From Phycisphaerales bacterium (GTDB taxonomy: Bacteria; Planctomycetota; Phycisphaerae; Sedimentisphaerales; Anaerobacaceae): a stretch of 44,640 bases of DNA. The notes beneath the pieces are model-generated. The model did not search any database, was not told the origin of the DNA, and saw only the letters and a list, made by a program, of their open reading frames with translations. This document shows, one piece after another, positions 1-44,640 of the stretch. The stretch lies in NCBI GenBank assembly GCA_030602885.1, contig JAUVYV010000030.1, forward strand, positions 1-44,640, written 5' to 3'. Numbering within the stretch: the first letter of the stretch is position 1; every line of letters begins with the position of its first letter. A program made the translations under genes and the position numbers.

Positions 1-258
1 GGTGGCGCCGGGCCAGTTCAGGTGGTTCGAAGAGAGAGCTCGGCAGGTGCGGCTGTAGTCTTAAAGACTAATCGAAAGGACTACGAACATGCTGGGCCGA
101 CAGGGAAGTTTTGGCTGGGAGGTTTGGAGGGGCCGGGGAGCGGGGAGATGGATGGGTATTCGGTGAGACCGCGGTGGAGGATTACACGGGGTTGGGGGCA
201 GGGGCGGGCCGGGACTTCCATTTGGAGCCGACCCGGAGCAGACAATGAGTGGGTATGA
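1..258 (+). CDS. Possible 3' end of an unrecognised gene (partial)
   Basis: The first forward frame is open from base 1 to a TGA at 256-258, giving about 85 residues rich in Gly, Arg and Trp. No family is recognised. The sequence is G-rich and the composition resembles a non-coding frame as much as a protein, so this may not be a gene. An inverted repeat, CCCGAT-GA-ATCGGG, follows about 15-20 bases after the stop and could mark a transcript end, though it lacks a T-run. Confidence is low; sequence upstream of the window would settle it. Confidence 0.2.
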   Translation, partial: GGAGPVQVVRRESSAGAAVVLKTNRKDYEHAGPTGKFWLGGLEGPGSGEMDGYSVRPRWRITRGWGQGRAGTSIWSRPGADNEWV

Positions 259-448
259 AGACGGGTGGGATTTAGGCCCGATGAATCGGGGGCGAGCAAA
301 CGGATAATTCTTGCCATTGAGGCCTTGAAAATTGAGGGAGAAAGTAGTAGTAAGAAGAAAGAAGTAAGAAGCAAGAAGTAGAATTCTGCCGGGAAATTAT
401 AACGGACACATTTAATTTTGACGGAGAAGTGTGGGGAGGAAAAGAACC
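259..448. other. Non-coding stretch with A/G-rich low-complexity tract
   Basis: No gene is supported here. It holds a short CCCGAT/ATCGGG inverted repeat near 274-290 and an AAGAAG/AGTAAG-type low-complexity run at about 340-382, just before the SIR2-like gene. Confidence 0.4.
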
Positions 449-1471
449 ATGGCTAAGGACTTGGGAAAAACAGTGTACTTTTTTGGGGCAGGGTCTTCGG
501 CGGCATCTACATACAATCTGCCGGTGATGGGCGCATTTTTTCTTGAAGAAGATTTCAAGGGAGATTCATACCCATTTCTTCACAGATTCATAAGCAACAA
601 ATTCCCGGGGGTAGAAACAGGCAGGTTGAATCTGGAAGAGGTTGTTACAACCATGGAGTTGAACTTGGATAAGTTTGCTTCATTCGGTGAACCTGCCGAG
701 GCAGAAGTACAAAAGGCTCGCTCGGAGTTGGACCAATACGTGGCGGAGCGTTTGGCAATAGCTAATCGCCAAGGATGTAAACAAATTGGGAAGCTTATCA
801 ATGCTGAGTTGGCAGCCATTGAGTCTCGCGATTCAGTGATTACACTTAATTACGATTTAGTTGTAGACAACACCTTGTGGGAGCGCTCACTGAAAGGGCC
901 TAGTAAGGAACTAAGGCCCGAATGTCTTTTAGATCGCACGTACAATATTTTGCAGAGGACACAACTCTTTCACGGAGAGCGACCGTCAATGTATCACAAG
1001 TCCAAAGGATTAGGATTTTATCTTAAGTTGCACGGTTCGATTGACTGGTTGTACTGCGTTAACACATCTTGCGGGAACCACCAAATATTCTTCGCAAATT
1101 GGATAGGGAGCGAACCGATACATAATGACCCGGGGGACCTGTGCAGTCTTTGTGGTATGCCATTAGTAAATGTGATTGTGCCACCGACAATGGCAAAGAC
1201 ATTTGAGAAGTATCCGAAGCTTGGTTTTTTGTGGAGTCTGGCATATCGGGAGTTACGGACTGCGGAGAGAATTGTCATATTCGGTATTTCATTTGCGCCT
1301 TCGGACTATTATCTAAGTTGGTTACTGAAGAAAGCGATTCTTGATCGAAAGGAAAGACCAAAAATTTTTAACATCGACATAAACAAAATGCCTCGAGAGA
1401 GGATAAGGGAATTGACCGGGATAGATCCGGTTGTCGTGGAAAGTATAGATGAATATCTCGGTTGCAAGTGA
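449..1471 (+). CDS. SIR2-like domain protein with CxxC pairs (possible defence or NAD-consuming effector)
   Basis: This 340-residue protein resembles the SIR2-like (SIR2_2) family. Visible motifs are a Gly-rich nucleotide loop FFGAGSSAAS near residues 10-20, the signature ITLNYD near 130-140, and LKLHGSIDW near 200, whose His matches the catalytic His of sirtuins. Two Cys pairs, CNTSC and CSLC, frame the region after this and probably bind zinc. The ATG at 449 is preferred over the in-frame GTG at 431 because GGAGG lies nine bases upstream. SIR2-like proteins of this kind often hydrolyse NAD in anti-phage systems, but no partner gene is visible here, so a defence role is inference. It could also be an orphan NAD-binding protein. 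Confidence 0.75.
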   Translation: MAKDLGKTVYFFGAGSSAASTYNLPVMGAFFLEEDFKGDSYPFLHRFISNKFPGVETGRLNLEEVVTTMELNLDKFASFGEPAEAEVQKARSELDQYVAERLAIANRQGCKQIGKLINAELAAIESRDSVITLNYDLVVDNTLWERSLKGPSKELRPECLLDRTYNILQRTQLFHGERPSMYHKSKGLGFYLKLHGSIDWLYCVNTSCGNHQIFFANWIGSEPIHNDPGDLCSLCGMPLVNVIVPPTMAKTFEKYPKLGFLWSLAYRELRTAERIVIFGISFAPSDYYLSWLLKKAILDRKERPKIFNIDINKMPRERIRELTGIDPVVVESIDEYLGCK

Positions 1472-1588
1472 AGACCAAGTATTGGGGATGAGAGCAACCT
1501 TTCTACGTAAGTATTTCTTGGGGAGATACAATGCACTGCGCTGCGAGAAGTGCTGGCTTGTCCAGTAAGTGAAGTGTAGAATGCCGGA

Positions 1589-1915
1589 ATGGGAGTATAT
1601 TATGTTTACATGATGGCGAGTGGGAAAAATGGGACGCTTTATGTGGGTATGGCGAAGAATCTGGCCAAGCGGGTTATCCAGCATAAGAACAGTACCGGAA
1701 GCGATTTTGTCGGTAAGCACGATGTTCGAAAACTGGTGTACTTTGAGAAATACGAAGGCAAAGAAGAAGCAGAGTTGCGTGAGAAGCAACTGAAGCATTG
1801 GCGGCGCGAGTGGAAGATCAAGCTAATTGAAAAGCAGAATCCGGAATGGAGGGATTTGCTTAGCACAGTATTAAAGTTAATTAAGAATGGGTACTCTGTA
1901 GCGAAGCCAAGGTAG
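1589..1915 (+). CDS. GIY-YIG nuclease-fold protein (UPF0213/YhbQ-like)
   Basis: This 108-residue protein is a single GIY-YIG domain. The first strand reads VYYVYMM, the second LYVG (the YIG position), and a conserved Arg and the HK of QHK follow. The C-terminal part, with REKQLKHWRREWK and NPEWRDL, is the usual ending of UPF0213 family members, so the protein is complete. The family is mostly uncharacterised; weak nuclease activity is known for some members. It stands alone 117 bases after the SIR2-like gene. Unlike the second GIY-YIG gene of this window it is not beside a tRNA and no flanking direct repeats were found. Confidence 0.85.
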   Translation: MGVYYVYMMASGKNGTLYVGMAKNLAKRVIQHKNSTGSDFVGKHDVRKLVYFEKYEGKEEAELREKQLKHWRREWKIKLIEKQNPEWRDLLSTVLKLIKNGYSVAKPR

Positions 1916-1973
1916 CGGCTCTCGAGCATTCGGCGGGATGCGGAAGCGGGGTTAAATCATCAATAATCAATTA

Positions 1974-4900
1974 CTACGAGCAGCCCATTGAGTTTCCGCA
2001 GTTGAAGCATTTATAGCACATGCCGTTGCGAACCGTTATCGCTCCACATACATCGCATGCAGGAGCATCGTCCTGGAAATGCTCGAACTGGGCGTTGAAC
2101 TGCTGCATGACCTTCGCCTCGGCGCCGTCGGGATCATCCGAGAGGCCGACACCTACCAGGGCCTCTATCCGATTGGCCAGGCCGGTGAACCTGTTTTTAG
2201 CGGCGGCGGATATACGCTTGGCTGTCTGTTTAATGGGAATAGGCAGCTCATCGCGGCGTTTTGATTTGTCTTTTTCGTTTGCGCCGGTCTCGGCTCTGAC
2301 CTCTGCGAGCTTATCAGCTAAATCCTTAGTCTTTTCCACTACCTCTTTTGCGGTGGTGACGTTTTTGCTGTCAGCGGGCGTCGAAGTCGCGCCTCTGTTG
2401 GGCGTATTGGCCTCAGCGTAGCCGGGTATGAACTGACAGCCGAGCCAGCAGAAGATGTAATCGATAAGACTCTTGGCAAAAGGAATATCCCTGTTGGAGG
2501 TCATTCCGGAAGGCTCGAAACGGGCGTGGCGGAACTTATCGACCAGAGTAATCAGCGGCACCCCGTACTGAAGCGCCATCGAGGTGCAGGTTCCGATGAC
2601 ATCCATAAGGCCGCCGACGGTGCTGCCCTCCTTGGCCATGGTGATGAATACCTCACCAGGCTGGCCGTCCTCGTATAGCCCCACCGTCAGGTAGCCCTCG
2701 TGTTGTCCGACAGAAAACTTGTGTGTTATGCTTTTTCGTGTATCCGGAAGCCGATGCCTGAACGGTTTGGCCGGACTTGCCGCCTCGGCGCCTTCCCTGG
2801 CCTTTGCATCTTTATGTTTGGCTGTGGAGACCGGCTGGAGGCGTTTGGAGCCGTCGCGATAAACCGCCACAGCCTTCAAACCCATCTTCCAGCCCTGTGT
2901 ATAAGCCGCAGCGATCTCCTCAGTCGTCGTTTCTTTCGGCATGTTGATGGTTTTGCTTATCGCACCGGAGATAAACGGCTGGACCGCAGCCATCATCTTC
3001 AGATGGGCCAAATAGTGAATATGGCGCTTGCCGTTTTTCGGCTTGAAAGCACAATCGAAAATCGGCAGATGGTCGGCGTTTAGCTCCGGCGCCCCCTCAA
3101 TCGTCTCCTGCTCGTCAATGTAGTCCGCAATTGCCTTTATCTCGTCCGCGCCGTATCCGAGCCGCTCGATCGCCATGGGGACGGTTTTGTTGACCAGTTT
3201 GAGCATACCTCCGCCGGCGAGCAGCTTGTACTTTACCAGAGCAATATCCGGCTCGATACCGGTAGTGCCGCAGTCCATCATAAAGCCAATCGTTCCGGTC
3301 GGCGCAAGCACGGTCGCCTGGGCATTGCGAAAGCCCGTTTTCGAGCCCGCATCAAATGCCTCGTCCCACGCATCCTTTGCGGCATTGCATAGATAGTCCG
3401 GGCAGTGCGACTCGGGAATATCGCAGGCATGCTGTCGGTGCATGTTTATTACCTTCAGCATCGCCTCTGAGTTCTTGCTGAACTGCTTGAACGGCCCCTT
3501 TATCGAGGCAATTTCGGCACTCACCGCGTATGCTGTGCCGGTGAGTATCGCGCTAATCGCCGCCGCCAGTGCCCTCGCCTGGTCCGAGTCGTAAGGCATC
3601 GCCAGGCTCATAGCCAAGGACCCCAGATTCGCATAGCCCAAGCCGAGCGGTCGGAAAAGATGGCTGTTTATCGCGATGGACTTGTCGGGGTAACTGCCGT
3701 TATCAACCAGAATCTCCTGGGCGATAATGAACAGCCGAATCGCCTTTTTGAAGCTCAAAACGTCAAACTTGCCGTCTTCGGCGCGGAATTTCATCAGGTT
3801 CAGCGAGGCCAGATTGCAGGCGGAGTCATCGACGAACATGTATTCGCTACATGGGTTCGAGGCGTTGATTGGGCCTGAACTGGGGCAGGTATGCCAGCGG
3901 TTGATTGTGCTGTCATACTGAAGGCCAGGGTCGCCGCAAATCCTCGTACCCTCTGCAATCAGGTCCATCAGCTCTCTTGCCGAGTGCTCACCGATTTTCT
4001 CACCGGTCGTTACCGTATAGGTGGTCCATGTATCATCCTTCTCGACCGCCTGCATAAACTCGTCGGTAACGCGAACCGAGAGATTGGAGTTCTGGAACAT
4101 TACGCTGCTGTAGGCCTCGTTGTTGTAGTCGCCGCTGTAACCGGCCTCGATAAGGGCCCATGCCTTCTTCTCTTCTTCGGTCTTGCAGGTTATGAATTCC
4201 CTGATATCGGGGTGCGTGACCTTCAGCGACTGCATTTTCGCGGCACGCCGAGTCTTGCCGCCCGACTTTATCACTGCCGCTATCTGGTCATAAACCCTCA
4301 TAAAGCTCAGCGGCCCCGATGGCTTGCCCCCTCCTGAGAGTTTCTCTTTGCTGCTTCGAAGCGTGGAAAGGTCGGTGCCGGTACCCGAGCCGTGCTTGAA
4401 AAGCATCGCCTCGCTTGTAGCCAGCCGCATTATGTCTTCCATCGAGTCTTTCACGGACTGAATGAAACAGGCAGAGGACTGCGGATACTCGTAACTGTTC
4501 TCACAGGGGACGGCCTGGGCCTTCCTGCTGTCCCAATGATAGTTGTGCTTACTGCCTTCTACTCCATACACATCGTACAGCCCGATATTGAACCACGCAG
4601 GCGAATTGAACGCCCCGCACTGGTTAACACAAAGCCACGTCAGCTCATTGTAGAATGTTTCGGCATCGGCTTCCGTCGCGAAATAACCGTCTTTCCTGCC
4701 GCGGTCGGCAATCGTCCTGCACACTCGGTGCACAAGCTGCTTGACCGAATTTTCCCGCCGGCCGATTTCAACATCACCGTAGAAGTACTTGCTCGCAACT
4801 ACCTTCGTAGCCAGTTGGCTCCACGAGGTCGGCACCTCGATGTTGTCCTGCTCAAAAATTACCTCCCCCGTATCGCTCGTAATCTTTGCAACGCGTCTGT

Positions 4901-5048
4901 CCCACTCGAGCTGGTCGAATGGATGAAGCCCGGGCGTTGAGAAGAAATGCTCAACTCTCATACCCGCCGAATCAGGCCTGCTTACAGGCTTGTCACTGCC
5001 GTTTTGTCCTGCTTTGAAAGGGTTGTCGGGGTTGAATTTGCCAGACAT
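1974..5048 (-). CDS. nrdJ: Adenosylcobalamin-dependent (class II) ribonucleoside-diphosphate reductase
   Basis: NrdJ reduces ribonucleotides to deoxyribonucleotides using a radical generated from coenzyme B12, independently of oxygen. At 1024 residues it is a long-form class II enzyme. Visible motifs are SSACFI near residue 191 (first redox Cys), NPCSEYMF near 397 (radical-bearing Cys and Glu), the loop PTGTIGFMMDCG near 575, and a C-terminal tail with CDVC...CYKCFNC that carries the Cys residues regenerating the active site. The start has a good site: GGAGG eight bases before ATG. It is transcribed alone. The window shows no class I (nrdAB) genes, so this may be the main dNTP source, which implies dependence on cobalamin. 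Confidence 0.95.
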   Translation of the reverse strand: MSGKFNPDNPFKAGQNGSDKPVSRPDSAGMRVEHFFSTPGLHPFDQLEWDRRVAKITSDTGEVIFEQDNIEVPTSWSQLATKVVASKYFYGDVEIGRRENSVKQLVHRVCRTIADRGRKDGYFATEADAETFYNELTWLCVNQCGAFNSPAWFNIGLYDVYGVEGSKHNYHWDSRKAQAVPCENSYEYPQSSACFIQSVKDSMEDIMRLATSEAMLFKHGSGTGTDLSTLRSSKEKLSGGGKPSGPLSFMRVYDQIAAVIKSGGKTRRAAKMQSLKVTHPDIREFITCKTEEEKKAWALIEAGYSGDYNNEAYSSVMFQNSNLSVRVTDEFMQAVEKDDTWTTYTVTTGEKIGEHSARELMDLIAEGTRICGDPGLQYDSTINRWHTCPSSGPINASNPCSEYMFVDDSACNLASLNLMKFRAEDGKFDVLSFKKAIRLFIIAQEILVDNGSYPDKSIAINSHLFRPLGLGYANLGSLAMSLAMPYDSDQARALAAAISAILTGTAYAVSAEIASIKGPFKQFSKNSEAMLKVINMHRQHACDIPESHCPDYLCNAAKDAWDEAFDAGSKTGFRNAQATVLAPTGTIGFMMDCGTTGIEPDIALVKYKLLAGGGMLKLVNKTVPMAIERLGYGADEIKAIADYIDEQETIEGAPELNADHLPIFDCAFKPKNGKRHIHYLAHLKMMAAVQPFISGAISKTINMPKETTTEEIAAAYTQGWKMGLKAVAVYRDGSKRLQPVSTAKHKDAKAREGAEAASPAKPFRHRLPDTRKSITHKFSVGQHEGYLTVGLYEDGQPGEVFITMAKEGSTVGGLMDVIGTCTSMALQYGVPLITLVDKFRHARFEPSGMTSNRDIPFAKSLIDYIFCWLGCQFIPGYAEANTPNRGATSTPADSKNVTTAKEVVEKTKDLADKLAEVRAETGANEKDKSKRRDELPIPIKQTAKRISAAAKNRFTGLANRIEALVGVGLSDDPDGAEAKVMQQFNAQFEHFQDDAPACDVCGAITVRNGMCYKCFNCGNSMGCS

Positions 5049-5287
5049 TTACGCGCCTCCGTGCGAAAACAAGAACCACAACATATAGTAAGGCAAGCGG
5101 GAATTATAGCAGATATTGAGTAAAACCCGCAAAAATCAATATCGGCAAATTAACCTTATTTCGATTAGGTGTAAAGAGGTAAATCCGAAATTTTCTAACA
5201 AATTTTTCAAACCCCCCTCTTATGTCTTTACTGACACTGAATCTACGAACAGCACCCTGTGAAAAATTTTTTGCCCACCAAGGACAA
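5049..5287. other. Intergenic region upstream of nrdJ, no gene seen
   Basis: This holds the nrdJ leader, which includes a CATATAG motif at about 5082-5088 that might be part of a promoter or an NrdR-like site, and AT-rich sequence. The reading frames across it show no family resemblance. Confidence 0.35.
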
Positions 5288-5599
5288 CTACCACAGTGCA
5301 GTTGTCTCCAGCCATCGATAAGCAATCCATGGATGCGCCCAGAGGAAGGGATGTACGGTGTCATCCGACCATTTGTCGGCAAGGACGGTTTTGATTTGTT
5401 CGTCAATGCAGTTTTGCAGAGGAACAAGAACGGCGCTGAACTCTTCGGCAATTCGATTTACTATCTCGATGTATTGACGAATTATCCTGAAGAGCGGATT
5501 TTCTGCGTTATCACTGAACATAAACGGCTCACATATCACAAACCGGCTGTTACATTTTTGTTTTACCTGTGTGAGCAGATGCTGATAGACTATAATCAC
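5288..5599 (-). pseudogene. C-terminal remnant of an SGNH/GDSL hydrolase
   Basis: About 100 residues resemble the last third of SGNH-type esterases: a strand-like FVICEPF, a helix with YIEIVNRIAEEF, the phrase AVLVPLQ, and the catalytic block V-hydrophilic-D-x-x-H-P (SDDTVHPF) followed by IAYRWL, where Asp and His would be two of the catalytic triad. The N-terminal part with the GDS serine is absent. The frame opens with a GTG just after a stop, and the sequence upstream of it belongs to the opposite-strand deacetylase gene. No ribosome binding site is seen. It is read as a truncated, probably non-functional gene, displaced or deleted at its 5' end. A small expressed protein cannot be excluded. 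Confidence 0.55.
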
Positions 5600-5662
5600 T
5601 ATTGGTTAGACACAGTTTGCCGGGGCCCCCGCGGCCTCGGTGGTCCTTGTTGCGAGGTTAAA

Positions 5663-6562
5663 ATGCGAAAGATATTGAATCGACGGGATTGGATGAAGGG
5701 TGTGGGGGGCGGTTTGGCCACGCTGGCGGTGTCGCAAATTGCTTTTTCCGCAGAGAATCGTGAGAGGGTAAAGCTCACCGGTAAAAAACTGTTTCTGCTG
5801 CGGTATGATACCGAGACGTGGGAACCGGAGAAGATGAAAGGGTTTCTGGAAAAGGTTGTCGAAGTGCACCGAAAGCACGATATCGGCGCGACGTTCTTCT
5901 GCAAGGGTGCGACACTGGAACTGATGGAGGAGCGGTTCAGGGCATTCTATAAGGAGGTAAAGGGTGATGCGCTGTTCGATATTCAGGACCACAGCTATTC
6001 GCACATCGGGCTGGGTTATGAGCGAGGCAAACCTGTCGAAGTGCTCAGGGCCGATTACGAGAGGTCTTTCGCAGTGCACGAGCGTATTTTCGGAGTGCGC
6101 CCCGTGGGCATCAGCATTTGCGGGACCAGCGGCAAAGACGGGCCCAGTGTACACGGCTTTGATGCGACGGAGAAGTCCAGGGCGGAGCTGGATATGGTTG
6201 CGTCGCTGGGCGTAAGGATGATTAATGCGTTCCTCACGGGAGTGGACGGATCCACAACTTTTATCAATTACGGCACGCTCGGACATCCTGAGATGATGGG
6301 TTTTCCCAGCGCATACGGCGACACCGGCTGGATGTGGAGGCGAGAGTTCGGCGACCCGATGGAGTATATCCTGGCAGAGTTAAACAAACGGGCGGCACGA
6401 GGCGAGCACATGCCTTTGATGCTGCATGACTGGGTGGCGTGGATACATGCTCGCGACCAGGAATTGACTCATGTCAAAAGAATTGTCGATGCAGCCCGCA
6501 AGCTGGGATACAAGCCCGTCACCCATATTGCCTGTCTTCGGGACAAGGAGCTGTGGGCGTGA
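5663..6562 (+). CDS. Tat-exported polysaccharide deacetylase family protein
   Basis: This 299-residue protein begins with a twin-arginine signal, NRRDWMKGVGGG, and a short hydrophobic run, so it is probably exported folded. The mature part is a NodB-type fold: the first metal-ligand motif is RYDTE near residue 51, the second HSYSH near 113, matching the Asp and the two His that bind the divalent metal. A late HDW near 255 fits the last motif. Such enzymes remove N- or O-acetyl groups from polysaccharides. The ATG at 5663 is chosen because the signal peptide starts there; the same frame is open much further upstream but that part is antisense to the SGNH remnant and looks non-coding. Confidence 0.8.
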   Translation: MRKILNRRDWMKGVGGGLATLAVSQIAFSAENRERVKLTGKKLFLLRYDTETWEPEKMKGFLEKVVEVHRKHDIGATFFCKGATLELMEERFRAFYKEVKGDALFDIQDHSYSHIGLGYERGKPVEVLRADYERSFAVHERIFGVRPVGISICGTSGKDGPSVHGFDATEKSRAELDMVASLGVRMINAFLTGVDGSTTFINYGTLGHPEMMGFPSAYGDTGWMWRREFGDPMEYILAELNKRAARGEHMPLMLHDWVAWIHARDQELTHVKRIVDAARKLGYKPVTHIACLRDKELWA

Positions 6563-6657
6563 GCTGCTGTGGCCTATTGACTCGCATCGCGGAGATATCC
6601 GTGGGGAGCGAGAAAGGGCTTTGAGCGGGCAACTCGTAGAGCTAAAATGGGGGGAGT

Positions 6658-7998
6658 ATGAGCGTCAAGAAGAACAGATTAGATGCGATACGCGAGCAGG
6701 TTCGGGGGTTTCCGGCTGGGCCGGGGCTGTATTTTATGAAGGGGGCGGGGGAGAAGGTGCTCTATATCGGCAAGGCGAAGAATCTCCGCAGCCGAGCGGC
6801 GAGCTACTTTCAGCCGGGCAGTGACTTGGCCGAGTCGCGCGGGCCTCGGATAGCAGAGATGATCAGCAAGGTCGAGACGGTCGATTATCTCGAAACCGAG
6901 ACGGAAGTTGATGCGATGCTCAAAGAAGCCCGGCTGATAAAGGACATTCGGCCTGCCCACAATACCGACCTGCTGGACGACAAGACGTTTCCGTATTTAG
7001 AGATAACGACGAGCGAGGATTTTGCGGGTGTTTATATCACTCGTAAGCCGCAGAGCAAGGGGACTCGGCTGTTCGGGCCATTCGCGGGGGTGAAAGATTT
7101 GCGGGCGGTGTTCGTTGAGCTGCAGAAGATATTCAAGTTTCGCACGTGCAAGCTGGATATCCGCGCGGATGACGAAAAGCGCAGGTTCTTTCGGCCTTGT
7201 CTGCTTTACAGTATAAGGCAGTGCAGCGGGCCTTGCGGGGACAAGATAAGCAAGGCGGATTACAAGCAGATTATCAGGGACATGGTGAAGTTCCTGCGGT
7301 CGAAGCGGGCGACAATCCTTCGGCAACTTAAAAAACAGATGGCCGAGGCGGCAGAGGCGCTTCAATATGAGAAGGCGGGGATGTATCGGGACCGGATTCG
7401 GTTGATTGAGCGGTTAGATGAGCGAGGCAGGCCGGATGAGGACGTCCAGCCGGAGGTGTTTGCGGCGGACCCGACGGAGGCATTAGTGAAGCTGCAGAAG
7501 ATACTCGACACGCCCGGCCCGGTGCGAATCATCGAGGGAATCGACGTTGCGAATATCGGCGGGGCGGAGGCGGTCGGCTCATTGGTCAAGTTCATCGACG
7601 GGCGGCCCTTCAAGAGCGGGTATCGGCGGTTCAAGATAAAAACCGTCAAGGGCATTGATGATTACGCGATGATAGCCGAGGTGGTCAAACGCAGATACAA
7701 GTATGCCCTGCGCGGTGAGGAGCTTTGGCCCGATTTAATTTTGATTGACGGCGGGCTGGGACATCTGCACGCGGCTCAAAAGGCGTTCAGGCAAATGAAA
7801 ACGCCCGTGCCGAGAATTGCGTCGATAGCAAAGAGAGAGGAAGAAATCTTTCTACAGGGAACCAACAAGCCCCTGAAGCTGCCCGCGAATTCACCTGTTC
7901 GCAAGCTGCTGCAATACGTGCGGGACGAGGCGCACAGGTTCGCCCAGCATTATCACCATATCCTGCGGTCAAAGAAAACGCTCAATAACTCAAGCTGA
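6658..7998 (+). CDS. uvrC: Excinuclease ABC subunit C, short form without the C-terminal HhH domain
   Basis: UvrC cuts DNA on both sides of a lesion in nucleotide excision repair. Seen in order: an N-terminal GIY-YIG domain (PGLYFM ... VLYIGKAKNLRSR, 3' incision), a Cys cluster FRPCLLYSIRQCSGPC, a UVR motif (AEALQYEKAGMYRDRI), and the RNase H-like domain with IEGIDVANIGG, LILIDGGLGHL and RDEAHRFA, which holds the 5' incision Asp residues. The protein stops at 446 residues, whereas family members are usually near 600; the tandem helix-hairpin-helix domain after the DEAHRFA block is missing. The stop codon lies within a perfect 15-bp inverted repeat. GGGGAG precedes the ATG. Both catalytic domains look intact, so activity with altered substrate range is plausible. 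Confidence 0.93.
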   Translation: MSVKKNRLDAIREQVRGFPAGPGLYFMKGAGEKVLYIGKAKNLRSRAASYFQPGSDLAESRGPRIAEMISKVETVDYLETETEVDAMLKEARLIKDIRPAHNTDLLDDKTFPYLEITTSEDFAGVYITRKPQSKGTRLFGPFAGVKDLRAVFVELQKIFKFRTCKLDIRADDEKRRFFRPCLLYSIRQCSGPCGDKISKADYKQIIRDMVKFLRSKRATILRQLKKQMAEAAEALQYEKAGMYRDRIRLIERLDERGRPDEDVQPEVFAADPTEALVKLQKILDTPGPVRIIEGIDVANIGGAEAVGSLVKFIDGRPFKSGYRRFKIKTVKGIDDYAMIAEVVKRRYKYALRGEELWPDLILIDGGLGHLHAAQKAFRQMKTPVPRIASIAKREEEIFLQGTNKPLKLPANSPVRKLLQYVRDEAHRFAQHYHHILRSKKTLNNSS

Positions 7999-8024
7999 CC
8001 GTTTTGTTCCAAAACGGTCAGCTT
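7992..8024 (+). terminator. Perfect hairpin overlapping the uvrC stop codon
   Basis: Arms 7992-8006 and 8010-8024 are exact reverse complements (15 bp) with a TTC loop. The TGA of uvrC is inside the left arm. Only a short TTT follows, so this is either a weak intrinsic terminator or a small palindromic repeat element that inserted at the gene's end. Confidence 0.55.
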
Positions 8025-8274
8025 TCGCGTCGATAGTCGCTCGTGTCTAGTCGCTCGTTTTATTGAGGCCGACTTCGTCGTCACTGATTAAGATTCCGCG
8101 TGTGCAAACAAGTTGCACACCCTACAGCTAGGATTTCGAGTTCAGCCGTGGACATAGGCGCATACGAGTATGGCCGATAAAATCGGCTTAGGATACGCGA
8201 GGGAAGAGACATTTGAGGCATAACCGGCCAAACAGAAAAAGATGAAAAAATCTTGGAAAAAATGTTTTGACGTC
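8025..8274. other. Intergenic region with a second palindrome
   Basis: No gene is seen. It holds an 8-bp inverted repeat, GTGTGCAA/TTGCACAC with a 5-base loop, at 8100-8120, and then AT-rich sequence leading into the toxin-antitoxin promoter. Confidence 0.4.
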
Positions 8275-8303
8275 TTGACGCTATGATGTTTTGATATTAA
8301 AAT
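8275..8303 (+). promoter_or_regulatory. Sigma-70-like promoter of the toxin-antitoxin operon
   Basis: TTGACG at 8275-8280 and TAAAAT at 8298-8303 are separated by exactly 17 bases. The -10 box covers the in-frame ATG at 8302, so that codon would lie upstream of the transcript; this supports translation from 8326. A repeated TTTTGA motif around the boxes could be an operator for the RHH antitoxin. Confidence 0.6.
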
Positions 8304-8325
8304 GCCGCCAAAGAGAGGTGACAGG

Positions 8326-8562
8326 ATGATGGCATACGAAACAAAGAGAACGACGGTGTACCTGAGTCCGGCGCTTCACAGGGCGTTGAGGGTCAAGGCG
8401 CTGGAGACAGACCAATCGATGTCGGAGCTGATTCAGGAGGCAATCCGATTGTCATTAGCGGAGGATGCAATTGATTTTGCGGCCTACGACGAGCGCAGGG
8501 ATGAGCCAAGCGTGGCCTACAAAGATGTGGTAAAGAACCTGCGCAGAGATGGCAAGATATAG
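8326..8562 (+). CDS. Ribbon-helix-helix (CopG-type) antitoxin
   Basis: This 78-residue protein starts at the ATG 8326 (or the next codon, also ATG), seven bases after AGAGAGG. The first strand KRTTVYLSPALHRALRVKA and the helix MSELIQEAIRLSL form a ribbon-helix-helix DNA-binding domain. The acidic C-terminal tail with a final DVVKNLRRDGKI is the usual toxin-wrapping segment. It overlaps the RelE-like toxin gene by 14 bases, the typical coupled arrangement. By family behaviour it neutralises the toxin and represses the shared promoter. Confidence 0.85.
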   Translation: MMAYETKRTTVYLSPALHRALRVKALETDQSMSELIQEAIRLSLAEDAIDFAAYDERRDEPSVAYKDVVKNLRRDGKI

Positions 8563-8809
8563 AGTCACTATAAAGAGGTCGGCTGCGAAAGAACTCCGAG
8601 GCATCCGAAGAAAACACTTGCGCAGAATTACAAAGCGCATCGGCTTACTTGCGAAGAATTACGTCGGTGCCGATGCACACAAATTCTCAGCGAAACCACT
8701 CTACCGTTTGCGCCAAGGCCCCTACCGTATAGCGTACCACCCCGATGATAAAAACCTGCTCATCAACATCTTCAAAATCGGCCACCGCCGCGAAGTCCAC
8801 AACTCTTAG
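8549..8809 (+). CDS. RelE/ParE-family toxin
   Basis: The 86-residue protein has the RelE/ParE layout: MARYRVTIKRSAAKELRGI (strand and first helix), a second helix with ITKRIGLLAKN, and the closing strands LYRLRQGPYRIAYHPDDKNLLINIFKIGHRREV. The RLRQGPYRI and IGHRREV stretches carry the Arg and His positions used by RelE-like mRNA interferases, so it is more probably a ribosome-dependent RNase than a gyrase-targeting ParE. The start codon lies within the end of the antitoxin gene, implying translational coupling. Confidence 0.87.
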   Translation: MARYRVTIKRSAAKELRGIRRKHLRRITKRIGLLAKNYVGADAHKFSAKPLYRLRQGPYRIAYHPDDKNLLINIFKIGHRREVHNS

Positions 8810-8834
8810 GCGAAGGTTCCATGAAGCATGTCAC

Positions 8835-9758
8835 TCACACAAACCATGAGGCGATTTTCAGCAGGAGGCGTTTGGCAAGTGGTTTGGTGTAGGAGGTGGC
8901 TTTGAGGGTATCTCTTATTGCTCGTGCAACGCCGTCGCTATTGTCGCCGGGCAGCATCGTGTTTGCAACGTTTGCGGTTTCGTTGATTTCGTACTCGTAG
9001 CCGCGTATGACGGCGACGGGGATGCCTGCACCGGTCTGGCCGAAGACAAGGGCAGAAGCAGAGCACAGCTCGTGAGCAGTCAAGTCTATGCCGCCGAACT
9101 TAGGTTTTCCATAGAGGTCCTTGTGGCCGAACTGCCTCGAGACCGGGTCTATGCCGGATGAGCCGACGGCGAAATCCATTGTGCCAAAGGGTATCATCTC
9201 GGTATCGGCGAGAATAACGGCGAGCTTTTTGCCGGTGAGCTTCTGCAGGTCTTCTCTGATTTGCTTTGCCGCTGCATCCGGGTCTTCGGGGAGTAAGCTG
9301 ACGATGCCCTTTTCGTGATTGGAGCCGTCGATGCCTGCGTCACAGGTGTGAAGGCGTCCGGCTTTGCCTGCCGTGATGCAGACGGCCTGTTCATGCTCGA
9401 CAAGGTCGGTGGTAGTCGCGGCATCTTCAGAGGCGTTGAAGATGTGCTTTTTGATAACGCCCTTTAAGGGCATTATGGCGAGAATTTCGTTACCCTCGTC
9501 GAAAATCATTTGCAGCCACTGCGCATCTTTTCCGGTCTTTCGCGAAATGTACAGCGCTTTTTCGCCGGGTATGACGTCTGCCATTTTTCTCATTCGGCCG
9601 AGGGCCTTTGAGACAATCTTGCTGGTCAGCACGACGATGTCATTTTGCTGGAGGCCTGCGATTTCCCTGTCGGCAGCTTTGGCGATAATTTCTGCGAGGT
9701 TGTCGGCCTGTTCGATTTTCGGTATAGTCTGCAAACCCAAAACTTCTATCCGTTTCAT
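8835..9758 (-). CDS. cofE: CofE/FbiB-like F420-0:gamma-glutamyl ligase family protein
   Basis: The 307-residue sequence matches the CofE family, which adds glutamate to coenzyme F420-0 with GTP. Visible blocks are the N-terminal QNDIVVLTSKIVSKALGR, CDAGIDGSNHEKG, LAVILADTEMIPFG, GSSGIDPV and the Gly/Asp-rich LPGDNSDGVARAIRDTL region; all are characteristic. No other F420 synthesis gene (cofC, cofD, cofG/H) is in the window. It is the last gene of a minus-strand group after ligA, ribD and a DUF1080 gene. Whether this organism makes F420, or the protein ligates glutamate to another substrate, cannot be told from the sequence. Confidence 0.85.
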   Translation of the reverse strand: MKRIEVLGLQTIPKIEQADNLAEIIAKAADREIAGLQQNDIVVLTSKIVSKALGRMRKMADVIPGEKALYISRKTGKDAQWLQMIFDEGNEILAIMPLKGVIKKHIFNASEDAATTTDLVEHEQAVCITAGKAGRLHTCDAGIDGSNHEKGIVSLLPEDPDAAAKQIREDLQKLTGKKLAVILADTEMIPFGTMDFAVGSSGIDPVSRQFGHKDLYGKPKFGGIDLTAHELCSASALVFGQTGAGIPVAVIRGYEYEINETANVANTMLPGDNSDGVARAIRDTLKATSYTKPLAKRLLLKIASWFV

Positions 9759-9817
9759 AGTCAGTCCTTCAAAATCTCAACACCGCCGCCTGCAAACCCG
9801 CCGCAAACATTCGCACC

Positions 9818-10531
9818 TCAGTCGAGAGGAACTATCCAGACATTTCGAAACTTCAGTTTACTGCCGTGCTCCTGGAGCTTGATTGGTCCGGGCTGCGGGC
9901 CTTCGGGTTGGCCGGCCCCGGTCTTGTTGGGGACTATTACGTTATTGTGAATTAAGACACCGTTTTGCAAAACGGTTATTCTTGCATCTTCGATCTTTTT
10001 GTCGCCATCCCAGCGAGGAGCACGGAAGAATATATCGTAGCTTTGCCACCGGCCAGGCCTTTTGCAGACGTTCTTGTCAGGCGCTTTGGTCATATAGATT
10101 GCGCCGCAATCCTGATACTTCGACTCAACACCAAACGAATCAAGGATTTGCACCTCGTACCGTCGCTGGATGTATATGCCGCTGTTTCCGCGTCCCTGGT
10201 CCTCGACACCGGGCGGCACTTCGGAGAGATTGAACTCGACGTGCAGCCGAAAGTCCTGAAAATTCTGCTTCGTGACGATGCTACCTGAGCCCGGCACCAC
10301 CTCCATCGCACAATCGACAATCTTCCACTCGACCGGGTCGCCGTCTTCGCCAATCCAGTGCGAAAAATCTTTGCCATCAAACAGCACTATCGCATCGCAG
10401 GGTGGCAGAGCAAAACCGGACGGCGAAACATCAAGGTTGACATCCGAGACCTGAACATTCACACAGCCGATAAGCCCTATAGCCGCCAAACCTAAGCTCG
10501 TCGTCAACATAAACCTCTTCACATTTCTCAT
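9818..10531 (-). CDS. DUF1080 (3-keto-disaccharide hydrolase-like) lipoprotein
   Basis: This 237-residue protein starts with a signal peptide and lipobox, AAIGLIGC, so it is probably a lipoprotein anchored on the cell surface side. The rest is a concanavalin-like DUF1080 domain: LFDGKDFSHWIGE, PVEWKIVDCAMEVVPGSGSI, FRLHVEFNL, GNSGIYIQRRYEVQILDS, and a final KLKFRNVWIVPLD. Members are abundant in planctomycetes; some cleave 3-keto-glycosides. AAAGGA lies eight bases before the ATG. It begins 15 bases after ribD, so it is co-transcribed with ribD and ligA. It is one of three DUF1080 genes in this window. Confidence 0.88.
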   Translation of the reverse strand: MRNVKRFMLTTSLGLAAIGLIGCVNVQVSDVNLDVSPSGFALPPCDAIVLFDGKDFSHWIGEDGDPVEWKIVDCAMEVVPGSGSIVTKQNFQDFRLHVEFNLSEVPPGVEDQGRGNSGIYIQRRYEVQILDSFGVESKYQDCGAIYMTKAPDKNVCKRPGRWQSYDIFFRAPRWDGDKKIEDARITVLQNGVLIHNNVIVPNKTGAGQPEGPQPGPIKLQEHGSKLKFRNVWIVPLD

Positions 10532-10546
10532 CCGACTATCCTTTCT

Positions 10547-14748
<4,202 letters not shown>

Positions 14749-14762
<14 letters not shown>

Positions 14763-14964
14763 TTACCCGTTCTCCAAGTAGACAATTCGACGTACCAAAG
14801 CGGCTTGCAATCGACGTTTCCTGTTCGATACACCTGAGAAAGAGCTGTTTGCGTTGCTGTTCACCGACTTGCTGCTTAGCAAGGACATAGTAGAGGTAGT
14901 CATGCCGCCGAATCCGGGCACGCAGCCGCTCTATCCTTTTCTTAAAATCCACAGCCATAGACAT
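14749..14964 (-). pseudogene. Truncated duplicate of the ligA 5' end
   Basis: The first 27 residues from the internal Met match LigA at 24 positions, including [11 protein letters not shown]. Similarity fades through the next 20 residues ([10 protein letters not shown] versus VG-E-QQRKQLF) and then ends. The DNA similarity continues upstream of the start codon: both copies share CCATAG, AACTTTATA and TTTGCAAGAA. This indicates a duplication that included the leader. The nick-sealing domains are absent, so it cannot be a ligase. It could still be translated as a 69-71 residue leader coupled to the nitrilase gene. Confidence 0.75.
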
Positions 14965-15122
14965 CTAACTTTATATGCTCATTTCGCAACATTTGCAAGA
15001 AGTGCTCTTTGGGTCCGTCACATTTTCAACTGGTGTTTTCGTGGTGAAGTTGTTATTCTTATCGGTGTGCCCTTTGCGGCAGAATTTTGACTACACGCCG
15101 GATTAAGAAGGAGAAGCGGACT

Positions 15123-16445
15123 ATGAGACGTGCCTGCCAAATCCTCCAACGCTATGTGCTGACTGCGCTGATTACAGGTATATTTGCACCGTCCCCCGCC
15201 GGCGCAGAAAACTGGCCTTGTTTCAGAGGCGCCACACGCCAGGGCATCTCGAACGAGAAAAACCTTCCCGTTGAGTGGAGCGACGCAAACAACATCGTCT
15301 GGAAAACACCAATCCCCGGCCGGGGCTGGTCTTCACCGATTGTCTGGGGTGACCGTATTTACCTGACGACCGCAACAGAAGAGGGAACGTGTTTGCGGTT
15401 AGTCCGTATCGCTCGACAGGCCGGTACCATCGTCTGGGACAGGGAGATTTTGAAGCAAAAGGCCGGGCACAAACACGCAAACAATTCTTATGCGACATCC
15501 ACACCGGTTACCGACGGCGAGAACGTTTATGTCCTCGCGGCGGACGGCAGCATCGCGGCTGTATCAAACGAGGGCGACGTTGTATGGACTAATCGCGAGT
15601 TCAAATACTACAGCGAGCACGGTCTGGGAGTCTCGCCTGTTCTCTACAAAGAGCTGGTTATCATACCGTTCGACTGGAGCAGTAAAGAAGAGCGAGAAGT
15701 TGGTTGGCAGAAGCCGTGGGATAAGGCATTTATCTGGGCTCTTGACAAGAACACAGGGCAGGTGAAGTGGAAGGCCGGTCGCGGGCAATCTCGCATCGCG
15801 CACGTGACACCTAACATTCTGAGTGAAGGCGGAACAGAGCAGCTCATCAGCCCGGCAGGCGATGTCATTCAGGGCTTCGACCTTACAACCGGCGAAAGAA
15901 TCTGGACTGCAAAAACCTTCGGCGAAGGCGTTGTCCCCTCGGTAGTCATCGGCGACGGCCTGATCTACCAGACATCCGGTTTCCCCAAGAAGATACTTCA
16001 CACGGTGCACACGGGCGGAAAAGGCGACGTCACCGAAACTCACATGGCGTGGGAGACAGACAAAGATGTGAGCACAATCCCATCGATGCTGTACGTTAAA
16101 CCGTATCTTTACACTCTGACGGAAGGAGGCGTTGTGCGATGCCTCAAGGCCGATACCGGTGAACAGCTCTGGAAGAAACGCCTGCCCGGAAGATATTCTG
16201 CTTCGCCCGTCTTCGCCGACGGCAAGATCTATTTTCTCTCAGAGCAGGGCAGGGCGACGGTCATCGAGGCAGGGCCTGAATTCAAAAGAATAGCTCAAAA
16301 CGACCTGAAGGAAAAATGCGTTGCCAGCATCGCAATCTCACAGGGGAACATTTTCATCCGCACGGAGAAAAATCTGTTCTGCATCGGTATAACGCAGATT
16401 AACACTGCTTGTTCAGATTCTGGATTCCCGCTTTCGCGGGAATGA
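15123..16445 (+). CDS. Secreted PQQ-like beta-propeller repeat protein
   Basis: The 440-residue protein has a signal peptide ending ...SPAGA before ENWPCFRG. The mature part is made of WD/PQQ-type blades with recurring phrases such as GTIVWDREIL, GDVVWTNREF, GQVKWKAG, GERIWTAKTF and GEQLWKKRLPG. Such proteins are abundant in planctomycetes and are usually substrate-binding or uncharacterised; no PQQ-dehydrogenase catalytic residues are evident. The ATG at 15123 follows AAGGAG and opens the signal peptide; the earlier in-frame start does not. The last few codons run into a palindromic repeat (16424-16443), so the natural C-terminus may have been altered by that repeat. Confidence 0.83.
   Translation: MRRACQILQRYVLTALITGIFAPSPAGAENWPCFRGATRQGISNEKNLPVEWSDANNIVWKTPIPGRGWSSPIVWGDRIYLTTATEEGTCLRLVRIARQAGTIVWDREILKQKAGHKHANNSYATSTPVTDGENVYVLAADGSIAAVSNEGDVVWTNREFKYYSEHGLGVSPVLYKELVIIPFDWSSKEEREVGWQKPWDKAFIWALDKNTGQVKWKAGRGQSRIAHVTPNILSEGGTEQLISPAGDVIQGFDLTTGERIWTAKTFGEGVVPSVVIGDGLIYQTSGFPKKILHTVHTGGKGDVTETHMAWETDKDVSTIPSMLYVKPYLYTLTEGGVVRCLKADTGEQLWKKRLPGRYSASPVFADGKIYFLSEQGRATVIEAGPEFKRIAQNDLKEKCVASIAISQGNIFIRTEKNLFCIGITQINTACSDSGFPLSRE
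16424..16443. repeat. Short palindromic repeat (ATTCCCGC-type hairpin)
   Basis: Eight-base arms ATTCCCGC and GCGGGAAT with a TTTC loop. The same style of hairpin is scattered through many bacterial genomes as an intergenic repeat. Here it overlaps the last codons and stop of the beta-propeller gene and may act as a terminator. Confidence 0.6.
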
Positions 16446-16789
16446 CAAATTATGCTATGTTCTTATCAATACAATACTTGTATCCGTGTTTATCTTAAAA
16501 ACGGTCAGTTTGAGCAAAATACTTTAGTGTATCCGGAGCGAGAGTAACCCAAGTCCTCAAGCGATTGGTGGAGCATCAGCTCAATACAGTTGAAACTGTT
16601 AATCTTACCAAAATTGACAGCAGAAATTTCTTGAAATTTGAGGCCTTTTCGAGTATAATGCCAGCGAAAATAGGGGATGGTATAATTGGCGACATAAGAA
16701 TGAACAATAATCTTTCCTGTCCTGACAATACCAGTTTAGAGTGTTAAAATCCAATAAAAACCAGCCTTTTTCCAACAGAGAGCTCATAT
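16446..16789. other. Intergenic region carrying the promoter of the radical SAM gene
   Basis: No gene is seen. It contains AACGGTCAG at about 16500, which resembles part of the uvrC-end hairpin, and a strong promoter at 16631-16659, leaving a 5' leader of about 120 bases. Confidence 0.4.
16631..16659 (+). promoter_or_regulatory. Strong sigma-70 promoter
   Basis: TTGAAA at 16631-16636 and TATAAT at 16654-16659 are 17 bases apart, a near-consensus promoter pointing at the spore-photoproduct-lyase-like gene. Confidence 0.65.
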
Positions 16790-17899
16790 TTGAACTATCA
16801 ACCGAAACCGGCATCTCATTTCGACCCTGACACAATTGTACTAACCAAAGGCAGCTTCCAGACCACTCAACAGCGTAATTTCATACAGGCGATTTGTAAT
16901 GTGTATCCCAAAGCCCAGGTTATCGAAAGATTTGACATATCTCATAACCGCTTTGAGCTTGGTAGTTCAGACCCTTTGGAACTGCATTACAAAGGCAAAA
17001 ATACATTGTTATTTGGAGTGCATAAAAGTGCACTTAGATTCAGCGATGAAGACGGCAACACCTGCCCAAACTACTGGCATTTTTCACCATATGGTTTCTG
17101 CCCCTATGATTGCCAATACTGCTATCTGGCAGGTACGCCCGGTGTAAAATACTCACCTACAGTGAAAATATTTGTAAATATCGATGAAATCCTTGACCAG
17201 ATTGCCAGTGCTGCTTCTAAGCTATCCGAACCAACTGCCTTTTATTTGGGCAAACTCCAGGACGGGTTGGCACTTGATTCTCTTAGCGGCTATTCCCGCA
17301 CAATGATTCCTTTTTTCGCCCAACAAAAACTTGCCAGATTGATACTATTAACCAAAAGTGCCAATGTTAACAACCTTCTCGATATGAACCATCAAGGCCA
17401 TACAATCCTTTCGTGGAGTTTAAATCCAGGTGAAATTTCCGATTGGTTCGAATCAAATGTCCCTACGCCCGACGAAAGAATCGGAGCTATGCAAAGATGT
17501 GCAGACGCTGGCTACCCTCTACGAGCTGTTATTATGCCGATTATTCCTGTTGAAGGCTGGCAAAATATATACACTTGCTTTTTGGAAAAACTCTTGGGAT
17601 CGGTGCCGCTTGACCGCATTACGTTGGGGCAAATCTGCAGCTATTCCGGGGCTTTACAAATTACTGAACGAAAATTAGGCAAAGACAATCCTATTTCAAA
17701 GATGCTTGAAAAAGGCAAATCCAAAGACGGCCGAGTCCGTTTTCCTATAAAGACAAGGATCGAAGTCTATAAATATCTTATTGCTAAAATAAGAAAACTA
17801 CAACCACAACTACAGATCGGTTTATGTATGGAAGAAGCTGACACGTTCAAAGCTTTGGATATGGAAAACTCTATCGGCTGTTGTAACTGCGTACTCTGA
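16790..17899 (+). CDS. Spore photoproduct lyase family radical SAM protein
   Basis: The 369-residue protein carries FCPYDCQYCYL near residue 105, a CxxxCxxC site for the 4Fe-4S cluster that cleaves SAM, in the SPL-family context (SPYGFCPYDCQYCYLAG). Downstream WSLNP, LRAVIMPIIPVEGW and the closing Cys-rich GCCNCVL fit SplB-like proteins. Genuine SplB repairs UV thymine dimers in spores; this lineage does not form endospores, so the role may be another DNA photoproduct repair or an unknown radical reaction. The start is TTG, supported by AGAGAG just upstream and by the absence of any earlier Met codon. Confidence 0.82.
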   Translation: MNYQPKPASHFDPDTIVLTKGSFQTTQQRNFIQAICNVYPKAQVIERFDISHNRFELGSSDPLELHYKGKNTLLFGVHKSALRFSDEDGNTCPNYWHFSPYGFCPYDCQYCYLAGTPGVKYSPTVKIFVNIDEILDQIASAASKLSEPTAFYLGKLQDGLALDSLSGYSRTMIPFFAQQKLARLILLTKSANVNNLLDMNHQGHTILSWSLNPGEISDWFESNVPTPDERIGAMQRCADAGYPLRAVIMPIIPVEGWQNIYTCFLEKLLGSVPLDRITLGQICSYSGALQITERKLGKDNPISKMLEKGKSKDGRVRFPIKTRIEVYKYLIAKIRKLQPQLQIGLCMEEADTFKALDMENSIGCCNCVL

Positions 17900-17998
17900 G
17901 GATCAATAATCGCCTACCATAAATACATCTAAATTTCAAATCAGTTCAGAACGCTGGGGCAATTCGTCCTCTCAATGTTTTGGGTCAGATCACTGGAA

Positions 17999-18023
17999 CT
18001 CCCCGAGTAGGACTCCGGGCTTC
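17999..18023 (-). repeat. Outer 25-bp direct repeat of the GIY-YIG cassette
   Basis: Identical over 25 bases to 18397-18421. Read on the minus strand it is GAAGCCCG followed by the last 17 bases of the tRNA-Asn gene (GAGTCC...GGGGAG). The TGA stop of the GIY-YIG gene overlaps its first two bases. Confidence 0.85.
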
Positions 18024-18282
18024 AATTATTCTTTTCCAGAGAATCTCTCAACATCTGTTTTAAGGTTGACTTTCCTTTTGTTGTCTTGAAATATCGCTCT
18101 CTTCTCATGGCATCGGCCTGAGACAGGTGTGCTTCATAATAAATTAGCTTTAACGGCCGTCTCGATTTTGTACTGGTATTTTTTCCTGAATTGTGTTCTT
18201 TCAGCCTTCTTTTTAACTCTCCTGTAAAACCGATGTAGAACTTGTTGTCTTTCTGGCTTAATAGGACATAAACATAGTACAT
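18022..18282 (-). CDS. Small GIY-YIG nuclease encoded in a tRNA-associated cassette
   Basis: The 86-residue protein is a minimal GIY-YIG domain: MYYVYVLLSQ (first strand), KFYIGFT (second strand), ELKRRLKEHNSG with the conserved Arg and His, then RRPLKLIYYEAH and RRERYFKTTKGKSTLKQ. This short type is common and uncharacterised in many bacterial lineages. The ATG at 18282 is preferred to a TTG two codons earlier; no good ribosome binding site is seen. Perfect 25-bp direct repeats derived from the tRNA-Asn 3' end flank the gene, and its stop overlaps one of them, so the gene and the repeats move as a unit of 398 bp. A role as homing or transposition nuclease is inference. Confidence 0.85.
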   Translation of the reverse strand: MYYVYVLLSQKDNKFYIGFTGELKRRLKEHNSGKNTSTKSRRPLKLIYYEAHLSQADAMRRERYFKTTKGKSTLKQMLRDSLEKNN

Positions 18283-18289
18283 AGGCAAT

Positions 18290-18396
18290 TATGGGAGATG
18301 CCTCTATAAATGGAATCTACCCCACAAACCACAATGGATTTATGGGAACCCCGAACCACATTGGGTTCAGGGGTGTGAACCCAACGCGGTTCACAC
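18290..18396 (-). repeat. Hairpin array upstream of the GIY-YIG gene
   Basis: Three adjacent imperfect palindromes of the same design: GGTGTGAACC/GGTTCACACC at 18371-18396, GAACCA...GGGTTC at about 18350-18368, and AACCACAATGGATTT at about 18327-18342. Each has a GAACC/GGTTC-like core, the third with changes that largely keep pairing. They fill most of the cassette between the inner repeat and the GIY-YIG start. Confidence 0.6.
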
Positions 18397-18421
18397 CTCC
18401 CCGAGTAGGACTCCGGGCTTC
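18397..18421 (-). repeat. Inner 25-bp direct repeat (second copy of tRNA-Asn 3' end)
   Basis: Identical to 17999-18023. On the minus strand it closes the hairpin-chain element: GGTTC, then a GGGC-GAA-GCCC hairpin, then the tRNA-Asn 3' end. It lies 205 bases below the real tRNA 3' end. Confidence 0.85.
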
Positions 18422-18427
18422 GCCCTA

Positions 18428-18544
18428 GAACCTAAATTTGCTTCCGCAAATTTCCATAGGGGCTCTGCCCCTCTGGCGGCAGCCAAGCTGCCTGTCACCC
18501 CGACGACGTGGGAAAATTCTTTTCCCACACCCTTTGAGGTTCGA
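18428..18544 (-). mobile_element. Hairpin-chain element, copy 1 (tRNA-Asn)
   Basis: Read on the minus strand it runs from TCGAACC to GGTTC and contains five features in a row: GGGAAAA/TTTTCCC hairpin, GTCGTCGGGGTGACAGG, GGCAGC-TTG-GCTGCC hairpin, CGCCAGA with GGGGC-AGA-GCCCC hairpin, and AAATTTGC-GGAA-GCAAATTT hairpin. The same order is found at 34163-34285 beside tRNA-Ser. One stem differs by paired changes (AAATTTGC versus AAATCCGC, with matching partners), showing that the fold is conserved rather than the bases. No coding sequence lies in the core. Taken as a small, probably non-autonomous element targeting tRNA 3' ends. Confidence 0.7.
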
Positions 18545-18556
18545 GCCCTATCGATA

Positions 18557-18600
18557 GAAAAACTTCAGGGCAGCAAGGCCAGAAGGCCTGCTGCCCTGAA
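18557..18600 (-). terminator. Intrinsic terminator of tRNA-Asn
   Basis: A 12-bp stem TTCAGGGCAGCA/TGCTGCCCTGAA with an inner GGCC-TTCT-GGCC hairpin, followed on the minus strand by GTTTTTC, begins two bases after the tRNA 3' end. Confidence 0.75.
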
Positions 18601-18639
18601 ACTCCCCGAGTAGGACTCGAACCTACAACCTAGCGGTTA

Positions 18640-19223
18640 CAGCTTCCTCCAGGTTTCCCTGAAGACTGGACTATCTCTTCACCATACACTTCGCCTGCGC
18701 TCAGTGCTTAGGTGCCGGGCGCTTATTAGGGCTTATTGGCACAGGCCGCCTCACCCTATAGTCTCTGCACCTTCCTGTTCACTTGTTAACCTGCCCTGTG
18801 TGAACAGGCTTGGCTCAGGATTACCATCTCCGCATCAGCAGAATTAGGCTTCCCTGAATTCACCCGGTTTTTCATCCTGATGTTTCCATCAGGAGCTGCA
18901 ACTTTGGCATGAGTTTCTCGATGACAGTTGGCACAAAGCAGGACACATTTAGCCAATTCCTTTTCGACACTCTTCCAGGATCTTGCATAACCCTTCTCCG
19001 AAAGACCAAAATTCTTATCTGAATCACTCAAATGATGAAACTCCAGGGCTTCTATGCATCTGTCATAGCCACATACTTCGCATTTGGCGCCTTTTGCAGC
19101 TATTGCCATTTGGCGAATCTTTTGTCTTCGCTTCCTGACCGCTGAAATCAGATATTCTCGTCTTTCGGCATATGTCCTCGTGTCCTTCTTGGCCAACTAT
19201 CACCTCCTTTCATGCCCTGTTTT
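18640..19223 (-). other. Group I intron (IC3-like) in the tRNA-Asn anticodon loop
   Basis: The 584-nt intron shows the conserved core on the minus strand. The P segment AATCCTGAGCCAA is at 18810-18822, nearly identical to that of cyanobacterial tRNA-Leu introns. A P6-type hairpin CCTGTTCAC/GTGAACAGG lies at 18774-18808. The R segment GTGCAGAGACTA is at 18759-18770 and the S segment AAGAGATAGTCC at 18668-18679; GACTA and TAGTC pair to form P7. A P9-like hairpin with a GAAA loop follows, and the last base is G. An HNH endonuclease gene fills the 5' part and its end overlaps the P segment. The expected U-G pair of P1 is not obvious (CTGT can pair with ACAG as U-A), which is the weak point. Confidence 0.85.
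18786..19196 (-). CDS. HNH homing endonuclease encoded in the group I intron
   Basis: The 136-residue protein starts at TTG, six bases after a very strong AAGGAGGTGA, and 28 nt into the intron. A basic N-terminal helix (YLISAVRKRRQKIRQMA) precedes a zinc-ribbon HNH domain: CEVCG, then LEFHHL (first His pair), LAKC-VLLCANCHRETHA (second CxxC and final His). These are the metal and catalytic residues of HNH nucleases. Its last codons (EMVILSQACSHRAG) are also the intron's P segment and P6 arm, so coding and folding constraints overlap. By family knowledge it would cut an intronless tRNA-Asn gene to spread the intron. Confidence 0.85.
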   Translation of the reverse strand: MAKKDTRTYAERREYLISAVRKRRQKIRQMAIAAKGAKCEVCGYDRCIEALEFHHLSDSDKNFGLSEKGYARSWKSVEKELAKCVLLCANCHRETHAKVAAPDGNIRMKNRVNSGKPNSADAEMVILSQACSHRAG

Positions 19224-19289
19224 ACAGCCGCTCGCTCTACCAATTGAGCTATCGGGGAACTAAACAACTCAAAATATCATACCTTTCTG

Positions 19290-19358
19290 CTCGAATCTAC
19301 AACATAACGGTTAATCCCGACTCGTCGGGGCTCGCTCTACCAATTGAGCTATCGGGGA
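19290..19358 (-). pseudogene. Degraded tRNA-Asn copy
   Basis: The first 28 bases equal the real tRNA-Asn 5' half (acceptor strand, D arm). The anticodon arm is then replaced by a CCCGAC-GA-GTCGGG hairpin, after which TTAACCG...GTTGTAG-TTCGAG resumes with three differences. The match stops in the T loop and no 3' acceptor strand follows, so it cannot fold as a tRNA. It retains the spliced TTAACC sequence, meaning it derives from an intronless copy. It starts exactly 100 bases above the intron-bearing gene. Confidence 0.75.
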
Positions 19359-19622
19359 ATACGCATCTTCGGGGCCAATTGGGCGGCCCAATTAGACTAT
19401 TTTGCCATATTATTCTAAATTCGGCCAATCCTGTCAAGCTGCATCTGCTCTTTTGCCCGATATTATAAAAAATCGCCACAATACTGGACAATGTGCCGTC
19501 TGTATCATATACTAAAGGGTTCGGAATATTTAACTGCATTGGCTGCCGTGTCGATATAGAGGCAGCCCGAGAGAACTCAGTTGCTGTGATTGTTGTTTCT
19601 TCGTTCTCTGCTTTTAGCTGAA
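19359..19622. other. Intergenic region between tRNA-Asn region and kinase gene
   Basis: No gene or clear promoter is recognised. It includes an AT-rich TATTATAAAAAAT stretch at about 19460 that may form part of the kinase promoter. Confidence 0.3.
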
Positions 19623-20468
19623 ATGGCAAAAGATATACTCAATGTTGGCGGCTTCACTATAAAGAAACGCATCGGGACCGGTGCGCGAAGCACAATCTAT
19701 CTGGCCACGGACGATACAAACGGCACCGAGATAGCCCTGAAGCGCGTGATGTTCGAGCGGCCGGAGGATGCAAGGGTCTTCGAGCAGGTCAAGACCGAAT
19801 ACAAAATCGCCAGGAAACTCGACCACCCCTACATACGCAAGTGCTACCGGCTCAAGAAGGTGCGCAGCATGCTCAGGGCAAAGGAGCTGCTGCTGGCAAT
19901 GGAGTATTTTGACGGTCAGTCACTCGAAGACGGGCCGACTTTGAGCTTGCTCGATGTGCTGCTTGTGTTCAGGATGATTGCGACGGGTCTCAATGCCATG
20001 CACCAGCGAGGGCTTGCACATTGTGACATAAAGCCCAATAACATCCTTTTGAGCAAAGCCGGCTCGATTAAGATAATCGACCTCGGCCAGAGCTGCAAAA
20101 TTGGAACGACCAAAGGACGGATCCAGGGTACCCCTGATTACATCGCCCCTGAACAGGTCAGGCGCAAACCCTTAGGGCCCAAAACCGATATATTTAATCT
20201 TGGCGCGACAATGTACTGGGCACTGACCGGCAAGACCGTCCCAACATTGATACCGAAGAAAGACGTCTTCGGACTGCCGATACAGCAGGAGTGCCGGGCA
20301 CCGCATGAGATAAGAAAGCAAATACCACTGCCGATTTCCAAGCTGGTCATGGACTGCGTACAGGAAGACCCTGCCGAGAGACCACAGGGAATGATGACTG
20401 TCATATCGCGTCTTGACCTGATGATACACAGCATCCTGAGCAACAAGAACAAGGGCAATTCCCAATAA
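19623..20468 (+). CDS. Soluble Ser/Thr protein kinase (Hanks type)
   Basis: The 281-residue protein is a single kinase domain without a membrane segment. Visible motifs: Gly loop IGTGARSTIYLA, Lys in EIALKRV, hinge AMEYFDG, catalytic loop HCDIKPNNILL, metal site DLG (variant of DFG) in KIIDLGQSC, the activation segment ending GTPDYIAPEQ, and DIFNLGATMYWALTG. The kinase should be active. It uses the ATG at 19623, where homology begins. A PPP-like phosphatase follows 85 bases downstream and a glycosyltransferase after that, all on the same strand, suggesting reversible phosphorylation linked to envelope glycan or lipid synthesis (inference). Confidence 0.88.
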   Translation: MAKDILNVGGFTIKKRIGTGARSTIYLATDDTNGTEIALKRVMFERPEDARVFEQVKTEYKIARKLDHPYIRKCYRLKKVRSMLRAKELLLAMEYFDGQSLEDGPTLSLLDVLLVFRMIATGLNAMHQRGLAHCDIKPNNILLSKAGSIKIIDLGQSCKIGTTKGRIQGTPDYIAPEQVRRKPLGPKTDIFNLGATMYWALTGKTVPTLIPKKDVFGLPIQQECRAPHEIRKQIPLPISKLVMDCVQEDPAERPQGMMTVISRLDLMIHSILSNKNKGNSQ

Positions 20469-20553
20469 GTCTTGACAGTCCAACACCTTAAAGTTACCCT
20501 GTCTTCCGCTCGATACAACAAATGCGGACAGCGTGTGCCGGGACTGTCAGAAA

Positions 20554-21402
20554 ATGCCCAGGAAGACCATTAAGCTGCTCAAGAAAGGCGTGGAGGCCAA
20601 CCATGCAGAAAGATTCAGAGACGGGAATCTGATTCGCCTGCCTCGGTACGGGGAATTGATAATAACGGGTGACTTACACGGCCATCGCCGTAATTTCGAG
20701 AGAATTGTCTCCTATTGCGATCTCGGCAACAATCCCGACAGGCACGTGGTTCTGCAGGAAATCATACACGGGGGACCCGAGGATTCACAAGGCGGCTGTC
20801 TTTCGTACAAGCTGCTGTTCGACGCCATCGAGTACAAGCTGAGTTTCCCCGACCGAGTGCACTTTATCATGGGAAATCACGATACGGCCTTTATAAACAA
20901 TGCAAAGGTGATGAAGAACGGCAAAGAAATGAACGTTGCGATGCGGTCGGCCCTGGACAGGGAGTTTTCACGCACCAGCGAAAAGGTCAAACTTGCCATA
21001 AAACAGTTCCTGTTTTCCCAGCCGTTGGCCATCCGGTGTGCAAACCGTATATTCATAGCGCACTCACTTCCCGCCGACCGATATGTCGATAAATTCGACC
21101 ACAGTATTTTAGAGAGGCAACTGAAGATTAACGACGTGGTAAGACCGGGCTCGGCCTATCTGCTTACCTGGGGCAGAAAACACAGCCAGAAGCTCCTCGA
21201 CAAGATGGCACAAATCCTCGACGCCGATATCTTCATCCTCGGCCATCAGAGACAGGAGACAGGATACCGCATTGTGGGGGCAAATCTTATGATCATTGCC
21301 TCCGACCACGACCACGGCTGCATTCTGCCGATAGACCTTGCAAAATCATATACAGTCGAACAGTTGATGAAGCTCACAAAACCTTTAGCTGCCATCGCCT
21401 GA
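20554..21402 (+). CDS. Metallophosphoesterase, PPP-like protein phosphatase
   Basis: The 282-residue protein carries the calcineurin-like metal-binding motifs: GDLHGH near residue 40, GNHDTAF near 107, FIAHSLP near 169, and ILGHQ near 228. The usual GDxxDRG is replaced by a HGGPEDSQGG region, which departs from canonical PPP phosphatases. It lies directly downstream of the Ser/Thr kinase, so it may remove the phosphates that kinase adds. It could instead be a nucleotide or sugar phosphatase. The ATG at 20554 is preferred over the GTG at 20533. Confidence 0.8.
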   Translation: MPRKTIKLLKKGVEANHAERFRDGNLIRLPRYGELIITGDLHGHRRNFERIVSYCDLGNNPDRHVVLQEIIHGGPEDSQGGCLSYKLLFDAIEYKLSFPDRVHFIMGNHDTAFINNAKVMKNGKEMNVAMRSALDREFSRTSEKVKLAIKQFLFSQPLAIRCANRIFIAHSLPADRYVDKFDHSILERQLKINDVVRPGSAYLLTWGRKHSQKLLDKMAQILDADIFILGHQRQETGYRIVGANLMIIASDHDHGCILPIDLAKSYTVEQLMKLTKPLAAIA

Positions 21403-21447
21403 ATTGTGATTGACAAGCCGAGGTCACTTGAACAATAATCACTCACG

Positions 21448-22656
21448 ATGGACTGGTACTATTACATCGCCTGGATGATAATCTTCTCGCAGATACCCTA
21501 CCTGGTGCTGGCCATTAAAAATTACCGTTACGCTCTTACGAAATTCAGAAAACGGCGAGCTCATTACACTCCCTCTGTCGCTCTGACTGTCCCCTGCAAA
21601 GATCTCGACCGGGACTTTGAGGAAAACATCACTTCACTTTTCAATCAGGATTACGAGGACTTTTCACTCATCTTTGTCGTAGCCGAGACAGACGACCCTG
21701 CCTATCCGGCACTCTGTAAACTCCGGGACAGGCTCGCTGCAGATTCAAAAGCAAGGCAGGTCAGAATACTTATTTCCGGCCGGACTACCGGGTGCAGCCA
21801 GAAAATCCACAACCAGCTCTATGCATACCACGCAATCGGCGAGACAATCGAAGTCCTCGCATTCGCCGATTCCGACGTATGTGTCAGGTCCGACTGGCTC
21901 AAGTACCTCGTCCATCCGCTCAGACACGACAAGAACGGCGCCACAAGCGGATACCGCTGGTTTGTTCCGAAGACCAACAACCTCGCCACGCTGGCACTAT
22001 CTGCGATAAACGGCAAGGTCGCCCAATTGCTGGGCAATACACGATGCAACCAGGCCTGGGGCGGTTCAATGGCGATAAAAGTAGAAACATTCCGAGAGCT
22101 TGGTATCGACAGGATATGGGCCGGCGCCCTCAGTGACGACCTCTGCCTCAGCTCAGCGGTCAAAAGCGTCCGGAAAAAGGTCGAGTTCGTGCCCGCATGT
22201 CTGGTCGCCTCATACGAATCGGCCTCCTGGCGCGGGCTTTTTGAATTTGCGCGAAGGCAATTCATCATTACCAAAGTCGCCTCACCAGGCACATGGTGGT
22301 TCGGCCTGCTTGTCACGTTCTACTCCGTGATGTGCCTTTGGATCACACTCGCTCTGGCGATATATGCAATGGCAATTGAAGCTCAGCACGCGCCGCTCTA
22401 CATGGCGGTGCCGATTGTATTCTTCTGCGGACAACTGACACGCGCCGTCCTTAGAGAAATTGTAGTCTCGATACTCCTTCAAGAACATCGCAGGGAATTG
22501 AGACTCGCCGCTGCCGCTGACATACTTCTGTTCTGGATATGGTCGCCGCTGTTGCTGCTGTTTATCTTATCGTCGGCCTTTGGCAGAACTATCCGTTGGC
22601 GCGGAATAGAATACAGACTTATCAGCCCAACCGAGACTATCGTGCTGGGCCGTTAA
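21448..22656 (+). CDS. Membrane glycosyltransferase, GT2/GT21 (ceramide glucosyltransferase-like)
   Basis: The 402-residue protein has an N-terminal membrane helix, a GT-A catalytic domain and three or more C-terminal helices. The motifs fit the processive-type GT21 group: LTVPCKD, ADSDVC (DxD-like nucleotide-sugar site), GALSDDLCL, and FARRQF, close to the (Q/R)xxRW motif. Such enzymes transfer a sugar to a membrane lipid. Its end overlaps the convergent epimerase gene by four bases. A glycolipid product is inference. Confidence 0.82.
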   Translation: MDWYYYIAWMIIFSQIPYLVLAIKNYRYALTKFRKRRAHYTPSVALTVPCKDLDRDFEENITSLFNQDYEDFSLIFVVAETDDPAYPALCKLRDRLAADSKARQVRILISGRTTGCSQKIHNQLYAYHAIGETIEVLAFADSDVCVRSDWLKYLVHPLRHDKNGATSGYRWFVPKTNNLATLALSAINGKVAQLLGNTRCNQAWGGSMAIKVETFRELGIDRIWAGALSDDLCLSSAVKSVRKKVEFVPACLVASYESASWRGLFEFARRQFIITKVASPGTWWFGLLVTFYSVMCLWITLALAIYAMAIEAQHAPLYMAVPIVFFCGQLTRAVLREIVVSILLQEHRRELRLAAAADILLFWIWSPLLLLFILSSAFGRTIRWRGIEYRLISPTETIVLGR

Positions 22657-23852
22657 GGACACGTGCTATACCTGCGCCCGTGCTTGTCCGCCAGCTCTGT
22701 GAAAATCTTCCGGCACTTATGGAGCGCCCTGGGCAAATGGAAACAGCCCTTGAACTTGCCGCCCTTGATCGGCAAAAACACCCTGCCCTGCCGGTCGAGA
22801 TAGCCCCACCACTCGCCGTATTCGGGGTCGGGAAAATGCGACCACGTCCACTCGTGCACCTTCTCGAACCATTCCCAAAGCTCCTTGCGCCCTGTCAACA
22901 AATACCCCATCGCAAAGGAAACAAGCGTCTCTAAGTGCACCCACCAGAGCTTGCGGTCCCACTCGAGCTGCAGCGGCGGATGTCCCTTTATATCGAGGAA
23001 ATAATATATGCCGCCGAACTCCTTATCCCAGCCGAACTCGATTTCGCTCAGGATTATATCCGTGCACTTTTTAATCAGCTCTTTGTCCCCGCGCCGCCCG
23101 GCCGCTGACATCACGTACCACATCCCCTCGATACCATGTCCGGGCAGAATCAGCCGTCCGTCAAAGCAGTCGGGACGCTCACCACTTTTCGGCGTCCACT
23201 CGTAAAGCAGATTACGTTCGGGATTATGAGCTTCGAACACCTCCTTAATGCACATATCCAAAATATCGTTCAGCTCCTTCTCGTCCAGCATCCATTCCAA
23301 ATCCAGTGTCGTTATTATCAACGTCACCGCAGGGCCTAATTCCCGCAAATCTCTCGTGCCGGCAATACCCTTCGACCATTTGCCCTTGGGGTCGTCCTTG
23401 CGACGCATAATGTTGCGGAAAGTATTGAGCGCAATTTCGCGCATCTTCTTGTCACCTGTTGCCTTTGCATACTGGCTGTATGCAATACAGGCATCGCAGT
23501 CGGAGTAGATGTTGTAGGGGACAATCAGAGGATTGCCGTGCCTGTCCAGAGAGAAATACCAGTTGCCGCCCTCGTCCATTCCGTGTTTGGCCAAGAAGTC
23601 GGCGCCGTTCTTGGCAATCTTGAGCCATTGCTCGTTCTTTTCGACCTCATTATAGAGCATTGAAAAGGTCCAGACCTGCCGGCACTGCATCCACATAAAC
23701 TTATCGGTATCGAAAACGTTACCTTCGCGGTCGAGACAGCTAAAGTACCCCCCTGCTTCCCGGTCAACGGAATGCTTTTCCCAGAACGGTATCACATCGT
23801 TAAAAAGCGTGTCCCTGTAAAGTTTGGCAAGCCCTGCAAAATCGGCTCCCAT
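22653..23852 (-). CDS. N-acylglucosamine/cellobiose 2-epimerase family protein
   Basis: This 399-residue protein is an (alpha/alpha)6-barrel of the AGE family, which interconverts C2 epimers such as glucose/mannose units of disaccharides or N-acyl sugars. Typical phrases are CRQVWTFSMLYN, YSDCDACIAYSQYA, LPGHGIEGMWYV, LWWVHLETLVSFAMGY and GEWWGYLDRQGRV, including the conserved Trp and His of the active site. The ATG at 23852 follows AAGGAGG. The gene diverges from a GH5-like glycosidase, separated by 111 bases, suggesting joint action on a beta-mannoside or glucoside; the exact substrate cannot be read from sequence. Confidence 0.87.
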   Translation of the reverse strand: MGADFAGLAKLYRDTLFNDVIPFWEKHSVDREAGGYFSCLDREGNVFDTDKFMWMQCRQVWTFSMLYNEVEKNEQWLKIAKNGADFLAKHGMDEGGNWYFSLDRHGNPLIVPYNIYSDCDACIAYSQYAKATGDKKMREIALNTFRNIMRRKDDPKGKWSKGIAGTRDLRELGPAVTLIITTLDLEWMLDEKELNDILDMCIKEVFEAHNPERNLLYEWTPKSGERPDCFDGRLILPGHGIEGMWYVMSAAGRRGDKELIKKCTDIILSEIEFGWDKEFGGIYYFLDIKGHPPLQLEWDRKLWWVHLETLVSFAMGYLLTGRKELWEWFEKVHEWTWSHFPDPEYGEWWGYLDRQGRVFLPIKGGKFKGCFHLPRALHKCRKIFTELADKHGRRYSTCP

Positions 23853-23963
23853 TTCGACGCCTCCTTGAAAACGTGTCAAATATTGAAACCAGGACAACTA
23901 TAAGTTATAAACGAGACTGTCTCAATGATATTGTACAACCTCTTTTCAGGAGTTGAGCTGAAC
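23853..23963. promoter_or_regulatory. Divergent promoter region of epimerase and glycosidase genes
   Basis: The 111-bp gap between the divergent starts contains a short palindrome GAGAC-T-GTCTC near 23912-23922 and AT-rich TATAAG/TTATAAA stretches. It probably holds both promoters, and the palindrome may be an operator. No regulator gene is adjacent. Confidence 0.35.
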
Positions 23964-25916
23964 ATGGCTAAAAGCATCTCCACCCGTAGTGCCGACTTCG
24001 TGTGTACCGATGGCGATTACTTTATGCGCAACGGCAAACGCTTTTTCCCCATCGGTATAAATTATCTGCCCAGCTACCTTTGCGGCAACCACTTCGAAGA
24101 CTATCGCACCGAACACGTCAATGCCGACCTCGACCATATAGCACAGCTCGGCCTGAACTGTGTTCGTGTGGCCGTCTTCTGGAAGGGCTTCGAACCCAAA
24201 GAGGGACAGTTCAGCAACAATTTCCTTGATGCCTTCAAAACCTTCGTCGCCGAATGCAGAAAACGCAACATCCTCGTCATACCGGTCTTTCTCATCGGCA
24301 CATGGACCGGTATGCACGATGCGCCCTACTGGAAAGAACCCGGTATGTACGAGGGCCAAATGCTCGAGCTCGAAGCAAAGCACGTCGCCGAATTCGCGCG
24401 TCACTTCGCTGATGACCCGACCATCATGTGCTGGGACCTCAGTGACGAGCCGTGGTACCTCGAAGAGATACCACCATCACCAAAACGCAAGGCCGACGGC
24501 CAGCCGCCGTCCCGCAGGGACATCGCCACAAACTGGGTCGCGCATCTTTGTGAGGCAATCCGCGAAGTTGACCCGAACCATCTGATTACGCTCGGCTGTG
24601 ACCCGGAGCCGGTCCGAAAGGACACCGGCTTTGCTCTTGAGGAAATCGCAGAGCACCTTGATGTTATGTCTTACTGCATTTATCCGAAGCCGTCTTACGG
24701 CGTTGAGCTGGACCTTATCGGTTATGGCGCACTTCAGACTCGGTTTTTTGCAGCAGGCAAGCCGCCCTTTCTGCACGAAGGCCCCGGCGTATCCTCATCA
24801 GCCGTCTCTGAACAAGTGATCGCCGAGCGATTCCGCATCTGGATGTACTCTGCCTTTGCAAACGGAAACACCGGAATTCTCCCCTGGTGCTACACCGACT
24901 ACGAAGAGAAACAGCACTACACCTGGCCCCTCAACGACAAACCACAGGAGCCGAACTTCGGTATTTGCTTTGCCGACCGCACCCTAAAGCCACGCGGCGA
25001 AGAATTTCTGAAATTCGCAGAGGACGTCTGTCGGCTGCCTCTCGACGATTTACAGCTTGATGCGCCAAAAGCTGCCCTTATCTATCCCTGTGATTTTTAC
25101 GAACGAGCAGGCGAACTTCACAACAAACTCTGGCGTCATTTCACCGTCGCCAAAGGCGCCAACCTGAACATCGACCTCGTCAGAGAAGACCATCTGCCTG
25201 AAGATATATCCCTGCTCATTGTCTCGGGCTTCAAACTGCAACTTTCAACCTGGGACAAATTACGCAGCTTCGTAGAATCGGGCGGCCACCTGCTGATGAT
25301 TATGGACGAATTCTTCTCGCTAAACCCCATCTTCGGCAAACTGTTTGGCGTCACCATCGAGGGTCTGCGCCCAGGCAACGTCACTGCAACACTCAATAAA
25401 CAATTCGGGGACCTCCGTAAAGGAGACACTATCTCAGTTGCAGGCAGCATCGAGCGTCTCCGGGTCGCTGCTGAGAGCGCAAGAGTGCTTGCGGATTTTG
25501 CCGACGGCTACCCGTTTTTGCTGGAGAATTCCTTCGGAAAAGGCAGAGCATATCTGGTGACATTCCCGTTGCCTCTCCATCTCGACCTGGGCAAACCTCG
25601 CTGTGAAAATGTACTTGGGTCCCTGAAGCTTCTCAAAGCAATTCGAGACAAAGCAAACTGCACTCCACCGGTCGATACAGACCAGCCATGGATTGAGAGC
25701 GCCTTGTTTCAGTCACGCTCAGACGCTGAGGACCGGGCACTGCTTATCAACTGGGACCGCTCAGAGGTTAAGGCCAATGTCACAATACGAGGCGAGTACT
25801 CGATAGTACTGGACCGCGACGACAGTCCGCTGACCCTCACACCGGCCGACGACAACATCCGCATCCCCATCCACCTGCCCCCCAACGGTGTACAGTTTTG
25901 GCGGCTGCGCAGATAA
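23964..25916 (+). CDS. GH5-like glycoside hydrolase with C-terminal GH42-like domains
   Basis: The 650-residue protein opens with a TIM-barrel of the GH5/GH42 clan: FPIGINYLPSYLC, LGLNCVRVAVFW, then WDLSDEPWYL near 173, where the Glu of the usual NEP motif is the acid/base (Asn is replaced by Asp), and FLHEGPGV near 270, whose Glu is the likely nucleophile. The second half (about 375-560) resembles the glutamine-amidotransferase-like trimerisation domain of GH42 enzymes, followed by a beta-sandwich tail. No signal peptide is visible, so it is probably cytoplasmic and acts on oligosaccharides. The ATG at 23964, after CAGGAG, is chosen over one at 23925. Confidence 0.8.
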   Translation: MAKSISTRSADFVCTDGDYFMRNGKRFFPIGINYLPSYLCGNHFEDYRTEHVNADLDHIAQLGLNCVRVAVFWKGFEPKEGQFSNNFLDAFKTFVAECRKRNILVIPVFLIGTWTGMHDAPYWKEPGMYEGQMLELEAKHVAEFARHFADDPTIMCWDLSDEPWYLEEIPPSPKRKADGQPPSRRDIATNWVAHLCEAIREVDPNHLITLGCDPEPVRKDTGFALEEIAEHLDVMSYCIYPKPSYGVELDLIGYGALQTRFFAAGKPPFLHEGPGVSSSAVSEQVIAERFRIWMYSAFANGNTGILPWCYTDYEEKQHYTWPLNDKPQEPNFGICFADRTLKPRGEEFLKFAEDVCRLPLDDLQLDAPKAALIYPCDFYERAGELHNKLWRHFTVAKGANLNIDLVREDHLPEDISLLIVSGFKLQLSTWDKLRSFVESGGHLLMIMDEFFSLNPIFGKLFGVTIEGLRPGNVTATLNKQFGDLRKGDTISVAGSIERLRVAAESARVLADFADGYPFLLENSFGKGRAYLVTFPLPLHLDLGKPRCENVLGSLKLLKAIRDKANCTPPVDTDQPWIESALFQSRSDAEDRALLINWDRSEVKANVTIRGEYSIVLDRDDSPLTLTPADDNIRIPIHLPPNGVQFWRLRR

Positions 25917-25929
25917 CACTCGCCGGACA

Positions 25930-26973
25930 CTACTGAATCCTGTCGATGTCGTTTTCCGGTCCGCCGACAAGATAAATCCTGTTCTTGCCGTTGCGTTTTG
26001 CCTCCAGTAACGCCTCATCCGCCCGGGCAAAAAGCTCTTCTATCGTCGAGCCGTCACGATTTAAGCTCGCCAGACCTCCGCTGATTGTCAATGTCCCCTT
26101 TCCCTCCGGGCCCAGCAGGCGCAGCTCGGCAGTGCACAATTCCTTTCTGAATCGCCTGGCAATGGATATTACCTCGCTGGGATGGTCGGCCGAAGTGCGT
26201 CTTTCGTCTGCCGAACCGCCCGAGCGACGTTTCGGGTCGTCCCAGAAGACAACCGCAAACTCATCGCCGCCGACCCTGCCTACAATGTCGTGCCTGCGAC
26301 AGCACCGACGCATCATGACAGCCGCCTCTTTGAGCACCTCGTCGCCGGCCGAGTGGCCGTAAACATCGTTGTAATGTTTGAAGTTATCAATATCAAAAAA
26401 AAGAAGTGTCACCCGCCCGCCGCTTCTGTTCGCCCGCTCGATTATCTGCCTGGCGAACTCCCAGATGTATCGGCGGTTCTTCAGGCCGGTCAAGTCATCT
26501 TCCGTCGCCAGCTTCTCAAGCCGCCTTACTCTCTCCTTCACCCGCCCCCCGGCATCGGCAGGCACCTTCCCTGCTTCAACACCCCGCTTCGGCCAGGCGA
26601 GTGCTTCGCAAAACTCTTGCGTCGGCATCGGGTAAATCAGATAGTCGTCGGCAAATCGCCCGCCGTCGCCATTACCCACAAGCCTGCGCGCCTGCGGCTC
26701 GGTGTACATCCGTGACAGCAGTATAATCCTTGCGTCGCCGCCGGCCCGCAGCGCCTTCAGTGCGTCCTTGAAATCCGCCGCCCCGCCCTCAAGCACCACA
26801 GCCACGGTCGAGAACGGATCCCTTGCCGCCGCATCGATACCATCGAGAATATTGCCACAAATCCGGCACGGCAAAGTATCCGCAATATCCGGATCGGAAA
26901 AGACCGTCCCGATATCACCTATCAGAAGGATACCACCCGCCCCTGTCTTAGCCATCGAATCACCACTCTTCAT
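25930..26973 (-). CDS. Diguanylate cyclase (GGDEF) with N-terminal receiver-like domain
   Basis: About 347 residues. The N-terminal 120 residues (GILLIGD...AVVLEGG...RIILLSRMY) look like a degenerate receiver or sensor domain. The C-terminal GGDEF domain is complete: DDLTGLKNRRY, LLFFDIDNFKHYND, RVGGDEFAVVFW with the intact GGDEF signature, and LTISGGLASL. It should make cyclic di-GMP. No upstream RxxD inhibitory site is clear. The start may be 26973, after AAAGG, or the ATG at 26955; the former overlaps the preceding gene by 14 bases. The two genes form an operon. Confidence 0.88.
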   Translation of the reverse strand: MKSGDSMAKTGAGGILLIGDIGTVFSDPDIADTLPCRICGNILDGIDAAARDPFSTVAVVLEGGAADFKDALKALRAGGDARIILLSRMYTEPQARRLVGNGDGGRFADDYLIYPMPTQEFCEALAWPKRGVEAGKVPADAGGRVKERVRRLEKLATEDDLTGLKNRRYIWEFARQIIERANRSGGRVTLLFFDIDNFKHYNDVYGHSAGDEVLKEAAVMMRRCCRRHDIVGRVGGDEFAVVFWDDPKRRSGGSADERRTSADHPSEVISIARRFRKELCTAELRLLGPEGKGTLTISGGLASLNRDGSTIEELFARADEALLEAKRNGKNRIYLVGGPENDIDRIQ

Positions 26974-27457
26974 CAACCGGCCTTTCAAGCAACGCCTCCA
27001 GCTCACCCTCACTCAATCGAAACTCATCGGCGATTAGCCCCGACACATTCTCACCCGCCTCTTTTTCAATCGAAGAGCCGACGGCCCGGGCCAGCAGTTT
27101 ACTTATCACCTGCTCGGCCTGGCTGGGCTTTTGCAAAATCAACGCCCCCGCCTGCGCCGCCTCGAACACACCCTTGCCCCTGAATATCCTTTCTCCTTCC
27201 ACATAACAGCAGCAGATATATCTTCTCTGCCGGGCCATCTCAAAAAACCGCCCGCCCTTCTTACTCAAATCTTCGAAACGCCCGACAACCAAAACGTCCG
27301 CACCCTCAAGCTTCGCAAGCCGACCGACAGCCGTATACACATCCTCGCACACTAAGTGCCTGACCTCGAAATCCTCAAGCACACTCCTGACATACCGGAT
27401 AAACTCATCCGATTCTTTACCTACCAAAACCGCCTGCAACCCAACAGCAGAATCCAC
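26960..27457 (-). CDS. Receiver-like protein of unknown function
   Basis: The 165-residue protein resembles a response-regulator receiver fold without its key acidic pocket: strand LQAVLVGK, ADVLVVGRFEDL, YICCCYVEGE, ALILQKPSQAEQVISKLL, the last with the usual switch Lys-Pro. The phosphoacceptor Asp is not evident. The GTG at 27457, nine bases after AAGGGGG, is preferred over a TTG 54 bases earlier. It overlaps the diguanylate cyclase gene and probably works with it. Confidence 0.6.
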   Translation of the reverse strand: MDSAVGLQAVLVGKESDEFIRYVRSVLEDFEVRHLVCEDVYTAVGRLAKLEGADVLVVGRFEDLSKKGGRFFEMARQRRYICCCYVEGERIFRGKGVFEAAQAGALILQKPSQAEQVISKLLARAVGSSIEKEAGENVSGLIADEFRLSEGELEALLERPVDEEW

Positions 27458-27656
27458 GCTGCAAATCCCCCTTCTGACCCCAAAACTTCGTAACACCCGT
27501 CTTCGGAACAACCCGGACAGCGACTAATAGTATATCATAATTCCCGCGAAAGTCAAATCCCGGTTCGGCGAGCATACGGATGTAAACGCCCCCCGTGCAA
27601 CTGCTCACTGCGATTGCCGCCCCGCTTTAATCAAAATCAAGCGTCGGCCTGTCAAC

Positions 27657-29525
27657 CTATTCGACAGTAGGCAGGTCGGCGAGGTTTTTTTTGACCTGTT
27701 CAGCGCAGAAGCTATCGGGATACAAGCTGAGGAAGCTGGTAAGCGTCGCCCGTGCATCGGCAAGCAACTGCTTTTTATTTTCGGCATTCGATTCGTCCTG
27801 CTGACGCCAGAAACGAATCTTCAGTAGTCCCAGCTCATACAGCGACTGCATCCCCGCGTCGGTATCGCCGAATTTCTTGTGCAGCTCTGCCAGCTTTTCT
27901 GCGCGCAACTGCTCATCAGCAATGACTTTGGTTTGCGCCAGAAGCACATTGTCCCGCAGCGGGTCGTTCCGTCCCATCTGCGCAAGCAATTCGGCCAGTC
28001 GCTGTCCGTAATCCGGGCTGTGCGGACTGAGCACAACGAATTTTGCCAGGCGTCCCGCTGATTCGGGCTTGTCCGTCCTGTTTTCACCGCTTATGAGGGT
28101 GCGCAACTGATTCAGCTTCCTTTGCAGCTCGGTCAGCTTGAACATCGTCACAACGGACTCCGCCGGAGGCCTGAACGGGCTAAACAGCGTCTCGCCCCGG
28201 GTCTGGTCCTTTGCAAGCAAATCAACCTGTTCGTCCAGCCGCTCACGTGCCTCGACGAGCAGAGCATCGGCTTCTTCGAACCTGCCCTGGCCGGCCCAGT
28301 GCATCGCGATTCGCCACCGCGCCTCAAGAGACTCAGGGCTGTCACCAAACTCGCGGTAAAGCTGATACCATATCTTGCGCGAGCGCTCGAACGGATAATC
28401 GCTGTAGAAGTGGAGAATCTCTTTTTGTTCGAGCATGTTGTAGTCGGGGCTGTATTCGCTAAGAAGCGCCTTGTAATAGAGGGCGATCGGCATTCGATTG
28501 CTCGTCGGGCGCCGAGTGATGAACAGGTCATACCGGTCAAAGAGCCATTTTCCCTTTTCCTGAAATTTCAGTTGGTCGGGCACGATGAACCATCCCGGCC
28601 AGCGGTTATGGGCGAGTTGTGCCTGAATCTCCTTTTTGAGCTCTTTGCGAAGCGGTATCGGCTCTGCGGGATAGAAAAAATCACCCAGATATTTTATCAC
28701 AGCCGGATTCGTTATGGTCCTGTCGATGGCGTCGGTTATGCTGTGGTCGTGGAACTCAGTGACCTGTTCGGGGTTGTTCCGGGCCACATAAAGTTGATAA
28801 TCCAGCTCGTCGAATCCAATCTCCAGCTTGAATAAAACCGCCGCCGCCGCAAGCACAAACGCCGTCGATGACCACACCAGCCCCGGGCGGTACCGGGTAA
28901 AATGCCCAACCCCAATAACCCCACCCGCTATCCCAAGGCCAATCAACCACGCAGCCGTCCACGGTACAAAGGAAAATCCCAGTTTGACCGGCTCAACGCC
29001 CCTAATGCTTCCGAAATATCCCCAATACAATATCTGGGGAACCGTACAGAGCGCAATGGCTATGAAGCGAGAGCGAAAACGCAGGGGCCTGCACGCAACC
29101 GCTATACAACTGACCAGTAAGCACACAGCAAATGCCGGCAGATTCGCAAAAAAGAACACAGCCACGATGAACGGAAAGCTGTAGCCAAAACTCAGCAATT
29201 GTGCGGTCAGGATGGGAGCTATCGACAGAATCCCCATCAATAGTGCGAGCACAAGTATCTGCCACGGATACTCGAAGATGCTCACCCCTGCCGTTAGATA
29301 CCGACCCAGCCGCCACTGCTCAGGCTGAGTTGCCGATTCAAGAGTGAACGATAAAAACGACCCGCTCAGAATCTTCGAGAAGAACAGACACGTCACAACA
29401 AACACCGCCAGCGACAAAAACCAGCACGCCTGAACGTTGCTGTGGCTGTAGTGAAGCGTAGGCCCCACCGCCATAAAAGACTTCGATGTCACTATCGGTC
29501 CTTTGCCGTTCTCTTTCTCAGCCAT
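27657..29525 (-). CDS. Multi-spanning membrane protein with TPR-like C-terminal region
   Basis: The 622-residue protein has five to six hydrophobic segments in the first 240 residues (e.g. FLSLAVFVVTCLFF, ILVLALLMGILSI, FIVAVFFFANLPAFAV, AAWLIGLGIAGGVIGV), then a large soluble part. The latter contains helical pairs resembling tetratricopeptide repeats (SLEARWRIAMHWAGQGRFEEADALL; DAGMQSLYELGLLKIRFW; ARATLTSFLSLYPDS). No enzyme motif is seen. It is probably an inner-membrane scaffold or assembly factor; the function is unknown. The ATG at 29525 is one of two options; a TTG ten codons earlier is the other. Confidence 0.6.
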   Translation of the reverse strand: MAEKENGKGPIVTSKSFMAVGPTLHYSHSNVQACWFLSLAVFVVTCLFFSKILSGSFLSFTLESATQPEQWRLGRYLTAGVSIFEYPWQILVLALLMGILSIAPILTAQLLSFGYSFPFIVAVFFFANLPAFAVCLLVSCIAVACRPLRFRSRFIAIALCTVPQILYWGYFGSIRGVEPVKLGFSFVPWTAAWLIGLGIAGGVIGVGHFTRYRPGLVWSSTAFVLAAAAVLFKLEIGFDELDYQLYVARNNPEQVTEFHDHSITDAIDRTITNPAVIKYLGDFFYPAEPIPLRKELKKEIQAQLAHNRWPGWFIVPDQLKFQEKGKWLFDRYDLFITRRPTSNRMPIALYYKALLSEYSPDYNMLEQKEILHFYSDYPFERSRKIWYQLYREFGDSPESLEARWRIAMHWAGQGRFEEADALLVEARERLDEQVDLLAKDQTRGETLFSPFRPPAESVVTMFKLTELQRKLNQLRTLISGENRTDKPESAGRLAKFVVLSPHSPDYGQRLAELLAQMGRNDPLRDNVLLAQTKVIADEQLRAEKLAELHKKFGDTDAGMQSLYELGLLKIRFWRQQDESNAENKKQLLADARATLTSFLSLYPDSFCAEQVKKNLADLPTVE

Positions 29526-29842
29526 TAGTCCGACCAACAGTCCACATTTATCCAAACCAAACCGGAAAAAAAGCGGGCGAAATGCCCGAACATTTCACCC
29601 TATAAACAGTCCGCCATTATAGAACAATATAGAAAATCGAAAAGCACTAACTTACTCTAAAAATCAGCACACCAACTGCCAACAAAAATCTACTCGAGCA
29701 ATCACCCTCACAACCCCTCAAAATCAGCACAGAAACCGCATCTCTCTGTAAGATAGGCGATATAGCCAAGATAAGCACTCATATATCGCAACGAAGCCTG
29801 CCGCGGTTTTTTCTCGACCCTGCCGGCTCAGACTCGAATTTA
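29526..29842. other. AT-rich intergenic region
   Basis: Between the TPR-like and aldo/keto reductase genes. Nothing beyond AT-rich sequence was recognised; the promoter of the TPR-like gene probably lies here. Confidence 0.3.
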
Positions 29843-30841
29843 TCAGCGAACATCACGCAATATCTTTTCGATGCGGGCAAGCTCATCCTCGCTGAACTCC
29901 CTGCCGTCCAGAGCATCCACATCCTGCTTAACCTGTTCTACTCGACTTGCGCCGATGACCACAGAAGTGATGCGCCTGTCTCTCAGCACCCACGCCAAAG
30001 CCATCTGTGCAAGAGACTGACCTCGCTTTTTGGCAATCTCATTCAGCGCCTGAACCTTTTTGAGTACGTCCTTCGTTACCTGCTCGCGCTGAAGAAAACC
30101 ATGCGCCTTTGCAGCCCGTGAGCTCTCGGGAATACCTTCTAAATACTTCTCTGTCAAAAGCCCCTGGGCAAGAGGTGAAAAAACAATACAGCCAATCCCT
30201 TCTTCTTCCAGCACATCCAAAAGACCATCCTCCACCCATCGGTCGAGCATCGAATACCTCGGCTGATGAATCAGACACGGTGTCCCTAAATCTCGCAGAA
30301 TCTTCGCCGCTTCCGCCGTCCTCTCGGGCTTGTAATTCGAGATGCCCGCATAAATCGCCTTGCCCTGACGGACCGCAGTATCGAGCGCCGACATCGTCTC
30401 GGCCAATGGCGTATCCGGGTCGGGCCGGTGAGAATAAAAAATATCAACGTAATCAAGCCCTAACCGCTTCAAAGACTGGTCCAGGCTCGCAAGCAAATAC
30501 TTCCGTGAGCCCCATTCCCCGTAAGGCCCGGGCCACATCAAATAGCCCGCCTTCGTCGAGATAATCATCTCGTCACGATAAGCTCGCATGTCCTGCTTCA
30601 GAATCCGCCCGAAGTTCCGCTCCGCAGAACCCGGCGGCGGGCCGTAATTATTCGCTAAGTCAAAATGCGTTACGCCTAAGTCAAACGCCCGATGTATCAT
30701 CGCCCGAGCCATCTCGAAGTCGTCAACGTCACCGAAATTGTGCCACAATCCCAACGACACCGCCGGCAGAAAAATCCCGCTTCGCCCGCAGCAATTATAC
30801 TTCATGCCATCGTATCTGCTCTCTGCCGGTTCGTATGCCAT
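29843..30841 (-). CDS. Aldo/keto reductase (YghZ-like)
   Basis: The 332-residue TIM-barrel protein shows the AKR catalytic tetrad: Asp in THFDLANNYG with its Tyr, Lys in IISTKAGYLMWPGP, and His in IFYSHRPDPDTP. The GPPPGSAERNFGRIL and KYLLASLDQSLKRLGLDYVDI phrases are those of the YghZ subgroup (L-glyceraldehyde 3-phosphate reductase). The C-terminal VVIGASRVEQVKQDVDAL forms the NADPH phosphate site. It probably detoxifies aldehydes such as methylglyoxal. It is transcribed alone. Confidence 0.93.
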   Translation of the reverse strand: MAYEPAESRYDGMKYNCCGRSGIFLPAVSLGLWHNFGDVDDFEMARAMIHRAFDLGVTHFDLANNYGPPPGSAERNFGRILKQDMRAYRDEMIISTKAGYLMWPGPYGEWGSRKYLLASLDQSLKRLGLDYVDIFYSHRPDPDTPLAETMSALDTAVRQGKAIYAGISNYKPERTAEAAKILRDLGTPCLIHQPRYSMLDRWVEDGLLDVLEEEGIGCIVFSPLAQGLLTEKYLEGIPESSRAAKAHGFLQREQVTKDVLKKVQALNEIAKKRGQSLAQMALAWVLRDRRITSVVIGASRVEQVKQDVDALDGREFSEDELARIEKILRDVR

Positions 30842-30992
30842 TGTTTGTCTCCTTGGAGATTGGCCAGCAATTCAAAGCTGAGCATACCGTCCCAATAGCA
30901 CAGCGTCAACCAATCACCCTGTCGCCTCTTGAATGGCCTTTCAAAGATTTGCTTGCAAAAAGCCGATATCTCCTGTAAATTGCCTATCCGTT

Positions 30993-31066
30993 GGCGGCGT
31001 AGCTCAGTTGGTTAGAGCGTGGGATTCATAAGCCCAAGGTCGAAGGTTCGAGCCCTTCCGCCGCTA
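30993..31066 (+). tRNA. tRNA-Met(CAU), elongator type
   Basis: Cloverleaf: acceptor GGCGGCG/CGCCGCT with a G-U first pair (as in Bacillus elongator tRNA-Met), D arm GCTC/GAGC, anticodon loop TTCATAA, T arm GAAGG-TTCGAGC-CCTTC, discriminator A. The anticodon stem has an A-G mismatch next to the loop. CCA is not encoded. Elongator Met is favoured over the initiator because it lacks the three G-C pairs before the loop and has normal 1-72 stacking; tRNA-Ile(CAU) is not excluded. Confidence 0.88.
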
Positions 31067-31147
31067 TTTTCGTATCTCGCGGCTTGTGAATAGTATCTCG
31101 AAAGAAAAAATACGCGATACGAGCGACGAGATACGAGATACGAATCT
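31067..31147. repeat. Short inverted/direct repeats between two tRNA genes
   Basis: The spacer carries CGTATCTCG near its start and CGAGATACG repeated near its end, so its two ends can pair. GATACGAG-type units recur four times. It might be a processing hairpin between the two tRNAs. Confidence 0.4.
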
Positions 31148-31220
31148 GCCCCCTTCGTCTAGTGGCTTAGGATATCAGGTTCTCATCCTGGAGACAGGGG
31201 TTCGACTCCCCTAGGGGGTA
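31148..31220 (+). tRNA. tRNA-Glu(CUC)
   Basis: Acceptor GCCCCCT/AGGGGGT (G-U first pair), the D-arm CGTCTAGTGG typical of tRNA-Glu, anticodon loop TTCTCAT giving CUC, T arm AGGGG-TTCGACT-CCCCT, discriminator A, no encoded CCA. A run of six T follows and could terminate the tRNA-Met/tRNA-Glu transcript. Confidence 0.93.
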
Positions 31221-31250
31221 TTTTTTGTTGATTATTGATTGTTCTCATCG

Positions 31251-31757
31251 ATGAATGACAGTCCTGCCGAGTCCGTTCTGCATAACTGCGACCAGCGTTA
31301 TATGCGGTCGGCGATTGACGCTGCTCATATAGCCGAGGAAAACGGTGACGTTCCCATCGGTGCGGTCATTGTGCACAAAGACGAGATTATCGCCAAGGCA
31401 TACAACCAGCGTGAGCAATTGCAGGACCCGACTGCACACGCAGAGATTATCGCGCTTACCCAGGCGGCAGCCGCTCTGGAGAACTGGCATTTGAACGGCT
31501 GCACGATGTACGTCACCTTAGAGCCGTGCTGTATGTGCGCCGGCGCTTTGGTGCTGGCCCGAATCGACCGGCTCGTCTATGGCTGCGACGACCCAAAAAG
31601 CGGCGCCGTAAAATCCCTGTTTAGTATCACACAGGATGAACGATTAAACCACAGAGTAGAAGTCACCGAAAGGGTACTGGAAGAAGAATGCAAAGCGATC
31701 CTGCAGAGCTTTTTCCAACAAAGACGAACTAAGAACAAAGAGCAGATTTTCCCCTGA
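31251..31757 (+). CDS. tadA: tRNA-specific adenosine deaminase TadA
   Basis: TadA converts A34 of tRNA-Arg(ACG) to inosine. The 168-residue protein has the zinc motif HAEIIAL (His and catalytic Glu) near residue 63 and PCCMCAG near 95, with the N-terminal helix YMRSAIDAAHIAEENGDVPIGAVIV and the family-specific VYGCDDPKSGAV. It starts 30 bases after tRNA-Glu. The ATG at 31251 removes a four-residue extension. A C-terminal helix with FFQQRRTKNKE completes it. Confidence 0.92.
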   Translation: MNDSPAESVLHNCDQRYMRSAIDAAHIAEENGDVPIGAVIVHKDEIIAKAYNQREQLQDPTAHAEIIALTQAAAALENWHLNGCTMYVTLEPCCMCAGALVLARIDRLVYGCDDPKSGAVKSLFSITQDERLNHRVEVTERVLEEECKAILQSFFQQRRTKNKEQIFP

Positions 31758-31903
31758 CCAATAGCGAAGTAGCAGTATAATGACCCCTGAAATCTAAAAA
31801 GAGATTGGCAACAGACAAGCAGAGCTGCAATAATGTAAACGAGATGGGCAACCCGTAGTAAATCTCGAAAGTAAAGCGAACAATGGAAAAAGGAGAAGTC
31901 GGC

Positions 31904-32164
31904 ATGGAAGAGAAAGAAGTCGGTTATGTTTCACACTATTTCGACCATATATCAGTGGCTGCGGTGGAAATAACAGATGGAACACTAAAAGCAGGTGACA
32001 CCCTCCACTTCAAGGGACACACAACAGACTTTGAGACCAGGGTCGAGTCCATACAGATCGAGCACGAATCCGTCTCCAAGGCAAAGTCCGGTGACAGCAT
32101 CGGCGTGAAAGTTCACGAAAAAGTAAGGCCCCACGACAAGGTCTTCAAGGTAATCAGTGATTGA
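31904..32164 (+). CDS. Small EF-Tu domain-2-like protein
   Basis: The 86-residue protein is annotated in many bacteria as translation elongation factor-like: VGYVSHYFDHISVAAVEI, TDGTLKAGDTLHFKG, TDFETRVESIQIEHESVSKAKSGDSIGVKV, matching the beta-barrel of EF-Tu domain 2. There is no GTPase domain. The ATG at 31904 follows AGGAG and is preferred to one at 31883. The function is unknown. Confidence 0.82.
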   Translation: MEEKEVGYVSHYFDHISVAAVEITDGTLKAGDTLHFKGHTTDFETRVESIQIEHESVSKAKSGDSIGVKVHEKVRPHDKVFKVISD

Positions 32165-32268
32165 GTCTAACAACCTAATCACAGAGTCGAGATGACCTCA
32201 GGCGCGCCGGAGCAACAGTACAGTAAATTGCCGCAGGGCTTCATTCAGAGACGCCGCATCGAAGACGC

Positions 32269-32691
32269 TCAGCGGTAACCGCCGCGGTCATTCTTCAATC
32301 GACACGCCAATACCAAGATAACCACACCAAACACAACATTAAAAGGCCCTTCTCCAATAGTCCAGTACAGAGGCAGACCTTCAAAAAAATCCACCGCAAA
32401 CAGCACAGCCCCAAACACAATAGTCGCCCCACCAAGATAGCACAGGACCACTCGATGCCGCCTCAGGTCAAACGACACCGCCCACAACAGCCCGCCAAAG
32501 AGCGCATAGAACGCCGACGTCGAACGAGCGAGATAGCCCACAATCGGCTCACTGGGCAATTCACCCAGCCCGAGCCACCGGTGGATGGCGTCCATCCACG
32601 AGTACGGCATCACGACCGCACCAGCAGCGAACAGTGCCGCCGTCCCAATGACCCGCAGAAACAGCTTGAAGAAACGATCTTGCTTCGTCAT
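32269..32691 (-). CDS. Conserved small membrane protein, unknown function
   Basis: The 140-residue protein has four hydrophobic segments (LFLRVIGTAALFAAGAVVM; STSAFYALFGGLLWAV; VVLCYLGGATIVFGAVLF; GPFNVVFGVVILVLAC). No motif suggests a function. The ATG at 32691 (MTKQDRFF) is preferred over an upstream codon giving MVGWRLLSK. It follows 58 bases after a conserved hypothetical gene on the same strand. Confidence 0.6.
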   Translation of the reverse strand: MTKQDRFFKLFLRVIGTAALFAAGAVVMPYSWMDAIHRWLGLGELPSEPIVGYLARSTSAFYALFGGLLWAVSFDLRRHRVVLCYLGGATIVFGAVLFAVDFFEGLPLYWTIGEGPFNVVFGVVILVLACRLKNDRGGYR

Positions 32692-32748
32692 CTTCGACAA
32701 AAGTCTCCATCCAACCATCAGTTTATCACGTCGTTCATCGACGATGAT

Positions 32749-33075
32749 TCACGCAGGCAGAAGGACAATCGAGCGAATTCTTCTTCGCTGACAGCGAATC
32801 AGATAAGCGATGAAGTCACCCGTAATTCGGTCGGCCGTGTTCTTGCCTTTCGTGACGACCCTGGCCATAAGCGTCTTTGTCGCCGGGTCCCATTCGAGGT
32901 TGATTGCCCCGTGCACTTCGGGCTCGGTACTATGCAGCTTTGCCCAGCCGGGGTTCCGTCCGGACCGCTTCTGCCTCGCAACCGCCAGATGGTATTTCTC
33001 CAGACGCCTGTCATTCGCTACCGCTTCGCGGAGACTGCCGCCACGATAACACATCACCTGTATAACACTCTGCAT
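32749..33075 (-). CDS. Conserved hypothetical protein
   Basis: 108 residues with a compact, protein-like composition (GRNPGWAKLHSTEPEVHGAI, NLEWDPATKTLMARVVTKG, ITGDFIAYLIRCQRRRI). A GGGAG precedes the ATG by eight bases. No family function is recognised. Confidence 0.55.
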   Translation of the reverse strand: MQSVIQVMCYRGGSLREAVANDRRLEKYHLAVARQKRSGRNPGWAKLHSTEPEVHGAINLEWDPATKTLMARVVTKGKNTADRITGDFIAYLIRCQRRRIRSIVLLPA

Positions 33076-33178
33076 TCTCTCAACTCCCGTTCTATGATCT
33101 CGAGACCATAACGTTCAACTCCCACCGCCCCTGTGCCAACAGTCTCGCAGGGTGGGCTTCACCCCACCGCAAGGCGCT

Positions 33179-33736
33179 CTATGCGCTGAGCTTGACTGCT
33201 GTGCCGTAAACCAGAAGCTCAGCGGCACTGCCCACAACACTCGTCGTCATATAGCGAACGTTGATTATCGCATCGGCGCCCATCTGCGCCGCCTGGGCAA
33301 CCATCCTGTTCGTAGCCGCCGTCCGGGCCTTTCCCATCATCTCTGTATATTCGGTCAATTCGCCGCCGAGGATAAGCCGGACTATGGCCGACAGGTCCTT
33401 GCCAAGCCAGATGGCAAATACGATATGGCCCTGCACCAGACCTAAAACCTTATGTGTCACCCGACCGGGTACGTCTGTTGAATTCAGCAGCATTACCGAA
33501 CCATCCGGCTCAGCAGTAGCCGCCGCCTCCGTCGATGGCCTTGCTTTCCATTGTTCCAAAGCCAGCGTCACTAAGACCACGAGGATACCGCCCAAAAGGC
33601 AGAACACCGCTATCCGCAGCCACCACGGAACAACCGGGTCATCGGCGGTTATCACATGCCACGGCACCCCGGCAAAGACACACGTAAACAATCCCGCCAC
33701 AAACGCCAGCGAACCAATCTGTCTTATTATTCTCAT
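33179..33736 (-). CDS. YbjQ/DUF74 family protein with N-terminal membrane segments
   Basis: The 185-residue protein starts with two hydrophobic segments (IGSLAFVAGLFTCVFAGV; LRIAVFCLLGGILVVLVTLAL) followed by a DUF74 heavy-metal-binding-like domain: VPGRVTHKVLGLVQGHIVF, ELTEYTEMMGKAR, AQMGADAIINVRYMTT, ELLVYGTAVKL. Free-standing YbjQ proteins form pentamers; here the domain is tethered to the membrane. The ATG at 33736 follows AAGGGGGC. The function is unknown. Confidence 0.75.
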   Translation of the reverse strand: MRIIRQIGSLAFVAGLFTCVFAGVPWHVITADDPVVPWWLRIAVFCLLGGILVVLVTLALEQWKARPSTEAAATAEPDGSVMLLNSTDVPGRVTHKVLGLVQGHIVFAIWLGKDLSAIVRLILGGELTEYTEMMGKARTAATNRMVAQAAQMGADAIINVRYMTTSVVGSAAELLVYGTAVKLSA

Positions 33737-33769
33737 AGTGCCCCCTTTCCTTGGACCAGTAAAACTCAA

Positions 33770-34011
33770 AATCTCAGCTAACTATGTTTATTTGTCTTTC
33801 ACTGTCTTGTTCAATTCAGCAATGCGCAACTCCAGCCGTTTTATTTCTCGTGTGATCCTAATTCTTGTGCATAATACCTCCTGGAACAACCGACAACACC
33901 TGAAAATTGACGCCTTCACGCCGAAATTACAGGTTCCCTGCTTGAAAATCAATCATCAATAGTAAATAATCAATACCTGTCCGCCATCTGTTTGGCGGAA
34001 TCAATGGCCAC
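33770..34011. other. Intergenic region upstream of tRNA-Ser
   Basis: No gene is seen. A small inverted repeat CCGCCA/TGGCGG lies near 33980-33998, ahead of tRNA-Ser. Confidence 0.3.
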
Positions 34012-34099
34012 GGAGAGGTGTCGGAGTGGCTTATCGAGCAGCCTTGGAAAGGCTGTGTAGGGCTTGTCCCTACCGCGGGTTCGAATCCCGCCCTCTCCG
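34012..34099 (+). tRNA. tRNA-Ser(GGA)
   Basis: Acceptor GGAGAGG/CCTCTCC, discriminator G, anticodon arm CAGCC-TTGGAAA-GGCTG giving GGA, a long class II variable arm (TGTAGGGCTTGTCCCTACC) and T arm CGGG-TTCGAAT-CCCG. CCA is not encoded. Its 3' end (25 bases) is repeated at 34280-34304 with one change. Confidence 0.95.
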
Positions 34100-34162
34100 T
34101 TAAACAGCAGAGAGTATCTTTGCGAACTGAGCGGCTCTAACTACCGACGGGATTATCACGAT

Positions 34163-34285
34163 TCGAACCCTAAAGGGGTTTGAGGAAAGGATTTCCCCAA
34201 GTCGTTGGGGTGACAGGAGCGAGCATAGCGAGCGACGCCAGAGGGGCAGAGCCCCTATGGAAATCCGCGAAGCGGATTTGGGTTC
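34163..34285 (+). mobile_element. Hairpin-chain element, copy 2 (tRNA-Ser)
   Basis: It begins TCGAACCC and ends GGTTC, with the same hairpin order as copy 1: GGAAA/TTTCC, GTCGTTGGGGTGACAGG, GACGCCAGA with GGGGC-AGA-GCCCC, and AAATCCGC-GAA-GCGGATTT. The third module differs from that of copy 1. Beyond GGTTC the sequence continues as a copy of the tRNA-Ser 3' end. No open reading frame of the nuclease type is present, so this copy is non-autonomous. Confidence 0.7.
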
Positions 34286-34304
34286 CAATCCCGCCCTCTC
34301 CGTT
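34280..34304 (+). repeat. Second copy of the tRNA-Ser 3' end
   Basis: 24 of 25 bases equal 34077-34101 (T arm and acceptor strand). The single difference turns TTCGAAT into TTCCAAT. It lies 203 bases below the original, much like the 205-base spacing at tRNA-Asn. It resembles an attachment-site duplication. Confidence 0.85.
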
Positions 34305-34364
34305 CCCGCTTTTTTGCTGTGTCACAGGGAAACGCGGCACCCGCCAGGCAGCAGGCCCAATCGC

Positions 34365-35849
34365 TTACGCACCGCCGCAATTTTTGAACACCTTGCGGAA
34401 GTGAAAACCGTAGATGAGAAGTGTAACAGCCATAGGAAAATACCGCGGCCGCCTCAGCGTCCAGAAGATCAGCTTCCAGTAATAAATCATCCCTCTGTTC
34501 ATAATCCCCATGCGCCAGACGGATTTAAGCAGGGCCTTAATATCACAGAAATGAAGTCTGACTTTTACTTTTTGTGAGGGCTTATAGTTCTTGAAAAATG
34601 TCAGGATGCGCTCGTAGTAATACTTGTGAGAATAGATCGTCTGCACGACCTTCTTGTAACCCTTAATGAGGTCCTCGTGGTTCATCTTCGGAATGAAATT
34701 CATTGAGAAGTCCGTGTTGTCACCGGAAGGGTTTTTAACCAGCCTGTTTTCTTTCATCAGTCGCTGGTACAGTCTGGTCCCGCGCGGCGCGTTCAGCAGT
34801 CCCACCATAGCTGTCACGATTCCGCTTTGCTGAATGAATCGGATTAGATTCTCGAAAATTGCGCTCTTGTCGTTGTCAAAACCGACGATGAATCCCGCCT
34901 GAACCTGCATTCCAAAGTTCTGGACCTTCTTTACGCAGCTTATCAGGTCACGGCCCTTGTTCTGGACTTTATTGCACTCGGCAAGACTGTCTTCATCGGC
35001 GCTTTCTATCCCGATGAACACGCAATCGAATCCCGCGTCAACCATCAGACGCATAAGCTCGTCATCGTCGGCAAGATTGATCGATGCCTGTGTGTTGAAG
35101 GAGAACGGGTACTTCCTCCGCTGCATCCAGTCGATGATTGCCGGCAGAATCTGCTCTTTGAGCTTCTTCTTATTTCCTATGAAGTTGTCGTCAACCACAA
35201 AAACCTGACCCCTCCAGCCCGCCACATACAACCCTTCCAGCTCTGCCAGTATCTGTTCCTCACTCTTCGTCCTCATCCGATGTCCGAACATCGTTGTCAC
35301 GTCACAGAAGTCACAGTCGAACGGGCACCCGCGTGAATATTGAACGCACATCAGGGCATACTGCTTCATGTCAATCAGCTCCCAAAGCGGAGCCGGTGTA
35401 TCCTGCATATCGGCAAACTGATCCGTTTTGTAGATATGCCCGGCAACTTCATTTCGGAGGTCTTTCAGGAACAGCGGCAGTGTGATTTCGGCCTCGTTCA
35501 GGACAAGATGGTCAACGTCCTCGTACTCTTCGGGCACCGCACTAAACAACGGCCCGCCCGCCACCACACGCGCTCCCAGCTTCTTACATCTGTCTATCAC
35601 ACGCCTTGCCGATTCCCTTTGGATGAACATACCCGTGATAAAAACATAGTCCGCCCAGCAAATATCCTTATCACGCAATTTCCTCGTTGCCATATCAACA
35701 AGTCTTCTCTCCCAGTCGGCCGGAAGCATCGCCGCAACGGTCAAAAGTCCCAGCGGCGGAAGATTGGACTTCTTCGAGACGAACTTCAGCGCGCTTCTAA
35801 GACTCCAGAAAGTCTCAGGCGATTCCAGGTTTACAAGCAGTATCTTCAT
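34365..35849 (-). CDS. B12-binding-domain radical SAM protein (DUF4070-type C-terminus)
   Basis: The 494-residue protein has an N-terminal cobalamin-binding-like Rossmann domain (MKILLVNLESPETFWSLRSAL...PPLGLLTVAAML), then RGCPFDCDFCD near 182, the CxxxCxxC site for the 4Fe-4S cluster, and a C-terminal domain with the DUF4070 look. The family includes hopanoid C-3 methylase HpnR and other methyl- or carbon-transferring enzymes; the product here is not predictable. It starts about 320 bases below the DUF1080 gene on the same strand. Confidence 0.85.
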   Translation of the reverse strand: MKILLVNLESPETFWSLRSALKFVSKKSNLPPLGLLTVAAMLPADWERRLVDMATRKLRDKDICWADYVFITGMFIQRESARRVIDRCKKLGARVVAGGPLFSAVPEEYEDVDHLVLNEAEITLPLFLKDLRNEVAGHIYKTDQFADMQDTPAPLWELIDMKQYALMCVQYSRGCPFDCDFCDVTTMFGHRMRTKSEEQILAELEGLYVAGWRGQVFVVDDNFIGNKKKLKEQILPAIIDWMQRRKYPFSFNTQASINLADDDELMRLMVDAGFDCVFIGIESADEDSLAECNKVQNKGRDLISCVKKVQNFGMQVQAGFIVGFDNDKSAIFENLIRFIQQSGIVTAMVGLLNAPRGTRLYQRLMKENRLVKNPSGDNTDFSMNFIPKMNHEDLIKGYKKVVQTIYSHKYYYERILTFFKNYKPSQKVKVRLHFCDIKALLKSVWRMGIMNRGMIYYWKLIFWTLRRPRYFPMAVTLLIYGFHFRKVFKNCGGA

Positions 35850-36170
35850 AATGGCACCAAAACCAGCAATTTAATTTCTCATTCATATTCCCAAAGACCG
35901 AACCATAGGCCGCATCGGAGTAAGTCGTTCGCCTTGCTGCTATATTACATCGGCCCGCCGATATTGTTTGCAATAAAAAAAGGAAATCTTAAAATCTGCC
36001 GGCCATCGATTTGTCCGGCCATCTGAGCTCTTAGGCCCCAAATAGCCGCCATTAACTCGTTTTGCTCCAAATCTCACACCGTCCTTTCGCAACAAAATTG
36101 CGTTGATTGTCTAAAACCTTTCGATATGAGCCGTAAAGCAATGTTTTAACGCCTGCCGGTTTACACGAGG
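35850..36170. other. Intergenic region, weak terminator-like sequence
   Basis: No gene is seen. On the minus strand a GCCGG/CCGGC pairing is followed by AT-rich sequence with a T7 run near 35972, which could end the DUF1080 transcript. The radical SAM promoter is likely here. Confidence 0.3.
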
Positions 36171-36845
36171 TTAATCGAGTGGTTCTATGTAAATGTTTCG
36201 GAATTCGATTGGCCCGCCTTCGCTCTGCAGACATATCCAGCCGTGCGTTTCAGTTGCGTCAGTACCTTCGTTCTGCAGCACACCGTTGACGTACAGGCTG
36301 ATGGCAGCCTTGTCGCAGTATATGTCGTAGCTGTTCCACTGGCCCGGCTCGGTTTCATTGCTCTTTTGCTTTTTGGGGACTATCACATATTGCCGATCGG
36401 GGTCGTGTCTGTCCCTGCCGTCAACGGTAAGGCCCGTCCAGTCGATAAGGACAAAGTCACCGGCATTGCCTGACTTCAGTTGCGCCTCGATGCATCGCGG
36501 CCAAACTTTTTCCGGCCCGCTGCAGTGCAGCAGAACACCGCTGTTGGCGGGCTCTGCCACCCATCGCCATTCGACGTGGAGATGGTAGTCCTTGAATTCA
36601 CGTTCAGTTCTCATATACCCATTCGGTTTGCCCGTACAATAGACAGCACCATCCCTTACCGACCAGACATCATGCACATTGATGTTCTCGTCGGGTATGA
36701 ACAGCTCCCAGCCGGTAAAATCCCTGCCGTTGAAAAGAACGGTCTTCGCCCCCGGCGTAACCGGCCCGAACAGTCCCTGACAGCCCGTCAACACAAGGGC
36801 AAGCAGAACAGTAAGCCCAATGAGTACATTTCTAATCAGTCTCAT
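36171..36845 (-). CDS. DUF1080 lipoprotein
   Basis: The 224-residue protein has a lipoprotein signal (LIGLTVLLALVLTGC) and a DUF1080 domain: VLFNGRDFTGWELF, VWSVRDGAVYCTGKPNGYM, YHLHVEWRWVAEPANSGVLLH, RCIEAQLKSGNAGDFVL, GQWNSYDIYCD, GGPIEFRNIYIEPLD. These carry the conserved Trp and Glu positions of the fold. The ATG at 36845 follows AAAGGAG; an earlier in-frame start would hide the signal peptide. It probably hydrolyses or binds 3-keto-glycosides, by family analogy. Confidence 0.88.
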   Translation of the reverse strand: MRLIRNVLIGLTVLLALVLTGCQGLFGPVTPGAKTVLFNGRDFTGWELFIPDENINVHDVWSVRDGAVYCTGKPNGYMRTEREFKDYHLHVEWRWVAEPANSGVLLHCSGPEKVWPRCIEAQLKSGNAGDFVLIDWTGLTVDGRDRHDPDRQYVIVPKKQKSNETEPGQWNSYDIYCDKAAISLYVNGVLQNEGTDATETHGWICLQSEGGPIEFRNIYIEPLD

Positions 36846-36976
36846 AATATCGTCTCCTTTTTTCGATTCTGTTTGATCGCCTAACCAAAGTCCCATTTGC
36901 AAATGCGCCGGCAACAATGAGCCCTGTCGCTCGGGCACAAACAGTATATGAGAAAAAGATTAATTGTGCGAATCTT

Positions 36977-37004
36977 TTGGATTTTGCAAAAAAAGTTCTA
37001 TACT
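36977..37004 (+). promoter_or_regulatory. Promoter-like pair in a gene-free region
   Basis: TTGGAT at 36977-36982 and TATACT at 36999-37004 are 16 bases apart, with no gene immediately downstream on this strand; they may drive the candidate structured RNA. Confidence 0.4.
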
Positions 37005-37044
37005 TTAAGTAGAGCAGCAAGTGGAGGAAGTTGATAGGCTGCGA

Positions 37045-37152
37045 GCAATAAAAAACCTGTTCTCTTCTCCTCTCTTCTTCGAAGGGAGACGGGGTTACAA
37101 ACCATGGATAATGATAGCAATGGGGGGGACTCCGTCTCCTCTTTTTTATTGC
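37045..37152 (+). ncRNA. Candidate structured RNA bounded by perfect inverted repeats
   Basis: An 11-bp outer stem joins 37045-37055 (GCAATAAAAAA) to 37142-37152 (TTTTTTATTGC). Inside, GGAGACGG at 37085-37092 pairs with CCGTCTCC at 37132-37139, followed directly by a T6 run. A CTTC-GAAG hairpin precedes it. This fits either a small RNA with terminator or an overlapping bidirectional terminator. No known family (6S, SRP, tmRNA, RNase P) was recognised. Confidence 0.35.
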
Positions 37153-37360
37153 GCCGGGCCGGGCATTTCGTCTGCCCCCTCGCCACATTGGACTTTTTCA
37201 GAAGTCATGGGCACAGCGGCAACACAGTCCAGACATGGAATGGAGCCCGACTGAAATCCTGTCGGCAGGGAATTGAAGATGTGCAAGGCGGCACGCGCCT
37301 GCCCCGCTATACGCTATAACGAGCAGGCCGTCGTTATGAGCTCAACTCAACAGAAATATG

Positions 37361-38572
37361 TCAATTCTCATACCAGTGGTCTATAGTGAACCGAACGCCG
37401 ATGTCGTTGTAACTCACATCCCGCAGCGAGGCATCGTACCACAGGTTTGCGGAGACATCCTGGATAAAACTGTTGGCAACCAAGGCACCATATACCTGCA
37501 CGGCATTGTGCGACCGTACGTCTGCATTTGGAGCATAGATTGCTCCGTAGAAATCGCTGGCAGTCCTAAAGTCTATGCTGTGACAAGTTTCGAGACCAAA
37601 TATCGTCAGTTTCTTCGGGTCTTCGGTGATGTTGTTGATGAAACCGCCATTCTTGAGTATGAGGTCGCCACCGAGAAATAAGGTCAACGAAGCATCCGGA
37701 TTGGCATCGTTGATCTGCAACTGAGCAGAGTTATCAAGAATGATATCGCCCGGGATGTAGAGTGTCACCGGGCCGTCTATCATTATGACTCTGCTGTTTC
37801 CGATGTTGATCTGGTCATACTTCGCCGAGGCCGCTATCGTTGTCGAGTTGCTTATGTTTCCAAGTGAAGCCGCGGTTTCGAGGAAGGATGGAACTTCAAC
37901 AACAGGGAATACTTGAGGCTCAGACAAAGCATAGGTACTACCTGCTATGGTCGCATTGTTCTTTGCTTCGATAACAATATCAGGGTCTCCGCCTACCCCC
38001 ACAGCGATATCACCATTCACGGTAACACTCGCATTGAGCCCAAGGCTGTTCTCCTTGACGCTGTTGGTGCCGATTTTGAGATTGTCTCCATCAGCGTCAG
38101 GAACGTACCAATCCACTATTGTGCCGTTCCTGAGCTCCATTTTCTCTTTGGTAAACACTGCAAAATCGAAAACACCCCTCAGTCGCAAATCCGCATGTAC
38201 CTGTTTTTGTGCTCTGACTGCGTCTCCAATTGACGTGACACTGTAGCCGCCGGCCTTGTCACCTGAGATTGTGTAGCTGAAGGTTCCGTCAAAACCTGGC
38301 AGAGCTTCATCCGTTGCCTTTGGCAAAGTGCCGTCATTCCAGGGTTTGACACCCAGTTTCTGATTCATCAGACTCAAGGCCTTAATCAGCCCGGCGTCAG
38401 CGGCGGTTCTCGCCTTGATCTGGTCGGCGCCGCGGATTGCCGTTAGTTTCGCCTGCAGTTCAAGCTGCATAAGTCCTAAGCCCATCGTGACCAAAAGAAC
38501 CAAGGCCACCATCATCAAAGGCAAAATGGCGCCGATTCTTTGAAATTTCATATTTTTATGAGTTGTCTTCAT
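37361..38572 (-). CDS. PilX-like pilus-associated protein
   Basis: The 403-residue protein has an N-terminal hydrophobic helix of the pilin-related kind (GAILPLMMVALVLLVTMGLGLMQLELQAKL) and a AGLIKALS/ADAGLIK motif typical of PilX/PilN-neighbour proteins. The C-terminal half is a repetitive, beta-rich domain (GDIVLDNSAQLQIND; TLFLGGDLILKNGGFINN; FYGAIYAPNADV) like a beta-helix or adhesion domain. It is probably exposed via a type IV pilus-like or type II-like system; no such machinery is in the window. The ATG at 38572 follows AAGGTGA. Confidence 0.7.
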   Translation of the reverse strand: MKTTHKNMKFQRIGAILPLMMVALVLLVTMGLGLMQLELQAKLTAIRGADQIKARTAADAGLIKALSLMNQKLGVKPWNDGTLPKATDEALPGFDGTFSYTISGDKAGGYSVTSIGDAVRAQKQVHADLRLRGVFDFAVFTKEKMELRNGTIVDWYVPDADGDNLKIGTNSVKENSLGLNASVTVNGDIAVGVGGDPDIVIEAKNNATIAGSTYALSEPQVFPVVEVPSFLETAASLGNISNSTTIAASAKYDQINIGNSRVIMIDGPVTLYIPGDIILDNSAQLQINDANPDASLTLFLGGDLILKNGGFINNITEDPKKLTIFGLETCHSIDFRTASDFYGAIYAPNADVRSHNAVQVYGALVANSFIQDVSANLWYDASLRDVSYNDIGVRFTIDHWYEN

Positions 38573-38951
38573 TTTTGTCACCTTCGCCCATTTACAGAAG
38601 GTCAGCAGTTTTCCTCTTTCCGCATGCCGGGTAACAGCTCGTGCCGTCGTTTGGAAAACGCAACCTCCGATTTAACTGAAATCTTTTTTACCCCCGTTTA
38701 CTGTGTTGATTATATTATTGCACATACGTATCTTCAATTCAATCAAAAAGGCCACAGGCAGAAGGCGAGATGCTCTTCAGGCAAGCTGAATAACGGCAAG
38801 AGAGATTTTATCGGCCGTAGCGGCAAAGTTTTTCCGGCCCTGGACACAGCAAGTTTGAAGTTGAAAACACCCGGAACACAATGTAATATCATTTTTCAAA
38901 CGGCGATACACCGACACATAACTGAGACAGCATTATAAAGGAGAAGGAAAA
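38573..38951. other. Divergent intergenic region with a minus-strand promoter
   Basis: No gene is seen in these 379 bases between the divergent PilX-like and DUF1080 genes. A promoter for the former lies at 38709-38737. Confidence 0.4.
38709..38737 (-). promoter_or_regulatory. Sigma-70 promoter of the PilX-like gene
   Basis: On the minus strand TTGAAG (38732-38737) and TATAAT (38709-38714) are separated by 17 bases, leaving a leader of about 130 bases. Confidence 0.6.
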
Positions 38952-39587
38952 ATGAGAGTTTTACTTATCTGTCTGGCCACTTTGAGTGTTGCGTTAACGG
39001 GGTGTCAGGGTTCGCAATGCGGCGCCAAGACCTGCGGCGGAGAGAGCTGGATATCTCTATTCGACGGCAAGACCCTGAACGGCTGGAAGCCAAGCGAGAA
39101 TGTCAAGTCATGGAGTGTTAAGGACGGGATGCTCACGGCAGACGGCGGGCGAAGCCATCTTTTCTATGCCGGGTCGGTCAATAACGCCGACTTTGCGAAT
39201 TTCGAGTTCAAGGCGGACGTGATGACAATGCCGGGCGCCAACTCAGGACTCTACTTCCACACGAAATATCAGGAAAGCAACTGGCCAGGGCAGGGATTTG
39301 AGGCACAAATCAACAATACTTACAAGTCCGACCCGCGAAAGACCGCCAGCTTATACAGCATTCAGGATGTGCACGTCGCGCCCGTCGAAGACAACAAATG
39401 GTTTACAGAACACATCATAGTCAATGGCAAGCGTGTAATCATCAAGGTCAACGGTGTGACGTTAGTGGATTATACCGAACCGGCTGATGCCCGGCGCAAG
39501 CTCTCGCACGGCACGTTCGCCCTGCAGTGCCACGACCCAAAGAGCAAGGTCTATTTCAAGAACATAATGGTAAAGCCGCTGCCCTGA
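38952..39587 (+). CDS. DUF1080 lipoprotein
   Basis: The 211-residue protein has a short signal with lipobox SVALTGC and a DUF1080 domain: LFDGKTLNGWKPSENVKSWSV, DFANFEFKADVMTMPGANSGLYFHT, FEAQINNT, VNGVTLVDYTEP, VYFKNIMVKPLP. AGGAGAAGG lies just upstream of the ATG. It diverges from the PilX-like gene and converges with accA. It is the third DUF1080 gene of the window and differs in length from the other two, so these are distinct paralogues rather than recent copies. Confidence 0.88.
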   Translation: MRVLLICLATLSVALTGCQGSQCGAKTCGGESWISLFDGKTLNGWKPSENVKSWSVKDGMLTADGGRSHLFYAGSVNNADFANFEFKADVMTMPGANSGLYFHTKYQESNWPGQGFEAQINNTYKSDPRKTASLYSIQDVHVAPVEDNKWFTEHIIVNGKRVIIKVNGVTLVDYTEPADARRKLSHGTFALQCHDPKSKVYFKNIMVKPLP

Positions 39588-39633
39588 GAGCGCATGCAGC
39601 ACGGCAGATTTGTATAGACGAAGGGATGGCCGC

Positions 39634-40713
39634 TCAGACCTTTGCTGGTATTCGTTTTGACTTGCCGGAAGCGGCCGGGGCCGCCGCTTTAATGTCTATC
39701 TTGATAGCCTTTGTTTTCGTGCGGAGCAAGCCCGCAGTGTCGCTGCCTATCGCGCGCAGCTTCTTGTACCTGTTCTCAAGCAGATTCTCGACCTTTGTGC
39801 GTTTGAGAACTGACAAGGTTCTCACAATGTATCTCTCGACATTATAGACGGTATCGTGGATGTTGCGATGGGCTCCGCCGAGCGGCTCGGGGATAATTTC
39901 ATCTATGAGCTTTAGCTTTTGCAGGTCCCTGCTCGTCAGCTTCAGGGCCTGGGCGGCATCCGGCGCCTGTGAGCCGTCCCGCCACAAAATCGCAGCACAA
40001 CCCTCGGGCGATATCACCGAGTAATATGCAAACTCGAGCATCGCCAGCCGGTCGCCCACCCCTATTCCAAGGGCGCCGCCTGAACCGCCTTCGCCTATGC
40101 AAATGCAGATTATGGGAACGGGCAAACGCGACATCTCGAACAGATTGACGGCGATGGCCCGGGCCTGACCACGCTCTTCCGCTTCGATGCCCGGATAGGC
40201 ACCCGGCGTGTCAATCAAAGTTACAATGGGTATGCCAAACTTGGCGGCGAACTTCATCTTCGCAATCGCCTTGCGGTAGCCCTCAGGATTCGGACAACCG
40301 AAATTGCAGGCAATTTTCTCCTTTGTAGTCCTGCCCTTGTTCTGGCCGACCACGAGAACCTTCTCTCTGCCAATCTGTCCAAATCCCGTGACTATCGCGC
40401 AGTCGTCGCCAAAACATCGGTCGCCGTGAAGCTCATGGAAGTCCTTGACCATCAGATTCAGATAGTCCGTGAGCAGCGGCCTCTTGGGATGTCGGGCAAC
40501 CTGCACGATCTGCCATGCGGTCAAATTTGAATAGACCCTCTTCAGCTCGGCTACCTGCTTGCGCTGAAGCCGGCGTATCTCCGCTGAATAATCGATACCT
40601 TTAGCGGAGCTGAGACGACGCAGCTCATCCATCTGCCTGTCAATGTCTGCAACCTTCTGCTCGAACTCCAGATAGTCGCCGTCACCGATTTTGTTGTTTT
40701 TTGACAAAGCCAT
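39634..40713 (-). CDS. accA: Acetyl-CoA carboxylase carboxyltransferase, alpha subunit
   Basis: AccA forms with AccD the carboxyltransferase that makes malonyl-CoA for fatty-acid synthesis. The 359-residue protein shows LEFEQKVADIDRQMDEL, RHPKRPLLTDYLNLM, FHELHGDRCFGDD, NFGCPNPEGYRKAIA, IDTPGAYPGIEAEERGQ, GEGGSGGALGIG and VISPEGCAAILW, all diagnostic. The ATG at 40713 is the homologous start. Its C-terminus carries a basic extension (RTKTKAIKIDIKA...KSKRIPAKV). No accD is in the window. A TATAAT at 40874-40879 (minus) may be its -10 box. Confidence 0.95.
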   Translation of the reverse strand: MALSKNNKIGDGDYLEFEQKVADIDRQMDELRRLSSAKGIDYSAEIRRLQRKQVAELKRVYSNLTAWQIVQVARHPKRPLLTDYLNLMVKDFHELHGDRCFGDDCAIVTGFGQIGREKVLVVGQNKGRTTKEKIACNFGCPNPEGYRKAIAKMKFAAKFGIPIVTLIDTPGAYPGIEAEERGQARAIAVNLFEMSRLPVPIICICIGEGGSGGALGIGVGDRLAMLEFAYYSVISPEGCAAILWRDGSQAPDAAQALKLTSRDLQKLKLIDEIIPEPLGGAHRNIHDTVYNVERYIVRTLSVLKRTKVENLLENRYKKLRAIGSDTAGLLRTKTKAIKIDIKAAAPAASGKSKRIPAKV

Positions 40714-40901
40714 ACGAGCTAAAGACCAGCCTGCCGTCCGCAGCAGCACCTCGCCACACACGGACCGTAATCTATGTTCATAAAAAAATCCTGCCCACTA
40801 AAAGCGGGTTCAGGTATCATTTTCTCGTCTTGCCAAATCCGTTAGCAACGCATTCCAAGAATGAATATTAACAATTATACGACGCAAATCAAAGAAAAAA
40901 A

Positions 40902-40930
40902 TTGACATCGGCCGTTACTTGCATTACTTT
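40902..40930 (+). promoter_or_regulatory. Promoter of tyrA-purL
   Basis: TTGACA at 40902-40907 and TACTTT at 40925-40930 are 17 bases apart, about 45 bases before the tyrA GTG. Confidence 0.6.
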
Positions 40931-40974
40931 TTACTGGCCTTTTTCATGGATGGAATCTTCTTAAGGTCTTAACT

Positions 40975-41850
40975 GTGAAAGACTTACGGCAAGTAACCGT
41001 TATAGGTCTTGGTCTGCTGGGCGGCTCAATCACTTTAGCTGTTTCGCGCGTTTTGGCAGGGGTCAAGACCGTAGGTTACGCGCACCGCCCTTCCACACGC
41101 TCAAAGGCCGGAAAACTAAATGTCGCCCACGAAATCCTCGGCGACCTAAAAGCGAGCGTATCCGGGGCCAATCTGGTAATCCTGGCCACTCCGGTATGCA
41201 CCTTCGAACAGACCTTCAGCGAGATTGCCGACGCACTGCCGGCCGGCTGCATAGTCACCGACGTCGGCTCAACAAAACAGTTGCCTCACCGCTGGGCAGC
41301 CAGGGAATTGCCGAAAACAGTGCACTACGTTGGCTCGCACCCAATCGCAGGTTCCGAACAGAGAGGCGTCGAATTCGCCAGAGATGATTTGTTCGACCGG
41401 GCCCTGTGTATCCTTACTACCACAAAAAACTCTTCCCGTAAGGCAACAGAGACACTCAGGTACTTCTGGTCGGCGCTCGGCTGTTCGGTAAAAATCATGT
41501 CACCTGCTCAGCACGACAGAGTTTTTGCAAATGTCAGTCACATCCCCCACATCACTGCTGCGGCACTGATAAACGCCAGCGACGCCGAAGATCTAAAATA
41601 CGCGGGAAAGGGCTTCATGGACACGTCTCGCATTGCATCGGGGCCTGCCAATATATGGGCCGATGTCTTCCTGACAAACGCCGCAAGCAGCATTCGAGGT
41701 ATTGACAGAGTGGTGCGCGAACTGAACAAACTCAAAGCCGCTATAAAAACGGCGGACAGAGAACGGATCGAGAAACTACTCGAAGCAGCAAAAGCAAAAC
41801 GCAGCCAACTGATACGATACAAAATGAAGAAGAAGGAACTTCTACCATGA
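40975..41850 (+). CDS. tyrA: Prephenate dehydrogenase
   Basis: The 291-residue protein oxidises prephenate to 4-hydroxyphenylpyruvate in tyrosine synthesis. It has an N-terminal Rossmann motif VIGLGLLGGS, then VTDVGSTK, GSHPIAGSEQRG with the catalytic His, and HDRVFANVSHIPHITAAAL. It starts with GTG, placed after AAGG and downstream of a promoter at 40902-40930. Its stop overlaps the purL start in ATGA, so the two are translationally coupled, linking an aromatic amino acid gene with purine synthesis. No ACT domain is present, so tyrosine feedback is not evident. Confidence 0.92.
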   Translation: MKDLRQVTVIGLGLLGGSITLAVSRVLAGVKTVGYAHRPSTRSKAGKLNVAHEILGDLKASVSGANLVILATPVCTFEQTFSEIADALPAGCIVTDVGSTKQLPHRWAARELPKTVHYVGSHPIAGSEQRGVEFARDDLFDRALCILTTTKNSSRKATETLRYFWSALGCSVKIMSPAQHDRVFANVSHIPHITAAALINASDAEDLKYAGKGFMDTSRIASGPANIWADVFLTNAASSIRGIDRVVRELNKLKAAIKTADRERIEKLLEAAKAKRSQLIRYKMKKKELLP

Positions 41851-44640
41851 GCCAATGGCGGTTCGAGGTTTTGAGTCGGCGGGGCTTTGCAGACGTACAC
41901 GGCAACAGCATCCTGGAGGACATCAGGGAATTAGGTATCAACTCCATAGAGGCGGTTCAATTTGCGAAGGTCTATCTGATTGAAGCCGACCTGGACAGAA
42001 GCTTTGCCGAGCGTCTGGCAGCCGAGCTGCTCAGCGATCCGGTCTGCGAAGAATACTACATCGGCAGAAGCAAAGCACCTGCGGGACTGGCAAAGGCGAC
42101 ACTGATTGAAGTCCACCTCAAAAGCGGCGTGACCGACCCCGTAGCCGAATCCGTTACGACGGCAATTGCAGATATGGGTGTCCGCGTCGAAAACGTCCGA
42201 ACCGCACGTAAATATGTTCTTTTGGGCGAGATAACCCGTCAGCAGACTGAGACAATCGCAAAGAAGCTCCTGGCAAACGATTGCATTGAGGACTGTGTCA
42301 TCGGCGATGAAGCCGAACCGCCAAGCCCACATCTAAAGCCCTACGAGCTGAACATCGTGCGCTGGCCCATACGCGACCTCGACGACGAGGAACTCGTCAA
42401 GCTCAGCAAAGATAAAGACCTGTTCCTGAACCTGGTCGAGATGCAGACCATTCAGGATTACTACAGAGGGCTCGACAGAGAGCCGACCGACGTCGAGCTC
42501 GAGGCCATCGCGCAGACCTGGAGCGAGCACTGCGTCCACAAAACGCTCAAGAGCGAAGTGGATATGACCGTCAACGGTGAGCAGATACATTTTGACAACC
42601 TGCTCAAGGAAACGGTCTTCAAGGCAACCAAAGACCTCGACAAGCCCTGGTGTATCTCCGTCTTCGCCGACAACGCCGGCGTAATCGAATTCGACGAGGA
42701 AACAGCGGTCTGCTTCAAGGTCGAAACGCATAATCACCCGTCGGCGCTCGACCCTTACGGCGGAGCAGCTACCGGTATCGGCGGCGTTCTGCGCGACCCT
42801 ATGGGGACAGGAATGGGAGCTAAACCAATTGCCAATACCGATATCTTCTGCTTCGGCGACCCCAATATGAAGCTCGATGATGTGCCCAAAGGCGTCCTGC
42901 ACCCCAGGCGCATTATGAAAGGCGTCGTGGCCGGCGTCCGCGATTACGGCAACAGAATGGGGATACCGACCGTCAACGGAGCGATCTATTTCGACGACCG
43001 ATACTTAGCCAATCCCTTGGTCTATTGCGGCAACATCGGGATAATGGACAAGAACAAGTGCTTCAAGCACCCTCAGAGCGGCAACCTGATTATCGTCGTC
43101 GGCGGCAGGACCGGCAGAGACGGAATACACGGCGCAACTTTCTCCTCCGGCGAGATGACACACGAGCACGAGACGATATTCTCACACGCAGTGCAAATCG
43201 GAAACCCGATTGTCGAGAAGAAGATGCTCGACGTGCTCGTACAGGCAAACGAAGCAAACCTCTACGAGGCAATCACCGACTGCGGAGCCGGGGGACTCAG
43301 CAGTGCAGTCGGCGAGATGGGCGCCGAGCTGGGAGCCGAGGTTGACCTCGAAAAGGTGCCGCTGAAGTACGCCGGCCTGAACTACACCGAAATCTGGATA
43401 AGCGAAGCACAGGAGCGCATGGTCGTTGCGGTCAAGTCGGAAAACATCGACGCCATAATGAAAATCTTCGCCGATGAGAATGTCGAAGCCACGGTCATCG
43501 GCAGGTTCACAAACGACAAGAAGCTGAAGCTGCGCTACAACGGCGAGCTCGTCGGCGAGCTCGATATGGATTTTCTCCACGACGGCGTACCCAAATATTC
43601 GCGCCAGGCAATCTGGAAAAACCCACAACTGTCCGAGCCGAGCATACCCGAAAAAGACAACTACAATGACGACCTGATGAAGATTCTCTCTTCTTACAAC
43701 GTTGCAAGCAAGGAATGGGTCATTCGCCAGTATGACCACGAGGTACAGGGCAGCTCCGTCGTCAAACCGCTAACCGGCTTGAAAAACGACGGGCCGGGCG
43801 ATGCGGCGGTCATTCTGCCGAAACTCGATTCGCAGAAGGCCTTGGCAATAAGCTGCGGGATGAACCCGTGTTATGGTGATATCGACCCATACCAGATGGC
43901 GCTGGCGGGTATCGACGAGGCGATCAGAAACATCATCTGCGTCGGCGGAAATCCCGACCGTATCGTTCTGCTCGACAACTTCTGCTGGGGCGACTGCACC
44001 AGGCCGGAAACACTTGGGCCTTTGGTCAGGGCGTCACAGGCCTGCTATGACGGCGCTATGGCCTACCAAACACCTTTTATCTCCGGCAAGGACTCGCTCA
44101 ACAACGTATTTGCCTGTGAGGACGGTACCAGGATTTCAATCCCGTCAACTCTCCTGATAAGTGCAATCGCCATCGTTGATGATATTAACAAGTGCGTGAC
44201 AATGGATGCAAAGAAAGCGGGGAACCTGCTGTTTACAGTGGGCGAGACGAAAAACGAGCTGGGCGGGTCACACTATTATAAAATTCATGGGCGGCTCGGT
44301 GCGAATGTGCCCACGGTGGACCTTGCCAAAGCACCTAAGATTGCAAAGAGAATCTCGGAGGCGATAGCCAATGAGCTTGTCGAAAGCTGTCACGACTGCT
44401 CCGAGGGCGGCCTGGCGGTGGCGCTGGCGGAAATGGCCTTTGCGGGCGGCTTAGGCATAGAAACGAACCTGCGGGGACTGCCGAAAAGCAGTGACTGCAC
44501 AAGAACGGATGCCCAGCTCTTTAGCGAATCGAACTCTCGCTACATCGTTGAAGTTGAGCCGGAAAAATTCGACGCGTTTGCCAAGCTGATGCTGAATCTG
44601 CCGTTCGGCCAAATCGGCAAGGTCACCAACGGCAATAACC
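41847..44640 (+). CDS. purL: Phosphoribosylformylglycinamidine synthase with two PurS-like N-terminal domains (partial)
   Basis: PurL converts FGAR to FGAM in purine synthesis. The frame is open from ATG 41847 to the window end, about 931 codons, and the C-terminus is missing. The first 75 residues (WRFEVLSRRGFADVHGNSILEDI...FAKVYLIEADL) and residues 90-155 (LIEVHLKSGVTDPVAESVTTAI...KYVLLGEI) each resemble a PurS subunit, so two PurS-like units precede the synthetase. The synthetase shows WSEHCVHKT, VETHNHPSALDPYGGAATGIGG, DCGAGGLSSAVGEMG, GKDSLNN and CSEGGLAVALAEMAF, the ATP- and substrate-binding motifs. It overlaps tyrA by four bases. Confidence 0.93.
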   Translation, partial: MSQWRFEVLSRRGFADVHGNSILEDIRELGINSIEAVQFAKVYLIEADLDRSFAERLAAELLSDPVCEEYYIGRSKAPAGLAKATLIEVHLKSGVTDPVAESVTTAIADMGVRVENVRTARKYVLLGEITRQQTETIAKKLLANDCIEDCVIGDEAEPPSPHLKPYELNIVRWPIRDLDDEELVKLSKDKDLFLNLVEMQTIQDYYRGLDREPTDVELEAIAQTWSEHCVHKTLKSEVDMTVNGEQIHFDNLLKETVFKATKDLDKPWCISVFADNAGVIEFDEETAVCFKVETHNHPSALDPYGGAATGIGGVLRDPMGTGMGAKPIANTDIFCFGDPNMKLDDVPKGVLHPRRIMKGVVAGVRDYGNRMGIPTVNGAIYFDDRYLANPLVYCGNIGIMDKNKCFKHPQSGNLIIVVGGRTGRDGIHGATFSSGEMTHEHETIFSHAVQIGNPIVEKKMLDVLVQANEANLYEAITDCGAGGLSSAVGEMGAELGAEVDLEKVPLKYAGLNYTEIWISEAQERMVVAVKSENIDAIMKIFADENVEATVIGRFTNDKKLKLRYNGELVGELDMDFLHDGVPKYSRQAIWKNPQLSEPSIPEKDNYNDDLMKILSSYNVASKEWVIRQYDHEVQGSSVVKPLTGLKNDGPGDAAVILPKLDSQKALAISCGMNPCYGDIDPYQMALAGIDEAIRNIICVGGNPDRIVLLDNFCWGDCTRPETLGPLVRASQACYDGAMAYQTPFISGKDSLNNVFACEDGTRISIPSTLLISAIAIVDDINKCVTMDAKKAGNLLFTVGETKNELGGSHYYKIHGRLGANVPTVDLAKAPKIAKRISEAIANELVESCHDCSEGGLAVALAEMAFAGGLGIETNLRGLPKSSDCTRTDAQLFSESNSRYIVEVEPEKFDAFAKLMLNLPFGQIGKVTNGNN

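Follow-up and report, generated by a model that had tools for sequence, protein, structure and literature searches.

At positions 18428-18544 of the window, by which we mean the whole stretch of 44,640 nucleotides analysed here, lies a non-coding sequence which folds into a row of hairpins and recurs in inverted orientation at about 34160-34285. This raises the question of what such a sequence is, whether its fold is maintained, and how it came to lie behind two different tRNA genes. The two sequences (copies 1 and 2; Table 1) and a third copy located behind tRNA-Val in the same genome are representatives of an element of roughly 150 bases (100-180 bases across the family). In tRNA orientation, each window copy is composed of a left arm, X', hairpin H1, a box (GGGGTGAC), hairpins H2, H3 (CCAGAGGGGCnnnGCCCCTATGG) and H4, and half a T-arm (GGTTC). 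This is followed by hairpin H5 in copy 1 and, in both window copies, by a displaced end of their own tRNA. The initial annotation described the chain of hairpins; it missed that they belong to a family which is mobile, matches its targets and occurs in several phyla.

Table 1. Coordinates of the two element copies and their tRNA genes in the window
Feature	Position	Strand	Remark
Resident tRNA-Asn(GUU), with a group I intron inside (about 18640-19223)	18601..19259	-	ARAGORN; Rfam RF00028
Terminator-like hairpin and GTTTTTC, between tRNA-Asn and copy 1	18563..18600	-	fold z -5.9; unlisted by a simple scan
Element copy 1, from X' (left arm) to the half T-arm at the right	18428..18549	-	read along tRNA-Asn; R1 covariance model 99.7 bits
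Copy 1 left arm X' (AGGGCTCGAACCT)	18537..18549	-	12/13 positions are the reverse complement of the tRNA-Asn T-arm
Copy 1 hairpin H1, 9 pairs, 3-base loop	18508..18528	-	strongest covariation of the element
Copy 1 conserved box GGGGTGAC	18494..18501	-	
Copy 1 hairpin H2	18478..18492	-	sequence and length vary among copies
Copy 1 hairpin H3 (CCAGAGGGGCnnnGCCCCTATGG)	18454..18476	-	covariation
Copy 1 hairpin H4 ("last stem" of the initial annotation)	18434..18453	-	
Copy 1 hairpin H5, within the displaced T-arm loop	18415..18427	-	
Displaced second tRNA-Asn 3' end (copy 1)	18397..18414	-	
Resident tRNA-Ser(GGA)	34011..34100	+	
Element copy 2, behind tRNA-Ser(GGA)	34160..34285	+	
Displaced tRNA-Ser 3' end (copy 2)	34286..34302	+	16/17

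A comparison of the two window copies had suggested compensatory changes in H4, and these are present: AAATTTGC/GCAAATTT (18434-18441/18446-18453) corresponds to AAATCCGC/GCGGATTT (34261-34268/34272-34279), two positions having changed together with their partners. The loops are of three or four bases, as described. For the stem GTGGGAAAA/TTTTCCCAC versus TTGAGGAAA/TTTCCCCAA, said to keep pairing while changing length, the pairing is kept but the change in length is not quite right, since both stems have 9 pairs, with one A.C mismatch in copy 2. Fold z-scores obtained with RNA parameters are -6.5 and -5.4 for the two strands of copy 1 and -3.3 and -3.6 for those of copy 2; with DNA parameters they range from -5.3 to -6.5.

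Two window copies alone are thin evidence, whereas the wider set goes far beyond chance. The initial annotation had made its claim of a fold conserved by selection dependent on covariation in wider alignments, and significant covariation is found there. A3, a MAFFT alignment fitted to no structure, has 98.1% paired cells and a covariation score of 0.207; shuffles score 0.091, and slid partners do not exceed 0.119. A 72-copy alignment, A4, is biased in favour of the model because it was fitted to it; here two-sided changes occur in 15 of the 18 tested pairs and a covariation score of 0.330 is obtained, compared with 0.126. Relatedness was allowed for by placing changes by parsimony on a FastTree tree. 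This yields 51 compensatory events, with 9 of the 18 pairs significant after Bonferroni correction, whereas controls in which partners were slid by one or two columns give 1-4 events and no significant pair. H2 was left out of the tested structure and hence provides an independent test. It occurs as 64 distinct sequences among 76 copies. Its outer pair encloses conserved tandem G.A pairs and, of 26 distinct main-form copies, 24 have G-C, T-A or C-G there, compared with a mean of 9.8 on permutation (0 of 10000 permutations). The hairpin chain covaries, and selection maintains its fold.

Several features bear on the strand concerned. Along the tRNA-sense strand there are 17 G.T cells versus 5 A.C cells (10 versus 3 in H1 and 7 versus 2 in H3), an excess not seen in H1 and H3 of the smaller family alignment alone (4 versus 5), and the foot of H1 carries a conserved G.T/T.G pair of pairs. 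Together with the tandem G.A pairs, these point to the tRNA-sense strand as the one that folds. The raw folding energies point the same way in 63 of 65 thinned copies; yet because the composition-corrected difference is weak (p 0.04), however large the raw one, this comparison is not relied on. As to the earlier suggestion of an RNA or single-stranded DNA (ssDNA) intermediate, the selected fold stands and a single-stranded form, be it RNA or ssDNA, is favoured by the tandem G.A, the conserved G.T and the 17 versus 5 cells. In several copies, among them copy 1, the tRNA is separated from the element by strong terminator-like hairpins. These speak against read-through from the tRNA as a source of RNA, an idea which is thereby weakened. 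No promoter-like site was found at copy 1.

Most copies are found 3' of tRNA or tmRNA genes in a fixed orientation; 42 distinct copies have such a gene no more than 130 bases upstream of them and on the same strand. When reverse-complemented, X' corresponds to the T-arm of the copy's own tRNA or, in another group, to its variable loop and T-stem. Its mean score is 11.1 against its own tRNA and 7.3 against permuted tRNAs, with 0 of 20000 permutations reaching the observed value, an exact probability not to be over-read since the copies are related by descent and are not independent; the same-strand control is flat. Rare T-arms such as GCCGTTCGACTCGGC are matched by X' as well. At the right end the T-arm recurs, its loop often bearing a small hairpin (H5-type in 24 copies, by a simple pattern count), followed by the displaced 3' end of the copy's own tRNA. 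This piece corresponds to the own tRNA 3' end at at least 15 of 17 positions in 35 of 40 copies (mean 0.92, compared with 0.60 for permuted tRNAs). As the right end supplies a T-arm and a second tRNA 3' end, the resident tRNA stays whole.

Some copies depart from this arrangement. Two are chimeric, L023 (Asn/Arg) and L131 (Ala/Asp), their right tRNA end being derived from another tRNA and joined at the T-loop. An own-ended subfamily in one Omnitrophota genome (L152, L153 and L159) is located directly 5' of tRNA-Ala, -Gly, -Tyr and -Pro. Finally, a sister subfamily is present in multiple copies in two small-genome MAGs (L106, L108, L117, L128, L135, L141, L142, L145, L150, L154 and L155).

To judge from their insertion sites, the copies are mobile DNA. 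The sister subfamily (G487 and G488) has fixed ends and occupies mostly non-tRNA sites. Comparison of an occupied locus (L155) with an empty one (L106) reveals CGTGCTTG|TGCC split by an element which itself ends in CTTG; insertion is exactly 3' of CTTG with no further target duplication, and the left flanks (n=16) are mostly YTTG. An empty site with exact junctions was found for the sister subfamily only and none for the T-arm subfamily. In genome G026, the ortholog of the window tRNA-Ser site (copy 2) has the same downstream gene alongside and the core is absent. Other copies are truncated, arranged in tandem or located immediately 5' of a tRNA.

With BLASTN, 20 of the 89 host-family genomes were seen to contain copies. 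Using R1, a covariance model derived from 21 copies of the family, and one pattern scan of genome contigs, the same core was detected in Omnitrophota, an Elusimicrobia MAG, an Uhrbacteria MAG and other MAGs; the core match in a Holophagaceae MAG is weak. These loci led to thirteen further genomes, in which there are 1-10 copies per genome. The distribution is patchy: among 392 sampled genomes of the host phylum, the only match besides the host genome was a doubtful one of 51 bases, and a pattern search of 30 genomes of the wider phylum returned the element in the family member only. This patchiness and the spread over phyla suggest horizontal transfer. Orthology across species is seen for some copies (L003/L005, L024/L029). 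No copy was matched in viral contigs (searched with two patterns), plasmids or phages, and no description of the element was found in the literature searched. L072 and L074, which matched the pattern in betaproteobacteria, seem to be chance matches; the covariance model did not confirm them.

How might such an element move? We see about even chances that it is non-autonomous and gene-less, mobilised in trans as a folded single strand, probably ssDNA, with a left arm matching the target. The moving strand would more likely be ssDNA than RNA, and an enzyme supplied in trans would recognise the conserved GGGGTGAC/H3 core. Pairing of X' with the target strand would set the place of insertion, in the manner of the IS200/IS605 guide but over a greater length; X' could instead arise as a side effect of insertion, by inverted copying of the target. 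The T-arm would be targeted because it is present in every tRNA, and the small hairpin in the displaced T-loop may mark a used site, preventing tRNA function or fresh targeting. We entertain more tentatively the possibility that these elements form a new class, gene-less and mobile, finding sites by base pairing through a protein-binding core and a target-matching arm, and spreading across phyla via the T-arm with the tRNAs left intact.

Candidates for the enzyme were sought among the genes of the carriers. PF01797 (Y1_Tnp) is absent from nine carriers (G481, G487, G488, G490, G493, G028, G029, G030 and G032), which are MAGs and may be incomplete; some of the carriers devoid of Y1_Tnp hold 5-9 copies. 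A Y1/RAYT transposase was rejected as a constant partner, none being found in these nine genomes, and no core was found with model R1 beside ten sampled Y1 genes. Reverse transcriptase was also rejected as a partner, being present in 3 of 19 carriers only. A GIY-YIG protein is not an obligatory partner since it is neither linked nor universal: it lies near one of 29 family copies (that of the window), with one more case elsewhere. Neither an autonomous relative of the element nor its enzyme was found.

Other explanations share parts of this evidence. The folded form could be an RNA, a structured transcript which is reverse transcribed or acts in trans, the DNA copies being retro-products. The strand-specific G.T and tandem G.A pairs fit such a transcript, as do some GNRA-like loops and a full-length, below-threshold likeness to the RF02937 sRNA in four copies. 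It is nevertheless rather unlikely, given the few carriers with a reverse transcriptase, the terminator-like hairpins separating tRNA from element in several copies, the lack of a promoter-like site at copy 1 and the exact insertion, without longer duplication, of the sister subfamily. Homing by double-strand-break repair, in which a GIY-YIG or similar nuclease would cut T-arms and repair would copy in the element and create the displaced tRNA end, appears improbable. GIY-YIG insertions at tRNA-Asn, tRNA-Pro and others do leave similar displaced, hairpin-interrupted tRNA pieces, one of them adjoins copy 1, and most carriers have a stand-alone GIY-YIG. Yet the linkage noted above is confined to the window's copy and one case elsewhere, two carriers possess solely a UvrC-type GIY-YIG, and repair requires homology whereas one core is found at many different tRNAs.

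The occurrence of one core at many tRNAs, each copy with its own tRNA end, likewise weighs against a miniature tyrosine recombinase island using the tRNA 3' end as an ordinary attachment site, with the repeats as attL and attR. Displaced tRNA 3' ends are the expected residue of such an integration, but the left end is an inverted T-arm, one subfamily lies outside tRNAs at an exact CTTG site and no integrase adjoins the copies, which makes this explanation very improbable. That the element belongs to the host, as a conserved 3' trailer or terminator for tRNA expression or maturation, would account for its constant place and orientation behind tRNA genes and for the orthologous copies, but we find it scarcely credible in view of its patchy presence (20/89 genomes), the empty sites and truncated copies, the different tRNAs used in each genome and the copies that lie apart from tRNAs or immediately 5' of one.

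Movement as a folded single strand, the reading we prefer, invites comparison with known systems. Elements of the IS200/IS605 family (Y1 HUH) insert 3' of a short motif and leave no target duplication, recognition occurring by DNA pairing (PMC7290912). They and PATEs, their ends-only derivatives, resemble the element in their subterminal hairpins and fixed orientation, and they have an arm pairing with a target motif (PMC7290912), to which X', complementary to its target, may correspond as a guide. The sister subfamily shares their mode of insertion, behind a short motif and with no duplicated target. In contrast, the matching arm is of 10-14 bases, compared to the 4 of the IS200/IS605 guide, and the element has a displaced tRNA 3' end and a long conserved internal core. 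Moreover, membership of IS200/IS605 fails because the Y1 transposase was not found in nine carriers. The element can also be likened to REP/REPIN sequences and their RAYTs, as these are short palindromic repeats probably moved in trans. REPs are set apart by description: the element has few copies, of 100-180 bases, with several hairpins and tied to tRNAs. Mitochondrial double-hairpin elements, RHEs and GC clusters are gene-less hairpins of sporadic occurrence whose enzyme is unknown (PMC2800124, PMC4478555); compared by description, they differ in being mitochondrial, and the sections of these reports considered here mention no tRNA-matching arm. By eye, integron attC has the GTT core common to T-arms and differs in the remaining box. 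We file the element with the small palindromic mobile elements.

Searches of Rfam gave nothing above threshold, and no group I or group II intron model matched the element, the sole intron match being in the neighbouring tRNA-Asn. Four copies resemble RF02937 (Clostridiales-2) at 22-29 bits (best 28.7, against a gathering score of 58.6), whereas most tested copies have no match. The full-length matches are at L001 1539-1615, L060 5083-5163, L083 2298-2373 and L100 85-161, and they share with RF02937 the order of parts: GGGTG hairpin, GGGTG..CAG, stem, CG(T/C)C..AGGG. RF02937 is possibly a distant relative, and the likeness serves only as a lead, one towards RNA. No RF02937 match was obtained in four relatives and 14 control genomes.

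Bacterial islands land most commonly in tRNA genes. An element without genes that uses many tRNAs, with an arm matched to each and the tRNA left whole, would, if true, be a new solution to the problem of finding a safe site. The matching arm leads to the prediction that a changed X' would retarget the element, and the sister subfamily is suited to finding the enzyme. The element occurs in groups known mainly from metagenomes and puts displaced tRNA ends next to tRNA genes.

The neighbourhood of copy 1 contains further insertions. The palindromes upstream of the GIY-YIG gene had been thought to follow the pattern of the element. They exist (z -5.9) but do not match the element model and belong to a different, GIY-YIG-carrying insertion at tRNA-Asn. 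Small GIY-YIG genes directly 3' of tRNA-Asn are present at 17999-18396 in the window and at L031-L034, L050, L054, L056, L058 and L059, and in the displaced tRNA-Asn pieces behind them short hairpins interrupt the T-loop or the anticodon arm. They apparently constitute a separate family of tRNA-homing insertions. Other GIY-YIG genes with partial tRNA copies alongside (L040-L042, L045-L049 and L052; L175; L043; L057) are located before tRNA-Pro, inside a duplicated tRNA-Asp 5' half, and behind tRNA-Ser and tmRNA. The group I intron, which occupies the anticodon loop of tRNA-Asn(GUU), includes an ORF with an HNH-like CxxC..HH..CxxCH pattern and no Pfam match. Upstream of this resident gene, at 19296-19360, is a second, broken tRNA-Asn in which a hairpin, CCCGACGAGTCGGG, replaces the anticodon arm.
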